Positions 1-64,000 of a stretch of 64,000 nucleotides of DNA are shown one piece after another. Within the stretch, counting starts at the first letter, position 1. Each line of letters starts with the position of its first letter. A model generated the notes under the pieces. That model was given only the letters and a program-made list of their open reading frames with translations, did no database searches and had not been told where the DNA came from. Made by a program: the position numbers and the translations under genes. This DNA is from Marinobacter lutaoensis. Lineage in GTDB: Bacteria; Pseudomonadota; Gammaproteobacteria; Pseudomonadales; Oleiphilaceae. The stretch lies in assembly GCF_001981305.1 (NCBI RefSeq), contig NZ_MSCW01000001.1, forward strand, positions 310,001-374,000, in the 5' to 3' direction.

Positions 1-1
1 C

Positions 2-130
2 CAGTCGCTGCGCCGGCGCCGGGCGCTTCTGGACGAGTATCGCCGCGCCCTGGCGCAGCGGGACCGGGCCGCGCGGGACAACGCGCGGACGGCGGCCACC
101 TTTACCCGAGTTGACGTACCCCAAGATTGA
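2..130 (+). CDS. ccmD: CcmD C-terminal end (partial)
   Basis: An open frame enters from the left window edge and stops with TGA at 128-130, 14 bases before ccmE. The visible 42 residues are very basic (an arginine cluster RRRRALLDEYRR near the start) and have no membrane segment. CcmD is a small protein with one N-terminal helix and a basic cytoplasmic tail; it helps the CcmABC complex release haem-loaded CcmE. The call rests on position directly before ccmE-ccmF and on the basic tail. The N-terminus and membrane helix lie outside the window. Confidence 0.6.
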   Translation, partial: QSLRRRRALLDEYRRALAQRDRAARDNARTAATFTRVDVPQD

Positions 131-144
131 ACAGCAGGTAACCC

Positions 145-618
145 ATGCATCCGATCCGTAAGAAACGGCTGACCATCGTTCTGGTTCTGCTCGTCGGCAT
201 CAGCCTGGCGGTGGGCCTGATCACCTACGCGCTGCGCCAGAACATCAACCTGTTTTACGACCCGACCCAGATCGCTTCGGGCGAGGCGCCCCTGGATGCC
301 CGCATCCGGGCCGGTGGCATGGTCGAGGAGGGCTCGGTCATCCGTGACCCGAACAGCCTCAAGGTGGAATTCCGGATTACCGACTTCAACCGGTCGGTGC
401 CGGTAGAGTACACCGGCATCCTGCCGGACCTGTTCGCGGAAGGGCAGGGGGTGGTCGCCATGGGACGGCTGACGCCGGAAGGCCGCTTCGTCGCGGACCA
501 GGTGCTGGCCAAGCACGACGAGAACTACATGCCGCCGGAAGTGGCGGAGGCGCTGGAGAAATCCTCCGGCGGGCAGCACAAGGCCGGCGGCATGGCGTCG
601 CCCGTCGTCACCCAATAA
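145..618 (+). CDS. ccmE: Cytochrome c maturation haem chaperone CcmE
   Basis: 157 residues, the usual size. CcmE is a periplasmic, membrane-anchored chaperone that binds haem covalently and passes it to the CcmF/H lyase. A basic start (MHPIRKKR) precedes one hydrophobic anchor at about residues 10-30, followed by an OB-fold-like beta domain. The haem-binding motif [11 protein letters not shown] is present, with His124 as the expected covalent ligand and Tyr128 as the axial ligand. The gene stops 27 bases before ccmF and belongs to the ccmDEFGHI run. The low-complexity tail after residue 140 is typically variable. Confidence 0.95.
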
Positions 619-645
619 ATTCCGTAGCCTTGACAGGGGATACTG

Positions 646-2637
646 ATGTTTCCGGAACTCGGACAGATCGCACTGATCATCGCGCTGTTGCTGGCAGTGC
701 TCCTTTCCGTCGTACCCCTGGTCGGTTCGCTGACCGGGCGGGATAACCTGCAGGCATTTGCCCGGCCCCTGGCCTCGGGCCTGTTCGTGTTCATCGGCTT
801 GGCGTTCGCGCTGCTGACCCATGCTTTCCTGACCGATGACTTCTCGGTAGCCTACGTCGCCAACAACAGCAACAGCCTGTTGCCCTGGTACTTCAAGTTC
901 AGCGCCGTCTGGGGCGGACACGAGGGGTCGCTGTTGCTGTGGATTCTGATGCTGTCGACCTGGACCCTGGCGGTGGCCATTTTCAGCCGGCGCCTGCCGT
1001 CGGTGATGATCTCCCAGGTGCTGTCGGTTCTGGGCATGGTGGCGGTGGGCTTTCTGCTGTTCATCATCGTCACCTCCAACCCCTTTGACCGCCTGCTGCC
1101 GAACGTGCCGGTCGATGGCGCCGATCTCAACCCGCTGCTGCAGGACGTGGGTCTGATCATGCATCCGCCGATGCTGTACATGGGCTATGTCGGCTTTTCC
1201 GTGGCCTTCGCCTTTGCCATCGCGGCACTGATCAACGGTCGCCTGGATGCCGCCTGGGCGCGCTGGTCCCGGCCCTGGACCACCGTGGCCTGGGCCTTCC
1301 TGTCCGTTGGCATTGCCCTGGGGAGCTGGTGGGCCTACTACGAGCTGGGCTGGGGCGGCTGGTGGTTCTGGGACCCGGTGGAAAACGCGTCCCTGATGCC
1401 CTGGCTGTCTGGCACCGCGCTGATGCACTCGCTGGCGGTGACGGAAAAACGCGGCGTGTTCAAGAGCTGGACGGTGCTGCTGGCCATTGTCACCTTTGCC
1501 CTGAGCCTGCTGGGAACATTCCTGGTTCGCTCCGGTGTGCTGACGTCGGTGCACGCGTTCGCCTCCGATCCGGAGCGGGGAACGTTCCTGCTGATGCTGC
1601 TGGCGGTGACGGTGTTTGCGAGCCTTGCCCTGTATGCCTTCCGGGCTCCGGTGGTGCATGTTCGTTCCCGGTATGGCGCCCTGTCGCGGGAGGTCTTCCT
1701 CCTGCTCAACAACATTTTGCTGGTGGCGGCGACGCTGCTGGTGGCGATTGGCACCCTGTACCCGCTGGTCCTGGACTATCTGGAACTGGGCAAACTGTCC
1801 ATCGGCGAACCCTTCTTCAACCTGACCTTCAGCCCGCTGGCGGTGGCGACCGGTCTGCTGCTGGGGGCCGGCATCTTCTCCCGCTGGAAAAAGACCGACG
1901 GCGGCTGGCTCGGGCGCACGCTGCTCTGGCCCCTGGCCATCAGCGTCGTGGTGAGTGCCGCGGTCATGGTCGGTTACGGTGGCTTCCGGCCCTGGGCCTT
2001 TGCCGGTGTGTTCACCGCGTCCTGGGTGGCGGTGGCCACCGGCTGGGACCTGTGGCTCAAGTCCGCGTCCCGGCAGGGTCGGGTGGCGGGCTTGCGGCGC
2101 CTGTCCCGCAGTTACTGGGGCATGGTGCTGGGGCACCTGGGCCTGGCGATGACCATCGCCGGCGCCACTGTGGTGTCCAACTATGGTATCGAGCGTGACG
2201 TGCGCATGATGCCGGGGGATGTCGCCAGCGTCGGGGACTACCAGTTCGTATTCACCGACATCGGCGAGCGCCAAGGCCCGAATTTCACCGCCCAGTATGC
2301 CGGTTTCGATGTGCTGCTGGACGGTGACAAAATCGCCGAGCTGCACCCGGAGAAACGTCAGTACCGGGTCGGCATGAGCGTGATGACCGAGGCAGACATC
2401 GACGCCGGTCTGTTCCGGGACCTCTTCGTGGCGATCGGCGAACGCCTGTCCGAGGACGCCTGGGCGATCCGTCTCCAGTACAAGCCGCTGGTGCGCTGGT
2501 TGTGGCTTGGCGCCCTGGTGATGGCCATCGGCGGCTTCCTGGCCATCGCCGATCGCCGCTACCGGATTCGCGAGACCGCCCGGGAGCCCCGGCCGGTGGC
2601 GGATGCGCCCAAGGGCGGTGCGGAGGTGTTGTCATGA
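646..2637 (+). CDS. ccmF: Haem lyase subunit CcmF
   Basis: 663 residues, a polytopic inner-membrane protein with roughly 14 or more hydrophobic segments. CcmF is the core of the haem lyase that reduces haem and attaches it to apocytochrome c in the periplasm. The tryptophan-rich WWD motif is clear around residues 235-247 (GWGGWWFWDPVEN), flanked by conserved histidines such as the one in MHPPMLYMGY. A large periplasmic domain lies near residues 500-610 before the last helix. ATG at 646 follows closely on ccmE. The stop overlaps the ccmG start (ATGA), which suggests translational coupling. Confidence 0.97.
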   Translation: MFPELGQIALIIALLLAVLLSVVPLVGSLTGRDNLQAFARPLASGLFVFIGLAFALLTHAFLTDDFSVAYVANNSNSLLPWYFKFSAVWGGHEGSLLLWILMLSTWTLAVAIFSRRLPSVMISQVLSVLGMVAVGFLLFIIVTSNPFDRLLPNVPVDGADLNPLLQDVGLIMHPPMLYMGYVGFSVAFAFAIAALINGRLDAAWARWSRPWTTVAWAFLSVGIALGSWWAYYELGWGGWWFWDPVENASLMPWLSGTALMHSLAVTEKRGVFKSWTVLLAIVTFALSLLGTFLVRSGVLTSVHAFASDPERGTFLLMLLAVTVFASLALYAFRAPVVHVRSRYGALSREVFLLLNNILLVAATLLVAIGTLYPLVLDYLELGKLSIGEPFFNLTFSPLAVATGLLLGAGIFSRWKKTDGGWLGRTLLWPLAISVVVSAAVMVGYGGFRPWAFAGVFTASWVAVATGWDLWLKSASRQGRVAGLRRLSRSYWGMVLGHLGLAMTIAGATVVSNYGIERDVRMMPGDVASVGDYQFVFTDIGERQGPNFTAQYAGFDVLLDGDKIAELHPEKRQYRVGMSVMTEADIDAGLFRDLFVAIGERLSEDAWAIRLQYKPLVRWLWLGALVMAIGGFLAIADRRYRIRETAREPRPVADAPKGGAEVLS

Positions 2638-3170
2638 AGCGCCTGCTGCTGTTCCTGCCGCTGCTGGTGGCCGCCATCCTTGGCGTGGTGCTGTTCGCCG
2701 GCATTGGTCGTGATCCGACCCGCCTGGAGTCGGCCCTGATCGGCAAGCCGGTACCGGAGTTCAAGCTGGAGGACCTGCACGATCCCGGGCGTCAGTGGGA
2801 CCGCAGCCTGTTTCTGGGGCAGGTGTCCTTGCTCAATGTCTGGGGCACCTGGTGCCCGTCCTGCCGGGATGAACACCCCGACCTGATGCGCCTGGCCCGC
2901 GAGCACGGTGTACGCATCATCGGCATGAACTACAAGGATCAGCGGGTGGACGCCCTGGACTGGCTGCGTCGGCTGGGGGATCCCTACCAGGTGAGCCTGT
3001 ATGACCCGAAAGGCACCCTGGGGTTTGATCTGGGCGTGTACGGCGCGCCGGAAACCTTCGTCATCGACGCCAACGGCATCGTTCGCTACCGCCATGTCGG
3101 CGAGATCAACGAAAAGGTCTGGCAGGACATCCTGCGGCCGGTGGTTGAACAGGCCCGGGGGAACGGCTGA
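2634..3170 (+). CDS. ccmG: Thiol:disulfide interchange protein CcmG/DsbE
   Basis: 178 residues: an N-terminal membrane anchor (residues 3-23) and a thioredoxin-fold domain carrying WCPSC (Cys74, Cys77) within NVWGTWCPSCRDE. The family keeps the CXXCH cysteines of apocytochrome c reduced, in concert with CcmH. The sequence GAPETF near residue 144 matches the conserved cis-proline loop. The ATG at 2634 overlaps the ccmF stop by 4 bases and the gene ends one base into ccmH, so the start is fixed by tight operon packing. A longer upstream in-frame extension would run through ccmF and is rejected. Confidence 0.95.
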   Translation: MKRLLLFLPLLVAAILGVVLFAGIGRDPTRLESALIGKPVPEFKLEDLHDPGRQWDRSLFLGQVSLLNVWGTWCPSCRDEHPDLMRLAREHGVRIIGMNYKDQRVDALDWLRRLGDPYQVSLYDPKGTLGFDLGVYGAPETFVIDANGIVRYRHVGEINEKVWQDILRPVVEQARGNG

Positions 3171-3667
3171 TGGTGCGGAAACTGAGACTGCTGCTGCTCG
3201 TACTGCTGGTTGGTGCGGTTCCGGCCTGGGCGGACGTGGCCGATGTCTACGACTTCGACAGCCGGGCCCAGGAGGTCCGGTTCCAGAATCTGCTGGCGGA
3301 ACTGCGTTGTCCCAAGTGCCAGAACCAGAACATCGCCGACTCCCATGCGCCGATCTCGCAGGACATGCGGGATGAAGTGTACCGGATGATGAAGGCGGGT
3401 GCTTCCGACGAGGAGATCGTCGATGCCCTGGTCGCCCGTTTCGGTGAGTTTGTCCGCTACAAGCCGAAGCTGGACAGCCGTACCTTCCTGCTGTGGTTCA
3501 CCCCCGCGATCGCGGTGTTTGGCGGCCTGTTGGTGGTCGCCGGCGTGGTCATCCGCTCACGGCGCCGGGATCGTTCGGAACCGCCGTTGAGCCCGGAGGA
3601 ACGGGCCCGTGCCGAGCGGATCCTGGCCGGTGCCGACAGCGGCGGACCGGCACCGCGTGAAGACTGA
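3170..3667 (+). CDS. ccmH: Cytochrome c maturation protein CcmH (CcmL/NrfF-like)
   Basis: 165 residues. A signal/anchor (residues 5-21) leads into the conserved LRCPKCQNQNIADS motif (Cys47, Cys50), a second hydrophobic segment (about residues 105-130) and a basic cytoplasmic tail. The family presents apocytochrome to the CcmF lyase and resolves its disulfide with CcmG. The TPR part found at the C-terminus of E. coli CcmH is absent here and is supplied by the separate ccmI gene downstream, the usual arrangement in pseudomonads and relatives. The start shares one base with the ccmG stop. Confidence 0.94.
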   Translation: MVRKLRLLLLVLLVGAVPAWADVADVYDFDSRAQEVRFQNLLAELRCPKCQNQNIADSHAPISQDMRDEVYRMMKAGASDEEIVDALVARFGEFVRYKPKLDSRTFLLWFTPAIAVFGGLLVVAGVVIRSRRRDRSEPPLSPEERARAERILAGADSGGPAPRED

Positions 3668-3706
3668 TTCCATTTCATCCATGTTCAAGCCTGCGACACC
3701 GTTTCC

Positions 3707-4969
3707 ATGACTAACACCTTCTGGATAGCCGCCACCGGCCTGATTCTCCTGGCCCTTGCGTTCATTCTCTACCCCGTCCTGTTCCATCGCCCGGAGGCCC
3801 GGGCCCGGGCCGACCTGCGGAACCAGAATCTGCTGGCCTACCGTACCCGGATGAAGGAGCTGGAGCAGGAACGTGACGCCGGCATTCTGGACGAGGAGAA
3901 CTATCAGCTGCTGAAGGAGGAGCTCGCCGGCGCCCTGCTGGACGACGTCGCCGAGACCGACGAGCCGGCGGCGCGGCCTCCTCGGGCTCCCGGTCGCCGC
4001 AGTGCCATGGCGGTGGCCCTGGTGTCCATTCTGCTGCTGCCCGCGGGCGTTTTCCTGCTGTATCAGAAGTGGGGGGCCATGGATCGGGTCGAGCAGTTCC
4101 TGACCATGCAGGAAATGCAACGCTCCGGCGCCGCCCGGGAGGCACGCATGGCGGAGCTGGTGGAGGAACTGAGGGCCAAGCTCGAAGCCAGTCCGGACAA
4201 TCCCGAGGGTTGGGCGATGCTGGGGCAGAGTTACATGCGCCTTGAGCGGTACACCGACGCGGCCTGGGCTTTCCGGCAGCTGGCCGACAGCGTGGCGGGA
4301 GACGACAACGCCCGGGCCGTGGCCCTGGGGCTGGCGGCCCAGGCGCTGTTCTTCGACAGCCGTGGCGACATGACCGAGGACGTGACCCGTACCATCGAAC
4401 AGGCGCGCGCCCTGAACCCGGACGAGGTGAACTCGTTGGGTTTGCTGGGGATCCACGCCTTCGGCCGAGAGGACTACCGGGAGGCGATCCGGTACTGGCA
4501 GCGGATCGTGGAGGTGGCACCCGACCATCCGCAGATCGCGTCAATCCGCGGGGGCATCGAGGAAGCCTATCGACGCCTGGGCGAGACGCCCCCTGCGGAA
4601 CCCGCCGCCGGTCCCGGGGTTACGGTACAACTGTCCCTCGCCGACGGCCTCGCCGGCCAGATACCGCCGGACACCACCCTGTTCGTGTTCGCGCGTGAAG
4701 CCGGCAATCCGTCCGGTCCCCCCCTGGCGGTGGCCCGCCTGAGCGCAGGTGACCTGCCGGCCACGGTGCGTCTGGACGACCGCATGGCAATGTCGCCGCA
4801 GCTGGCCATCTCCAAAGTCCGTCAGGTGATGGTCACCGCGCGCCTGAGCCGTTCCGGCGAGGTCACCGCCAGTGCCGGCGACTGGCAGGGCCAGCTGGCG
4901 GCGCCGGTGGCCGTCAGTGACGACGGCGACCCGGTGTCCCTGGTGATCGACCGTCAGCTGACCAACTGA
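3707..4969 (+). CDS. ccmI: Cytochrome c maturation TPR protein CcmI
   Basis: 420 residues: a first membrane helix (residues 4-25), a cytoplasmic loop rich in Glu/Arg, a second helix (about residues 98-118), then a periplasmic TPR region (about residues 160-290; GWAMLGQSYMRLERYTDAAWAF is a clear repeat) and a beta-rich C-terminal domain typical of long CcmI proteins. The family captures the C-terminal helix of apocytochrome c and delivers it to the CcmFH lyase. It is the last gene of the ccm run and lies convergent to batD, only about 20 bases away. No terminator is obvious between them. Confidence 0.92.
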   Translation: MTNTFWIAATGLILLALAFILYPVLFHRPEARARADLRNQNLLAYRTRMKELEQERDAGILDEENYQLLKEELAGALLDDVAETDEPAARPPRAPGRRSAMAVALVSILLLPAGVFLLYQKWGAMDRVEQFLTMQEMQRSGAAREARMAELVEELRAKLEASPDNPEGWAMLGQSYMRLERYTDAAWAFRQLADSVAGDDNARAVALGLAAQALFFDSRGDMTEDVTRTIEQARALNPDEVNSLGLLGIHAFGREDYREAIRYWQRIVEVAPDHPQIASIRGGIEEAYRRLGETPPAEPAAGPGVTVQLSLADGLAGQIPPDTTLFVFAREAGNPSGPPLAVARLSAGDLPATVRLDDRMAMSPQLAISKVRQVMVTARLSRSGEVTASAGDWQGQLAAPVAVSDDGDPVSLVIDRQLTN

Positions 4970-4989
4970 TACGGACGCCCGGCACCCGC

Positions 4990-6729
4990 TCACGGCGACA
5001 GATTGTCCGGGTAGAGCGGGGGCAGGGCGGTGTCGTTGCCGTTGGTCGGTGCCGGTCGCTGGCGCCGTGCCCGTTCCAGGGCGGCCAGCAGCGCCCGGTG
5101 GTCGTAGGCGTGGCCGTCAGGTTGGGCTCCGAAGCGGGCCTGTTCCAGGCGCGCCAGTTCCGCGGCCAAGCTGTGGTCGCCGAGGAAGGCCGCGACATCG
5201 TCAACGGTCCGGAAACGCTGGCCCGGATAGCGTGCGCGCATCCAGCGCAGCAACAGTCGCGGCGTGTCCGGCGAGGCCGCCCTCGCGGCCAGAATGAGTT
5301 GATCGTACCGGGCCCGTTCGGAACCGTCGGCATCCCGCTCACCCCGGCTTTCGGCCGGCGCTCCCCGTCCCCGCTGCCACCACCATCCAGCGACACTCAG
5401 GCCCCAGCCGGCGGCCAGGATCAGGCTAACCCAGAACCAGGGATTGCGGTCGGCTCCAGGTGCATCGGTGACCGCCGGGCCGGTCGCCGGTTCGGCGGCG
5501 GGCTCCGGTTTCGGGGGGCTGGCCTGGGGCGTGGCGGGGGCCGGCTCCGGGCTGCTGGCGGAGCCGATCACCGACAGCGTGCGTGCATCCAGCACCGCCA
5601 CTTTCTCGCTGTCGGTGTCGGTGTCCCACCAGGGAATCCGGATTTCCGGCAGGGTCATGTCGCCGGCCTGGACGGGCACCAGAGCGATGGTCTGGCGCAG
5701 GCGGCCCTGCAACCCATCCTGGCCGACCTCGGTGTCCCGCTCTGGCTGGTCGGGGTAGGCACGCAGGCCCGGGGGTACCTGGTCCGGCAACGGCGGCAGG
5801 GTTTCCGCCGGCAGTCCGTCGGCCCGAAGCACCAGGGTGCGGGTCAGGTTGTCCCCGGCATGCACCTGGGGAGTGGCCGGCAGCCCGCTTTCCTCCAGGG
5901 TCAGGTTGCGGGCCGGCAGCCAGGTGTCACCGGAAAAGCTGTCCGGCACCGGCTTGACCGGTATGGGGAAAAACTCCTCGCTGTCCCGGAGGAAACGCAA
6001 GGCCCCTTCGGGCGTGCGTGCCTGGCCCTCGAAGCGAATGGGGGGCAGCTCCAGTTCGCCGGGCTTCTGCGGGAACACGGCATAGCGCCGTTCCACCACC
6101 CGATAGCGAATGCCGTCCCGGTACCGGGTGTATTCCCGCTGCTTGCCCAGCGCCTCGACCACCGCATCGGGGTGCTCCGGCTCCGAGAGCTCACCGCGAA
6201 TCAGGTTTCCCGTGAAGAACAGTTTGACGGTGAGCACCAGCTGTTCCTGGACGTACACCTCGGCTTTGTCCGCCGACAGTTCAATGAAACTGTCCCTCGG
6301 CCGGGCGCCCTGGTCTGCCGGCGCCCCCGGCACCACCTCGATATCGATGGCCTTGGACGTGGTGCCCTTGAAGGTCAGGGGCGGAATGGTCAGGGTGCCG
6401 GTGCGGGTGGGGGCCAGCTGGTAGGTCCAGGTGATTTCCCCCACCATGTCGCCGTTGATGGTCTGGATGCTGTAACGCTGGTTGCGGGCGAGGATCTCGA
6501 AGTCCGGTTCGACCTTTTCAATGTCGGGGGAGGGCAAGTCCGAAAGGTTGAAATCGAACAGATTGCCCAGGTTGATGTCGATTTTCATGCGGCCCTTGAC
6601 GGTGAGGGTCAGCACTTCCCCTTCGTACAGCCGGGTCCGGTCCGGCTCGACGCGCAGTTCGTCGGCCTGGACGGCAGAGGCCAGCACCAGCCACAGGAGG
6701 GCCAGGAGGGTGACGGTCCGTTTTACCAT
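4990..6729 (-). CDS. BatD-like protein (oxygen tolerance family)
   Basis: 579 residues from ATG at 6729, chosen because it gives a proper signal peptide (MVKRTVTLLALLWLVLASAVQA) and overlaps the preceding gene by 7 bases; in-frame codons further upstream lie inside that gene. The body is beta-rich, as in BatD proteins (RLYEGEVLTLTVKG; PPLTFKGTTSKAIDIEV), and one membrane helix sits near residue 450 (NPWFWVSLILAAGWGLSVAGWWW), followed by a cytoplasmic tail. BatD proteins accompany the VWA proteins of MoxR-associated 'aerotolerance' operons; their biochemical role is not settled. It is the last gene of this operon. Confidence 0.85.
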   Translation of the reverse strand: MVKRTVTLLALLWLVLASAVQADELRVEPDRTRLYEGEVLTLTVKGRMKIDINLGNLFDFNLSDLPSPDIEKVEPDFEILARNQRYSIQTINGDMVGEITWTYQLAPTRTGTLTIPPLTFKGTTSKAIDIEVVPGAPADQGARPRDSFIELSADKAEVYVQEQLVLTVKLFFTGNLIRGELSEPEHPDAVVEALGKQREYTRYRDGIRYRVVERRYAVFPQKPGELELPPIRFEGQARTPEGALRFLRDSEEFFPIPVKPVPDSFSGDTWLPARNLTLEESGLPATPQVHAGDNLTRTLVLRADGLPAETLPPLPDQVPPGLRAYPDQPERDTEVGQDGLQGRLRQTIALVPVQAGDMTLPEIRIPWWDTDTDSEKVAVLDARTLSVIGSASSPEPAPATPQASPPKPEPAAEPATGPAVTDAPGADRNPWFWVSLILAAGWGLSVAGWWWQRGRGAPAESRGERDADGSERARYDQLILAARAASPDTPRLLLRWMRARYPGQRFRTVDDVAAFLGDHSLAAELARLEQARFGAQPDGHAYDHRALLAALERARRQRPAPTNGNDTALPPLYPDNLSP

Positions 6730-8528
6730 GGTGTATCGCCTTCGTCCGGAGGTGTCTGACGTTCCTGATACTGTTGCAGAAATTTGCGGCGCAGCAGACC
6801 GCCCGGGTTGTCCGGAATCCGGCGCAGCCACTGTTCCTGCGCCTGACTCAGAGGTACGGTCGACAGCTCGTCCGGTGCCTCGGCTCCGTCCTCCCGGCCC
6901 TCGCCGGGTTGCTGCTCATGGCCGGTGTCCGGTTCGGGGGGCGGCGGGGGCTCTGCCGTTTCCTGGGAGGGCTGGGGGGCCTGCCCGGCGTTGTCACGGG
7001 ACGGCTCTGGGGCGCCGTTGGGGGGCGTATGGCCCGGAGTGGGGCCGGCGTTGCGGTCCGATTGGCTGTCCTGCCCCTGACGGTCGGGCGAGGACTGGCC
7101 GTGTTCTCGATCATCGCCCGGGTTCGGCGTTTGCCCCTGGCCTTGGCCCTGCTGCGACGGCTGGCGGCGTTGGCGCAGCAACTGTTCCACCAGCGCCCGG
7201 TTGTACCGGGCGTCCTCCATTTCGGGGTCCTGCGCCAGCGCCGAGTCGTAGGCCTTGATGGCGTCCTCGAGCCGGCCGGCCTGGGCCAGGGCATTGCCCC
7301 GGTTGTAGTCGGCATCCGGCCCCTGAAGGGTACCGAACAGCTGTGCCGCCTGATCGTAGCGGCCGGCCCGGTACAGCGCGGTGGCTTTCCATTCCGGCTG
7401 CGTCAGTTCCCGGGCGGCCTGTGCTGGGTCCTGCTCGATCAGCGCCGGCGCACGCTGGTCGTCCCGAAGCCAGAGGCTGTCCCAGCTGGCGGCCTGGGCC
7501 GGCTGGGGCGCCAGGGGAAGCATCAGCATCAGGGCGCCGGCGAGCATGCCCCGGCGCCACCCCAGCAACAGCAGGGGCGCGGCCAGCCACAGCAGCCAGT
7601 AGCCGTCGTCCTGCCAACGCGCCACCGTCAGATCGTTGGCGTCTTGCCAGTTGTTGCCGTCGGCGGCGCGCAGGGCCAGGGCCTGGATGTCGCCATCGTC
7701 CAGGGTGAGGGCATGGCTGTGGCCGCCGTTGTCGCGGGCCAGCCTGGCCAGCCCGGGGGCATCGGCCCGGGTCATGACGATGTTGCCGTTGTCCCGGATG
7801 AAGCCCCGCTTGGCGAGGGGAATGGGGCCGCCCTGTTCGGTCCCGACCACCAGGGTGTCCAGGGGGTAGCGCCCGTCCTGCAGCTGGTCGTGAATGGCGG
7901 CGCGGTACCGCTCGTTGACCCCGTCGCTGATGAGCAGAATTCGGCCCGGCCCCGGGGCTCCCTGGGCGAGCAGGGCCCTGGCCTGAGCCACCGCGAGGTC
8001 GGCCCGGTTGCCCTGGGCCGGCATGATCACCGGGTCGAGCACGGCGAGCATAGCTTCGATGGTGCGGGCGTCGTCGGTCAGTGGGGTCACCACGTGGCTG
8101 TCGGCGGCGTAGACCACCAAGGCGTTGAGGCTGCCCGCCCGGGCATCCAGGATGTCCCGGATTTTGCGCTTGGCCTGGGTCAGACGGTCCGGTTCCACGT
8201 CTGTCGCCAGCATCGACAGGGACAGGTCGAGCACGATCACCAGGCTGTCGCCCGGGTGTTTCAGGGGCGTGGGGGCCTCGCGCCAGGCGGGGCCGGCCAG
8301 GGCCAGACTGAGGCTGATCCAGGCGATGGCCGGAAGCACCCGCCGGGCGACCGGGTGCCGGCTGGCCGGGTCGTCCCGGCTCCGTACCAGGGGGGTGAGC
8401 AGGTGCTGGGGAATCCAGCGGGACCAGCCGCTGTCGCCGATGCCGCCGTGCCGCAGGGCCCACAGCAGCAGCGGGAGCAGGAACAGCAACAACAGCCAGG
8501 CCGGGCGCAGGAAGTGGAGATCAGTCAT
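6723..8528 (-). CDS. VWA and TPR domain protein (BatB/BatC-like fusion)
   Basis: 601 residues from ATG at 8528. Two N-terminal membrane segments (about residues 8-26 and 62-80) precede a von Willebrand A domain with the MIDAS motif DLSLS (Asp101, Ser103, Ser105), then a pair of helices around residues 320-365. TPR repeats follow (YNRGNALAQAGRLEDAIKAYDSAL) and then a long Gln/Pro/Gly/Asp-rich low-complexity tail. In Bacteroides the VWA (BatB) and TPR (BatC) parts are separate proteins; here they are joined, as in many gammaproteobacteria. The gene overlaps both neighbours by a few bases. A role in a membrane-associated MoxR chaperone system is inferred from context. Confidence 0.87.
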   Translation of the reverse strand: MTDLHFLRPAWLLLLFLLPLLLWALRHGGIGDSGWSRWIPQHLLTPLVRSRDDPASRHPVARRVLPAIAWISLSLALAGPAWREAPTPLKHPGDSLVIVLDLSLSMLATDVEPDRLTQAKRKIRDILDARAGSLNALVVYAADSHVVTPLTDDARTIEAMLAVLDPVIMPAQGNRADLAVAQARALLAQGAPGPGRILLISDGVNERYRAAIHDQLQDGRYPLDTLVVGTEQGGPIPLAKRGFIRDNGNIVMTRADAPGLARLARDNGGHSHALTLDDGDIQALALRAADGNNWQDANDLTVARWQDDGYWLLWLAAPLLLLGWRRGMLAGALMLMLPLAPQPAQAASWDSLWLRDDQRAPALIEQDPAQAARELTQPEWKATALYRAGRYDQAAQLFGTLQGPDADYNRGNALAQAGRLEDAIKAYDSALAQDPEMEDARYNRALVEQLLRQRRQPSQQGQGQGQTPNPGDDREHGQSSPDRQGQDSQSDRNAGPTPGHTPPNGAPEPSRDNAGQAPQPSQETAEPPPPPEPDTGHEQQPGEGREDGAEAPDELSTVPLSQAQEQWLRRIPDNPGGLLRRKFLQQYQERQTPPDEGDTPW

Positions 8529-9549
8529 CGCGGGCCTCCTCCTGCCGGTGGCCGGCGCTTGGCATGCGCCGGAGTTCGAGGCGGCGCAGCAGCAGCCCGA
8601 GCGCGCCGGCCAGGGCCGCCAGACCCGCCGGCCAGTGGAACAGCTCGGTGACCGGCCGGAAGTACTTGCCCTCCAGTTCGATGGTCTCCAGCTGGTCGAT
8701 GCTGTCATAGATCTGTTCCAGCTCCGGCAGGCTGCGGGCGCGGAAATACTGGCCGCCGGTGCTTTCTGCCATGCGCGTGAGCAGGGCTTCGTCGAGATCC
8801 CGGGACGGGTTGACCCGGCGGGAACCGAGCAGACCACGCTGGAGCATGCTTTCGGCGCCGATGCCGATGGTATAGAGCCGGACGCCGGCGGCCTTGGCGA
8901 TTTCGATGGCTTTGTCCGGACGGATCTCGCCAGCGGTGTTGGCGCCGTCGGTGAGGAGGATGGCCACCCGCTGGCCCTGGGGCCGCTCCCGCAAGCGCTT
9001 CACTGCCAGGCCGACGGCGTCGCCGATGGCGGTGGCGCGTCCGGCCATGCCGAGGCCGGCTTCCTGAAGCAGGGTCCGGACCGTTTCCAGGTCGAACGTC
9101 AGCGGTGCCTGGACGTAGGGTTCGGTGCCAAACAGGATCAGCCCCAGGCGATCGCCCTGGCGCCGGGAGATGAAGTCGTTCAGGACGTACTTGACCGCCT
9201 GCAGGCGGTTGATGGCACGGCCCTGGATGATCATGTCCCGTTCATCCATGGAGGGAGAAATGTCCACCACCAGCATCAGGTCGCGGCCGGTGACCGGCAA
9301 CTGCACTTCCTCGCCCACGTGCTGGGGCCGGGCCAGGGCCAGCACCAGTAACAGCCAGAGCAGGTACAGCAGCCCCTGCTGCCAGCGTGGGCTGGCGGAG
9401 CCCCGGGGGGACACGCCGGGCAGACCGGACAGCCAGTGACCGGTCGGGAGGTGGGGCGCTGGCACCGGCGGCCGGGCGGGACGCAGTCGCTGCAGTACCG
9501 GTGGCAGCAGCGCCAGCACCAGCAGCCAGGGGTAGGCGAACGTCAGCAC
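8521..9549 (-). CDS. VWA domain membrane protein (BatA-like)
   Basis: 342 residues. The proposed start is GTG at 9549, preceded by GGGAGG at 6-base spacing and giving an N-terminal helix (VLTFAYPWLLVLALLPP); longer in-frame extensions run through the upstream gene and are rejected. A second helix (about residues 58-72) precedes a VWA domain with the MIDAS motif DISPSMD (Asp96, Ser98, Ser100), and a third helix lies near the C-terminus. The family is BatA of the Bat/aerotolerance operons. The 7-base overlap with the upstream DUF4381 gene and the 8-base overlap downstream indicate coupled translation. Confidence 0.86.
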   Translation of the reverse strand: MLTFAYPWLLVLALLPPVLQRLRPARPPVPAPHLPTGHWLSGLPGVSPRGSASPRWQQGLLYLLWLLLVLALARPQHVGEEVQLPVTGRDLMLVVDISPSMDERDMIIQGRAINRLQAVKYVLNDFISRRQGDRLGLILFGTEPYVQAPLTFDLETVRTLLQEAGLGMAGRATAIGDAVGLAVKRLRERPQGQRVAILLTDGANTAGEIRPDKAIEIAKAAGVRLYTIGIGAESMLQRGLLGSRRVNPSRDLDEALLTRMAESTGGQYFRARSLPELEQIYDSIDQLETIELEGKYFRPVTELFHWPAGLAALAGALGLLLRRLELRRMPSAGHRQEEARDD

Positions 9550-10013
9550 CGCTGACCTCCCAGCCACAGGCGGGCGAAGTCGAGGGCTTGGGCCGGGTCG
9601 GTATCGGTGCTGGGGCGCCAGGTGGCCCGCACCAGTCCTGCCACCACTGGCCGGGCGGCGATGCGGTCGCGGGGGGCGGTGGCCAGTAGGAAATCGATCC
9701 AGGCCTCGCCGCTCAAGGACTCGGGGTGCTGTTCCGGGTGACAGGTCCGGGCCACCCGTTTGAGCAGGGCGTTCAGCTCGGCGAACCAGGCCGGGGAGGC
9801 CTCGGCCCGGTCCTGCAGCTGTGCCAGCAGCCGTTCGGCGTCGCGGCGCCAACGGTTGCGGCGACGGCGTCGGCGCCACCAGAGCACCAGGGCGGCCAGC
9901 AGGGCCAGGGTCATGGCCGCCAACAGCCACCAGCCCGGCGCCGGTGGCCAGAAACCCCCGCTGGCCGGCAGGTGGATGTCCTTCAGTTGGCTCAGGGGAT
10001 CGTCCGGTGTCAT
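9543..10013 (-). CDS. DUF4381 membrane protein of the MoxR/Bat operon
   Basis: 156 residues. ATG at 10013 overlaps the upstream TGA (ATGA), which fixes the start. It has a short N-terminal segment with the DPLSQLKDIHLP pattern, one membrane helix (about residues 28-46, rich in Trp and Leu), a strongly basic stretch (WWRRRRRRNRWRRD) and a helical cytoplasmic domain. This architecture and position between the DUF58 and VWA genes match DUF4381 proteins. Function is unknown; a scaffold role linking the ATPase to the VWA proteins is only an inference from constant neighbourhood. Confidence 0.8.
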   Translation of the reverse strand: MTPDDPLSQLKDIHLPASGGFWPPAPGWWLLAAMTLALLAALVLWWRRRRRRNRWRRDAERLLAQLQDRAEASPAWFAELNALLKRVARTCHPEQHPESLSGEAWIDFLLATAPRDRIAARPVVAGLVRATWRPSTDTDPAQALDFARLWLGGQRC

Positions 10014-10978
10014 CCGATCCGTCCTCCCGGTCCAAGCAGCGGGCGCAGGGCACCGGCGGGCTCGTCGCCGGTGGCCAGGTTGGCATGGGCCACGCCGGAG
10101 GTGCGGAAGCAACTGGCCAGCCGGGCTTCGTGGGCCTCCACCTTGGCCTGCCAGGCCCGCTGGAAGCTTGGATTGCCGGCGTCAAACCAGAGTGGCCCTG
10201 TCGCGGTGGCCACCGCGTAGCGCCCCCGCTCCGGCAACCGCCGCTCCAGCGGATCTTGAATCCTCAGCGCCGTGACCGGGTTGTGGCGGGCCAACGAGCC
10301 CAGCAGGCGCGGGGTGTCTTCGGTCAGGCCGAGGAAGTCGCTGAGGATAACGATGCGGTTGCCGGTATGGGCCACCCGGCGGGCTTCGATCAGGGCCTGA
10401 TTCAAGCCGGCTGTGTCCGCGGGTGTGTCGGGGTCGGGTGGGTCGTCGGGGGTGTACTGCCGGTCGGCCAGGGCGTCAAGCAGACGCAGTACGGCGTTCT
10501 TGCGCCGGGCCGGGCGCAGTACCGACAACCGTTGGCCATTGAATACGATGCCGCCGACCTGATCTCCGGCCCAGAATGCCAGCCAAGCCAGGATGGCGGC
10601 GGCCTGGGCACAGCGGACCTGTTTGTAGGCTCCGGTGCTGGCGAAAAACAGGGTCGGTCCCAGGTCGCAGAGCAGCAGCACCGGACGCTCCCGTTCCTCA
10701 TCGTAGAGTTTGGTGTGGGGGGCCTGGCGGCGGGCGGTTACTCGCCAGTCGATGCTGCGGATGTCATCCCCCGGCTGGTATTGCCGGACCTCGGAGAACA
10801 CCATGCCCCGGCCTTTCTGGGGGGATTTTCGCAATCCGGCCTGGCGGCTGCGGGCGGAGCGGGCGGTGGGCAGTTGCAGGGCGCGGGCGTCCGCCTGCAG
10901 CCGGATCAGGTCCGGCAGCGGGGCGTGGATTGCGGAGTGGCTGGCGGTCATCTCGCTGGTGGTAACCTCCCGGAGCAT
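10010..10978 (-). CDS. DUF58 domain protein of the MoxR/Bat operon
   Basis: 322 residues. The DUF58 signature is visible around residues 60-85 (VFSEVRQYQPGDDIRSIDWRVTARRQAPHTKLYDEER), followed by a VWA-like alpha/beta region (PVLLLCDLGPTLFFAS; RIVILSDFLGL). No signal peptide or membrane helix is apparent, so it is probably cytoplasmic. DUF58 proteins almost always follow a MoxR ATPase gene and are thought to act with it. The first Met is 6 bases after the moxR stop; an internal Met at residue 10 (MTASHSAIH) is an alternative start. Confidence 0.87.
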   Translation of the reverse strand: MLREVTTSEMTASHSAIHAPLPDLIRLQADARALQLPTARSARSRQAGLRKSPQKGRGMVFSEVRQYQPGDDIRSIDWRVTARRQAPHTKLYDEERERPVLLLCDLGPTLFFASTGAYKQVRCAQAAAILAWLAFWAGDQVGGIVFNGQRLSVLRPARRKNAVLRLLDALADRQYTPDDPPDPDTPADTAGLNQALIEARRVAHTGNRIVILSDFLGLTEDTPRLLGSLARHNPVTALRIQDPLERRLPERGRYAVATATGPLWFDAGNPSFQRAWQAKVEAHEARLASCFRTSGVAHANLATGDEPAGALRPLLGPGGRIG

Positions 10979-10984
10979 GGGGAA

Positions 10985-11947
10985 TCAGGCGGTGACGGGC
11001 ACAAGGTCCAGAAGCCGGCTGATCAGGGCGTCCGGCGTTATACCCTCGGCTTCCGCTTCGAAGGTCAGCAGGAGCCGGTGCCGGAGCACGTCGTAGGCCA
11101 TGGCCCTGACGTCCTCGGGGCTGACGTAGTCACGGCCATCGAGCCAGGCATGGGCCCGGGCGCAACGGTCCAGGGCAATGGTGCCGCGGGGACTGGCGCC
11201 GAAGGCGATCCAGCGGGCCAGTTCGGGGTCCAGGATGGCGGCGTCCCGGGTCGCCAGAACCAGAGCCAGGAGGTACTGTTCCACCGGCTCCGCCATGTAC
11301 AGGTCCGCGACTTCGGCCCGGGCCTGGAACACCGTCTCTGCGCGAATTCTCAAGTCGGCTTTCGGCAGTCCCTGACGGTAATCGTTACGGGCCAGGTGTA
11401 GGATGGCCTTCTCCGCTTCGGCCGAGGGGTAGTCGATCAGCACATGCATCAGGAAGCGATCGAGCTGGGCCTCGGGCAGAGGGTAGGTGCCTTCCTGTTC
11501 AATCGGGTTCTGGGTCGCCATGACCATGAACAAACGATCCAGCGGGAAGGTTTTCATGCCCACGCTGACCTGGCGTTCCGCCATGGCTTCCAGCAGCGCC
11601 GACTGCACTTTCGCCGGAGCGCGGTTGATTTCATCGGCCAGCACGAGGTTATGAAAAATGGGCCCTTTCTGGAACTCGAAGTGTCCGGTCTCGGCCCGGT
11701 AAATCTCGCTGCCGGTGACATCGGACGGCAACAGGTCAGGCGTGAACTGGATGCGGTGAAAGTCGCCCTCGCGATGGTCGGCCAGGGCCTTGATGGCTGT
11801 GGTCTTGGCCAGCCCGGGGGCGCCTTCCACCAGCAGGTGCCCATCGGCCAGCAGGGCGATCAGCAACCGATCCACCAGCGTTTCCTGACCGATAATCCGT
11901 TTGGCTAACTGAGTCCTTAACTCACCGAACGTATGCTGTAGTGACAT
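10985..11947 (-). CDS. MoxR family AAA+ ATPase
   Basis: 320 residues. The Walker A motif EGAPGLAKTT lies at residues 41-50, Walker B LVLADE with Asp105-Glu106, and the sensor region MATQNPIEQEGTYPLPEAQLDRF is typical of MoxR. C-terminal helices carry the SPRGTIALDRCARAHA pattern. MoxR ATPases act as chaperones that mature or insert cofactors into partner complexes, usually with VWA proteins encoded next to them, as here. It is the first gene of the six-gene minus-strand operon and is divergent from gdhB, with about 165 bases between the starts. Confidence 0.93.
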   Translation of the reverse strand: MSLQHTFGELRTQLAKRIIGQETLVDRLLIALLADGHLLVEGAPGLAKTTAIKALADHREGDFHRIQFTPDLLPSDVTGSEIYRAETGHFEFQKGPIFHNLVLADEINRAPAKVQSALLEAMAERQVSVGMKTFPLDRLFMVMATQNPIEQEGTYPLPEAQLDRFLMHVLIDYPSAEAEKAILHLARNDYRQGLPKADLRIRAETVFQARAEVADLYMAEPVEQYLLALVLATRDAAILDPELARWIAFGASPRGTIALDRCARAHAWLDGRDYVSPEDVRAMAYDVLRHRLLLTFEAEAEGITPDALISRLLDLVPVTA

Positions 11948-12009
11948 TGGGCGTGGCCGCTCCCTGTTGATCCGATGTCCCGTCGGGGAAACGTATTGTT
12001 CATAAGTAG

Positions 12010-12038
12010 TTGCCGCAGTTTTCGCATGTAAACGGCAA
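12010..12038. promoter_or_regulatory. Inverted repeat in the moxR/gdhB divergent region
   Basis: TTGCCG at 12010-12015 and CGGCAA at 12033-12038 form a perfect 6-base inverted repeat separated by 17 bases, in the AT-richer spacer between two divergent genes. It could be an operator or a chance match. I see no unambiguous sigma70 promoter for either gene in this spacer. Confidence 0.3.
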
Positions 12039-12111
12039 AAATCAAGCGTTTGGCTATGCTTATGTGACGATGCGTCGATTACGTTTATTTCACACTGACC
12101 AGAGGTAGTTC

Positions 12112-15100
12112 ATGAACGCGCTGACTGTGGCCAGCAAGGAACAGTTCTTCCAGCAGCTCGCGGATGCATTTGCCGAAAAAATCGCCAAAACCGAGGCAAA
12201 GAAAATCAGTGAGTTCGCGAAACAGCATTACGCCCACATTCCCCTCGAAGAGTTGGTGAGTCGACGATTCTCGGATACCTATGGCGCCATCCTGGCGGCC
12301 TGGCAATTCCTGCAGAAGCGCACCGCGGACGAGACGCCGGTTTCCGTGTTCAACCCGGACCTGGAAAGTGACGGCTGGCAGTCCACCCACACCGTGATCT
12401 TCATCCTGCATCCGAACATGCCGTTCCTGATCGATTCCCTGCGGATCGCGATCAACCAGCGGGAAATCGGCACCCACTCCATCCAGCATTCGATCCTGCG
12501 GGTGGAACGGGATCCGAACGGCAAGCTCAAGCGGCTTTTTTCGACCAAGAAAAGCAGCTCCAGTTCCCAGTTCGAGGCTTTCATCGTGCTGGAGATCGAT
12601 CGCCACAGTGATCCCGAGGACCTGAAAGCGCTGGAGCAGGCTCTGCAGAACGTGCTGCACGAGGTTCGGATTGCCGTGTCCGACTTTCCCCGGGTCACCG
12701 GCAAGGTCAACGAGTGCATCGCCGAGCTGGACACCACCACCGCCGGCATCAGCGAGGAGGATAAGGACGAGGCCAGGGCCTTCCTGAAGTGGCTGGTGGA
12801 AGATCATTTCACCTTCCTGGGGTATGACGAATACGACTTCGCCCCCGACAAGGACGGCTTGGTGGTGCGCCGGGTACCGAATTCCGAGCTGGGTATCCTG
12901 AGGGTCAATAACGAGCGGCCGGAAAAGGTCCGCCTGAGCGAGCTGCCGCGGACCCGCCAGGAGATGACCCGGGGCAACGATATCTTCATCTTTGCCAAGT
13001 CGGCGCAGCGTTCCCGCGTGCACCGGCCAGCCTACCCGGACTACATTGCGGTCAAGAAATTCAATGACCAGGGCGAGGTGATCGGCGAACGCCGGTTCCT
13101 GGGCCTGTACACCGCCCGGGTTTACAACGAACGGCCGGACGAGATCCCGTTGTTGCGCCGCAAGTTCGAGACGGTGATGCAGCGCTCCGGTTTCCTGCGC
13201 GATGACTACGCCGGCAAGGAGCTGGAACAGATCCTCACCCTGTACCCCAGGGACGAGCTGTTCCAGATCGAAACCGACGAGCTGCTGCGGGTAGCCAAGA
13301 GCATTCTCTACATTCAGGAGCGCCGCCGCATCGAGCTGTTCATGCGCGAGGACGTGTATGGTCAGTTTGTCACCTGCTTGGCATTCTTCCCCCGTGACAT
13401 CTACAACACCGAGCTGCGCCTGAAGGTGGAACGGGTACTGCTGGAGTATCTGGGGGCCGAGGATATCGAGTTCGTCACCCACTTCTCCGAGTCGGTCTTG
13501 GCCCGGGTCCAGTTCACCATCCGGGTACCGCAGGTGGAGAACCGGCAGCTGCCGATCGCCGAGATTCGCGAGAAGGTCATCGAGCTGGCGCAGTCCTGGC
13601 GCGACGGCCTCTACGACGCGCTCAGCGAGTGCTATGGCGAGGAACGGGGCAATGAGTTCTACCGGCTGTGGGCGGGCGGTTTCCCCGCCAGCTATACCGA
13701 CATGTTCTCACCGCGCCGGGCAGCGATCGACCTGGATCACATCGCCTCGGCCGCTGACAACGACGACCTGGCGATGAGCTTCTACCGGGCGTTGGAAGAA
13801 GACGAGAGCACCTTGCACTTCAAGCTGTTCTATCCGGACGAGCCGCTGCCGCTGTCCGACGTCATGCCGATTTTCGACAACCTCGGCTTCCGGGTACTGG
13901 GCGAGCACCCGTTCGAGGTGCTGGATCGCCATGGCAAGTCCGTGTGGATACACGATTTCACCCTGCAGGCCCATTCTGGTGACGTGGTGGACATCCACCG
14001 CATCCGGCCGATCTTCGAGGACCTGTTCCGCAAGGTCTGGTACGGCGAGGCGGAGAACGACGCCTTCAACCGCCTGCTGCTCTCCTCCTACATGAGCTGG
14101 CGGGAAATTGCGTTGCTCCGGGCTTATGCGCGCTATATGCGCCAGATCCGTTTCTCCAACAGCCAGACCTTTATTTCCAACACCTTGGTCAACCATGTGC
14201 ACCTGACCCGGCTGCTGCTGGACTTCTTCGACACCCGGTTCAATCCGGACCGGCACCAGAGTCACGCCAAGAGCGAGGCGGCCCAGCAGAAGCTGCTGCT
14301 GGAGTTCAACGCCGGCCTGGACGAGGTGGACAACCTCAGCGAGGACCGGGTTCTGCGCCTGTACATGGAGCTGATGCAGGCGACCCTGCGCACCAACTAC
14401 TACCAGCTGGACGCCGAGGGCCAGCCCAAGCCTTACATCAGCGTCAAGTTCGATCCTTCCCGGATTCCAGACATGCCGCTGCCGCTGCCGATGTTCGAGA
14501 TTTTCGTTTACTCACCCCGGGTGGAAGGGGTGCATCTGCGGGGTGGCAAGGTGGCCCGGGGTGGCCTGCGCTGGTCCGACCGCTTTGAGGACTACCGCAC
14601 CGAAATCCTGGGGCTGGTGAAGGCGCAGCAGGTCAAGAACGCGGTGATCGTGCCGGTGGGCGCCAAGGGTGGCTTTGTGGCCAAGCAGCTGCCCGACCCG
14701 TCCGACCGCGAGGCCTTCCAGGCCGAGGGCATCGAGGCCTACAAAACCTTCATCCGGGGCCTGCTGGACGTGACCGATAACCTGGTGGATGCCGGTATCC
14801 AGCCGCCCCAGTGGGTGGTGCGCTACGACGAAGATGATCACTACCTGGTGGTTGCGGCGGACAAGGGCACGGCCACCTTCTCCGACATCGCCAACGGCAT
14901 CGCCGAGGAATACGGTTTCTGGATGGGCGATGCCTTCGCCTCCGGGGGCAGCAACGGTTACGACCACAAGAAGATGGGCATCACCGCCCGGGGCGCCTGG
15001 GTGTCCGTGGAGCGCCACTTCCGGGAGATGGGTATCAATCCGGCGGTGGATGAATTCACCGCCATCGGCATTGGCGATATGAGCGGCGACGTGTTCGGTA

Positions 15101-16983
15101 ACGGCATGCTCTGTTCCGAGAAGACCAAGCTGGTGGCCGCCTTCAATCACATGCACATCTTCGTCGATCCGGATCCGGATCCCGAGGTGAGCTACCGGGA
15201 GCGTAAGCGGCTGTTCGAGCTGCCGCGATCCGCGTGGACGGACTACAACCCGAAACTGATTTCCAAGGGGGGCGGGGTGTTCAGCCGCAGCGCCAAGTCC
15301 ATCCCGGTCAGCCCCGAGATGAAGAAGCTGCTGGACATCAAGGCCGATCGCGTACCACCGAACATGCTGATCAGCCATATCCTCCGAGCCCGGGTCGACC
15401 TGCTCTGGGTGGGGGGGATTGGAACCTACGTCAAGGCCAGCACCGAGTCCCACGGTGACGTTGGCGACAAGGCTAACGACGGCCTGCGCATCAATGGCCG
15501 GGAATTGCGCTGCAAGGTGGTGGCCGAGGGCGGCAACCTGGGGCTCACCCAGCTGGGCCGCATCGAGTATGCCCTCAAGGGGGGGCGGCTGAACACCGAC
15601 TTCATCGACAACTCCGGTGGTGTGGACTGCTCCGACCATGAAGTCAACATGAAGATCCTGCTCAACCGGGCCGTGGCGCTGGGGGATCTGACCGCCAAGC
15701 AGCGCAACCTGATGCTGGAGGAAATGACCGACGACGTGGCGGCACTGGTGCTGAAAAACAACTATCGCCAGACCCAGGCGATCAGCATCGCCAGTGAGGA
15801 TACCGCCTCGCGCCTGGAGGAATACCGGCGCCTGATGAATACCCTCGAAAGCCAGGGCAAGCTGAACCGGGCCCTGGAATTCCTGCCGGATGACGAGACC
15901 CTGTCCGAGCGCAAGCTGGCGAACAAGGGCCTGACCCGGCCGGAACTGTCGGTACTGATCTCCTACGTCAAGGCGGATCTGAAGCAGACCCTCATCGACA
16001 GTAAGTTGCCGGACGAGCCGCTGCTGGCCGGTGAGATGTACAAGGTGTTCCCGCGGGCCCTGACCCAGAAGTTCAGTAAGGAGCTGGGCGAGCACCAGCT
16101 GCGCCGCGAGATCATCGCGACCCAGATCGCCAACGACATGGTGAATCACATGGGGATCACCTTCGTCGAACGCATGAGCCAGTCCACCGGCGCCGACGCA
16201 GCGTCCATCGCCCTGGCCTGGATCATCGCCCGGGACGTATTCCGGATCGACAACTGGTGGGACCGGATCGAAGCCCTGGACTTCCACGTGTCGGCCAAGC
16301 TGCAGATGGAGCTGATGCAGGACCTGATGCGCCTGATGCGCCGGACCGTGCGCTGGTTGCTGCGCAACCGCCGCGCCGAGCTGAACATTCAGGGGCACAT
16401 GGAACGCTTTGCCGACAGCGTCTGGGCCATCACCGCCGGCCTGCCCGACTATCTGGGCGACCAGGCGCGGCAAACCTGGGAAGCCCGGCATCAGGAGCTG
16501 GTGGACGCCGGCCTGCCGAACGAACTGGCGTCGGTGCTGGCCGGAACCAATTACCTGTACTCCTCGCTGGGTATCATCGAGGCCCGGGAAGCCACCGGCA
16601 TGCCGCTCAAGACAGTGGCCAACCTGTACTTCGAGCTGGGTGACCGCCTGGATCTGAGCTGGTTCGCCGACGCCATTGCCCAGCTGCAGCCTGGGTCCCA
16701 CTGGCAGGCATTGGCTCGGGAGAGTTTCCGGGAGGACCTGGACTGGCAGCAGCGGGCTCTGACCACCGGCGTGTTGCGGCTGGCGGAATCGCCGGAGGAC
16801 GTGCCCCGGTGCGTGGAAAACTGGTTGCAGGGCCACGAGGCCATGATCAACCGCTGGAACGCCATGCTGGCGGAACTCAAGGGCGCGCGCGAGCCGGAGT
16901 ATGCCATGTTCTCGGTGGCGCTGCGGGAGCTGCTGGACCTGGCCCAGAGCACCCAGCACCAGAGTGCGCCCGAGACCAGCTAG
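12112..16983 (+). CDS. gdhB: NAD-specific glutamate dehydrogenase, 180-kDa class
   Basis: 1623 residues, the size of the L_180 class of NAD-dependent glutamate dehydrogenases (GdhB of Pseudomonas, about 1620 residues). It oxidises glutamate to 2-oxoglutarate and ammonia, feeding carbon into the TCA cycle. A long N-terminal regulatory region comes before the catalytic domain. The catalytic core shows GGLRWSDRFEDYRTEILGLVKAQQVKNAVIVPVGAKGGF around residues 815-855, then PVDEFTAIGIGDMSGDVFGNG and GGGVFSRSAKSI. ATG at 12112 follows a CAGAGGTAG ribosome-binding sequence. It is transcribed alone, divergent from the Bat operon. Confidence 0.95.
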   Translation: MNALTVASKEQFFQQLADAFAEKIAKTEAKKISEFAKQHYAHIPLEELVSRRFSDTYGAILAAWQFLQKRTADETPVSVFNPDLESDGWQSTHTVIFILHPNMPFLIDSLRIAINQREIGTHSIQHSILRVERDPNGKLKRLFSTKKSSSSSQFEAFIVLEIDRHSDPEDLKALEQALQNVLHEVRIAVSDFPRVTGKVNECIAELDTTTAGISEEDKDEARAFLKWLVEDHFTFLGYDEYDFAPDKDGLVVRRVPNSELGILRVNNERPEKVRLSELPRTRQEMTRGNDIFIFAKSAQRSRVHRPAYPDYIAVKKFNDQGEVIGERRFLGLYTARVYNERPDEIPLLRRKFETVMQRSGFLRDDYAGKELEQILTLYPRDELFQIETDELLRVAKSILYIQERRRIELFMREDVYGQFVTCLAFFPRDIYNTELRLKVERVLLEYLGAEDIEFVTHFSESVLARVQFTIRVPQVENRQLPIAEIREKVIELAQSWRDGLYDALSECYGEERGNEFYRLWAGGFPASYTDMFSPRRAAIDLDHIASAADNDDLAMSFYRALEEDESTLHFKLFYPDEPLPLSDVMPIFDNLGFRVLGEHPFEVLDRHGKSVWIHDFTLQAHSGDVVDIHRIRPIFEDLFRKVWYGEAENDAFNRLLLSSYMSWREIALLRAYARYMRQIRFSNSQTFISNTLVNHVHLTRLLLDFFDTRFNPDRHQSHAKSEAAQQKLLLEFNAGLDEVDNLSEDRVLRLYMELMQATLRTNYYQLDAEGQPKPYISVKFDPSRIPDMPLPLPMFEIFVYSPRVEGVHLRGGKVARGGLRWSDRFEDYRTEILGLVKAQQVKNAVIVPVGAKGGFVAKQLPDPSDREAFQAEGIEAYKTFIRGLLDVTDNLVDAGIQPPQWVVRYDEDDHYLVVAADKGTATFSDIANGIAEEYGFWMGDAFASGGSNGYDHKKMGITARGAWVSVERHFREMGINPAVDEFTAIGIGDMSGDVFGNGMLCSEKTKLVAAFNHMHIFVDPDPDPEVSYRERKRLFELPRSAWTDYNPKLISKGGGVFSRSAKSIPVSPEMKKLLDIKADRVPPNMLISHILRARVDLLWVGGIGTYVKASTESHGDVGDKANDGLRINGRELRCKVVAEGGNLGLTQLGRIEYALKGGRLNTDFIDNSGGVDCSDHEVNMKILLNRAVALGDLTAKQRNLMLEEMTDDVAALVLKNNYRQTQAISIASEDTASRLEEYRRLMNTLESQGKLNRALEFLPDDETLSERKLANKGLTRPELSVLISYVKADLKQTLIDSKLPDEPLLAGEMYKVFPRALTQKFSKELGEHQLRREIIATQIANDMVNHMGITFVERMSQSTGADAASIALAWIIARDVFRIDNWWDRIEALDFHVSAKLQMELMQDLMRLMRRTVRWLLRNRRAELNIQGHMERFADSVWAITAGLPDYLGDQARQTWEARHQELVDAGLPNELASVLAGTNYLYSSLGIIEAREATGMPLKTVANLYFELGDRLDLSWFADAIAQLQPGSHWQALARESFREDLDWQQRALTTGVLRLAESPEDVPRCVENWLQGHEAMINRWNAMLAELKGAREPEYAMFSVALRELLDLAQSTQHQSAPETS

Positions 16984-17049
16984 GTATTGCGTTGCGGCCC
17001 GGGTTCACGTTCAATGCGTGGCTCGAGTCTACTACGGGAGAGAAAATTC

Positions 17050-17730
17050 ATGGGGCAGCTGGACCACCTTCTGGACAAGAACCGGGCCTGGGCCAACGGC
17101 ATCAAGTCGGTCGACCCCAAGTTCTTCGACCGCCTGTCCAACCAGCAGGCGCCGGAGTACCTCTGGATCGGCTGTGCTGACAGCCGGGTTCCGGCCAACC
17201 AGATAGTCGACCTGCTGCCCGGTGAGTTGTTCGTCCACCGCAACGTGGCGAACGTGGTGGTGCACACGGACTTCAACTGTCTGTCGGTCCTCCAGTTCGC
17301 CATTGAGGTGCTCAAGGTCAAGCACGTTATGGTGGTGGGGCATTATGGCTGCGGCGGTGTCCGGGCGGCGTTGCAGAACCAGGGGTTTGGCTTGATCAGC
17401 CACTGGTTGCGCCACGTTCAGGATGTCCGTGACCGTTACCAGGACGTGCTGGACGCCATTCCCAACGAGCAGGACCGGGTGGACCGGCTGTGCGAGCTGA
17501 ATGTGATCGAGCAGGTCAGCCATGTCTGCCAGAACAACATCGTCCAGGAGGCTTGGCGCCGTGGCCAGCCGCTGACCGTGCATGGTTTCGTGTACGATGT
17601 CGCGGACGGCCTGCTCCGGGACATGGGCCTGTCGATTTCCAGCAAGGAAGAAAAGGAGCAGATCCGGCGCAACGCCGTGGACGAGCTCGTATTGCGGCCG
17701 GTGCGCTCCGGACGCCAGAAAGTTGTTTGA
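17050..17730 (+). CDS. can: Beta-class carbonic anhydrase
   Basis: 226 residues from ATG at 17050, preceded by a GGGAGAG ribosome-binding site; in-frame upstream codons read back into the gdhB end and are rejected. The enzyme interconverts CO2 and bicarbonate. All zinc-site residues are present: Cys42 and Asp44 in WIGCADSRVPA (with Arg46), and His98 and Cys101 in VGHYGCGGV. Size and motifs place it with E. coli Can/YadF. It lies 66 bases after gdhB in the same direction. Confidence 0.95.
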   Translation: MGQLDHLLDKNRAWANGIKSVDPKFFDRLSNQQAPEYLWIGCADSRVPANQIVDLLPGELFVHRNVANVVVHTDFNCLSVLQFAIEVLKVKHVMVVGHYGCGGVRAALQNQGFGLISHWLRHVQDVRDRYQDVLDAIPNEQDRVDRLCELNVIEQVSHVCQNNIVQEAWRRGQPLTVHGFVYDVADGLLRDMGLSISSKEEKEQIRRNAVDELVLRPVRSGRQKVV

Positions 17731-17735
17731 CCCCG

Positions 17736-17759
17736 GAGCCGGTGCCTGAGCGCCGGCTC
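17736..17759 (+). terminator. Hairpin after can (weak terminator)
   Basis: Five bases after the can stop, GAGCCGG (17736-17742) pairs with CCGGCTC (17753-17759); the inner bases TGC/GCG can extend the stem around a CTGA loop. Only a few T residues follow, so termination would be weak. Confidence 0.4.
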
Positions 17760-17793
17760 GTTCCATCCGTTTGACCCGTCGGTTTTTTCTGCC

Positions 17794-18837
17794 ATGTCCG
17801 TACTTCCCAATTCCCACGAGGTGTTGTTGCGCCACGTCGGTCGCCTGCGTGGCCAGGTGGCGTTGCTGGGTGTCCAGGATCCGGCCCTGCTGTCCAGGCT
17901 GGCGGTCACCGGGCTGGCCATGACCGAGCACGCCGGCGTCCATCGGAGCCTTTCCGGCGCCGCCGGCTGGCGCGCTGCCTTTGGCTACGACGACCCGACC
18001 TTGCAGGCAGCCCGTTACGACAGCCTGGTGGTGTTTTTGCCCAAGGCCCGTGCTGAGCTGGAGCTGCGCCTGGCCCTGGCCTTCTGGCTGGCCAGGGCCG
18101 GCGCCGAGGTCCTGCTGGTGGGGGAGAAGAAAGAGGGCATCGCCGGTGCCGTCAAACACTTCCGGGCCCGGGCACCGTCTGCGGTCAAGGTCGACAGTGC
18201 CCGCCACTGCCAGGTATGGAGTGCGCAGGTGGCCGTGCCCCTTGCGGCCTTTGACCTGGCCGACTGGCTGAGCTGGACGCCGCTGGCGTACCGGGGCGTG
18301 TCGCTGAACATCGCCGGATTGCCGGGGGTGTTCAGCCTGGGTGAACTGGATGACGGCACGGCGCTGCTGCTGGACTCGTTTGCCGAGCGGCCCCTGGTGG
18401 CGCCCCGGGTGCTGGACTTCGCCTGTGGTGCCGGGGTGATCGGTGCCTGGTTGCAGGCCTCGGCCCGGGCCGAGGGCCGGGAGGTTCCGGTGGATGGCGT
18501 CGATGTCCAGGCCCAGGCGGTTCGCTGTGCCCGGGAAACCTACGCCCGCAACGGCGGTCAGGGCACCATCCTGGCGTCCGACGGCCTGTCCGGGGTGTCG
18601 GGGCGCTGGCCGGCCGTGGTCAGCAACCCCCCCTTCCATTCTGGTGTGAAAACCGATACCTCCATGACCGAACGTTTCCTGGCCCAGGTGTCCGAGCACC
18701 TGCAACCGGGCGGCGAACTGCGGCTGGTGGCCAACAGTTTCCTGCCCTATGAGACCCTGATGGCCCGCCATGTAGGGCCGGTGGAGCGGCTGGCCGGGGA
18801 CCGCCGGTTTACGGTTTACCGGGCTGTCCGGACATAA
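17794..18837 (+). CDS. rsmC: 16S rRNA m2G1207 methyltransferase RsmC
   Basis: 347 residues. RsmC is a two-domain class I methyltransferase with a degenerate N-terminal copy and a catalytic C-terminal copy. The SAM-binding motif [14 protein letters not shown] is near residues 207-220 and the catalytic NPPFHSG near 277-283. The family methylates N2 of G1207 in helix 34 of 16S rRNA. The gene is followed after about 100 bases by rlmG, a paralogous enzyme with the same layout; the two are distinguished by their N-terminal halves and by the order of similarity. Confidence 0.88.
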
Positions 18838-18860
18838 AAAAAGCCCCTGGGGTACGGGGC
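18836..18860 (-). terminator. Hairpin with T-run on the minus strand
   Basis: Read on the minus strand, GCCCC-loop-GGGGC (18843-18860) is followed by seven T residues, the form of an intrinsic terminator. It would stop leftward (antisense) transcription, not rsmC. No minus-strand gene lies immediately to its right, so its role is unclear. Confidence 0.35.
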
Positions 18861-18886
18861 AAGGGGTAATGGGCGTGAACACCCCA

Positions 18887-18911
18887 TACTCTAGGGTGAA
18901 TTTCTAGAGTA
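18887..18911. promoter_or_regulatory. Perfect 8-base inverted repeat before rlmG
   Basis: TACTCTAG (18887-18894) and CTAGAGTA (18904-18911) are separated by 9 bases, about 30-40 bases before the rlmG start. It could be an operator or a 5' UTR hairpin. No T-run follows, so it is not a terminator. Confidence 0.35.
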
Positions 18912-18938
18912 ATCAGCCTAAAAATCGTCAGTTTCCAG

Positions 18939-20096
18939 ATGGAATCTCGAATGATCGAAACGAGCAACGATAGCCTGCCAACCCCCGAGGGGGTGCTGGC
19001 TCTGGTCCGGCCTGGTGGGGCGCGGGGGCTGAGGGCCTGGGATGCCGCCGATGCGTTGTTGCTGGACACCGCCCATGATTATCTTCGGGAGCAGCCGGAT
19101 GCGCGGGTGCTGGTGGTGGACGATGCTTTCGGAGCCTTGGGGCTGGGCTTGGCCCGCGCCCGCCCGGACCTGGTGGCCGACAACGCCACCCTGGCGTCGG
19201 CCCTGCGCGCGAATCGGGCCCGCAATCCCGGATGCCCGCCGGTGGCCGCACCGAGTGACTGGCGGGCGCCGCCTTCGGGGCCATACGACTTGGTGCTGCT
19301 GAGGATTCCCCGGCAGGCGGACTACCTGGGCTGGCTGCTGCGCTGGCTCAACGGTGTGCTGGCGGCACAGGGCCGGTTGCTGGCCGGTGGTATGATCAAG
19401 CACCTGCCCGACCGCAGCGTGGCGCTGTTCGCCGAAGCGGTCCGGACTGACACGGTGCTGCCGGCGCGCAAGAAGGCCAGGGTGGTGGTTTGTCGCCGGG
19501 GCGAGGCTCGTCTGGCGGACTGGCCGGATACCTGGAAAGGCTATCGGCTCGACGACGGCCTGACGTTCGAGGGATTGCCGGCGGTATTTTCCCGTGACCG
19601 GCTGGACCAGGGTACCCGTCGGTTGTTGCCCTGGGTGGCCCGGGCGGTGGCCGCGCTGCCCCCGCAGGCGCGGATGCTGGATCTGGCCTGTGGCAATGGC
19701 ATTCTGGGGATTTCCGCGTTGGTCCGGCGTCCGGACCTGATGGCGACCTTTGTGGATGTATCCAGCCAGGCCCTGATGAGTGCTGGCCATAACCTGGCCC
19801 GGGCCTGCCCCGGGGTTGATGCCGCTTTCCTGCACCAGGACGGCTTGGCGGGGTCGGAAGGGCCGTTCGAGCTGATCCTGCTCAACCCGCCGTTCCATGA
19901 CGGCGGCGCGGTGGGGGACCACATCGCCTTGCGGCTGCTCCGCCAGGCGGCGCAACGGCTGGCGCCCGGGGGCCGCCTGCTGTTGGTGGGCAACCGGCAC
20001 CTGGGCTATCACCGGAGCCTGCGCCGGTGGTTCAGCCGGGTCCGTCAGCTGGACGCGGACCCCAAATTCGTGGTGTTCGAGGCTGGGCGGTCGTAG
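18939..20096 (+). CDS. rlmG: 23S rRNA m2G1835 methyltransferase RlmG-like
   Basis: 385 residues from ATG at 18939; ATG at 18951 is an equally possible start and neither has a strong ribosome-binding site. It has two Rossmann-like halves: the catalytic C-terminal domain shows LDLACGNGILGISAL (about residues 246-260) and LLNPPFHDGG (about 315-324). The N-terminal half includes GMIKHLPD, a pattern shared with RlmG. The family methylates N2 of G1835 in 23S rRNA. The last 52 bases overlap the 3' end of the convergent ribE gene, a coding-on-coding overlap. Confidence 0.82.
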   Translation: MESRMIETSNDSLPTPEGVLALVRPGGARGLRAWDAADALLLDTAHDYLREQPDARVLVVDDAFGALGLGLARARPDLVADNATLASALRANRARNPGCPPVAAPSDWRAPPSGPYDLVLLRIPRQADYLGWLLRWLNGVLAAQGRLLAGGMIKHLPDRSVALFAEAVRTDTVLPARKKARVVVCRRGEARLADWPDTWKGYRLDDGLTFEGLPAVFSRDRLDQGTRRLLPWVARAVAALPPQARMLDLACGNGILGISALVRRPDLMATFVDVSSQALMSAGHNLARACPGVDAAFLHQDGLAGSEGPFELILLNPPFHDGGAVGDHIALRLLRQAAQRLAPGGRLLLVGNRHLGYHRSLRRWFSRVRQLDADPKFVVFEAGRS

Positions 20097-20689
20097 CCGA
20101 GGCGGGCCAGGGTATCGACGATGGCCTGGGTCTGGCTGTCGATCTCAATATTGACCCGGTCGCCCACCTGGGCCTCGCCGAAGGTGGTCGCCCTCAAGGT
20201 TTCCGGAATCAGGTGCACGTTGAAGCGGTTGTCGCGTACCTCGCCAATGGTCAGGCTGGCGCCGTTGACCGCCACGAAGCCCTTCGGAAAGAGGTAGCGA
20301 CTCCAGCCCTCCGGCAGTTCGAACCAGACCGTGACGTTGTTTTCCGGCCGTTCGATCGCCACCACGGTGGCGGTGGTGTGGATGTGACCGGACAGCAGGT
20401 GGCCGCCGATCTCGTCACCGATACGGGCGGCCCGCTCGAAGTTCACCCGGTCTCCGGGCGCCAGCTGGCCGAGGATGGTCCGGTTCAGGGTTTCCTGCAT
20501 GGCATCGAAATACAGGGTGGCGCCTTCCTGCCGGGTCACCGTCAGGCAGGTCCCGTTGATAGCGACGGAGGCGCCGATGGCAACGTCCCGGGTCTGGTGC
20601 TCGGGAAGCCGGATCGCCAGTGTATTGAGCCCCGGACGAACGGTGACCGCCTCCACGGTCGCGATCCCTTGGACAATGCCTGTAAACAT
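20045..20689 (-). CDS. ribE: Riboflavin synthase alpha subunit
   Basis: 214 residues. It catalyses dismutation of two 6,7-dimethyl-8-ribityllumazine molecules to riboflavin. The N-terminal MFTGIVQ signature and NGTCLTV are present, and two lumazine-binding barrels follow each other (motifs GHLLSGHIHTT in the first, NGASLTIG in the second). It stands alone rather than with other rib genes, and I see no FMN riboswitch in the 172-base spacer before it. Its 3' end overlaps the rlmG coding sequence by 52 bases on the opposite strand. Confidence 0.95.
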   Translation of the reverse strand: MFTGIVQGIATVEAVTVRPGLNTLAIRLPEHQTRDVAIGASVAINGTCLTVTRQEGATLYFDAMQETLNRTILGQLAPGDRVNFERAARIGDEIGGHLLSGHIHTTATVVAIERPENNVTVWFELPEGWSRYLFPKGFVAVNGASLTIGEVRDNRFNVHLIPETLRATTFGEAQVGDRVNIEIDSQTQAIVDTLARLGYDRPASNTTNLGSASS

Positions 20690-20861
20690 AACCTGACCTC
20701 ACTGCGGGTGAATCCTGGCGCCTTGCCGGAAAGACCGAAGGATAGCGGTCCGGCCCCGGGCTTGCCAAGTGTCCGGCGGCCGGGCTCAAGGATTGGGCAT
20801 GTTCGCCGATACCCGAAACAGATACATTGATAGACTCCATGCGCAATAGGTTGAGAGCCTG

Positions 20862-21740
20862 ATGGCGGAACACACTTCATCGTCCCAGGATCGGGACGCC
20901 AGCCGTGAGCCGGTGCTGCGTCCGGGGCGTGCCGCTGATCCTCTGCCGCAACCCCGGGACGGGGAGGCGGCGGCTCCGGTGACCGTCGCCGATGACGGCG
21001 CACCCGGGACGACCGCGGATGCGGCGTCCGCCGACTCCCCGGCGGAGCACGAGGCGGAAGGACACGGGCACGAAGGGGACGCAGGCCAGGTCGCCCAGGC
21101 CAGCGCCGCCGCCCGGCAGCGGCGCCTGCGCTTGCTGCTGCGTCAGTGCGACCGGGTGCTGCTGATGGACTTCAACCTGCTCGCCATGAACGACTGGCCG
21201 GACAACTTTACCCTGGCCGCCGCCCGCCGTCGTCGCGATCTCTGGCTGACCGGGGCGTTGGCGGCGGCGGCGGTGTTCCTGAGCGGCCTGACCGGGTTTG
21301 TGCCGGCCTGGCTCGCCGGTGGGGGCTTCGGGGCCTTCGTGATCATCCTGCTGCTGGGACTGCCGGCCATCCGTCGGGTCTACACCTCCCGTCCGTCCTA
21401 TCTCGATCTGCTGCTCCGGCGCCATCGGCTGCTGGCCGATGCCCGCCGTCACGCCGCTCACCTGGAAGGCAAGGAGGGGCTGGTCTGGCAATGTGTGGGC
21501 ATGGCGGAGTACAACCCGGCGCTGAAAAACCCGCGGTTCAGCGGGCTGGTGCGGTTATCCGAGCAGCGAGCGCTGCCGCGCAGCCTGACCCGCCGGGAGC
21601 ATGTGCGCTTGTACCTGATCTTCCTGCTGGAGGCGGAGAAAGCCTATGCCAAGGTGCAACAGGCATTTTTCGAGGGTAATCAGCAGGCCATCGATCGGGG
21701 TTGGGAGCAGGTGGCGGCGGAGCCGGAGCCCCGCGCTTGA
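20862..21740 (+). CDS. Uncharacterised two-helix membrane protein
   Basis: 292 residues, not assigned to a family. Residues 1-85 are low-complexity and rich in Ala, Asp, Glu and Pro. A basic segment (ARQRRLRLLLRQCDRVLLMDFNLLAMNDW) follows, then two adjacent membrane helices (about residues 125-170), and a helical C-terminal part ending in an acidic tail. The stop codon at 21738-21740 lies inside the -35 box of psrA. The layout suggests an inner-membrane protein with both ends on the same side. No catalytic motif is visible. Confidence 0.7.
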   Translation: MAEHTSSSQDRDASREPVLRPGRAADPLPQPRDGEAAAPVTVADDGAPGTTADAASADSPAEHEAEGHGHEGDAGQVAQASAAARQRRLRLLLRQCDRVLLMDFNLLAMNDWPDNFTLAAARRRRDLWLTGALAAAAVFLSGLTGFVPAWLAGGGFGAFVIILLLGLPAIRRVYTSRPSYLDLLLRRHRLLADARRHAAHLEGKEGLVWQCVGMAEYNPALKNPRFSGLVRLSEQRALPRSLTRREHVRLYLIFLLEAEKAYAKVQQAFFEGNQQAIDRGWEQVAAEPEPRA

Positions 21741-21780
21741 CATCATCGTGCTTCAAACGTATGTTTCAAACAGACGTTTG
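21737..21780 (+). promoter_or_regulatory. psrA promoter with two overlapping PsrA-type operators
   Basis: TTGACA (21737-21742), a 17-base spacer and TATGTT (21760-21765) form a sigma70 promoter. Two PsrA-type boxes, CAAACGTATGTTTC (21754-21767) and the perfect palindrome CAAACAGACGTTTG (21767-21780), overlap or directly follow the -10 box and share one base. This matches the known PsrA motif G/CAAAC-N(2-4)-GTTTG/C and predicts autorepression. Confidence 0.85.
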
Positions 21781-21800
21781 CTAGAGGCGGTGACAACAAC

Positions 21801-22478
21801 ATGGCGCAATCTGATACCGTTGACCGGATCCTGGACGCAGCCGAAGAGCTGTTTGCCGAACGCGGCTTTTCCGAAACTTCCCTCCGAATGATTACCAGCA
21901 AGGCTAAAGTAAATCTGGCGGCCGTCAATTACCATTTTGGCTCAAAGAACGCGCTGATCCATGCGGTGTTCGCCCGTTTCCTGACGCCATTTTCCGCGAC
22001 CCTGGAAAAGGCCTTCGATGAACTCGAGGAGCGTTGCGGTGACCAGCCGCCGACTCTGAACCAGACCCTGTGGGCCCTGACGGAAAGCGCCGTACGCATG
22101 CCCCAGCGCAACGAAAAGGGGATCTCCATTTTCATGCGTCTGTTGGGGTTGGCCTACACCCAGTCCCAGGGTCACCTGCGCAAGTTCCTGGAGCAGGAAT
22201 ACAGCGAGCCGTTCAGCCGCTTCATGCGGCTGCTTAAGGCGGCTACACCGCAACTGTCCGCTGTGGACCGTTACTGGCGCATCCAGTTCATGCTGGGGGC
22301 CACCGCCTTCACCATGTCCAGCTCCGACGCCCTGCGGGACATCCTGCAGAACAAGACCGGGGTGGAAACCTCGGTGCAGGAGATCGCCGCCCGCTTGGTG
22401 CCCTTCCTGGCGGCGGGCATGCAGGCCGAGGACACCCTGCTGGTATCGCCGGCGGGCAGCAAGGTCCCGGTTGCCTGA
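21801..22478 (+). CDS. psrA: TetR-family regulator PsrA
   Basis: 225 residues. The N-terminal TetR helix-turn-helix (about residues 8-55) contains LFAERGFSETSLRMITSKAKVNLAAVNYHFGSK, nearly the same as I recall for Pseudomonas PsrA, and the effector domain keeps SIFMRLLGLAYTQSQGHLRKFLEQEY. In pseudomonads PsrA senses long-chain fatty acids such as oleate, represses itself and beta-oxidation genes, and activates rpoS. The operators in front of the gene support autoregulation. ATG at 21801 is 21 bases after the second operator. Confidence 0.93.
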   Translation: MAQSDTVDRILDAAEELFAERGFSETSLRMITSKAKVNLAAVNYHFGSKNALIHAVFARFLTPFSATLEKAFDELEERCGDQPPTLNQTLWALTESAVRMPQRNEKGISIFMRLLGLAYTQSQGHLRKFLEQEYSEPFSRFMRLLKAATPQLSAVDRYWRIQFMLGATAFTMSSSDALRDILQNKTGVETSVQEIAARLVPFLAAGMQAEDTLLVSPAGSKVPVA

Positions 22479-22538
22479 GCCCGCCGCCCTCGGTTAGGCT
22501 TCCGGTCTGGATTCACCCGGACACGGAGCCCGGCCATC

Positions 22539-23067
22539 TTGAGCCTACCGACGTCACCCGCTGTTGATCATCTGCGCATTTCCATCGCCGACCAGACCCT
22601 TCTCGTGATGGCGGACGGGGAGCGGGTGCTTGCCCGCTACCCGGTGTCCACGGCACGCAACGGGGTGGGGGAGCGTGACGGCAGCGGCTGCACGCCCAGG
22701 GGGCGCCACTATATCCGCGCCATGATCGGCGCCGGCATGCCCGAGGGTGCGGTGTTTCGCGCCCGGCGTCCCACGGGAGAGGTGTTCTCCAGCGTGCTGG
22801 CACGCCAATACCCGGAACGAGACTGGATTCTCAGCCGGATTCTGTGGCTGTGTGGCTTGGAGTCGGGGAAAAACCGGGGGCGCGGGGTCGATACTTTCCG
22901 CCGCTTCATATACATTCACGGCACGCCGGAGAGCGAGCCCATGGGCGTGCCCAAGTCCCATGGCTGCATTCGCATGCGCAACCGGGATGTGATCGAACTG
23001 TTCGAGCGGGTCCGTCCCGGTTTGCCGGTCGTGATTTCTGAGTCATCCATAACGGTCGGGAAAGTCG

Positions 23068-23075
<8 letters not shown>
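22539..23075 (+). CDS. L,D-transpeptidase (YkuD domain)
   Basis: 178 residues from a TTG at 22539. The YkuD domain spans most of the protein and has the catalytic pattern His127...SHGCIRM with Ser140, His141, Cys143 and Arg145. Such enzymes make 3-3 peptidoglycan cross-links or attach proteins to peptidoglycan. Unlike most, it has no visible signal peptide from this start, so export is unexplained unless the true start differs or the protein acts in the cytoplasm. It overlaps the following MscS gene by 8 bases. Confidence 0.85.
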
Positions 23076-25775
<2,700 letters not shown>

Positions 25776-25784
25776 GTTCCAATC

Positions 25785-28700
25785 TCAGGCACCGGCGTTC
25801 GCAGGTGCCGGCGACAGTTCGTCAAGCATGCGTGAAATGCCGTCGAGTTTACCACTGGCGGAACTGTCCTTCAGCCGGAAACGGAAACTGTTGGCGCCTT
25901 CGAGTCGGTACTGATCGGGCGCGGATTGCACTTTTTTAACCAGGATCAGCGGATCCACCGGCGTCGAGCCGCCGAACTCGAAACGGGTCCATTCCTTGCC
26001 AGCGTCCACTTTGACGATGCCCAGCGCTTCGGCCTTGAGCCGGAGCTCGGTCTGACGGATCAGATTCCTGGCGGGTTCGGGCAGCAGACCGAAGCGATCG
26101 ATCATTTCCACCTGAAGTTCTTTTAATGCTTCGGCATCGCTGACGCTGGCGATGCGCTTGTACAGCATCAGGCGGTTGTGCACATCCGGCAGGTAGTCCT
26201 CGGGGATCAGCGCGGGGATCCGCAGGTTCATTTCGGTGCCGTGACTCAGGGGCAGGTCGGCGTTGGGGGTGCGGCCCTCACGGATCGCCTTCACCGCCTC
26301 GTCCAGCAGCTGCATGTAGAGGGTGAAACCGATACTTTCGATCTGCCCGCTCTGCTCTTCGCCCAGCAGTTCGCCGGCACCGCGGATTTCCAAGTCGTGG
26401 GTGGCCAGCATGAAGCCGGCGCCGAGATCCTGGGCTTCCGCGATGGCGTCCAGCCGCTTCCGGGCGTCGGCGCTGAGGCTGCGTGGCGGGGGCGTCAGCA
26501 GGTAGGCATAGGCTTGGTGATGGGAACGTCCAACGCGGCCCCGCAGCTGGTGCAGCTGGGCCAGGCCGAACTTGTCCGCCCGCTCAATGATGATGGTGTT
26601 GGCGCTGGGGATGTCGATGCCGGTCTCGATGATGGTGGTGCACACCAGCACATTGAAGCGCTTGTGGTAAAAGTCCGACATGATCTGCTCCAGCTGGCGT
26701 TCGCGCATCTGGCCATGGGCGACCCCGACGCGCGCCTCCGGAATCAACCGGCGCAGGTCCTCGGCGGCCTTCTCGATGGTGGCCACGTCGTTGTGTAGGT
26801 AGTACACCTGGCCGCCGCGCAGGATCTCCCTCAGGATGGCTTCTTTGATCATGGCCTCGTCGCGCTGGCGCACGAAGGTTTTTACCGACAGGCGCCGGGC
26901 CGGCGGGGTGGCAATGATGGACAGGTCCCTCAGGTGGCCCATGGCCATGTTCAGGGTGCGTGGAATCGGGGTGGCGGTGAGGGTCAGCATGTCCACCTCC
27001 GCCCGCAGGGCCTTCAGTTTTTCTTTCTGCTGCACGCCGAAGCGGTGTTCTTCGTCGATGATGACCAGTCCCAGGTTCTTGAACCGGACGTCGCCCTGCA
27101 GCAGCTTGTGGGTTCCGATGACGATGTCGGCCTGGCCGCTTTCAACGGCCTCCAGGGCCTTGCTGGTCTGGCCGGCGGTGCGGAAACGGCTGAGCAGCTC
27201 CACCCGCACCGGGGTGTCGGCGAAACGGTCCCGGAAGGATTCATAGTGCTGCTGGGCCAGCAGAGTGGTGGGCACCAGCACGGCCACTTGCTTGCCGGAC
27301 CAAGTGGCCAGGAAGGCAGCGCGCATGGCCACTTCGGTCTTGCCGAAGCCGACATCGCCGCAGACCAGGCGGTCCATTGGCCGTTCGCTGGTCATGTCCT
27401 CGAACACCGCCTGGATGGCCGCCTCCTGATCCGGGGTTTCCTCGAACGGGAAGCCGGCGGCGAAGGCACGGTACGCCTCTTTCGGGTCCTCAAACTGGAA
27501 GCCCTTGCGGGCTTCCCGGCGGGCGTAAATGTCCAGCAGCTCCGCCGCGGTGTCGCGGATCTTTTCCAGGGCCTTCTGCTTGGTATTGCTCCAGCGGTCG
27601 GTGCCGAGCTTGTGCAGGGGCGCGTTGTCGACGTCCGCGCCGGTGTACCGGGAAATCAGGTGCAGGCTGGACACGGGGACGTACAACTTGGCGCCGCCGG
27701 CATACTCCAGTGTCAGAAACTCGTTGGCGTCGCCGTCGACGGTCAGGGTTTCCAGTCCCAGATAGCGGCCCACCCCGTGGTCGATGTGTACCACCGGCGC
27801 ACCGACGCGCAGCTCCGACAGGTCGCGGTAGCCGGCGTCGTTCACTTCGGTGGGTTTTTCCCGGCGCCGGCGTTGCAGCACCCGTTCGCCGAACAGCGCC
27901 GTTTCCGTCACCAGTGCCAGCCGGTGTGTCGGCAGTACCAGCCCTTGTTCCAGGGGCGCGATGGTGATGCCCAGTCGGCAGCTGTCCTGGTGCAGGAATC
28001 CGTGCCAGTCCGCGACAGTGGCCGCGGCCAGGCCATACGCCTTCAGATCCTGCAGCAGCGCCTCGCGGCGCCCCGAGGATTCGGCGCCGATCAGGACCCG
28101 GCCGCCGAACTCCTGCAGGAAGTTCCGGAGCCGGCCGGCAGGGTCCGCCGCACGTCCGTCCATGGCGACGTTCGGCAGGGGCTGGGTGTCGCAGTTATGG
28201 CTGCCGGCGCCGTCCGCCGGCGCGCTGCTTGGGGTGACTCGTGGGTAGGCCTTGAGGTGGCCGAACAGCTCGTCCGGCAGCAGGAACAGCTCGGCCGGCG
28301 GCAGGATCGGCCGTAGCCGGTCGTGCCGTCGTTCCTCGTAGCGGCTTCGGGTTTCCGCATCGAACTGTGCCACGGCTTCGTTCAACCCCTCGGCGGTGAA
28401 CACCAGTGTGTTCCGGGGCAGGTAGTCGAACAGGGTGGCGGTTTCGTCGAAGAACAGCGGCAGGTAATACTCGATGCCCGGCGGCGTGATGGCGTGGCTG
28501 ACGTCCTGATAGACCGGGGCATCCTTGTCGGCGTTGGGGAAGTGTTCGAACCAGCGGTTGCGGAAACCGGAGCGGGCCTCCTTGTGCCAGGGGAACTCAT
28601 AGGCCGGCAGCAGCTCAATGCGCTCGATCTGGTCGATGGACCGCTGGGTTTCCGGATCGAAGGTGCGTAGGGTTTCGATTTCGTCGTCGAACAGGTCAAT

Positions 28701-29303
28701 CCGGTAGGGCCGTTCGGCCCCCATCGGGAAGATATCGAGGATTGCGCCCCGGACGGCGTACTCGCCATGCTCGTAGACGTTGTCGGTATGCCGGTAACCG
28801 GCCGCCTCCAGCTGCTGGCGCCAAGTGTCGATGTGTAGGGCCTGGCCCACCTCCAGGATCAGGGTGTTGCCCTGGAGGTAACTGACCGGCGGCAGCCGGT
28901 GCATTAGGGTCCGTGCCGGCACCACCAGCAAGCCATGGCGGGTCGCCGGCAGCCGGTGCAGGGTACGGATGCGTCGGGAGGTGATGTCCTGGTGCGGTGA
29001 GAACAGGTCGTAGGGCAGGGTTTCCCAGTCTGGCAGCGACAGCAATTCCGGGCCGTTGTCGGTACGACCGTCGCTGTCTTGGGGCAGGCCGAGAAAGAAC
29101 CGAAGCGACTGCTCCAGGCGCATGGCGTCTTCGGTACTGCGGGTGATCACCAGCGTCAGGCCATCGTGGGCCCGGGCGCTTTCGCAGATGGCCAGGGCAT
29201 CGCTGCTGCCGTGCAGTTGTCCCCAGCGACGGTGGTCGGCCGGGCGCGTGGGGGCGGCCGGGGCGATCAGGGGCGTGGTGGACGATGACGGGCCTGCGCT
29301 CAT
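25785..29303 (-). CDS. mfd: Transcription-repair coupling factor Mfd
   Basis: 1172 residues. N-terminal UvrB-like domains come first, followed by the RNA polymerase-interacting domain (VNDAGYRDLSELRVGAPVVHIDHGVGRYLGLE, about residues 490-520). The SF2 translocase motor has Walker A GDVGFGKTEVAMRAAF and the DEEH box in IIDEEHRFGVQQKE, then motif VI QLRGRVGRSHHQAYAYLL and a TRCF C-terminal domain. Mfd removes stalled RNA polymerase at lesions and recruits UvrA. It is divergent from gap, with about 180 bases between the starts. Confidence 0.97.
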   Translation of the reverse strand: MSAGPSSSTTPLIAPAAPTRPADHRRWGQLHGSSDALAICESARAHDGLTLVITRSTEDAMRLEQSLRFFLGLPQDSDGRTDNGPELLSLPDWETLPYDLFSPHQDITSRRIRTLHRLPATRHGLLVVPARTLMHRLPPVSYLQGNTLILEVGQALHIDTWRQQLEAAGYRHTDNVYEHGEYAVRGAILDIFPMGAERPYRIDLFDDEIETLRTFDPETQRSIDQIERIELLPAYEFPWHKEARSGFRNRWFEHFPNADKDAPVYQDVSHAITPPGIEYYLPLFFDETATLFDYLPRNTLVFTAEGLNEAVAQFDAETRSRYEERRHDRLRPILPPAELFLLPDELFGHLKAYPRVTPSSAPADGAGSHNCDTQPLPNVAMDGRAADPAGRLRNFLQEFGGRVLIGAESSGRREALLQDLKAYGLAAATVADWHGFLHQDSCRLGITIAPLEQGLVLPTHRLALVTETALFGERVLQRRRREKPTEVNDAGYRDLSELRVGAPVVHIDHGVGRYLGLETLTVDGDANEFLTLEYAGGAKLYVPVSSLHLISRYTGADVDNAPLHKLGTDRWSNTKQKALEKIRDTAAELLDIYARREARKGFQFEDPKEAYRAFAAGFPFEETPDQEAAIQAVFEDMTSERPMDRLVCGDVGFGKTEVAMRAAFLATWSGKQVAVLVPTTLLAQQHYESFRDRFADTPVRVELLSRFRTAGQTSKALEAVESGQADIVIGTHKLLQGDVRFKNLGLVIIDEEHRFGVQQKEKLKALRAEVDMLTLTATPIPRTLNMAMGHLRDLSIIATPPARRLSVKTFVRQRDEAMIKEAILREILRGGQVYYLHNDVATIEKAAEDLRRLIPEARVGVAHGQMRERQLEQIMSDFYHKRFNVLVCTTIIETGIDIPSANTIIIERADKFGLAQLHQLRGRVGRSHHQAYAYLLTPPPRSLSADARKRLDAIAEAQDLGAGFMLATHDLEIRGAGELLGEEQSGQIESIGFTLYMQLLDEAVKAIREGRTPNADLPLSHGTEMNLRIPALIPEDYLPDVHNRLMLYKRIASVSDAEALKELQVEMIDRFGLLPEPARNLIRQTELRLKAEALGIVKVDAGKEWTRFEFGGSTPVDPLILVKKVQSAPDQYRLEGANSFRFRLKDSSASGKLDGISRMLDELSPAPANAGA

Positions 29304-29409
29304 GACGGTTCTTCGGCTCCTGCTGGTTGGCTGTCGGTCGTGGACAAGCGGCGTATTCTAGCGTCCGGGGGTGGCGGTGTCATGGCGGCCGAGCACGGGC
29401 CGCTCGCAT

Positions 29410-29438
29410 TTGCCGTGGGCTACGATAAATTGGATAAT
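29410..29438 (+). promoter_or_regulatory. Sigma70 promoter of gap
   Basis: TTGCCG (29410-29415), a 17-base spacer and GATAAT (29433-29438), about 50 bases before the GTG at 29487. Transcription starting near 29445 excludes the longer in-frame starts further upstream. Confidence 0.75.
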
Positions 29439-29486
29439 GTGCGCCCAAAATTTTTACCACCGCTATTCACAGCAGAGGTTGCAACC

Positions 29487-30956
29487 GTGAGTCACGATCA
29501 GATCAATCAGTACCTGTCTAACTGGACGGAGAGGGAGTCCACCGCGGAAGCCATGATTCCGCTGATCGGCCGTCTGTACCGCAAGAACAACGTGGTTACC
29601 TCCGTGTATGGGCGCGCCATCATCAACCAGTCGGTGATCGACATCATTCGTGCTCACCGGTTCGTGCGTCAGGTCGAGGACAAGGAGCTGTCCGTCCATG
29701 ACACTCTGCCGATCCTGGAAGCGATGGACAAGCTCGAGCTGGGCCGCGCCCACATCGACATTGGTAAGCTCGCGGTCAAGTACAAGGCTGAGGGCGGTGA
29801 TCTGGTCGAGTTCCTCAAGCGCGAGATCGGTCCGGTGGTGGGTCAGTACGCGGCCCAGTCCGAGGCGAATTCGCACCAGCACACCAAGGACGTGGTGCTG
29901 TACGGCTTCGGCCGGATCGGTCGACTCCTGGCCCGCATCCTGATCGAGAAGGCCGGCGGCGGTAACAACCTGCGCCTGCGTGCCATCGTGGTGCGCAAGG
30001 GGGGCGCGGAGAACGACCTGGAGAAGCGTGCCAGCCTGTTGCGGCGTGATTCCGTGCATGGTCCGTTCGACGGCACCATTACCGTTGACCAGGAAGGTTC
30101 CGCACTGATCGCCAACGGCAACTACATCAAGGTGATTTACTCCGACGGTCCGGATCAGGTCGATTACACCCAGTACGGCATCGACAACGCGATCGTGATC
30201 GACAACACCGGCAAATGGCGGGATGAGGAAGGGCTGGGTCTGCACCTGAAGTCCAAGGGGGTCAGCCGCGTTATTCTGACTGCGCCGGGCAAGGGCAACA
30301 TCAAGAACATTGTGTATGGTATCAACAATGACACCATCACCGATGACGACAAGATCCTGTCCGCGGCGTCCTGTACCACCAATGCCATCACGCCGGTGCT
30401 GAAGGCCATCAACGACGAGTACGGTATCGAGGACGGTCACGTCGAGACGGTGCACTCCTACACCAACGACCAGAACCTGATCGACAACTACCACAAGGGC
30501 AGTCGCCGGGGGCGCAGCGCGCCGCTGAACATGGTGATCACCGAGACCGGCGCCGCCAAGGCGGTGGCCAAGGCGCTGCCGGAGCTGAAAGGCAAGCTGA
30601 CCGGCAACGCCATCCGAGTGCCGACGCCGAACGTGTCCATGGCGATTCTGAACCTGAACCTGCGCAAGGACGTGACCGCCGATGAGGTGAACGACTACCT
30701 GCGGGATATGGCGCTGCACTCCGAGCTGCAAAAGCAGATCGACTTTGTGAACTCGCCGGAGGTGGTGTCTTCCGACTTCGTGGGTTCCCGGCACGCCGGT
30801 ATCGTGGACGCTCAGGCCACCATTGCCAACGGCAAGCGCCTGGTGCTGTACGTCTGGTACGACAACGAGTTTGGTTACAGTGCGCAGGTGATTCGCTGCG
30901 TCAACCAGATGGCGGGCGTGACCTATCCGATTTTCCCGAAACGGGCCCGCGACTGA
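29487..30956 (+). CDS. gap: Glyceraldehyde-3-phosphate dehydrogenase with N-terminal extension
   Basis: 489 residues from GTG at 29487, chosen because it follows AGAGG and lies downstream of a good promoter. Ordinary GAPDH has about 335 residues. Here an extra ~130-residue helical domain (SHDQINQYLSNWTERESTAEAM...) precedes the Rossmann domain (GFGRIGR from about residue 140) and the catalytic SCTTNA with Cys296. Long GAPDH of this type occurs in pseudomonads and relatives. The enzyme interconverts glyceraldehyde 3-phosphate and 1,3-bisphosphoglycerate. The gene is monocistronic, with its own terminator. Confidence 0.92.
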   Translation: MSHDQINQYLSNWTERESTAEAMIPLIGRLYRKNNVVTSVYGRAIINQSVIDIIRAHRFVRQVEDKELSVHDTLPILEAMDKLELGRAHIDIGKLAVKYKAEGGDLVEFLKREIGPVVGQYAAQSEANSHQHTKDVVLYGFGRIGRLLARILIEKAGGGNNLRLRAIVVRKGGAENDLEKRASLLRRDSVHGPFDGTITVDQEGSALIANGNYIKVIYSDGPDQVDYTQYGIDNAIVIDNTGKWRDEEGLGLHLKSKGVSRVILTAPGKGNIKNIVYGINNDTITDDDKILSAASCTTNAITPVLKAINDEYGIEDGHVETVHSYTNDQNLIDNYHKGSRRGRSAPLNMVITETGAAKAVAKALPELKGKLTGNAIRVPTPNVSMAILNLNLRKDVTADEVNDYLRDMALHSELQKQIDFVNSPEVVSSDFVGSRHAGIVDAQATIANGKRLVLYVWYDNEFGYSAQVIRCVNQMAGVTYPIFPKRARD

Positions 30957-30986
30957 TCGCCGCCCCGGATAGGGCGGGAGGATCCG

Positions 30987-31022
30987 AAAACCCCCGGTGG
31001 CCGTCGCCACCGGGGGTTTTTT
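30987..31022 (+). terminator. Intrinsic terminator of gap
   Basis: CCCCCGGTGGC (30991-31001) pairs perfectly with GCCACCGGGGG (31006-31016) around a CGTC loop, with A residues before and six T residues after. It is strong, and symmetric enough to work in both directions. Confidence 0.92.
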
Positions 31023-31069
31023 ATGGTCCCGGCCGTGCGGGATCGCCGGGAAAGGCGTTTCCTTTCTGG

Positions 31070-31098
31070 TGGAAATAGGTTTCCTTAATCTCTATAAT
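31070..31098 (+). promoter_or_regulatory. Probable promoter of the nqr operon
   Basis: A consensus TATAAT at 31093-31098 has a weak -35 (TGGAAA, 31070-31075) at 17-base spacing. About 190 bases of leader follow before nqrA, with no other gene in it, so the 267-base gap 31023-31289 appears to be promoter and 5' UTR. Confidence 0.55.
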
Positions 31099-31289
31099 TG
31101 GCGCGATTTTGGGTATGTCTGGCACCCCGTTTCTCATCATTTCCTGCGTCGAACGTTGGCTGGCCGCTTGCGCGGAGGCGTTCGTACCATAAGGTGCAAC
31201 CATTGCGGTGCATTCCGGCTAGGAAACCTGGGCCGCAGGGGCTGGGCGTGACAAATCCACAATAGTTTCTGATGATTGGATGAGGCTAA

Positions 31290-32636
<1,347 letters not shown>

Positions 32637-32640
32637 TACG

Positions 32641-33849
32641 ATGGCAATCCGACAGTTTCTCGATGGCATCGAGCATCACTTCGAGAAGGGTGGCAAGTAC
32701 GAGCGCTGGTACGCGCTGTACGAGGCCATCGACACCATTTTCTACACACCTGGCAAGGTAACCTCCACCACGGCCCACGTGCGCGACGGCGTCGACCTCA
32801 AACGCATCATGATCACCGTGTGGCTGTGCACCTTCCCGGCGATGTTCTTCGGCATGTGGAACATCGGCTACCAGGCCAACAGCTTCCTGGCCGCGAATCC
32901 GGACGCCATGGTGGCGGACGGTGGTCTGCGTCAGGCCTTTATCGAAGCCCTCGCGGTGACCGGTGCCGGCGCCGGCCTCTGGGACAACTTCGTGTATGGC
33001 ATGGCCTACTTCGTGCCGATCTACTTCGTGACCTTCGTGGTGGGCGGTTTCTGGGAAGTGCTGTTCGCCACGGTTCGCCGGCACGAAGTTAACGAAGGCT
33101 TCTTCGTTACCTCGGTGCTGTTCGCGCTGATCTGCCCGCCGACCATCCCGCTTTGGCAGGTGGCTCTGGGCATTACCTTCGGGGTTGTGATCGGCAAGGA
33201 AGTGTTCGGTGGTACCGGCAAGAACTTCCTGAACCCAGCCCTGACCGGTCGTGCCTTCCTGTACTTCGCCTATCCGGCGCAGATTTCCGGTGACACGGTA
33301 TGGACCGCCGTGGATGGCTTCAGTGGCGCCACCGCCCTGAGCTGGGCCGCCTCCGGTGGCGTGCAGGCGCTGCAGGACCAGATTGGCTGGATGAATGCCT
33401 TCCTGGGTACCATCCAGGGGTCCATCGGCGAGACCTCCACCCTGGCCATCCTGATCGGTGGCATCATCCTGCTGGTCATGAAGATTGCCTCCTACCGCAT
33501 TGTCGGCGGTGTCATGATTGGCATGATCGGTATGTCCCTGCTACTCAACCTGGTCGGCTCCGACACCAACCCGATGTTCGAAGTGCCGGCGCACTGGCAC
33601 CTGGTGATTGGCGGCTTTGCCTTCGGCATGATGTTCATGGCAACGGATCCGGTGTCCGCGTCCATGACCAACACCGGACGCTGGTGCTTCGGTATCCTGG
33701 TCGGTGTGATGACGGTACTGATCCGTGTCGTCAACCCCGCCTTCCCGGAAGGCATCATGCTGGCGATTCTGTTCGCCAACCTGTTCGCGCCGCTGATCGA
33801 CCACTTCGTGGTTCAGGCCAACATCAAACGGAGGCTTGCTCGTGGCTAA
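32641..33849 (+). CDS. nqrB: Na+-NQR subunit B
   Basis: 402 residues, a polytopic membrane subunit with about ten helices that forms most of the sodium channel. The covalent FMN site is visible as [10 protein letters not shown], with Thr231 as the expected phosphoester-linked residue. NqrB also carries the riboflavin cofactor in characterised complexes. The C-terminus overlaps the nqrC start by 8 bases, consistent with translational coupling. Confidence 0.97.
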
Positions 33850-34645
33850 AGCAAAAGAAACCGTCTCCAGAACCCTGATCGTCGCGCTGGTGCTGAGCAT
33901 CGTGTTCTCCGTCGTGGTATCCACGGCGGCGGTCATGCTGAAACCGGCGCAGGTGAAAAACCAGAGCCTGGACATAAAGACCAACATTCTCTCCGCTGCG
34001 GGCATGCTGCCGGCGGGGGCCAGCGCCGAGCAGATCGAGGAGCTGTTCTCCAGGTTTGATGTTCGTCTCGTGGACCTTGATACTGGGGAGTACGTCGAGC
34101 CGTCGGCGGTGGGTGTCGAGGATCCGATGAAGTTCGACATGTACAAAGCGGCCTCGGATCCGAAGCTGTCCACCAGCATCCCGGCATCCGAGGACGTAGC
34201 GGGCATCAAGCGGCGCCCGAACATTGCCAAGGTCTACACCCTGACCGAAAACGGCAAGCTCAAGCGGGTGGTGCTGCCGGTGCACGGTTACGGCCTGTGG
34301 TCCACCCTGTACGGCTTCATTTCGCTGGAAGGTGACCTGAACACCATCGAGGGCCTGGGGTTCTATTCCCACGCCGAAACGCCGGGGTTGGGCGGCGAAG
34401 TGGACAACCCCCGCTGGAAGCAACAGTGGGTGGGCAAGAAAGTCTACGAGGACGACATGACCAAGCCGCAGATTCGTCTGGTCAAGGGCGGTGTGGATGC
34501 CAACGCGCCCGACAAGGAGCACAAGGTGGATGCCCTGTCCGGGGCCACCCTGACCAGCCGCGGTGTCGAGCATCTGATCAACTACTGGCTGGGTGAACGT
34601 GGGTACGCGACGTTCCTCCAGAAACTTCGTCAAGGGGAGGTCTGA
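33842..34645 (+). CDS. nqrC: Na+-NQR subunit C
   Basis: 267 residues from GTG at 33842, which sits 7 bases after GGAGG; a TTG six bases upstream is less likely. One N-terminal helix (about residues 14-34) anchors a periplasmic FMN-binding domain. The flavinylation motif [10 protein letters not shown] is present, with Thr236 as the covalent FMN site, the substrate for ApbE encoded downstream. Confidence 0.96.
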
Positions 34646-34647
34646 TC

Positions 34648-35313
34648 ATGGCAGACACATCAGCCAAACAGGTTCTCTTTGAACCGATTTTCAACAACAA
34701 CCCCATCGGCCTGCAGATCCTGGGGATCTGCTCCGCCCTGGCGGTCACCACCAGCCTGAACGTGACCATCGTCATGTGCCTGTCGGTGACCGCGGTTACG
34801 GCGTTCTCGAGCTTGGCCGTCTCCCTGGTCCGTACCCAGATTCCCGCCAGCATCCGGATCATCGTGCAGATGACCATCATCGCCTCGCTGGTGATCGTGG
34901 TGGACCAGTTGCTCAAGGCCTACGCCTATGAAATTTCCAAGCAGCTGTCGGTGTTCGTTGGTCTGATCATCACCAACTGCATCGTTATGGGCCGGGCCGA
35001 AGGCTTCGCCATGAAGAACGGCCCCGTGCTGAGCTTCCTGGACGGCATCGGCAACGGCCTCGGCTATTCCGCCATGCTGCTGTTCGTGGCTTTCTTCCGG
35101 GAACTGCTGGGGGCCGGCTCGCTGTTCGGCTTCTCCCTGCTGCCGACCGTCAACGAGGGTGGCTGGTACGTCCCGAACGGTCTGCTGCTGCTGCCGCCGA
35201 GTGCGTTCTTCATCATCGGCCTGGCGATCTGGGGGCTGCGTTCCTGGAAGCCGGAGCAGGTGGAGGCTCCCGAGTACAAACTGTCTCGCCATAAAGCCAA
35301 GGAGGCCTTCTGA
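34648..35313 (+). CDS. nqrD: Na+-NQR subunit D
   Basis: 221 residues with six predicted helices and the [18 protein letters not shown] motif near the N-terminus, which carries a conserved cysteine (about residue 29). NqrD and NqrE are inverted-topology homologues that together bind an intramembrane iron centre in the Na+-NQR complex. The gene starts two bases after nqrC, and its last base is the first base of nqrE. Confidence 0.96.
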
Positions 35314-35921
35314 TGGAGCACTATATCAGTCTGGCCATCAAGGCCATCTTCGTTGAAAACATGGCGCTCGCATTCTTCTTGGGGATGTGCACCTTCTTGG
35401 CCATCTCCAAGAAGATCGAGGCCGCCATTGGCCTGGGTATCGCCGTGGTTGTGGTGCTGACCGTCACGGTTCCGGTCAACAACCTGCTGTACAACGGCAT
35501 CCTGCGCGAGGGCGCCCTGGCCTGGGCGGGTCTGCCCAATGTCGACCTGAGCTTCCTCGGGCTGCTGACCTACATCGGCGTGATCGCGGCGATCGTTCAG
35601 ATCATGGAAATGGTTCTGGACAAGTACATCCCGTCGCTCTATGCCGCGCTGGGTGTGTTCCTGCCGCTGATTACGGTGAACTGCGCCATCATGGGGGCTT
35701 CCCTGTTCATGGTGGAGCGGGACTACACCTTCGGTGAGAGCATCGTGTACGGCTTTGGCGCCGGTCTGGGCTGGGCCCTGGCGATCGTGGCGCTGGCCGG
35801 GATCCGCGAAAAGCTCAAGTACAGCGATGTTCCCGAGGGTCTGCGGGGCCTGGGCATCACCTTCATCACGGTCGGTCTGATGTCGCTGGGCTTCATGTCC
35901 TTCTCCGGCATCTCCCTGTAA
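35313..35921 (+). CDS. nqrE: Na+-NQR subunit E
   Basis: 202 residues with six predicted helices, including the conserved [18 protein letters not shown] segment (cysteine near residue 26) and [16 protein letters not shown] (cysteine near residue 120). These cysteines, with those of NqrD, ligate the iron centre in the membrane core. Start and stop are fixed by the overlap with nqrD and the 37-base gap to nqrF. Confidence 0.96.
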
Positions 35922-35958
35922 CGCACCCGGTGATTCGGTTCAACGAAAAGGCGAGACC

Positions 35959-37185
35959 ATGAATACAGAAATCATTCTCGGCGTGGTCATGTTCACCGTG
36001 ATCGTTCTGGCGCTGGTCGCGATCATTCTCGCGGCCCGTTCCAGGCTGGTAAGCACCGGTGATGTGACCATCGAAATCAATGACGACCCCGAGCACACCA
36101 TCAAGACGGCCGCCGGTGGCAAGCTGCTGGGGACCCTAGCCAACAATGGCATTTTCCTGTCGTCCGCCTGTGGCGGCGGCGGTACCTGCGCGCAGTGCAA
36201 GTGCAAGGTGCTGGAAGGCGGCGGTGCCATGCTGCCCACGGAAAAGACCCACTTCACCAACCGCGAGGAGCGGGAGGGCTGGCGCCTGTCCTGCCAGGTG
36301 CCGGTGAAGCAGGACATGAAAATCGAGGTTCCCGAGGAGTTCTTCGGCGTCAAGAAGTGGGAGTGCGAGGTCATCTCCAACCACAACGTCGCCACCTTCA
36401 TCAAGGAACTGGTGCTGAAACTGCCGGAAGGCGAGGAAGTGGACTTCCGTGCCGGCGGCTATGTCCAGCTGGAATGTCCTCCCTATGAAATCGAGTTCAA
36501 GGATTTCGACATCGAGGAGAAATTCCGCGAGGACTGGGACAAGCACAACCTGTGGCGCTACAAGGCGGTCAACAAAGAGCCGACCGTGCGCGCCTACTCG
36601 ATGGCCAACTATCCCGAAGAGCGGGGCCTGCTCAAGTTCAACATCCGGATCGCGACGCCGCCGCCCGGAACCGACTATCCGCCCGGTGTCATGTCGTCCT
36701 ACGTGTTCAACCTGAAGCCTGGCGACAAGGTGACCGTGATGGGGCCGTTCGGCGAGTTCTTCGCCAAGGACACCGACGCCGAGATGGTCTTCATCGGCGG
36801 CGGGGCCGGTATGGCGCCGATGCGGTCTCACATCTTCGACCAGCTCAAGCGCATCAAGACCAAGCGCAAGATCAGCTTCTGGTACGGTGCCCGGAGTGTC
36901 CGCGAGATGTTCTACGTGGAGGACTTCAACCAGCTGGCCGAAGAGAACGAGAACTTCGAATGGCACGTGGCGTTGTCCGATCCGCTGCCCACGGATAACT
37001 GGGACGGTCCGGTCGGTTTCATCCACAATGTGCTGTATGAAAACTACCTGAAGGACCATCCCGCACCGGAAGACTGCGAGTTCTACATGTGTGGGCCGCC
37101 CATCATGAACGCTTCGGTCATCAAGATGCTGAAGGATCTTGGTGTCGAGGACGAAAACATCATGCTGGACGACTTCGGGGGCTGA
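35959..37185 (+). CDS. nqrF: Na+-NQR subunit F (NADH dehydrogenase subunit)
   Basis: 408 residues: an N-terminal membrane helix (about residues 5-26), a 2Fe-2S ferredoxin domain with Cys71, Cys77, Cys80 and Cys112 ([14 protein letters not shown]...SCQV), then an FAD-binding domain ([11 protein letters not shown]) and an NADH-binding domain ([21 protein letters not shown]). NqrF accepts hydride from NADH and passes electrons into the complex. The gene ends 9 bases before apbE. Confidence 0.97.
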
Positions 37186-37194
37186 TCGAAACCG

Positions 37195-38244
37195 ATGACA
37201 TCCCGCATGCCACAACCCGTCAGGGTGGTCCTGGCCAGCGTCTTCGTGACGCTGGCCCTGGCGGCCCTGGCGGGTTGTTCGTTTGAACCTGAAGAAAAAG
37301 TCTGGGAGATCTCCGGCGCGGTCTTTGGCACCACGTACCACATCAACGTGGTGCTGGCGGGGGACGAATCACGTCTCGAGCCCCTGGCCGAGGGGATCGA
37401 GCAGGCACTGGAAACCGTGGATGCGGCCATGTCCACCTGGCGCGAGGATTCCGAGCTGTCCCGCCTCAATCGGCTCGAGGACCAGTCCCGGTGGGTGAGC
37501 GTGTCCGAGCCGCTGTACGAGGTGCTGGCCAAGGCTCAGGAGGTCTCGCGCCTGACCGATGGAGCATTCGACGTGACCATCGGCCCGGTAGTAAACCTCT
37601 GGGGCTTCGGGCCGGAGGCCCGGCCCGAGCATGTACCCGACGAGGCGGAACTGGCCACGATGCTGGCGCGCACCGGCTACGAGAAACTGGAGTTGCGGGC
37701 GGATCCGCCGGCGGTCCGGGCGAATCCGGCCCAGTACATCGACCTGTCGGCCATCGCCAAGGGCTATGGCGTCGATGTGGTGGCCCGCTATCTCGACGGT
37801 GAAGGTGTGGCCGCCTACTTGGTGGAAATCGGTGGTGAGGTCCGGGTACGCGGGCGCAAGCCCAACGGTGACGCCTGGCGTTTGGCCATCGAACAGCCGG
37901 TGTCGGAAAGCCGCCAGGTGAACCGGGTGGTTGCGTTGACCGGAAAGGCCATGGCAACCTCCGGGGACTATCGTAACTATTACGAATCGGACGGGCACCG
38001 GTATTCCCATACCATTGATCCGGCGACCGGTCGGCCCATCACCCACAATCTGGCGTCGGTCACGGTGATCGCCGACGACTGCATGACGGCGGATGCCCTG
38101 GCCACCGGCTTTGATGTGATGGGGTATGAAAAAGCGGCTGCCCTGGCAACCCGGGAGAACATTCCGGCGTATTTCATTGTCAGAACGAAAGACGGGTTTG
38201 AGACGCACCAGACACCGGCGTTTTCATCCTATTCGGTTCAATAA
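37195..38244 (+). CDS. apbE: FAD:protein FMN transferase ApbE
   Basis: 349 residues. A lipoprotein signal is present with lipobox LAGC (Cys28). The ApbE domain follows, with YIDLSAIAKGYGVDVVARYL and HTIDPATGRP motifs. ApbE moves FMN from FAD to threonines in SGAT motifs, exactly the sites seen in NqrB and NqrC just upstream, so the context supports a dedicated Na+-NQR maturation role at the periplasmic side of the membrane. Confidence 0.95.
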   Translation: MTSRMPQPVRVVLASVFVTLALAALAGCSFEPEEKVWEISGAVFGTTYHINVVLAGDESRLEPLAEGIEQALETVDAAMSTWREDSELSRLNRLEDQSRWVSVSEPLYEVLAKAQEVSRLTDGAFDVTIGPVVNLWGFGPEARPEHVPDEAELATMLARTGYEKLELRADPPAVRANPAQYIDLSAIAKGYGVDVVARYLDGEGVAAYLVEIGGEVRVRGRKPNGDAWRLAIEQPVSESRQVNRVVALTGKAMATSGDYRNYYESDGHRYSHTIDPATGRPITHNLASVTVIADDCMTADALATGFDVMGYEKAAALATRENIPAYFIVRTKDGFETHQTPAFSSYSVQ

Positions 38245-38256
38245 AGGAGGGGCATC

Positions 38257-38505
38257 ATGGGAACCTTTCTCCTGGCTCTGTTGATTGTCATCCTGGTGGT
38301 CGCTGGCATGGCCATCGGGGTTATGTTCGGGCGCAAGCCGATCAGTGGCACCTGTGGCGGTATCGGTGCCCTGGGCATCAGCGCCAGCTGTGAAATCTGT
38401 GGCGGCGATACCCGAAAGTGTAAGGAAGAGAACGAGCGGCGGGAGCACGAGGAGCGCGTCGCCGATGATCTGGCGTACGACGCCACCAAGACCGGTCGCC
38501 ACTGA
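38257..38505 (+). CDS. nqrM: Na+-NQR maturation protein NqrM
   Basis: 82 residues: one N-terminal membrane helix (residues 4-24) and a cysteine-containing segment with Cys33, Cys45, Cys48 and Cys55 (SGTCGGIG...SCEICGGDTRKC). NqrM (DUF539) is needed for assembly of Na+-NQR, probably delivering iron to the NqrD/NqrE centre. It lies 12 bases after apbE with a GGAGG ribosome-binding site, closing the nqrABCDEF-apbE-nqrM unit. Confidence 0.94.
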   Translation: MGTFLLALLIVILVVAGMAIGVMFGRKPISGTCGGIGALGISASCEICGGDTRKCKEENERREHEERVADDLAYDATKTGRH

Positions 38506-38567
38506 GCCAGTGTCGGTCATTGAGCACAAGCGTATTTTCACGACGTAGATAGGGAGTCACTGCGCGC

Positions 38568-39959
38568 ATGGCAGAACATCATTACGACGTCGTCGTTATC
38601 GGCGCGGGTCCGGCCGGCGAGGGGGCGGCGATGAATGCGACGAAGCACGGCAAGCGGGTCGCGATCATCGAGGACAAGCCCACGGTGGGCGGCAACTGCA
38701 CCCACTGGGGCACGATTCCGTCCAAGGCGCTGCGCCATTCCGTAAAACAGATCATCACTTTCAACACCAATCAGATGTTCCGGGACATCGGCGAGCCGCG
38801 TTGGTTTTCCTTTCCACGGGTGTTGCAGAACGCCCAGAAGGTGATCGGCAAGCAGGTCAAGCTGCGCACCCAGTTCTACGCCCGCAACCGGGTGGATCTG
38901 ATCAACGGCCGGGCGGCTTTTCTGGATGCGCATCGCCTGGAAATCCGGGGCAACAAGTCGGTCGAGACCCTGCACTTCAAGCAGGCCATCATTGCCACCG
39001 GTTCCCGTCCCTACCTGCCGCCCGACGTCGATTTCCGCCATCACCGCATCTACAATTCCGATACCATCCTGAAACTGTCCCACACCCCCCGAACCCTGAT
39101 CATTTACGGGGCCGGTGTGATCGGGTGCGAATATGCGTCCATCTTTGCCGGCCTGGGTGTCAAGGTGGACCTGATCAACCCCGGCAGCCGTCTGCTGTCG
39201 TTCCTCGACGATGAAATTTCCGATGCCCTGAGCTATCACCTGCGCAACAACGGGGTGCTGGTACGCCACAACGAGCAGTACGAGTCGGTGGTGGGGGATG
39301 ACCATGGCGTGGTGCTGTCCCTGCAGTCCGGTAAAAAAATCCGAGCCGACGCCTTCCTCTGGTGCAATGGCCGCACCGGGAACACCGACAACCTGGGACT
39401 GGAGAACATCGGCCTGGTGCCGAACGGCCGGGGCCAGCTGGCGGTGGACGAACACTACCGGACCGAGGTGGAGCACATCTATGCGGTTGGCGATGTGATC
39501 GGCTGGCCGAGCCTCGCCAGCGCCGCCTACGACCAGGGCCGGTCGGCCTCGTCGGACATCGTCAAGGATGAATACTTCCGGTTTGTCTCGGACGTGCCGA
39601 CCGGGATCTACACCATTCCGGAAATCAGCTCGGTGGGTAAGACCGAGCGTGAGCTGACGGAAGCGAAGGTGCCTTATGAAGTGGGCCAGGCGTTCTTCAA
39701 AGACTTGGCCCGGGCCCAGATCACCGGTGAAGCGGTGGGTATGCTGAAGATCCTGTTCCACCGGGAAACCCGCCAGATTCTGGGCATCCACTGTTTTGGC
39801 GACCAGGCAGCGGAGATCGTCCATATCGGCCAGGCGATCATGAATCAGGAAGGGGAGGCCAACTCCCTGAATTACTTCATCAACACCACCTTCAATTACC
39901 CCACTATGGCCGAGGCCTACCGGGTGGCGGCTCTGAACGGCCTGAACCGGATCTTCTGA
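38568..39959 (+). CDS. sthA: Soluble pyridine nucleotide transhydrogenase
   Basis: 463 residues, a flavoprotein of the pyridine nucleotide disulfide oxidoreductase fold that converts NADPH and NAD+ to NADP+ and NADH. The FAD motif [24 protein letters not shown] lies at the N-terminus. [19 protein letters not shown] replaces the usual redox CxxxxC disulfide with a single Cys, diagnostic for SthA. The NAD(P) motif [17 protein letters not shown] is near residue 180. It sits just after the nqr unit and convergent to a glycerophosphodiesterase gene. Confidence 0.95.
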
Positions 39960-39977
39960 TCCGGGGGCGTCCGGGGC

Positions 39978-40775
39978 TCAGGCCCGGGCGCTGTCCGGCT
40001 CCAGGCCGCTGGGGTTTTCCCGCCCTTGCATCGGCAGGTTAAGCAGGGCGCGGGCCCGGTTGTCGAAAAACATCCGGCTGCTGGTCGGGTAATCGGTGAT
40101 GATACTGTCCACACCCATGGCTTCCAGCTGCAGCATGTCGTGGATCCGGTTCACGGTCCAGGTGGAGACGTGCATGTTCCGTCGGTGAGCCGTTTCCACC
40201 ATCTCCGGACTGACGATTTTCCAGTTGACGCAGAAGTACTCACAGCCGAGACGGATCGCCGTGTTCAGAGGGTTGGGAAACCGGCGCTCGGCCACCAGGC
40301 CGATCCGGATGTTGCGGTCGCGGCGCCGGATCTCCTTGAGAAACCAGGGGTCGGCTGAGGTGACGGCCGCCTGGCGGTACAGGTGACGGCGCTGGATGAT
40401 CTCGGTCAGGCGGTTGCACAGGATGTTGAGGCGCTGGCGGTTGTCCTTCTTGACCTCCAGCTGCAGGTGCTCCAAATCACTGAACAGGTCGAGTAGGGAT
40501 TCCAGGGTCGGAATGCCCGTCTTGGTGGGCCAGGAACTGGTGTTTCGGCGCGCATCCATGTCCGCCAGCTCCTCGGTGGTGAACTTCCGAACGCCCCCCT
40601 TGGAACTGGTGGTCCGGTCCACCGTCAGGTCGTGCACCAGCACCGGCACGCCTTCCTTGGACAGCACCAGATCCAGTTCGAAATGTCGGATGCCATGGCG
40701 ATAGGCATGAATGAAGCCCGGCAGGGTATTTTCGGGGGCTTCGCCCTTGGCGCCCCGGTGTCCGTAGACGATCAT
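39978..40775 (-). CDS. Glycerophosphodiester phosphodiesterase
   Basis: 265 residues, no signal peptide, so probably cytoplasmic (UgpQ-like). Active-site pattern YGHRGAKGEAPENTLPGF with His6 and Arg7, FELDL with Glu33 and Asp35, and LVHD with His48 are all present on a TIM-barrel scaffold. It hydrolyses glycerophosphodiesters to glycerol 3-phosphate and an alcohol. ATG at 40775 overlaps the stop of the upstream DAHP synthase gene (ATGA), so the two are co-translated although metabolically unrelated. Confidence 0.92.
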   Translation of the reverse strand: MIVYGHRGAKGEAPENTLPGFIHAYRHGIRHFELDLVLSKEGVPVLVHDLTVDRTTSSKGGVRKFTTEELADMDARRNTSSWPTKTGIPTLESLLDLFSDLEHLQLEVKKDNRQRLNILCNRLTEIIQRRHLYRQAAVTSADPWFLKEIRRRDRNIRIGLVAERRFPNPLNTAIRLGCEYFCVNWKIVSPEMVETAHRRNMHVSTWTVNRIHDMLQLEAMGVDSIITDYPTSSRMFFDNRARALLNLPMQGRENPSGLEPDSARA

Positions 40776-41899
40776 GGGGATTCAGCGTCCTTGATGCGTT
40801 GATACAGGGCCTGGCGCTGCTTCCAGGTGTCGTGGCACAGTCGGATGTCTTCCAGGTAGGCCGGCAGTTCGTGCATCAGCAGGGCCTGGGGACCATCGAC
40901 CAGTGCCTTTTCCGGTTTCGGGTGGAAATCCACCAGCACCATGTTGGCGCCGGCGATCACCCCCTGGGCGGTGGCGTGCATGACGTCCAGTATGCCATCG
41001 GGAGCCTGGTCGCGGCTGCCCACGGAGTGGGACGGATCAATGCACACCGGCATCCGGGTGAGGCGTTTGACGGTAGGGACATGAGCGAAATCCACCATGT
41101 TCCGGTGCGGCTGGCCGGCCTCGGTTTTCATGCCCCGCAGGCAGAACACAACATGGGCATTGCCCTCGCTGGCCAGGTATTCGGCGGCGTTCAGGGACTC
41201 GTTGAGGGTGATCCCGAAGCCCCGCTTGAGCAGTACCGGATAGGTATTCTGCCGGCCGATCGCCTTCAACAGCTCGAAGTTTTGGGTGTTGCGGGTGCCC
41301 ACCTGCAGCATGACCCCGGTGGGGCGGCCCAGTTTTTCCAGGCAGGTGTCGATTTCCTCAATGTGGCTTTCATGGGTGATCTCCATGGCGATCACCTTGA
41401 TGCCATGCTTGCCGGCCTTCTCGAACACCCAGGGCAGGCAGCCCTTGCCATGGCCCTGGAAGGAGTAGGGGTTGGTGCGGGGCTTGTAGGCGCCCATGCG
41501 GGTGCAGACCTGGCCGTTGTCTTCCAGGGCCTGCATGAGGATTTCCACGTGCTCGGGGACATCCACCGCGCACAGGCCGGCAAAGACGTTGAGATTGTCC
41601 TGGCTGAATTCGACCCCGTTGTAGGTGAAACCGCTCAGGCGGCGGTCGTCCCTGTGCCGGCCCAGGATCCGGTAGTCGTCGGAGATGCGGATGGCCCGCT
41701 CCACCGCCGGCAGGGCTTCGATTTCCTCCTTGTCCAGCGATTTGGTGTCCCCCAGCAGATAGATTTCCGTGAGCCGCTGACGGGCCCCCTGAACCTCGTG
41801 CACCCGAACCGAAACCCCCGGCAGGTTTTCCAGATACTCCAGGGTCTGACGGTAGGCGTCGCTGTCCAGCGCGGTGTTGGGGTGAAGAATGGCTAGCAT
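40772..41899 (-). CDS. DAHP synthase (3-deoxy-7-phosphoheptulonate synthase, I-beta/KDOPS-like type)
   Basis: 375 residues from ATG at 41899, preceded by AAGGAGA at a good distance; longer in-frame extensions cross the neighbouring gene. The first ~100 residues form a separate small domain; the barrel then shows YKPRTNPYSFQGHGKG, MLQVGTRNTQNFELL, LLKRGFGITLNE, IDPSHSVGSRD and VDFHPKPEKALVDGPQAL. The KPRTxPYSFQG and HPxPEKALSDGPQ patterns are those of the KDOPS-like I-beta DAHP synthases, not the AroG/F/H type. It catalyses the first shikimate step. The exact paralogue and its regulation cannot be told from sequence. Confidence 0.85.
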   Translation of the reverse strand: MLAILHPNTALDSDAYRQTLEYLENLPGVSVRVHEVQGARQRLTEIYLLGDTKSLDKEEIEALPAVERAIRISDDYRILGRHRDDRRLSGFTYNGVEFSQDNLNVFAGLCAVDVPEHVEILMQALEDNGQVCTRMGAYKPRTNPYSFQGHGKGCLPWVFEKAGKHGIKVIAMEITHESHIEEIDTCLEKLGRPTGVMLQVGTRNTQNFELLKAIGRQNTYPVLLKRGFGITLNESLNAAEYLASEGNAHVVFCLRGMKTEAGQPHRNMVDFAHVPTVKRLTRMPVCIDPSHSVGSRDQAPDGILDVMHATAQGVIAGANMVLVDFHPKPEKALVDGPQALLMHELPAYLEDIRLCHDTWKQRQALYQRIKDAESP

Positions 41900-41918
41900 G
41901 ATGTCTCCTTGGGGCTGC

Positions 41919-42368
41919 CTATCCGCTCTGGGCCTCGGCCCGGTGCCGTGCCTGCATGTATTCGCGGTGATTAAGATGCAGCAGGTCCGCGATGCGGCGA
42001 ATAAGGTGTTCTTCGTACTTGTCGATGCGGCCGTCCGCGAAGGCGACCCGCCAGATGTTTTCCAGCAGTGTCTGCTTTGCGGCCTGGTCCAGGTGGTCGT
42101 TGATCTGTCCGGTGAACTGGTACAGAGAGGTGGCGTCGCTGGCATGGGCGAGGGCGTCGCTCAGGATCTCCTCGGCCTCCTCCGGGCCGATTCCGTGGGT
42201 CCGGGCCGCGCACTCGACGATGGTGGCAAGTTCGGCCTCGTCTTCGTCGTTGTCCACCCTGGACAGCTGCACCATCAGGGCGGTGGCGGCCACCGCGAGC
42301 TGGTGTGCATCGGGTTGAGTCGGCGACTCGCCGTCGCCGGCGAACCACTTTTTCAGGCGTTCGATCAT
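41919..42368 (-). CDS. TerB-family protein
   Basis: 149 residues, all-helical and acidic, no signal peptide. The pattern LAVAATALMVQLSRVDNDEDEAELATI and LLENIWRVAFADGRIDKYEEHLIRRIADLLHL is typical of the TerB (tellurite resistance B-like) fold, with acidic residues that can bind metal. Solo TerB genes like this are common in gammaproteobacteria and are not evidence for tellurite resistance. It lies between transaldolase and DAHP synthase genes on the same strand. Confidence 0.85.
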   Translation of the reverse strand: MIERLKKWFAGDGESPTQPDAHQLAVAATALMVQLSRVDNDEDEAELATIVECAARTHGIGPEEAEEILSDALAHASDATSLYQFTGQINDHLDQAAKQTLLENIWRVAFADGRIDKYEEHLIRRIADLLHLNHREYMQARHRAEAQSG

Positions 42369-42402
42369 GGCGTGGTGTTGCTCCCGTCGATTCGTGTGGG
42401 GG

Positions 42403-43371
42403 TCAGCCGCCGACCCGGGCCAGTTCCCGGACCTGATGTTCGAGGGTTACCTGGTCCGCGGCAAAGCGGCGAATGCCCTCCGCCAGCTTCTCGGTTGCCA
42501 TGGCGTCTTCGTTCAACGCCCAGCGGAACGCGCGTTCATCGAGTCCGGCCAGAGTGTCCTCGGTGCGGGCGGCATCCGGGGACAGGCGCCGGGGCAGCTC
42601 GCCGTGGTCGTCCCGAAGCGCCTGCAGCAGGGCGGGGCTGATGGTGAGTTTATCGCAGCCGGCCAGCATTTCGATTTCACCGGTGTTGCGGAAACTGGCG
42701 CCCATCACCACGGTATCGAACCCCCGGGCCTTGTAGTAGTTGTAGATACGGGTGACCGACACCACGCCAGGGTCTTCCTCGGCGGGGATACTGGTGCGGC
42801 CGCTGTTGGCCAAGTGCCAGTCCAGAATTCGGCCGACGAAGGGCGAGATCAGGAAGGCGCCGGCCTCGGCACAGGCGACGGCCTGGATGAACGAGAACAG
42901 CAGGGTCAGGTTGCAGCGAATGCCTTCCTTTTCCAGTTGCTCGGCGGCACGGATACCTTCCCAGGTCGCGGCCACCTTGATCAGGACCCGGCCGGTATCA
43001 ACGCCGAGGCGGTCATAGAACCCGACCAGTCGACGGGCCCGGTCGATTGTGGCCCGGGTATCGAATGACAGGCGGGCATCCACTTCGGTGGAGACCAGTC
43101 CGGGCACCAGTCCCAGGATTTCCCGGCCGGCCAGTACCGCCAGCAGGTCCGTAGCGATGGCCAACTGCTCGGCATCGGAGCCGCCCATGCGACGGGCTTC
43201 CGTTACGGCCTGGTCCAGCATCGGTCGGTAGGCTTCCGAGGCGGCCGCTTTCAGCAGCAGGGAGGGGTTGGTGGTGGCGTCCTCAGGCCGCCACTGGGCA
43301 ATGGCATCCAGATCGCCGGTGTCGGCGACCACGGTGGTCATGGTCTTGAGTTGTTCCAGTTTGTTGCTCAT
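42403..43371 (-). CDS. tal: Transaldolase
   Basis: 322 residues from ATG at 43371 ([20 protein letters not shown]), the classical TalB length; an upstream extension lacks family similarity. The Schiff-base lysine is Lys132 in [20 protein letters not shown], and [10 protein letters not shown] near residue 31 is the other signature. The enzyme transfers dihydroxyacetone units between sugar phosphates in the non-oxidative pentose phosphate pathway. It follows dusA after a gap of about 120 bases with no visible terminator. Confidence 0.95.
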
Positions 43372-43490
43372 GCGTCCTGTCTTCCCCTTGCGCGTCTGAA
43401 TCGGTCGGGCAGGCCCATCTCCCGGGCGGTCGTGCATTCCCTACAATAGCGGGCCGGTCTGACAGGAACAAGACAGCCGTGGGGCCGGTG

Positions 43491-44549
43491 TCAGGCCGAG
43501 ATCGGCGCCCTGGTGCCATCCGTGTGGACCTTGGCCAGGGCGGTTTCCAGGGTGGCCAGGCCGGCGCCGGGGCGGTGTGCGTGCTCGCTCAGGTGCCGGC
43601 GGAACTGGCGGCCGCCGGGCACTCCGTGGAATAGGCCCAGCAGGTGTCGGGTCATGTGGTTCAGGGGAACGCCCCGGGCAAGCTCCGCCTCAATGAAGGG
43701 AAACATGGCCCGAAGGGCGTCCTGGCGGCTGGCCATCGGTGCCGGATCGTCAAACAGCTCCGGATCAACGCTGGCCAGCAACCAAGGGTTCTGGTATGCC
43801 TCGCGTCCGACCATGACACCGTCGGTGTGATGCAGGTGCTCGTGGCACTCGGCAAGGCTCCGGATGCCGCCGTTGATGACGATTTCCAGGTGGGGGTAGC
43901 GTGCCTTCAGACGATATACCCAGTCGTACTTGAGCGGCGGAATCTCCCGGTTCTCCTTGGGACTCAGACCTTCCAGAATGGCGATGCGGGCATGTACGAT
44001 GAAGGTCCGGCAACCCGCGGCGGCGACCGTTTCCATGAATTCACACAAGGCGTCCCAAGAGTCCCGGCCGTTGATGCCGATGCGGTGCTTGACGGTGACC
44101 GGCAGATCGGTGGACTCGCGCATGGCCGCAACGCATTCCGCTACCCGGCCCGGGTGCGCCATCAGGCAGGCACCGATCAGGTTATTCTGGACCCGGTCGC
44201 TGGGGCAGCCCACGTTCAGGTTGACCTCATCATAGCCGTGCTGCTCGGCAAGACGGGCACAGTAGGCCAGTTCTTTCGGATCGCTGCCGCCCAGCTGCAG
44301 TGCCAGCGGATGTTCGGATGGGTGATAGCGGAGGAAGCGACCGGCATCGCCGTGAATCAGTGCGCCGGTGGTGACCATTTCCGTATACAGCAGTGCCCGC
44401 CGGCTCAGGATCCGGGCGAGGTAGCGGAAGTGGGGCGTGGTCCAGTCCATCATCGGGGCCACGCAGAAGCGGCGGGAGGGCTCCGAGCCAGGTTTTACGC
44501 CGCTTCTCGCGGAATTTCCTGTCTTTTCTGCGTCACGGTTGTCGATCAT
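43491..44549 (-). CDS. dusA: tRNA-dihydrouridine(20/20a) synthase DusA
   Basis: 352 residues. It is an FMN-dependent TIM-barrel enzyme reducing uridine 20/20a in tRNA D-loops. The core begins RRFCVAPMMDWTTPHFRYL and has the catalytic Cys115 in VNLNVGCPSDRVQNNLIGACLM. The first ~26 residues (MIDNRDAEKTGNSARSGVKPGSEPSR) look unlike the family, so the start may lie further in or the extension may be supplied by an integrated element. The dusA 5' end is a known attachment site for DusA-type integrases, and an integrase stump lies just upstream. Confidence 0.95.
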   Translation of the reverse strand: MIDNRDAEKTGNSARSGVKPGSEPSRRFCVAPMMDWTTPHFRYLARILSRRALLYTEMVTTGALIHGDAGRFLRYHPSEHPLALQLGGSDPKELAYCARLAEQHGYDEVNLNVGCPSDRVQNNLIGACLMAHPGRVAECVAAMRESTDLPVTVKHRIGINGRDSWDALCEFMETVAAAGCRTFIVHARIAILEGLSPKENREIPPLKYDWVYRLKARYPHLEIVINGGIRSLAECHEHLHHTDGVMVGREAYQNPWLLASVDPELFDDPAPMASRQDALRAMFPFIEAELARGVPLNHMTRHLLGLFHGVPGGRQFRRHLSEHAHRPGAGLATLETALAKVHTDGTRAPISA

Positions 44550-44579
44550 TTATTGCCCGTTTTACCCATTTTTACTATT

Positions 44580-44618
44580 GGTGCTACAAAAATCCTACAG
44601 GAAAGGGCGTGTAGCACC
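44580..44618. repeat. Inverted repeat between dusA and the integrase stump
   Basis: GGTGCTACA (44580-44588) and TGTAGCACC (44610-44618) form a perfect 9-base inverted repeat that ends directly at the GTG of the integrase stump. A further CCTACAG between the arms repeats part of the motif, as expected of arm-type integrase or excisionase binding sites near an attachment site. This role is inferred. Confidence 0.5.
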
Positions 44619-44780
44619 GTGGCCTCAATCATTGCCCGTACCCGTGCAGACCTACGCATCAAACTGAAGGGGAGAATAGTCTATCAGGAAAGCCGAACCT
44701 ATGACCGTAAGGCTTTGGCGAAAGGTTGGGCAGTCCGTTGCGCGTTGGAGCTCCAGGAACGCGGTGTAGTGGTTCAATGA
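44619..44780 (+). pseudogene. N-terminal stump of a DusA-type tyrosine integrase
   Basis: 53 codons from GTG at 44619 to TGA at 44780. The peptide (ASIIARTRADLRIKLKGRIVYQESRTYDRKALAKGWA...) fits the N-terminal arm-binding domain of phage-type integrases that target dusA, which typically read A-x-I-x-A-R-x-R-A-D-G...K-G-x-x-x-x-Q-E-x-x-T-F. Intact enzymes have about 350-400 residues with catalytic R...HxxR...Y; none of that is found after the stop. Its location at the dusA 5' end supports a relic of an element integrated there. A few residues expected after RADG are missing, so small deletions have also occurred. Confidence 0.65.
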
Positions 44781-45007
44781 TCCCGGAACAACCTCGATGG
44801 CCTTGTATGGATAATTTCTTCCGTGTTTGGGTAAATTGAGGCCCACCCCCAGTGGCCGCTGGGGGCCTTCATGCAGCAGCTCGATTGAGCGACGGCTCTT
44901 CTTTCGAGAGACCGATAACAAGTGCGTAGCGCTGCATGACTCTCAAGCGATAACTCGAACAGTCATCGGGGCCTCGAGCCCGTATAGCAAGGCAGAGTCA
45001 GCTTATT
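44781..45007. other. Non-coding stretch between integrase stump and transposase gene
   Basis: 227 bases with no convincing gene. It includes a GC hairpin (CCCCCAGTGGCCGCTGGGGG, 44844-44863) and TAACAAGTG at 44916-44924, the same 9 bases found inverted at 45745-45753 on the other side of the transposase gene. It probably holds the left end of the insertion sequence. Confidence 0.4.
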
Positions 45008-45722
<715 letters not shown>

Positions 45723-45744
45723 TTTATGGAATTGACACCACAGT

Positions 45745-45756
45745 CACTTGTTAGAG
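45745..45756 (-). repeat. attC remnant (R'' end only) next to the IS relic
   Basis: CACTTGTTAGAG on the + strand equals TAACAAGTG on the minus strand, the R'' start of an attC site, including the stop codon of the YkgJ-like cassette gene. The rest of this attC is replaced by the insertion sequence. Confidence 0.6.
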
Positions 45757-46407
45757 CATGATGCGCTCGGGCAGCAAGTCAAAAACCTGATCACCAGCCG
45801 CCCATCGAGCCTCAATACTAGGATCTTCCAGAGCCTTAAGTACCCCTTGCGAGAGCTCAACGGGATGCATGACGACACCTTTTTTCTTGTAAGTCTGGAT
45901 GACTTCATTTGCCAAAACGTTTTCCGCGTTGCGAAGCTCTGCATCCTGAATCGCTGCTTTATTCTTTACGCAAGCAGACACGCTGCCAGAAAAGTACGCT
46001 CTGCATTTATGAGGTCGGACCGAATAGATTTCACATCCCCCAGCATCAGATAAAAAGGGGCAAGGATTCTCGTAATTTTTAAATTCTCTGCCAGCGGCGT
46101 AGCTCGCAGCTTCTTTCAAACTTTGGACGAATTTACTTCGTGTCTCTGACTCCAGACCTTGCAGATGTTTAGCAATGCGAAATACCTCCGGGGGAAGTGC
46201 CTCGACCCGCAATGAACAGCAATGGCTACAGCCCTTTTTACACTCAAACATTGGGGGATTTGGATCGCTCAGCCTAGCAGTAGCGAGCTCATCGGTAGCC
46301 TTATGGAACTTCGCTATGTTGTGCGCCAGAGCTTGTGGGGCCGGTGATCGCCGCAAGCTGCCACCGATGATCTTTTTATGCTTCTCAATAATTTTTCGCG
46401 AGTCCAT
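45751..46407 (-). CDS. YkgJ-family cysteine cluster protein (cassette gene)
   Basis: 218 residues. The putative metal-binding cluster FECKKGCSHCC (Cys56, Cys60, Cys63, Cys64) is followed by CPFLSDAGGCEIYSVRPHKCRAYF, the pattern of the YkgJ/UPF0153 zinc- or iron-binding family, whose biochemical role is unknown. The N-terminal 50 residues are helical and basic. It is the last cassette of the array. Its TAA is part of the truncated attC. Codon use and GC are lower than in the chromosomal neighbours. Confidence 0.82.
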   Translation of the reverse strand: MDSRKIIEKHKKIIGGSLRRSPAPQALAHNIAKFHKATDELATARLSDPNPPMFECKKGCSHCCSLRVEALPPEVFRIAKHLQGLESETRSKFVQSLKEAASYAAGREFKNYENPCPFLSDAGGCEIYSVRPHKCRAYFSGSVSACVKNKAAIQDAELRNAENVLANEVIQTYKKKGVVMHPVELSQGVLKALEDPSIEARWAAGDQVFDLLPERIML

Positions 46408-46436
46408 CTGCCGACTTCAACTCCTTGGAAAAATGT

Positions 46437-46521
46437 GCTCTAACGCGAAAGGTAACGGGCCGCTTTGGAGCAGAGCCAAGGGCGGCGCGTAAAAGCGGTC
46501 CCGTTGACCGCCTGGTTATGC
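46437..46521 (-). repeat. attC site
   Basis: About 85 bases, from CTCTAACGCG to GGTTATGC on the + strand, with inner arms GGTAACGGGCCGCTTT / AAAGCGGTCCCGTTGACC that pair imperfectly. It contains the stop codon of the leucine-rich-repeat gene. Confidence 0.8.
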
Positions 46522-47130
46522 TTTAAGCCTCGTACAGGCTTCGATTTCGAGCTTTTGAAGATGCGGACAGCCATTCGCCTCCTCCACTGAAGCCAATTTG
46601 GGGCAGTTGTACAGATCAAGAACCTCCAGGTTCTTGAGGCTCTCGATCCCGGACAAACTCTCTATCTTTCTTGAAGTCAGATACAGACTTCGCAGCAACG
46701 AAAGGCCCGCACATGGGGTTAGGTCTATGTGTGGGTAATTTTGGATGTTTAGCTTTTCAAGCGTAGCTACTTCCAACAGCGATTGGAGCCCCTTTGTCCA
46801 AGTAACCATCGCCACCCGCAACCTACTGAAGCCAGAAAAATCTATCTTCCGGGTCGAACGAAACTGAAGTCCCAAAACTTCCAGGTGCGGCAAATCGCCA
46901 ACAGCCTGAACTCCCTTTGCATCCCAACAGTAGATCTCAAGACTCTTCAGGAACCAGAGTGAACTAAGGAATGAGAGGTCTTCACCTTTAAACCCATAGT
47001 AATCGCTAAGGCGCAGAGCGCATATTCCATGCTGCTGCATGTAGGATGCCACTGACGGATCCCAATCTCCTTTTAAGATAAGAACCTCACCGATCCCATG
47101 TTCATCTTGGCGGATCTCAAATTCAGTCAC
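46516..47130 (-). CDS. Leucine-rich-repeat protein (cassette gene)
   Basis: 204 residues with about seven irregular leucine-rich repeats of 20-24 residues from residue 55 on (LSFLSSLWFLKSLEIYCW, LPHLEVLGLQF, LSLLRSLYLTS, LKNLEVLDLYNCPKL, CPHLQKLEIEACTRL). No signal peptide or membrane helix, so probably a cytoplasmic protein-binding solenoid. No enzymatic domain is attached. The stop codon TAA lies within the R'' box of the downstream attC. Internalin-like or immunity-type roles cannot be distinguished from sequence. Confidence 0.8.
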   Translation of the reverse strand: MTEFEIRQDEHGIGEVLILKGDWDPSVASYMQQHGICALRLSDYYGFKGEDLSFLSSLWFLKSLEIYCWDAKGVQAVGDLPHLEVLGLQFRSTRKIDFSGFSRLRVAMVTWTKGLQSLLEVATLEKLNIQNYPHIDLTPCAGLSLLRSLYLTSRKIESLSGIESLKNLEVLDLYNCPKLASVEEANGCPHLQKLEIEACTRLKA

Positions 47131-47145
47131 GCGCTAGACCTTCAT

Positions 47146-47201
47146 GCATAACGCTGCGAGCAGCGGCGCGTATTTTGCGTCCGCTGCCTTGCCTGGTTAA
47201 G
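47146..47201 (-). repeat. attC site (short form)
   Basis: About 56 bases: GCATAACGCTGCGAGCAGCG ... CCGCTGCCTTGCCTGGTTAA on the + strand. Arms CAGCGGCGC / GCGTCCGCTG pair with an extra base. This is the short attC type. Confidence 0.8.
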
Positions 47202-47484
47202 TGGCGACACACCAACACAACTACTGGCACGGTGTGAGCCTGCGAACCAGACTGAATTTATGGCACCCGCAAGAACGCAGACTTTGCAGCTACCCCCAAC
47301 TTGGATTGTGGCCGCCCGCAACGAACGGGAAAGCCCAGCCACAACCACCTTACCCAACAATGGCACCACGAACGAAGCTGCCGGATATGTGGCCCGGCAC
47401 GGAACCTGATGCTGAAGCGCCAACTACTGGCACTGATTTATGAACTGCCTCTGTGCTTCGATAAATAGAAAAAGCAGAGCCATT
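47202..47484 (-). other. Cassette without a convincing gene
   Basis: 283 bases bounded by two attC sites. On the minus strand an open frame from 47423 reads 93 codons but runs through the downstream attC to 47142 and has an Ala/Ser/Arg-rich composition without family resemblance. A + strand frame (47201-47443) is equally unconvincing. It may be a non-coding or promoter cassette, or its frame may be degenerate. Confidence 0.55.
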
Positions 47485-47585
47485 TAACGCCAATATTAAG
47501 CGGCCGACTTGGCGGAGCACCGCGTAGACAAGGCGGTCCGGTGGAGGCCCGCTAGGGCCGGAACGTACTTGAATGACTGGTTATG
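47485..47585 (-). repeat. attC site (long form)
   Basis: About 100 bases, TTTAACGCC ... CTGGTTATG on the + strand, with the internal GTCCGGTGGAGGCCCGCTAG / GGGCCGGAACG block shared with the sites at 49685, 51935, 52367, 53634 and 55037. Confidence 0.82.
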
Positions 47586-47599
47586 TGGATTGCACCGAG

Positions 47600-47947
47600 T
47601 TAGCCAAAAAAGCACGCACTTTCGTCTTTACCAACCAACTCCAAAAATTTCTCGACCGAGTCAACCTCCGGCTGTGGCGGGTATGCATGCCACTTTAAAT
47701 CACGACGCTGCCAATATACTTTCCAAACTTTTTGAGTTTTGACATACGTAGCTTTTGCGGCGGGCAGCTCCATTTTCTCTTCAGGCGAACGCCACTTTGG
47801 CCTGATTTCATATATCTCAAGACTTTGCCCCGATATCCGAAAGGCAAGATCTAGCTCATTTCTGATGTGAGCAGGAGGACGATGCTTCTCCATAAAAGCT
47901 TTCGCCGCCTTTTCCACTCGTTTGCGTTCTAGATCATTGAACGCCAT
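47600..47947 (-). CDS. DUF3024 protein (cassette gene)
   Basis: 115 residues. The pattern PPAHIRNELDLAFRISGQSLEIYEIRPKWRSPEEKMELPAAKATYVKTQKVWKVYWQRRDLKWHAYPP corresponds to DUF3024, a small family of unknown function found in diverse bacteria and often in integron cassettes and plasmids. No signal peptide. The start at 47947 (MAFNDLERKRVEKAAKAF) has an AGGAGAAG ribosome-binding site shortly upstream. Between its stop and the attC R'' there are about 14 bases. Confidence 0.82.
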   Translation of the reverse strand: MAFNDLERKRVEKAAKAFMEKHRPPAHIRNELDLAFRISGQSLEIYEIRPKWRSPEEKMELPAAKATYVKTQKVWKVYWQRRDLKWHAYPPQPEVDSVEKFLELVGKDESACFFG

Positions 47948-47966
47948 CTACATCTTCTCCTTTACC

Positions 47967-48052
47967 CACATAACGCCCGCAGCATGCGCGGCTTTGGAGT
48001 GGAGGCGAAGCCGCAGTGGAAAAAACGTCGCTGTGCCTGCGATTGTTATGCC
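47967..48052 (-). repeat. attC site
   Basis: About 86 bases, ACATAACGCC ... GATTGTTATGCC on the + strand, with arms CAGCATGCGCGGCTTTGGAG / GAAGCCGCAG...CGTCGCTGTGCCTG. It is the same subtype as the sites at 49126 and 50204. Confidence 0.82.
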
Positions 48053-48603
48053 TTGACCCCAAAGCCTAGCCCCTTCATCAACCATTTCGTCGTACGATTG
48101 TCCAATGAATCAGCTCTACCCTTGAAGCCCTTCATGTTCCCGAAGGGTTTAAATCCTGCGATGCCACTGACTTCATTATTCAGTAGTTCCGCGTATTCCA
48201 AGACATCAGCAATAGCCTCGCGAATCTCGTTATCAGGAACCGACTTACCGTGAATGACTCGATCCCTAGTTTTCTCTGCTTCCTCCATTTTTTCAATTGT
48301 TTCCTTACTGAGCGGAGAACCAAAAACGTTTTTGAATATATCCTTGAACCCATCACGGGTTAAGTGCTGGTAGTTCATGACACGAGAAACAAACTCCCGT
48401 TTTCCGCGGTGAATCTTGACCACACCGCCATACAGAGTTCTGTTTTGAGCCTGCTCACATCTGAGGAAAACGTATGCGAGCGGTATGTCATAGGGAAACT
48501 CATTACCAACCAAATTGGGGAGGTGCGAGAAGTAATCCTTCACTTCCTGAGCTCGCTCCTCATAGAACTTATTCAATGCGATGTATGTGGGAATTCTAGC
48601 CAT
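48046..48603 (-). CDS. Predicted HEPN-type protein (cassette gene)
   Basis: 185 residues, helix-rich, no signal peptide. Near residue 113 it has EKTRDRVIHGK, an R-x4-H motif (Arg113, His118) followed by Gly-Lys, as in HEPN-domain RNases and APEA-HEPN-like proteins. The preceding and following helices (ETIEKMEEAEK and EIREAIADVLEYAELL) fit the helical bundle around such a motif. HEPN proteins often act as RNA-cleaving toxins or defence effectors, but no antitoxin partner is encoded in the same cassette. The assignment is from motif only. Confidence 0.6.
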   Translation of the reverse strand: MARIPTYIALNKFYEERAQEVKDYFSHLPNLVGNEFPYDIPLAYVFLRCEQAQNRTLYGGVVKIHRGKREFVSRVMNYQHLTRDGFKDIFKNVFGSPLSKETIEKMEEAEKTRDRVIHGKSVPDNEIREAIADVLEYAELLNNEVSGIAGFKPFGNMKGFKGRADSLDNRTTKWLMKGLGFGVKA

Positions 48604-48614
48604 GAACTTCCTTA

Positions 48615-48689
48615 GGCATAACGCCGCAAATAACCGGGCGCAAATGGAGCGTAGCGGAATTTGCGTCCGAGTTAATTTGCCTTGTTAGC
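48615..48689 (-). repeat. attC site
   Basis: About 75 bases, GCATAACGCCGCAAATAACC ... CTTGTTAGC on the + strand. Arms CGGGCGCAAATGGAG / CGGAATTTGCGTCCGAG pair around a short loop. Confidence 0.8.
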
Positions 48690-48724
48690 AATATTACTGA
48701 CTGTGTTGGGGTATGTGATTCGGG

Positions 48725-49081
48725 CTAATCATCGTCATCTACACCCCGGTACTTTTTATCTTCTTCAATTTCTTCAAGATCGTCTTCTGACAATTCTCTT
48801 TCTGATAAAGGAATAATAATGTTTGCTTGTTCGAGTACGGCCTCAACTTGATCCTCAAATTTATCGTCTACATCACTCAATGGTGAATTGAGAAATTCAG
48901 GAGACAATTCATCTTTTAAACCAAGGTGGTCATCGTGTTGAACATAAACCTCATCAGTGTTCCCTAAGTCAATCAAATCATCAACAAGTTCTCCCACAGT
49001 TTCATATTCTGTATCTGGATTGAAAGGACCTCCATCGCCTAGCACTTGTGCGACATGCTCTAGATCATCAAATTTCTTCAT
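48725..49081 (-). CDS. Small acidic protein (cassette gene)
   Basis: 118 residues, strongly acidic (runs such as DDLEEIEEDKK and a C-terminal DDDD). No membrane segment, cysteine or catalytic motif. ATG at 49081 follows GGAGG (in CAGAGGAGGTAG on the minus strand). No family is recognised. Such acidic proteins may be inhibitors or DNA mimics, but there is no specific evidence here. The stop lies about 36 bases before the downstream attC. Confidence 0.65.
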   Translation of the reverse strand: MKKFDDLEHVAQVLGDGGPFNPDTEYETVGELVDDLIDLGNTDEVYVQHDDHLGLKDELSPEFLNSPLSDVDDKFEDQVEAVLEQANIIIPLSERELSEDDLEEIEEDKKYRGVDDDD

Positions 49082-49125
49082 TGATTTCTACCTCCTCTGC
49101 AACATGAGTTGCTTTATTTCTGGAT

Positions 49126-49210
49126 TGCTAACGCTTGCAGCATGCGCGCCTACGGAATGGAGCCGAAGGCACAATGTAGTAGGCGTCGCCGTGCCTGCAC
49201 TGGTTATGCC
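49126..49210 (-). repeat. attC site
   Basis: About 85 bases, TGCTAACGCTTGCAGCATGC ... CACTGGTTATGCC on the + strand. Arms GCGCGCCTACGGAATGGAG / GTAGTAGGCGTCGCCGTGCC. Confidence 0.82.
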
Positions 49211-49215
49211 TAAAT

Positions 49216-49665
49216 TTAAAATATGTAGTTACTAAATGCTATACCACCGACGCAAACAATTCCCAATGTCATTGTGATAAAAAAATGTACATCATTATTG
49301 CCAGGCTCGATCACTGACTGCTCTGGATTATTAGGGTTATAGTAAACTTTAACCACTCTCCCATTACGATAATTATTCAGTAATTCTTCTGCGTGTGCCT
49401 TATTGCCAGCCGATTCATTTAGTGAAAAATTAATGCGAGTAGAGGTATAGTTTTTGCCGCTAACCTTATATCGGTATTTAATGTTTGGAATATGCCCGTT
49501 AACACCAGATGGATTTGCATAGTATTCTGACTTACCTGAAATTATTAAACCATCTGTCACGGGCCGTCCTTTGCTTTTAATGCCGAAGTAATAACGCCAA
49601 AAACCTAAAAAAATTATCACTAGCAAAACCAAACGAGCAACCCATATTATAATTAATCCTTCCAT
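49216..49665 (-). CDS. DUF3592 membrane protein (cassette gene)
   Basis: 149 residues. A membrane helix at residues 4-22 and another at 128-146 flank an extracytoplasmic beta domain with IKYRYKVSGKNYTSTRI and GRVVKVYYNPNNPEQSVIEPG, the DUF3592 signature. Function is unknown. It is AT-rich relative to the chromosomal genes. ATG at 49665 comes about 20 bases after the previous attC. Confidence 0.8.
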   Translation of the reverse strand: MEGLIIIWVARLVLLVIIFLGFWRYYFGIKSKGRPVTDGLIISGKSEYYANPSGVNGHIPNIKYRYKVSGKNYTSTRINFSLNESAGNKAHAEELLNNYRNGRVVKVYYNPNNPEQSVIEPGNNDVHFFITMTLGIVCVGGIAFSNYIF

Positions 49666-49684
49666 GTTGACGACTCTTTAAAGG

Positions 49685-49788
49685 GCATAACGCCAATATT
49701 CAGCGGCGGCCTTTACGGAGCGAAGCGGAGAAAAGGCCGTCCGGTGGAGGCCCAGCAGGGCCGGAACGAACTGGAATGACTGGTTAGG
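49685..49788 (-). repeat. attC site (long form)
   Basis: About 104 bases, GCATAACGCCAATATTCAGC ... GACTGGTTAGG on the + strand, with the GCGGCGGCCTTTACGGAG / GAAAAGGCCGTCCGG arms. It includes the stop codon of the next gene. Confidence 0.82.
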
Positions 49789-50194
49789 AGTGGCGTAACT
49801 GATCAATGAAATGCTCCCTCATACGGTACATCGGACAGTTTCCAGGGGTTATGTCATCGATGTACCCCAGTTCCTCCAAATACCGGATAGCGGCCCCGAT
49901 ATCGCTATGAACATCTGTATGATACTCAAAGCAAGGCTCGTTCCGACTCACTGTTGTCCGGCTGCTTTTAACGAAGAACTCTCTCACGTTTTGAAACTCC
50001 GGATTCTTCGCGTCTTCTTTCATTTCCTCAATGATAGCCGGGAATCGATTTTCAATTTCGGCCCATTGCCTGCGCTGCGCAGAGGAAGCCTCTTTACTTC
50101 TTCGTCTATCTGTGTACTTGGCTGCCATGTACTGGCCTGCAGCGCCAGTAAACGTGCCGACGACGAAGCCAACAGCCGAAGCAAATAAGTCCAT
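49784..50194 (-). CDS. Uncharacterised membrane-anchored protein (cassette gene)
   Basis: 136 residues. The N-terminal segment (MDLFASAVGFVVGTFTGAAGQYMAAKY) is a short glycine-rich membrane helix, followed by a basic TDRRRSKEASSAQRRQW and a soluble helical domain with CFEYHTDVHSDIGAAIRYLEELGYIDDITPGNCPMYRMREHF, reminiscent of a winged-helix layout. Its TAA is inside the attC R'' box. Family not recognised. Confidence 0.65.
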   Translation of the reverse strand: MDLFASAVGFVVGTFTGAAGQYMAAKYTDRRRSKEASSAQRRQWAEIENRFPAIIEEMKEDAKNPEFQNVREFFVKSSRTTVSRNEPCFEYHTDVHSDIGAAIRYLEELGYIDDITPGNCPMYRMREHFIDQLRHS

Positions 50195-50203
50195 CTAGCT
50201 CCT

Positions 50204-50286
50204 CCTAACGCCGCCAGCGTGCGCGGCTTTGTAGTGAAGGCGAGGCCGCAACGAAAAAGGCGTCGCCGTGCCTGGATTTGTTAGAG
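50204..50286 (-). repeat. attC site
   Basis: About 83 bases, CTCCTAACGCCGCCAGCGTG ... GATTTGTTAGAG on the + strand. Arms GCGCGGCTTTGTAGTG / CGAAAAAGGCGTCGCCGTGCC. It contains the stop codon of the next gene. Confidence 0.82.
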
Positions 50287-50952
50287 ATTCGCACCTCCGG
50301 TGTTCGGCCCATTGGTATTTACCATGAGTAGATAGGCCCGAGACAGGACAGCAACAGCCAATATCGTTCCAATAGCAGAAGCTATTATAGATAACACAGC
50401 CATTTCCGGCCCCAGAAGTGAAAGTCCTCTAGGACCGTAAGTGGCTGCAATAGCAACCATCGTAGTGAGCGTGATTGTGATTTGATAGCCGCGAGTAATC
50501 TTCCAAGATTCGTTGAAAAATACGCCACCCTCAACTGCCACTCCCGGCAAGGCCAGTGACAGACGCCCCATAAGCCAACTGGTCCCAATAAGGCATAAAA
50601 CCCACCCAACTCCCGGGATGAAAAGCAAAGGCAAGAAAGGAATCGCCAAAAAGCTTAGGAAAAAAGCATGGAGAAAGAATGAAGCCTCTCGTTTGGATAA
50701 CTTGGTTATTCCCCACTGCGGCACGGCGTTCTTCCCTAAAATCAACACCCTATGAACAACAACAGCAAGCACCGCCTGAACAATCCCACCAAAAATAATT
50801 AGTAGCAATTCAGAAAGAGGGCTTAGTTCAAAAGAAAACAATACGCTGATTAGAATAATGACGGAAAACGGGAGAGCCAACGCTTTCGAGAGGGGGCCAA
50901 TGTTCCAAAGTACGTCCTTGATTGCGCCACCGAGAATAAATGCTAATTTCAC
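50281..50952 (-). CDS. Polytopic membrane protein (cassette gene)
   Basis: 223 residues with about five or six hydrophobic segments: 25-44, 47-68, 92-112, 112-130, 160-178 and 185-208. The segment LGAIKDVLWNIGPLSKALALP at the start is amphipathic. The RVLILGKNAVPQWG and FFNESWKITRGY patterns resemble the membrane domains of glycerophosphodiesterase-associated or DUF-type integral proteins, but I cannot name a family. Large for a cassette gene and among the more hydrophobic. Its stop is in the attC. Confidence 0.7.
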   Translation of the reverse strand: MKLAFILGGAIKDVLWNIGPLSKALALPFSVIILISVLFSFELSPLSELLLIIFGGIVQAVLAVVVHRVLILGKNAVPQWGITKLSKREASFFLHAFFLSFLAIPFLPLLFIPGVGWVLCLIGTSWLMGRLSLALPGVAVEGGVFFNESWKITRGYQITITLTTMVAIAATYGPRGLSLLGPEMAVLSIIASAIGTILAVAVLSRAYLLMVNTNGPNTGGANL

Positions 50953-51005
50953 AAAACTTCCTTACTTTGTGTCGATCTTATTTTGAGGCCAGCCGGCGTA
51001 GGAAT

Positions 51006-51096
51006 TTCTAACGCCGAGGTAACCGGCGCCGGAGCGCTAGCGGAGGGCACCAAAAGCGCCACGCTTTTGGCGTCCGGTTGACCGCCTGGTTATGGC
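51006..51096 (-). repeat. attC site
   Basis: About 90 bases, TTCTAACGCCGAGGTAACCG ... CGCCTGGTTATGG on the + strand. Long complementary arms GTAACCGGCGCC / TGGCGTCCGGTTGACC and a central AAAAGCGCCACGCTTTT hairpin. Confidence 0.82.
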
Positions 51097-51440
51097 CTCG
51101 CATGCTTAGTCACCGTATGAATTACAAATTTTCCGCAAACCAAGCAAATGACGAGCATTAGTAAAATTTGGATGGGGAGGTTCGCGGCGAAATACCACCA
51201 GTACTGGTCAGATACCTCTTCCTTAGCTGCGACCAAGCGGTCCAAAAATTCCGGAGAGCGCCTCAATGCATTGCCCTCTTCTTGGGAAAGATCTGATATG
51301 GACCTGCCATCTAACGCTAATTCAATAGCCTCTTTATTAACGTGCTCTGTCAGTGCTCGCCCATAACTTCCGCCTGCGGCGCTGACAAACACTGCCAAAA
51401 TTAGGCTGGCAAAAATGGACAGATAAACCTTCTTCTTCAC
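51090..51440 (-). CDS. Small two-helix membrane protein (cassette gene)
   Basis: 116 residues: an N-terminal helix (residues 5-24) possibly acting as a signal anchor, an extracytoplasmic helical loop of about 55 residues (HVNKEAIELALDGRSISDLSQEEGNALRRSP), and a second helix (residues 84-108). Family not recognised. The start has a GGAAG ribosome-binding sequence, and its stop lies in the attC R'' box. Confidence 0.65.
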   Translation of the reverse strand: MKKKVYLSIFASLILAVFVSAAGGSYGRALTEHVNKEAIELALDGRSISDLSQEEGNALRRSPEFLDRLVAAKEEVSDQYWWYFAANLPIQILLMLVICLVCGKFVIHTVTKHARP

Positions 51441-51455
51441 TCGACTTCCTTGTGG

Positions 51456-51526
51456 TCATAACGCCTTGGGTAAGCTGCCGGTACGGAGCGCAGCGTAGTA
51501 CCGGTCAGCTTCACCCACTGGTTAGC
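51456..51526 (-). repeat. attC site
   Basis: About 70 bases, GTCATAACGCCTTGGGTAAG ... CCACTGGTTAGC on the + strand. Nearly perfect arms GGGTAAGCTGCCGGTAC / GTACCGGTCAGCTTCACCC. Confidence 0.85.
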
Positions 51527-51529
51527 AGT

Positions 51530-51910
51530 TTACTCGATCCAAAATCCGGCAATCTGGTTTTGCCCCATAGCCATCTTTATGAGGCTATCGGACTCTGAAC
51601 TTGAAGACACCACCTTCCATAGATGAACCTTGAACCCTTCCTGATTGAGAACCCCCAAATACTCAGATTGGTATCCACCTTTGAATCTTGAGGATAGAGA
51701 CCTTGAAAGGGTTTCGAACTGCTCTGCACTGATGGCTTTCCGAAAATTTGAATCAGTATGTTCCAGAAATTGCTGATAATCGTTTGAAGCAATAGCACCA
51801 ATTTGTGAATGGAACAAAACCTCGATCGATGGCTTGGCTTTAGTATCTGCAAGCAGCAATGATGAAAAGACTGAAAACAAAATCAGTGCCGTGAACGCGA
51901 ACCTATTCAA
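51530..51910 (-). CDS. Secreted small protein (cassette gene)
   Basis: 126 residues from a TTG at 51910, preceded by AAGGAG; this gives a classical signal peptide (MNRFAFTALILFSVFSSLLLA with cleavage near DTKA). A longer in-frame reading to 52006 would cross the upstream attC and is rejected. The mature domain (IEVLFHSQIGAIASNDYQQFLEHTDSNFRKAIS) resembles small periplasmic DUF-type proteins with an NTF2/SnoaL-like pattern, but no family is certain. Confidence 0.6.
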   Translation of the reverse strand: MNRFAFTALILFSVFSSLLLADTKAKPSIEVLFHSQIGAIASNDYQQFLEHTDSNFRKAISAEQFETLSRSLSSRFKGGYQSEYLGVLNQEGFKVHLWKVVSSSSESDSLIKMAMGQNQIAGFWIE

Positions 51911-51934
51911 AACTTGGAATCTCCTTTTCCTCCC

Positions 51935-52034
51935 TGCTAACGCCAAGCTTAGCGGCGCCCTTGTAATGGAGGCGAAGCCGCAATGAAAAGGGCGTCCGGC
52001 GGCCATCGGCCGCGTACTACAGCGACTGGTTAGC
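51935..52034 (-). repeat. attC site (long form)
   Basis: About 100 bases, TGCTAACGCCAAGCTTAGCG ... GACTGGTTAGC on the + strand, with GGCGCCCTTGTAATGGAG / AAAAGGGCGTCCGGCGGCC arms. Confidence 0.82.
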
Positions 52035-52366
52035 TAAGGGTAACTGTGAAACCCGATACCTGGCAACCAACAAGACGGCATGCTCCACGGCCCTTGCACC
52101 GAAAACCCCCGATGCACTGTGATTGAAAACACCCCAATGATGCGGGGCGAACCTGAACTTCAGAGTAGCAGATCCAAACCGGATTTTTGGCGGACTGCCC
52201 TGCAAGGCGAGCTCCGACTTTATACCAACACCGAAATCAGATTGAGCTGCCAATCTGACCATGGATTCCGACGGCCTTCGCGGGCCACCAATCTTGCCGG
52301 TTTTACTACCCATTTGCGGCCAAGGCCCGATGGCACCCAGCCACCAAAAATGAACAAGGCACTACC
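52035..52366 (-). other. Cassette without a convincing gene
   Basis: 332 bases between two attC sites. A minus-strand frame of 98 codons (52017-52313, MGSKTGKIGGPRRPSESMV...) runs into the downstream attC before stopping, and a + strand frame of 116 codons runs into the other attC. Neither resembles a known protein. Like 47202-47484 it is GC-richer than the gene-bearing cassettes and may be non-coding. Confidence 0.5.
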
Positions 52367-52469
52367 AGCTAACGCCTGCATAAACGGCGGCTTTTACGCA
52401 GCGAAGCGGAGAAAAAGCCGTCCGGTGTAGGCCCTTCAGGGCCGGAACGAATTTAATGCACTTGTTAGC
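52367..52469 (-). repeat. attC site (long form)
   Basis: About 103 bases, AGCTAACGCCTGCATAAACG ... GCACTTGTTAGCC on the + strand, with GGCGGCTTTTACGCAGC / GAGAAAAAGCCGTCCGG arms. It contains the stop codon of the next gene. Confidence 0.84.
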
Positions 52470-52989
52470 CTTTTCCTGACTTCTGCGCACACGCTAGAAG
52501 TGACTGACGGATATTCTTTTCCGGGCGTAACGTAGTCGTTCCGCCGTTGGACGTGTGTACTTGGACCCGCCAGGTAAAAACTGCAAAGCGTGAAACTGAA
52601 AATTGTTCCGCCATATCTACGAGCCACTTCTTATCTTCACCAAGTGGCACATTCCAGTTTCCCGTCTCTCCGTCTGACAGAGCTTTGGGAATGCCGTGGC
52701 CATACTGGTCCTGCATGAATGTGATGATGCCGTGCTTTTTCCAGCGCCAGATACCAAAGGTAAAACCAATGTTCGTGATAACAGTGGGACGCTGCGAAAC
52801 GTTTGTAACTGATACTGAAAACACGTCGACCTTTGGTTGGCCGGGGCCGACTATGATGCGTTCGCCACAATATCCTTGCAGCCTAATCCGACGGGCAGAT
52901 AAGGCAACATAAAGTGCAACGACAGCAGCCGACAAAGAGCCAATCCCCGAAACCCAGTCAGCTACAGAACCCCATTGAATTCCTGCCAC
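52465..52989 (-). CDS. Uncharacterised membrane-anchored protein (cassette gene)
   Basis: 174 residues from a GTG at 52989, preceded by GGGAGAG; the much longer reading to 53259 would run through an attC relic and the neighbouring gene and is rejected. One membrane helix (about residues 12-30, ADWVSGIGSLSAAVVALYVAL) is followed by a soluble domain with VDVFSVSVTNVSQRPTVITNIGF, an immunoglobulin-like beta pattern. Similar short-anchored proteins are often met in cassettes and phage-defence loci, but no family is certain. Confidence 0.65.
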   Translation of the reverse strand: MAGIQWGSVADWVSGIGSLSAAVVALYVALSARRIRLQGYCGERIIVGPGQPKVDVFSVSVTNVSQRPTVITNIGFTFGIWRWKKHGIITFMQDQYGHGIPKALSDGETGNWNVPLGEDKKWLVDMAEQFSVSRFAVFTWRVQVHTSNGGTTTLRPEKNIRQSLLACAQKSGKG

Positions 52990-53008
52990 AAACTCTCCCT
53001 TGCGATGG

Positions 53009-53022
53009 CTAACGCCGTTATT
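53009..53022 (-). repeat. Collapsed attC remnant
   Basis: Only CTAACGCC directly joined to GTTATT remains (+ strand), i.e. the R' and R'' boxes without the central arms. It cannot form an attC hairpin, so the cassettes on either side are effectively one unit. Confidence 0.6.
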
Positions 53023-53314
53023 AAGTTTGTTCATGATCGACGCCCAACGCTTGAGCCTCACTTTCATATTTTTGGAGCGCTGAGCGTAGTTGACTAGAGT
53101 ATGTCTCGGTGTGATGGATGTACCACACCACAATGGTGAATAAGGCAAAGAAAGCCAACGCACAAGCGAAATATTCCTGCTGAACAATACCGTATAGGGC
53201 AAGCACCAAAACCGGTAGTAAGTACGGAAGGAAAGCAGTGATAGCGTGCCTGAAGCCACCCTTTTCCGTAAGGAGCCGCGCGACGATGGCTTTTTCTTCC
53301 GTGGATAAATTCAC
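53021..53314 (-). CDS. Small two-helix membrane protein (cassette gene)
   Basis: 97 residues. The N-terminal 20 residues are helical and soluble (MNLSTEEKAIVARLLTEKGG); two adjacent membrane helices follow (about 24-42 and 46-65), then an amphipathic charged tail (SSQLRSALQKYESEAQALG). A GGAG ribosome-binding sequence precedes ATG 53314. Family not recognised. Its stop is at the collapsed attC, so it is probably co-mobilised with the next downstream gene. Confidence 0.65.
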   Translation of the reverse strand: MNLSTEEKAIVARLLTEKGGFRHAITAFLPYLLPVLVLALYGIVQQEYFACALAFFALFTIVVWYIHHTETYSSQLRSALQKYESEAQALGVDHEQT

Positions 53315-53326
53315 CGTTTCTCCTTC

Positions 53327-53385
53327 AACTTAACGCGGAGCGAAGCGGCGGCTGAAAGCCGTCCGTCTTACGCGGTTTGTTATGT
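53327..53385 (-). repeat. attC site (short form)
   Basis: About 59 bases, ACTTAACGCGGAGCGAAGCG ... GCGGTTTGTTATG on the + strand. Arms GGCGGCTG / AAAGCCGTCCG. Confidence 0.75.
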
Positions 53386-53393
53386 GCTGGAGT

Positions 53394-53621
53394 TCAGAAC
53401 TCATCTCGGAGTCGATCCCTACGCTGCGCAATGAACTCTTCGTAGCTGATGTCTTGAGCTTGATGCAGCGTCTTCTCAAAAATACAGCACAAATTCCAAA
53501 GAGCCCTTTGCTCAGCCTGATCTGCAATAGAGAGCCGATCTGTATCACTAAACCTGCGGACAAACTCGAAAAGCACCCAAGCTTCGTCCTCTGTGAGCTT
53601 AATCTCGATTTCGTCGCTCAT
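53394..53621 (-). CDS. Small soluble helical protein (cassette gene)
   Basis: 75 residues from ATG at 53621 (MSDEIEIKLTEDEAWVLFEFVRRF), preceded by AGGAGTAT; the longer reading to 53687 crosses an attC and is rejected. Acidic N-terminus, then helices with LSIADQAEQRALWNLCCIFEKTLHQ. Such short cassette proteins resemble immunity-type or antitoxin-like proteins by size only. No family named. Confidence 0.65.
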   Translation of the reverse strand: MSDEIEIKLTEDEAWVLFEFVRRFSDTDRLSIADQAEQRALWNLCCIFEKTLHQAQDISYEEFIAQRRDRLRDEF

Positions 53622-53633
53622 GGATACTCCTAC

Positions 53634-53720
53634 ACATAACGCCAGCCATAAGCGGCGCCCTGACAAGGGCGTCCGGTGGAGGGCCATCGGCCCGGAACAG
53701 ACTTAATGGCCTTGTTATAC
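53634..53720 (-). repeat. attC site (long form)
   Basis: About 87 bases, ACATAACGCCAGCCATAAGC ... GGCCTTGTTATAC on the + strand, with GGCGCCCTGACAAGGGCG and GTCCGGTGGAGGGCC / GGCCCGGAAC blocks, nearly the same as the site at 55037. Confidence 0.84.
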
Positions 53721-54059
53721 GTTTTGATACTTTGAGAGAATTCGGCGGCAAGCATCCGAAACCTCCGTTCTGTAGGAGCTAATAATTTCCCGCAACTCAT
53801 CATCGGATTTTTCTAACATGGTGGCAGAACATAGCGGGCGAACCCTCTTTGTTGGCAAATGATCCGTATCAGATGCAATCACGCCAAAAACATGAAACTC
53901 CGTCTCCCAAACTTCGCCGACAAGACGATTACCAATGGAATTCAGCTCCAGCACGTTTTCTAAGTAGTCTGCGTCAGACTCAAGCAATGAACCCGCCAGC
54001 TCAATCGCTTTTGAGGCATACCGCTTCAACTCAGATTCATTGGTAAAAATTCTGTCCAT
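53715..54059 (-). CDS. Uncharacterised soluble protein (cassette gene)
   Basis: 114 residues, acidic, mostly helical: an N-terminal helix pair (MDRIFTNESELKRYASKAIELAGSLL), a central beta segment (EVWETEFHVFGVIASDTDHLPTKRVRPLCS) and a C-terminal helix (DDELREIISSYRTEVSDACRRILSKY). No signal, no catalytic motif. The size and shape are those of small immunity-like cassette proteins, with no supporting partner. The stop lies in the attC R'' box. Confidence 0.65.
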   Translation of the reverse strand: MDRIFTNESELKRYASKAIELAGSLLESDADYLENVLELNSIGNRLVGEVWETEFHVFGVIASDTDHLPTKRVRPLCSATMLEKSDDELREIISSYRTEVSDACRRILSKYQNV

Positions 54060-54065
54060 GATTTA

Positions 54066-54143
54066 CGTATAACGCCTGGGCTCAGTGGCCGATTTGGAGG
54101 CGCACCGCGCCGGAAAAGCGGTCCGCTGCAGCCCCTGGTTAGC
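54066..54143 (-). repeat. attC site
   Basis: About 78 bases, CGTATAACGCCTGGGCTCAG ... CCCCTGGTTAGC on the + strand. Arms CAGTGGCCGATTTGGAGG / AAAAGCGGTCCGCTGCAG. Confidence 0.83.
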
Positions 54144-54145
54144 CA

Positions 54146-55012
54146 CTAAACACCTAAATCCCGCTGTGGCACGAAACAGTCTAAGACATGGTATGCGATT
54201 GCCTCACCATGCATTCGCTTATGATCAATGATGGGGCGCACCGTAAAGTTTACGCCTTCCACATCCACAACCTTTTGCATTTTTGTTCTAATACCATCAT
54301 CCCAAGTTACCGGAAATTTCTCACCGCCAGAAACGATCGTGCCTCGGTGGGCGGAGAAGGCGACCATATCCAATCTGCCAGTAACTCGGATTGTGGCAGC
54401 GAGCTCTTCCTTATTTTGCCCTAAAATAACTCGATCATCTGGAGACAGGCGCATTTCATCGTCTCTAGCGGAAAACTGCGCATACTCTATTGCCTTTCCA
54501 TCGATTCCGGAAACCAGTCTATCCGTCGGGTATTTGGTAACTTGAGCCGCCCAAAGAATTTTGGGGTCGTTGATTCTGATGTCTCCATTTTCTGCATTGG
54601 CGATAATATTCCCGGAACCAATATTGAAGTTATTATTAATGGTGATATTAATTGGCAAGCCTTTATCTATTAACTCAGCAACCTGCTTCCGAAGGGTGAT
54701 CGCTTCGCCAAACAGCTTGGTAATACTCCCTGCAAGCTGGTAACCGCCATCTGCAGCCAAGGCTCCGATAATTTCTTTGTGCGTGAAAACGAAATCTATG
54801 AGGAATTCAATCGAGCCAGATTTTATTCTAGTTTGGTAGTCAATTTGGCTTTTGATTGCTGGAGTGAGCTGTCGGCGGCCGAGCTGTACGGCTATCAATC
54901 TGTCAGTGATTGAGCGGTAGCTAGAGATTAGGAGCTCCATTGATCTGAGATCATATATTCCGTCTTCGAACGCTGCACCCTTTGCATAGAGTCTCAGATC
55001 ATGGCCTTCCAT
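54146..55012 (-). CDS. Uncharacterised 288-residue protein (cassette gene)
   Basis: 288 residues, one of the two largest cassette genes. N-terminal half: MEGHDLRLYAKGAAFEDGIYDLRSMELLISSYRSITDRLIAVQLGRRQL, a helical region, then a weakly hydrophobic stretch (GALAADGGYQLAGSITKLFGEAITLRKQVAELI). An Asn-rich stretch (INITINNNFNIGSGNIIANAENGD) separates it from a beta-rich C-terminal domain (MVAFSAHRGTIVSGGEKFPVTWDDG...FTVRPIIDHKRMHGEAIAYHVLDCF). I do not recognise the family. ATG 55012 follows AGGAGAGG. No transmembrane helix is certain. Confidence 0.7.
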   Translation of the reverse strand: MEGHDLRLYAKGAAFEDGIYDLRSMELLISSYRSITDRLIAVQLGRRQLTPAIKSQIDYQTRIKSGSIEFLIDFVFTHKEIIGALAADGGYQLAGSITKLFGEAITLRKQVAELIDKGLPINITINNNFNIGSGNIIANAENGDIRINDPKILWAAQVTKYPTDRLVSGIDGKAIEYAQFSARDDEMRLSPDDRVILGQNKEELAATIRVTGRLDMVAFSAHRGTIVSGGEKFPVTWDDGIRTKMQKVVDVEGVNFTVRPIIDHKRMHGEAIAYHVLDCFVPQRDLGV

Positions 55013-55036
55013 AAGTTTGACCTCTCCTTTTTATTT

Positions 55037-55124
55037 TTGGCTAACGCCAGCAATAAACGGCGCCCTGACAAGGGCGTCCGGTGGAGGCCCGTTGGGCCGA
55101 AACGAATTTAATTGCCTTGTTATA
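55037..55124 (-). repeat. attC site (long form)
   Basis: About 88 bases, GGCTAACGCCAGCAATAAAC ... TGCCTTGTTATA on the + strand, with GGCGCCCTGACAAGGGCG and GTCCGGTGGAGGCCC / GGGCCGAAACG blocks. Confidence 0.84.
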
Positions 55125-55125
55125 T

Positions 55126-56283
55126 TTATTTGTAAACCGGCCTAAAATCAACCATGTGTTCAGGGAGCAGGACGCCTAACCTACCATTCTTTTTGTTAAA
55201 TCCAAGCTGCCTTCTTCCCACTGTAAGCGCGACTTCCGATCTAACTTCAGGATTAAGCTTACTCATAATGTATTTTATAAAATTGGTAACCGCATCGTGA
55301 TCCTTGTATATGCCTTTGAACCCCACCGAATCTAATGACACGCCGATTGATCTATCCCAGAAGTCTTGATACTCCAAGAAAATTGGGACTTTACCTCTAA
55401 AGTAAACATCCCCTATTGCAAGCTTATTTACTTCTACATTTCCATGCAAAAGATCATTTCGCTCATTCATTAGTGAATGAAAATCTCCACATTCCTTGGA
55501 AGAATAGTCGATATGCTCTTCAAACCCAACGCAATTAATATGCAATGACTGAACTCGCACATCTATCGGTTGCCGGAGCACATTCTGAAATAATCTGTCG
55601 TTATTCTTTATATCTTTTTTACAAAGCATGAACAATATTAAGTTAACAAATGACTCCCCGAGAACGGGCAGCATAGAGCGCAGACCAAAAACCAAACCAA
55701 CCGCGAAGCTATATTTTTCAGCAACTGCCCCCCATCGCTCTTGATATAAAACCATATCGTCCGCTGATTTTGGTTGAGGAACTTTATCCTCTTCGGGATT
55801 AATATTTAACTCATTGAGCCTTTTAAAGTGCTGGTCAACTGCGGAAAAAATTCTATGATAAGGGTTAACAAATTGCGTCCATTTCTCTAGGTCTTTTCTT
55901 AACTCAGATATCTGCCGCCCATAGTTTCCAATATCTGACTTTATTTGGGTTATGAAATTCTCTAATGTTAATGCCTTGCCTTTAAAGTCACCGATCAGGT
56001 GAACCTCAGTACGAAAATTGTGTCCTTGTACAAGAGTCAGACCGTACTCTCCAGCTAGAGCCCATTCCCAATGGATTAGGTTGTCAGAATCATCAGACCT
56101 AAAAAAGTTCTGCATACCATTCGGCTGTCCATACTTGGCATAGAGATAGCAGTATAGATCTATTGGTTTGATCTCATTGGTAAATTCCCATACCTCACCA
56201 CCCTTTGGAAGTTTCTCGCCAAGTAGTATTTTGGCGAGACAAGAGGGATGTAAGGCGTCGAGCCTTAAGAAGTAATCTTCCAT
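55126..56283 (-). CDS. Predicted HEPN-motif protein (first cassette gene)
   Basis: 385 residues, the longest cassette gene and the first in the array, hence best placed for expression from a cassette promoter. It is soluble, with charged helices (about residues 105-160) and a C-terminal region with MNERNDLLHGNVEVN at residues 272-286, an R-N-x3-H motif (Arg275, Asn276, His280) of HEPN type. A hydrophobic helix at about 195-222 packs before it. The N-terminal 100 residues look like a separate beta domain. No family is named. HEPN assignment rests on the motif only. Confidence 0.6.
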   Translation of the reverse strand: MEDYFLRLDALHPSCLAKILLGEKLPKGGEVWEFTNEIKPIDLYCYLYAKYGQPNGMQNFFRSDDSDNLIHWEWALAGEYGLTLVQGHNFRTEVHLIGDFKGKALTLENFITQIKSDIGNYGRQISELRKDLEKWTQFVNPYHRIFSAVDQHFKRLNELNINPEEDKVPQPKSADDMVLYQERWGAVAEKYSFAVGLVFGLRSMLPVLGESFVNLILFMLCKKDIKNNDRLFQNVLRQPIDVRVQSLHINCVGFEEHIDYSSKECGDFHSLMNERNDLLHGNVEVNKLAIGDVYFRGKVPIFLEYQDFWDRSIGVSLDSVGFKGIYKDHDAVTNFIKYIMSKLNPEVRSEVALTVGRRQLGFNKKNGRLGVLLPEHMVDFRPVYK

Positions 56284-56340
56284 AAAACGCCATTCTCAGA
56301 AAAAATATAACAGCAGTTAGGCAGAACGCTTCGATATTGC
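56284..56340 (-). other. Possible attI/attC core region upstream of the first cassette
   Basis: On the minus strand, GCGTTCTGCCTAAC and then GGCGTTTTATG directly precede the first cassette gene. The first could be an attI core joined to an R'' box; the second is a degenerate R' core (GTTTTAT instead of GTTRRRY). The 24-base interior is too short for a normal attC. Either the attI site or a collapsed first cassette would fit. Confidence 0.35.
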
Positions 56341-56399
56341 GCAACTTTGACTGCGTCATGATTACGCAATTTCATGGCACGAGCGTCCGCCAATGTCTC

Positions 56400-56428
56400 A
56401 ATTCATTCATCAGCCTAGCCGATGTCAA
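56400..56428 (-). promoter_or_regulatory. Candidate cassette promoter (Pc)
   Basis: A consensus TTGACA on the minus strand at 56428-56423 points towards the first cassette. The -10 at about 17-base spacing (near 56405-56400) is poor (TGAATT or ATGAAT). The position between the intI-like promoter and the array is where integron cassette promoters lie. Confidence 0.35.
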
Positions 56429-56449
56429 GGCGCTTCGCCATGGAATCAT

Positions 56450-56496
56450 TTGACATCCACAATTTACTCTTACGATAACACTGTATAAATATCCAG
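56450..56496 (+). promoter_or_regulatory. Promoter with LexA box, facing away from the array
   Basis: TTGACA (56450-56455), an 18-base spacer and GATAAC (56474-56479) form a sigma70 promoter. CTGTATAAATATCCAG (56481-56496), a CTG-N10-CAG LexA box close to the gammaproteobacterial consensus, directly follows the -10. It drives the ATG at 56513. SOS-controlled promoters of this form are characteristic of integron integrase genes. Confidence 0.65.
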
Positions 56497-56512
56497 TTGC
56501 CGGGGAGGCCCC

Positions 56513-56611
56513 ATGGACGGGACGTCGCTTCGCCTGTGGGAGCCGGTGCGCACTACCATTCGTTTCAACCACTGGGTGCTACCTGTATTGCCCCGGCTAC
56601 TGCGGACACTG
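56513..56611 (+). pseudogene. Probable relic of the integron integrase gene
   Basis: ATG at 56513 follows GGGGAGG. The first codons read MDGTSLRLWEPVRTTIRFNHW. The spacing V-R-x-x-I-R-x-x-H-W fits the start of IntI proteins (V. cholerae IntIA has SVREFMQTRYYA at the same distance from its Met). The +1 frame just after reads CYLY, recalling the YLYWI motif that follows in IntI, so a frameshift or deletion is likely. Everything beyond ~56600 is the 3' end of the convergent sensor kinase gene. Identification rests on a short weak match plus promoter type and position. Confidence 0.4.
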
Positions 56612-57901
56612 CTAATAAGAGGCGGGGCAAACCTCCACTTCGGCCTGGTAGACGCCATCCCGCAGCGCATGATGATAGCGCCAGCCGAGACGTTGGCTGA
56701 GCTGTTCGGTCAGTTCCAGGCCCAGGCCGTAGCCGGTCTGTTGCTGGAGGTCGGAGTCGTCCGGATTTTCCAGGCCCACCGGGTTACGGATGACGATGCG
56801 GGCGCCGTGCTGTTCGATGCGCACGCTGTCATGCCAGCAGTGTTGATAGGCGTTGCGTATGAGGTTACCGAGAACAATACGGGCCGGGATCAGGGGAAGG
56901 GCGCAGGTGAACGGGCTGGTGACGATTCGGGTGCGGACTGGCTTGCCGGTCAGCAGATAGGCCATTTCGTCGGCCAGTTCGCGCACCAGCCGGGCCAGAT
57001 CGACGTCCTGAGCTTGCAGAGGTTCGTCCGGCTGATGGTTCAGCCACAGCAGGGTTTCGGTGAGATGCTGCATGGTCAGGCTGGCACGGTCGATGCGATC
57101 CAGAATGGCTTGCTGTGCCTCGTCGGTGGCCTGGCGCGCGGTCAGTTTGCGTTGCAGCTCGACGTTGGAGCGGATGGTGCTGATGGGGGTGCGCAGCTCG
57201 TGGCTGGCATGACGCAGGAACCGGCGCTCTCGTTCCAGCGCGGCCTGCACGGAGGACAGGCTGGTGCGAATCAGTTCTGCCAGCTCGTTCAGCTCCGGGT
57301 AGGCGAAGTCCGGTACCGGCTGGGCCAGCTTGTCGCGGTCCAGGGCATGGGTCCAGGCGCGCAGGGCCGCCATGGGGCGGGACACGTGGCGCAACAGCAG
57401 CCAGCTGATCAGGGCGATAAACCCCAGCACCACCAGGCTGACGGTAAGCATGAACTGCCGGTTCTGCCGTACCGTGGCGTGGACGACGGTGGACTTCACC
57501 GGTGGCGTCAGTTCCCGGGCGATGTACAAAGGCCCTTCCTGGGTGTCGTAACGCATCAGGAACACCATGCGCTCGGGGCGGCGGAACCCGCCGCCGTCCG
57601 AGGCCTTGTACAGGAGGGCGGGCTCCGTTGGTGGCTGCGCGAAGGACTGGCGCACGTAGTCTGGCATGCGCTGCCAGTCCGCCGCCAGATAGAAGCCGCT
57701 GAACTCCTGGCCCTGGCGCTGTTGTTCGGGGCCGACCAAGCGCAGGAAGGTGCGCGCGGTTTTTTCCATGTTGGCGGCCATGGAGGCGTCCAGTCCGCGG
57801 ATGAAGTAGTCCTTGGAGATCATGGAGTAGGCTGCCATCAGCACCAGTCCGAGGGAGAGGAAGGACGCGACCAGCAAGCCTTTCAGGCTGATCCTAGGCA
57901 T
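56612..57901 (-). CDS. Sensor histidine kinase
   Basis: 429 residues. It has a first helix (residues 8-26), a periplasmic sensor region of about 120 residues, a second helix (about 152-170) and a HAMP-like linker. The dimerisation domain has the H-box LRHASHELRTPI with phospho-accepting His234, then the catalytic ATPase domain with LGNLIRNAYQHC (N-box) and GYGLGLELTEQL (G-box). It probably senses an envelope signal and phosphorylates the response regulator encoded just upstream, with an 8-base overlap. Its 3' end faces the integron relic. Confidence 0.93.
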   Translation of the reverse strand: MPRISLKGLLVASFLSLGLVLMAAYSMISKDYFIRGLDASMAANMEKTARTFLRLVGPEQQRQGQEFSGFYLAADWQRMPDYVRQSFAQPPTEPALLYKASDGGGFRRPERMVFLMRYDTQEGPLYIARELTPPVKSTVVHATVRQNRQFMLTVSLVVLGFIALISWLLLRHVSRPMAALRAWTHALDRDKLAQPVPDFAYPELNELAELIRTSLSSVQAALERERRFLRHASHELRTPISTIRSNVELQRKLTARQATDEAQQAILDRIDRASLTMQHLTETLLWLNHQPDEPLQAQDVDLARLVRELADEMAYLLTGKPVRTRIVTSPFTCALPLIPARIVLGNLIRNAYQHCWHDSVRIEQHGARIVIRNPVGLENPDDSDLQQQTGYGLGLELTEQLSQRLGWRYHHALRDGVYQAEVEVCPASY

Positions 57902-58589
57902 CGTGACCGTCTCCGTCGTCGGGTTTTTCCCGCAGTGCGAAGCCGGCGCCGTTGATGGTGTGCAGTAAGGGCGCCGGGAAGGGGCCGTCGATGGCCTTGC
58001 GCAGGTTGAAGATATGCACCTTGAGGCTGTTGCTGTCTGGGTGCTCGTCCCCCCAGACCGCGTCCATCAGGGCCTCCCGGGCGACCGGTGCGGGCGAGGC
58101 GCGCAGCAGCTGCTCCAGTAGCTGCCAGCCGGTGGGGGAGAGTCGGATTGGTTGGCCGGCGCGGGTCACGGTATGGTCGCTCAGGTTCATTTCCAGATCG
58201 CCGCAGCAGAGTCTGCGGACCTGGCCACTGCGGCGGCGCGACAATGCCTGAACCCGCGCCACCAGCTCCTGCAGCTCAAACGGTTTGACCAGGTAGTCGT
58301 CGCTGCCGGCCTGGAAGCCTTCCAGTTTGTCGTTAAGCTGATCCCGGGCGGTCAGCATCAGCACCGGCGTGTCGTCGCCCTGTTCGCGCAGTTTCTGGCA
58401 CAGGGTCAGGCCGTCCATGCGAGGCAGGTTGATGTCCAGCAACAGCACGTCGTAGTGATGGTTCCGGCTCAGGTTGAGTCCGGCCACGCCGTTGCTGGCG
58501 TGGTCGCAGAGCATGCCTTCCAGCTCCAGGTACTGGATCAGCGTGTGCGCCAGGTCGAGGTCGTCCTCAACGAGCAGCAGTTTCAGCAT
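57894..58589 (-). CDS. OmpR/PhoB-type response regulator
   Basis: 231 residues. The receiver domain has the phospho-acceptor Asp52 (VLLLDINLPRMDG) with the acidic pair Glu8-Asp9/10 and the conserved Lys in DYLVKPFEL. The C-terminal winged-helix domain ends LKVHIFNLRKAIDGPFPAPLLHTINGAGFAL. It overlaps the RND pump gene by 7 bases and the kinase gene by 8, so the pump and its likely regulator are one transcription unit. A role in controlling the pump is inferred from that. Confidence 0.93.
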   Translation of the reverse strand: MLKLLLVEDDLDLAHTLIQYLELEGMLCDHASNGVAGLNLSRNHHYDVLLLDINLPRMDGLTLCQKLREQGDDTPVLMLTARDQLNDKLEGFQAGSDDYLVKPFELQELVARVQALSRRRSGQVRRLCCGDLEMNLSDHTVTRAGQPIRLSPTGWQLLEQLLRASPAPVAREALMDAVWGDEHPDSNSLKVHIFNLRKAIDGPFPAPLLHTINGAGFALREKPDDGDGHDA

Positions 58590-61500
58590 GGGTCGGTGTC
58601 GCCTTGTTGGCTCCCTGACAGGAGGCGTTGTTTCAGCTTTCCTATACCTTCGGTGACATCGTGCTGGATGGCAACCAGGACCGGGATCAGGATCAGGGTG
58701 ATGAGGGTGGCGAACATGATGCCGTAGCCCAGGGCCACCGCCGCCGGGATCAGGAACTGCGCCTGGGTCGAGGTTTCCGACAGCAGCGGCGCCAGGCCCG
58801 CGAAGGTGGTCAGGGAGGTCAGCAGGACGGCACGCAGGCGGCTGCGGCAGGCCTGGCTGATCGCTTCCAGTTGGTGGTCGGCATCCGGTTTCAGGTCGTT
58901 GTAGCGGGACACCAACAACAGGCTGTCGTTCACCACCACGCCGCTGAGCGCGATGATGCCGTTGAACGACAGGATGCTCATGGGCAGATCGTTGAGCCAG
59001 TGGCCGAGGATGGCGCCGACCACACCGAACGGAATGGCGGTCATGATTAGCACCGGCTGGATGTAGGACTTCAGGGGCACCGCCAGCAGCAGGTAGATCA
59101 CCAGCATGGCGGAGATGAACACGGAGACCATCGAGGACTGGGTTTCCTCCTGTTGTTCGGCTTCGCCGCTGAAGCGGATATCCAGCCCCGGGTACTGGCG
59201 CTTGAGCCGGGGGACCAGTGTCTGGCGGAGGCTGGCCACCAGCTCGGTGGAGGAGAGCATCTCTTTGTCTACGTCCGCCGACAGGTAGAGGGCGCGTTTG
59301 CCGTCGATTCGGGTGATGGTGTCGCGGGCGAATCCATACTCGACGGTGGCGACGGAAGACAGCGGCAGCACCGTCCCGTCGTCGGTGCGGATGCGGGCCC
59401 TCAGGACGTCGACGGGATTCTGACGCGCCTGTTCCGGGTAGCGGACCTTCACCTCGATTTCGTCATTGTTGCGCTGGAAGCGTTGCACCACTTGTCCCTG
59501 GAACGCCTGTAGCACCTGTTCCGCCAGCATGTCCGTGGTCAGCCCCAGGGCCTTGCCCTGGGCATTCAGTTTCAGGAACAGCTGGGGCTGGCTGGCCTGG
59601 AGGTTGTCCTCGATGCCGCTGACCGCCGGAATCCGTTGCAGTTCCGCTTTCAGTTCGGCACCGGCGGCGGCCAGCAGTTCGTCGTCGTTGGCACGCAGTT
59701 CCACCCGCAGGGCGTCGACCATGTCGGGGCGGCTGGCGATGCTCAGAGTTTTCACGCCCGCAGGCAGGCCGGCCCGTTCCTTCCAGAGGCGGGTGAAGGT
59801 GGCCAGGTCGTAGGGGGCGTCCGGGGTGAGTTCGACGGTGATTTTGCCGGACTGGTCGGCCTCCGACAGCACCTGAAGGTTACCGATGCCGGTGTCCGCC
59901 CCGGTGGCCCCGGACCGGGCTGCCAGCTCCCGGTCGATGTCCCGGGCGGTGGCCTCCAGCGCCCGCAGCGCCGCATGGGTCTGGCCGTAGCTGGCATCGG
60001 TGTGCATGGTGACCTGCGCCCGCACATTGTCACCGGGAATGTCCGGAAAGAAGCTCAGGCGCACCGCTCCGGTGAACGGCATGGCCAGAACCAGCACCAG
60101 CAGGGCGACAAAGGCGATGGCCACGGCATAGCGGTAGGCCAGGGCCAGCTCGATGGCCGGTTTGTAAAGTCGATCGTTGAACCACTGCAGGCCGGCATCG
60201 GCGCCGTGCTGGACCCGCTGCCACAGGCGCAGCAGCGGGTGGCCGCCGGTCCGCTTGCGGGTGTTCAGGTGCGCCAAGTGAGCGGGCAGGATCAGTTTGG
60301 ATTCCACCACCGACAGCAGCAGGCAGATGGTCACGATGGCGGCGAACTGAGCGTACAGTTGGCCCAGCCGGCCGCTGATGTTGGACAGGGCAAAGAACGC
60401 CACCACCGTGGTGAACACACCGAACAGGGTCGGTACCGCCACCCGCAGGGTTCCCTTGATGGTGTTACGCAGGGTGTCGCCTTCTTCGCTGCGCACTGTG
60501 TACACGCTTTCGCCGATCACCACGGCGTCGTCCACCACGATACCCAGTGCCATGATAAAACCGAACGTGGTGAACTCGTTCAGAGACAACCCGGCGAAGT
60601 CATCGCCCATGAAATAAAGGGTTCCGAAGAAAATGAACGGCAGCCCCATGGCTACCCAGAAGGCGACGGTGAGATTCAGAAACAGCGCCAGCAGCACGAA
60701 CACCATCAGGATGCCGGCGATGGCGTTGCTGACCAGCAGTTGCAAGCGTTCGTTGATGAACTGGCTGCGGTCGTACCAGCTGGTCAGCTCCACGCCCCGG
60801 GGCAGGCGGCCATCGGCGTGCCACTCGGCCACCACCGCTTTGGCGGCTTCCACGGTGCGGGTGATGTCGTCCTGGCCGGTGGTGATGACTTGCAGGGCAA
60901 CGCTGTTGTCGCCATTGAAGCGGGACAGCACGGCGGTATCGTCGGCGTACGTGTCCCGGATGCTGGCCACGTCGCCGAGGGTCAGCGATACACCGTCGGC
61001 GGTGGTCAGCAACGGGAGGGCGGCGAATTCCTCTTTCAGGTACGCCTGCTGGGAGGCCTTCAGCTGAAGGTAGATCTGCCGGTTTTTGAGCACCGCGGTC
61101 ATGGTATTGGACGAACCCTGATTGATGGCGTTTTCCACGTCCGTCAGAGACAGGCCGTAGGCCTGCAGCCGCCCTTCGTCGACTTCGATGGCCATCATCG
61201 GATCAATCCAGCCGGATTCACTGACCCGGCTGATGTCCGGATCCGCGAGCAGGTCCGACTTGAGCTCCTCGGCCAGCATCTGCAGGGTGTGGCGGTCGGC
61301 GTCGCCGTGCAGCTGCAGCCACAGCGAGTGCTCCTCGCGTTCCGCTTTTTCGATCACCGGTTTCTTGGCGTCCGCCGGAAAGGTGGAGATGGCGTCCACC
61401 TTGGCCTTGACGTCCCGCAGCAGCACGTCGAGGTCGTAGTCGCTCTGCTTCTCCACGGTGACGGTGACGCCGCTGGCGGTGGAGGCGCTGGTGATGCTCT

Positions 61501-61753
61501 TGATGCCGGTGACGTTCTCCAGCTGTTCCTCGATCTTGATGGCCAGGCCTTCCTCCGATTGCCGGGCGGAACCGCTGGTGTACGACACCGAGATGGTCAG
61601 GCTGTCCGGTTCCATGCTTGGGAAGGCTTCCTTGCGCAGACTGCCGGCCTGAAACACGCCCAGGGCAATCACCAGAAGCATCAGCAGGTTGGCGGCGACC
61701 GGGTTGCGGGCGAACCAGGGAATGATGCCCCGGTTCCAGTCCTGTTCATTCAT
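58583..61753 (-). CDS. RND-family efflux pump, inner-membrane transporter
   Basis: 1056 residues, the standard size. Twelve helices and two large periplasmic loops are expected: first helix NLLMLLVIALGVFQAG near residue 20, TM4 with the proton-relay pair Asp-Asp in FIMALGIVVDDAVVIGES (about residue 400), and the C-terminal SFNGIIALSGVVVNDSLLLVSRYN. The family is the AcrB/HAE1-like multidrug branch; metal-type pumps differ at TM4. The proton gradient drives drug export. The gene overlaps the adaptor gene by 8 bases and the regulator gene by 7. Confidence 0.93.
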   Translation of the reverse strand: MNEQDWNRGIIPWFARNPVAANLLMLLVIALGVFQAGSLRKEAFPSMEPDSLTISVSYTSGSARQSEEGLAIKIEEQLENVTGIKSITSASTASGVTVTVEKQSDYDLDVLLRDVKAKVDAISTFPADAKKPVIEKAEREEHSLWLQLHGDADRHTLQMLAEELKSDLLADPDISRVSESGWIDPMMAIEVDEGRLQAYGLSLTDVENAINQGSSNTMTAVLKNRQIYLQLKASQQAYLKEEFAALPLLTTADGVSLTLGDVASIRDTYADDTAVLSRFNGDNSVALQVITTGQDDITRTVEAAKAVVAEWHADGRLPRGVELTSWYDRSQFINERLQLLVSNAIAGILMVFVLLALFLNLTVAFWVAMGLPFIFFGTLYFMGDDFAGLSLNEFTTFGFIMALGIVVDDAVVIGESVYTVRSEEGDTLRNTIKGTLRVAVPTLFGVFTTVVAFFALSNISGRLGQLYAQFAAIVTICLLLSVVESKLILPAHLAHLNTRKRTGGHPLLRLWQRVQHGADAGLQWFNDRLYKPAIELALAYRYAVAIAFVALLVLVLAMPFTGAVRLSFFPDIPGDNVRAQVTMHTDASYGQTHAALRALEATARDIDRELAARSGATGADTGIGNLQVLSEADQSGKITVELTPDAPYDLATFTRLWKERAGLPAGVKTLSIASRPDMVDALRVELRANDDELLAAAGAELKAELQRIPAVSGIEDNLQASQPQLFLKLNAQGKALGLTTDMLAEQVLQAFQGQVVQRFQRNNDEIEVKVRYPEQARQNPVDVLRARIRTDDGTVLPLSSVATVEYGFARDTITRIDGKRALYLSADVDKEMLSSTELVASLRQTLVPRLKRQYPGLDIRFSGEAEQQEETQSSMVSVFISAMLVIYLLLAVPLKSYIQPVLIMTAIPFGVVGAILGHWLNDLPMSILSFNGIIALSGVVVNDSLLLVSRYNDLKPDADHQLEAISQACRSRLRAVLLTSLTTFAGLAPLLSETSTQAQFLIPAAVALGYGIMFATLITLILIPVLVAIQHDVTEGIGKLKQRLLSGSQQGDTDPC

Positions 61754-62912
61754 CCTGGGCCTCCACCGGATGTACGGCCATGCCCGGGACGTAGCTGCTG
61801 AGCGGGTGGGTCAGCACCTGGACCGTCTGCTGCCGGAGCGATTCGGGCGGCTGGATATAGAGGGCCTGGGCATCACTGGCCACGGGTTCCGCGGCGAAGG
61901 TGGCCAGGGCTCCGTCCGCCACGTACCAGATTTCCCCCCGCTGGCTCAGGGCGGACGGTGGCAGGCGCCAGAGATCGGTCAGCTCGCGCCCGGGGATCTC
62001 GGCCCGGACGAAAGTCCCCGGCGCCAGGGGCGGGGTGTGGGCCAGCGGCTGATCGACGGCGGCCACCAAGGCGCGCTGGCGGTTGCTGTCGTCCAGGTGC
62101 CGTTCCGCGCGGCGGACGTACCCCTGCCAGCGTTCACCGGTTTCCACCGAGATCAGGGTGACCGGCCAGTCGCCGGCTTCCAGAGTCGGCAGGTCCGGCA
62201 GCTTGGCCCAGTCACGCTGGGACAACGGCAGGGCGATCTCCACCCGGTCCGTGCTGTACAGTTGCGCCACCTCGCCACCGGCTTGCAGGTAGCTGCCGGG
62301 CGATACGCTTCGCTCCACGACCAGGGCATCGAAGGGGGCCTGGATCCGGGTTCGGTCCAGGTCCTGGCGGGCGGCGGTCACCGCCGCTTCCGCTTCCGCC
62401 ACGGCGGCCCGGGCCAGGGCCAGTTGCGGTTCGTGCAGCACCAGCGGCGAGTCCGGCTCGCCCTCCATGCCGGAGGTTCGCCATTCCGCCTGGGCCTGGG
62501 CGGCTTCCCGCTCGGCTTCCAGCAGATCCAGCCGGGCACTGGCCAATTCCTTTTCCGCACTGGCCAGGGTTGCCCGGTAGTCGGTGTCCTCGAGCTGAAC
62601 CAGCACGCTGCCCCGGCGTACCTGTTGGCCGGCTTCGAGGCTGTCCGCCAGACGGGCGACCCGTCCGGCGACCTGGGTGGTGAGGCTGAGCCGATAGTGG
62701 GCGTCGGCGCTGCCGAATGCCTCCAGGGTCGGGGCGTAGCGGCCGGTCGTCACCTGCACGACGGCGACATCGGCGGCGAGGGTGGTTTCCTGTCGGGCCG
62801 GCATCGGACGGTTGGCCTGTTCGGCAATTTTCCGGCCGTTGTACAGCAAAACCAGCAACAGCAGGGCGATCGCCGCCAGTACGGCGAGCCACTTGGCATG
62901 GCGTTTCATCAT
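61746..62912 (-). CDS. RND efflux periplasmic adaptor (membrane fusion protein)
   Basis: 388 residues. A basic start (MMKRHAKWL) and one hydrophobic anchor (residues 8-24) are not followed by a lipobox cysteine, so it is likely held by the helix. A barrel-sandwich region (VVQVTTGRYAPTLEAFGSADAHYRLSLTTQVAGRVARLADSLEAGQQVRRGSVLVQLEDTDY) flanks a long coiled-coil hairpin (about residues 100-165). It links the pump to the outer-membrane channel. It overlaps both neighbours (ATGA with the upstream gene). Confidence 0.93.
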   Translation of the reverse strand: MMKRHAKWLAVLAAIALLLLVLLYNGRKIAEQANRPMPARQETTLAADVAVVQVTTGRYAPTLEAFGSADAHYRLSLTTQVAGRVARLADSLEAGQQVRRGSVLVQLEDTDYRATLASAEKELASARLDLLEAEREAAQAQAEWRTSGMEGEPDSPLVLHEPQLALARAAVAEAEAAVTAARQDLDRTRIQAPFDALVVERSVSPGSYLQAGGEVAQLYSTDRVEIALPLSQRDWAKLPDLPTLEAGDWPVTLISVETGERWQGYVRRAERHLDDSNRQRALVAAVDQPLAHTPPLAPGTFVRAEIPGRELTDLWRLPPSALSQRGEIWYVADGALATFAAEPVASDAQALYIQPPESLRQQTVQVLTHPLSSYVPGMAVHPVEAQDE

Positions 62913-64000
62913 AGCGAGCCGTTCTCCTTGGTGCCGAGGCCCAGGGCAAGCCCCAGGCCGATGCGGTTGTCCAGGCGTTGGTAGGTGAGGTCGTCCAGTT
63001 GTGCTTGCAGGTCATAGAGCTGCTGTTGCACCTCCAGCAGGTCCAGTAGGCTGACCAGGCCGGTGCGGTATTTCTGGCGATACTGATCCAGCGTGCGCCG
63101 GGCGCTGGCCAGGGCCTCCTGAAGGTGGTCCTGTTGCCGGGCCAGGCTGGTCTCCTGGTCGATGGCGTCTTCCACTTCCTGTACCGCCGTCAACAGCGTT
63201 TCCCGGAAGGCCTGGTAACGTTGGGCGGTGGTGAGCTCGGCGGCCTGGGCGGCGGCTCTCAGTTCACCGCCCCGGAACAGGGGGGCGCTCAGCTGCCCGA
63301 GCAGTGACCAGACCGGATCCCGGAGCAGGGCATCGGACAGGGACGGCCCACCGTCGGTCAGGGCCGCTTCGAGCCGGAGCGTGGGCAGCATGTCCTTGTA
63401 GGCCACCTGGGTACGGAAACCGGCGGCTTCGATGGCGAGATAGGCCGCTTTCAGGTCGGGGCGCCGTTGCAGGGTCTGTTCTGGCAGATCGGTCAGGGGC
63501 AACAGCACGTCGGGGTAATCCGAGGCAACCAGGGTGCGGCCCTCGGGGCGACCCAGTAACACGTTCATCGCGCGCTGCTGCTGGCGCAGGGCGGCGCGGG
63601 CCGAGGCCAGGGTGGCACGGGCCTTGGCGGCGGAGGTCCGGGCGGTGTCCAGGTCTTCCAGGGTGCCGAGTCCGGCCCGGTAACGTTGGAGGATCAGCTG
63701 TTCGTTCCGGTCCAGTACCGCCACCCGCTCTGTTTCGATGGCCAGGGTATGCTGCAGGTTAGTCAGCTTTAGCCAGCCCTGCATCACCTCGGCCACCAGA
63801 GTATCCCGGGCGGCCTGATAAAGAGCGAGCTGTTCGGCCACATCCCGGGCTTCGGCGCGGGTATCGTCCGCCAGCCTGGCCCACAGGTCCAGTTCCCAGC
63901 TGACGGATACCGAGCCGGTGTAGTCGGTCCCGCTGTCGTCCTCGCGGCTGGCGCTCAGGCCGGCGTCCGCTTCGGGCCATTGTGCGGCCCGAGTCTGACG
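62909..64000 (-). CDS. Outer-membrane efflux protein (TolC/NodT-type), partial
   Basis: The frame is open to the right window edge (at least 363 codons); the N-terminus with its expected signal or lipobox is outside. Visible parts contain SVSWELDLWARLADDTR, a pattern close to the NodT/OprM SWELDLWGR motif, the repeated helical barrel segments, and the RYRAGLGTLEDLDTARTSAAKARATL and RYRTGL equivalents (QKYRTGLVSLLDLLEVQQQLYDLQAQ). It forms the trimeric exit duct of the tripartite pump. It is the first visible gene of the minus-strand efflux operon. Confidence 0.9.
   Translation of the reverse strand, partial: RQTRAAQWPEADAGLSASREDDSGTDYTGSVSVSWELDLWARLADDTRAEARDVAEQLALYQAARDTLVAEVMQGWLKLTNLQHTLAIETERVAVLDRNEQLILQRYRAGLGTLEDLDTARTSAAKARATLASARAALRQQQRAMNVLLGRPEGRTLVASDYPDVLLPLTDLPEQTLQRRPDLKAAYLAIEAAGFRTQVAYKDMLPTLRLEAALTDGGPSLSDALLRDPVWSLLGQLSAPLFRGGELRAAAQAAELTTAQRYQAFRETLLTAVQEVEDAIDQETSLARQQDHLQEALASARRTLDQYRQKYRTGLVSLLDLLEVQQQLYDLQAQLDDLTYQRLDNRIGLGLALGLGTKENGSL

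Follow-up and report, generated by a model that had tools for sequence, protein, structure and literature searches.

Integron cassettes form a large store of unnamed genes, and the anti-phage genes among them have received recent attention. HepT toxins of MNT-HEPN pairs, which are ~130 aa long and come with an MNT antitoxin, have an Rx4H-type site, as does the protein described here, and RnlA/LsoA is an anti-T4 toxin with an N-terminal part that works with an antitoxin. HEPN proteins are already known from integron cassettes, and the description of the superfamily places the motif at the end of helix 3, with mostly N, D or H after the arginine, and the acidic residue, where present, in helix 2 (PMC3710099). 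HEPN RNases typically dimerise through the HEPN domain, and DS-11 is a validated one-protein CBS-HEPN defence system in which the HEPN catalytic residues are needed (PMC13092281). Here, we describe a protein family from a decayed integron of Marinobacter lutaoensis; the novelty lies in the family as such, in an N-terminal domain without a match and in mobility as a cassette. We found no paper describing this family, which, being nameless, could not be searched for by name; supplementary tables were outside the scope of the search.

The gene lies in a stretch of 64,000 nucleotides of the genome, hereafter called the window. The original prediction had described it as encoding a protein of 385 residues, with RNDLLH at residues 275-280, all of which was borne out:

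55126..56283, minus strand: ORF of cassette 1, ATG start, 385 aa, no internal stop

within 55126..56283, minus strand: N-terminal alpha/beta domain (~26-131) and predicted HEPN domain (~140-342), with R275-N-x3-H280-G-N and Glu210

As had been claimed, the window protein belonged to no recognised family: it had no match in Pfam, PADLOC 2.0 or NCBIfam at E<=5, in PHROGs at E<=1e-5 or among PDB sequences at E<=10. Taken alone, the R-N-x3-H motif would be weak evidence for HEPN; among 91 control proteins, 8 contained R[NDH]xxxH, 3 contained RNxxxH and none contained RNxxxHG. The motif stands above chance because it is conserved across relatives.

Such relatives were found in a scan of GTDB genomes (16 loci, 43-81% identity in the best segment, the locus at 81% being a fragment), on viral contigs (6 loci) and on plasmids (5 records). 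The phage records searched held none, and two relatives used as queries gave no DNA match in E. coli genomes. Hosts in the GTDB scan included Vibrio, Psychrobacter, Acinetobacter, Rheinheimera, Methylobacter, Pseudomonas, Polaromonas, Caballeronia, Desulfobulbaceae and Chlorobiales. The gene was present in 1 of 145 closely related genomes and in 1 of 369 genomes of a class sample, in both cases the window genome itself, and in 7 of 398 genomes of a phylum sample, window genome included. That so rare a gene occurs in distant hosts, with identities of up to 69%, suggests that it has been transferred horizontally.

We aligned 25 sequences with 22-68% identity to the window protein, 24 of them distinct (L016 and L027 are the same in sequence); L024 and L025, both partial, and L032, a partial match and near-copy of L031, were omitted from the alignments. 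Invariant positions numbered 24 and included R275, N276, H280, G281, N282, P206, E210, R237 and C251. Conservation of Arg275 and His280, on which the original prediction had staked its HEPN interpretation, thus held in 25/25 sequences. R-N-x3-H-G-N was also present in 6/6 further relatives (ERNDLLHGN, RRNFALHGN, DRNDLLHGN, KRNNSIHGN and, twice, RRNHHLHGN), which represent four genera (two pairs share one), include three partial matches and were found in the phylum search by a profile that itself includes the motif. R275-N276-x3-H280 has the Rx4-6H form with a polar residue after the arginine, and the acidic residue, E210, invariant in 25/25, falls in helix 2 (174-220 in the model below). The Ex3[KR] form, in which this acidic residue often occurs in HEPN families, was absent around E210, position 214 being N in 24 of the 25 rows. 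One of the three partial matches, L085, carried an in-frame TGA at the edge of the match and retained the HEPN part.

An AlphaFold2 model built from 21 sequences (mean pLDDT 89, pTM 0.80) predicted four C-terminal core helices, 141-159, 174-220 (with E210), 263-280 (with the motif, 275-280, at its end, towards the loop to helix 4) and 322-341, and a ~40-residue insert with a beta hairpin between the motif and the last core helix. The four-helix bundle foreseen around residues 200-290 was therefore present in the model, but the HEPN core spans ~140-342 and not only that segment. Likewise, the hydrophobic helix said to precede the motif corresponded to a hydrophobic stretch at ~200-222, which the model makes the C-terminal end of the long bundle helix 174-220. 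Foldseek with the whole model returned nothing at E<=0.001 against PDB and BFVD. In a VIA-align comparison among 995 chains, a re-examination of Foldseek candidates in which rows within 1 of each other count as tied, ranks 1-5 were all HEPN toxins, led by 6m6u_H (Z 8.0, a value that for a helical bundle can reflect a common arrangement; rmsd 3.7, 122 aligned, 9% identity). Next came Csm6 (Z 5.8, rank 6), STAT3 (Z 5.4, rank 7), metavinculin (Z 5.3, rank 8) and LsoA (Z 5.2, rank 9). Because predicted fold, motif position and conservation agree, we consider it very probable that the window protein belongs to the HEPN superfamily, and the HEPN interpretation of the original prediction is supported.

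The closest known systems nevertheless each differ from the window protein. The HepT / HEPN-MNT toxins (6m6u, 7bxo, 8xdj, 6m6w, 8xeh) have the four-helix HEPN fold in common with residues 138-352 of the model (Z 6.3-8.0), whereas the window protein is 385 aa long, has an N-terminal domain and no partner, and is 9-12% identical to them. LsoA is alike in HEPN fold and had no sequence match to the window protein. The HEPN family represented by PDB 3jrt is likewise encoded in an integron cassette (PMC3710099), and differs from the window protein in sequence, no PDB chain having matched at E<=10. DS-11 also joins a sensor-like and a HEPN domain in one protein, but its sensor is a CBS domain (PMC13092281), and the N-terminal domain of the window protein had no convincing match. 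HEPN_MAE_28990 (PF18737) and ApeA (PF18739) have the R-N-x3-H motif in common with the window protein, but the family scores under the Pfam cut-offs: over its 25 members no HEPN model reached the cut-off, the best being HEPN_Apea (E 0.096) and MAE_28990 (E 0.2), in 2/25 each. Non-HEPN models scored better in some members (DUF1947, E 0.00043, in 3; DivIVA, E 0.0057, in 6). With small comparison sets (5 and 3 sequences), the hhalign match to MAE_28990 was limited to 15 columns at the motif (probability 34, E 0.00043), and there was no profile match to ApeA (probability 0.5), so that neither was retained as a closer HEPN subfamily. PADLOC over 25 relatives gave six families with one weak member each (best E 0.00059), which did not amount to membership in any, and a search of PDB sequences with the family profile returned only SEC2 (E 0.57) and Cas8f (E 1.1).

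Residues 26-131 were predicted as a small alpha/beta domain, with a pLDDT of 87.5 when modelled alone. Its invariant residues (P40, D42, Y46, P54, G56, S66, N68 and W72; domain consensus DLYCYL.AKFG.PNG...DDSDNLIHW) suggest a binding site. With the domain alone, Foldseek reached a best E of 0.092, with many PR-10/Bet v 1 and eIF4E rows, all those listed having a probability <0.5, and the best VIA-align row was an adaptin appendage (Z 5.6), with PR-10/START-like rows at Z 4.2-5.1. The weak eIF4E matches do not support a cap-binding reading, nor do the weak PR-10/START-like matches support one with a hydrophobic ligand. This domain has no convincing fold match, and a missing match does not equal a new fold. 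Sensing or inhibition would be its role in the mechanism proposed below.

The gene stands at the head of an integron cassette array, with the following parts:

55045..56310, minus strand: cassette 1, 1266 nt, bounded by the first T that follows its start core and the G that precedes the next core

55039..55125, minus strand: attC of cassette 1, R'' ATATAAC ... hairpin ... R' GTTAGCC, 87 nt

54146..55012, minus strand: ORF of cassette 2, no Pfam match

56304..56497, minus strand: region read as attI/leader, with copies at C22:301630-301823 (93%) and C20:354914-355101 (68%)

56513..56572, plus strand: 5' stub of intI, ~20 codons, MDGTSLRLWEPVRTTIRFNH against MLGKQPRLRDQVRAVIRVNR of the C20 remnant, then divergence (by eye)

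A single ORF occupies ~91% of cassette 1. The cassette has its attC at the 3' end, and the R'' of this attC (a copy of which, 87% identical, lies at 53637-53719) pairs 7/7 with the start core GTTATAT (first base 56311, minus strand). Pairing is also 7/7 in cassettes 2, 3 and 4, each with its own attC, but only 4/7 in cassettes 5 and 6 as delimited, where an attC may have been skipped, and we claim cassettes 1-4 alone. We read 56304-56497 as attI/leader because it recurs twice in the genome, once beside an integron-integrase remnant: the C20 leader has on one side this remnant, which matches TIGR02249 over positions 3-167 of 315, and on the other an array of cassettes in which the same attC recurs. 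Cassette 1 adjoins the attI/leader, with 7/7 core pairing, and so has the first position ascribed to it by the original prediction, from which it may be the cassette most likely to be expressed. A putative LexA-box-like sequence, CTGTATAAATATCCAG (56481..56496, plus strand), lies where the integrase promoter would be expected. A sigma-70 scan of 54900-56700 gave no minus-strand site and one plus-strand site inside the gene (shuffle mean 3.6); cassettes are generally promoterless and read from the platform promoter Pc (PMC11551772).

The remainder of intI was not found beside attI in the window, and no match in the genome exceeded the TIGR02249 cut-off, as a complete integron would have required. 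The attI/leader is retained and intI survives only as a stub, which makes the array a decayed integron that lacks a functional integrase gene next to it; the attI/leader rules out an attC cluster without a platform. The neighbouring kinase was found at E<=1e-80 in 6 of 60 other genomes of the genus searched, and by eye no intI was seen within ~1.5 kb of these six kinase loci. The genome holds three attI/leader copies, none with an intact integrase (window 56304-56572, C20:354368-355101 and C22:301630-301823). The integrase traces amount to the stub of ~20 codons in the window, the remnant of ~170-180 codons in C20 and a shorter stub in C22, both stubs being judged by eye.

Cassette boundaries with 7/7 pairing were present in 6 of 23 family loci, L034 and L027 being excluded, against 1 of 261 control ORFs, which came from 16 stretches of the genomes of 11 relatives and of the window genome. 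When the R' core was also required, 5 of 23 family loci remained against 0 of 261 controls, the Rheinheimera locus L014 dropping out. The loci with 7/7 were the window, L014, Vibrio L010, the Catenovulum plasmid L028, Methylobacter L015 and Desulfobulbaceae L020; hairpins were weak in L014 (-7.4 kcal/mol) and L020 (-8.5 kcal/mol) as compared with the window (-18.0). By eye, L017 (6/7) and L018 (TTAGGC/GCCTAA without the G) also looked cassette-like but were not counted, L012 (6/7 pairing) did not look cassette-like, and L015 was among the loci that seemed to be solitary cassettes outside any array. Prophage settings, with phage integrase, primase, portal or terminase genes, were seen for L016/L027, L033, L034, L035 and L036.

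The original prediction had also suggested looking for defence islands around homologues. Within ~5 kb, 87 neighbour ORFs of 11 loci matched 117 PADLOC families at E<=1e-10, and in 11 control regions taken from the same genomes 91 ORFs matched 25, a ratio that overstates the difference because the families are redundant; only families were counted, names were given for 25 of the 117 and for all 25 of the controls, and the control matches could not be assigned to single regions, which leaves no per-locus control rate. Five of the 16 loci (L013, L017, L019, L024 and L025) were left out, having a short flank or contig or no control stretch. The control families (RtcR-like, E1-E2, pVip, DrmC and ZorB, with no restriction or modification family) likewise bear the names of defence systems, and we take them to be mostly matches of housekeeping paralogues. 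Among the family loci, matches were traced to 6 of 11 (again with no per-locus control rate): type I RM in L021, type III RM in L023, FRG/PDC-S15 in L022, SMEK/DUF2326 with an LmuB-like match in L020, Tin in L015 and two PDC-S31 in L010. None was traced to the other five, L011, L012, L014, L016 and L018, where few ORFs were scanned singly. Annotated Qat genes stood beside the distant relatives L030 (Agrobacterium) and L031 (Rhizobium) on plasmids typed conjugative, and in Rhizobium an ABC-three-component protein followed. Together with the prophages, these neighbours make a defence-island or prophage setting recurrent in the family, and the suggested association was thus found.

No partner gene recurred among the neighbourhoods of the relatives, by eye and BLASTP. 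The relative in L084 is followed by a protein that matches HEPN_Swt1 below the cut-off; this protein was rejected as a conserved partner, the neighbours of L030 and L029 being unrelated to it by BLASTP. With one ORF in the cassette and no neighbour in common, the evidence suggests a single chain that combines sensor and effector.

Collectively, these data lead us to propose that the window gene is probably a one-gene defence or toxin. More specifically, we find it reasonably likely that it encodes a single-gene, two-domain sensor-HEPN RNase, integron-borne and acting in anti-phage or related conflict. For the window protein, catalysis, trigger, expression and defence role are what we infer, along the following lines. 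The protein would dimerise via its HEPN domain, and its N-terminal domain would hold it in check until a phage or other invader is sensed. The protein would then cut RNA without metal via Arg275/His280, and growth or phage production would thereby be stopped. A more specific version, which we put forward only tentatively, is that the N-terminal domain is an undescribed phage-sensing domain gating the HEPN RNase, and that the family is a new single-gene, integron-mobile immune system common to such widely separated hosts as Vibrio, Acinetobacter, Caballeronia, Agrobacterium, Desulfobulbaceae and Chlorobiales. Phage sensing by the N-terminal domain, if it occurs, would add a new type of sensor to those of HEPN effectors. 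In any case, the family is now defined and testable, with its predicted catalytic residues, domain limits, cassette boundaries and ~30 relatives to compare.

The main alternative, put forward in 2013 for HEPN proteins of integron cassettes (PMC3710099), is that the HEPN RNase serves general stress dormancy or array stabilisation rather than phage defence. Two more cassette ORFs of the same genome are weakly HEPN-like, in line with this idea. However, the coding strand of cassette 1 has no second ORF of note, no partner recurs, and relatives occur within prophages and next to RM, Qat, Tin and ABC-3C genes, and we hold this alternative to be unlikely. It seems less probable still that the protein acts as the toxin in a toxin-antitoxin pair, with the antitoxin encoded in another cassette or elsewhere: its nearest structures are indeed the HepT toxins, but the gene often travels alone, with cassette boundaries directly around it, and its neighbours differ by lineage. 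In line with this, cassette 1 has no adjacent nucleotidyltransferase antitoxin, nor does the ORF of cassette 2 match Pfam. Near the plasmid relative L029, a protein on the opposite strand matched both NTase and HEPN models. Finally, some HEPN domains are thought to be non-catalytic (PMC3710099), but these do not have the motif, so that the R, N, H, G and N invariant in all the aligned and further relatives make a purely RNA-binding or regulatory domain very improbable here, and the two-domain RNase remains the reading that we prefer.

A few additional observations concern other ORFs of these arrays. A cassette ORF at 48046-48603 of the window (minus strand) contains a HEPN-like RDRVIHG, with HEPN_Swt1 at E 0.023, below cut-off, and an ORF of the C20 array, C20:358086-358628 (L082 5087-5629), contains RNMIAHAH, with HEPN_Swt1 at E 0.00023, below the curated cut-off. 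The integrons of the M. lutaoensis genome may thus hold several HEPN-like cassettes. At the distal end of the window array (45008-45722, plus strand), two ORFs look by eye like fragments of an IS110-type transposase. The first ORF after the C20 leader, C20:355129-356271 (L082 2130-3272), encodes 380 aa and is, by eye, DUF4238-like.
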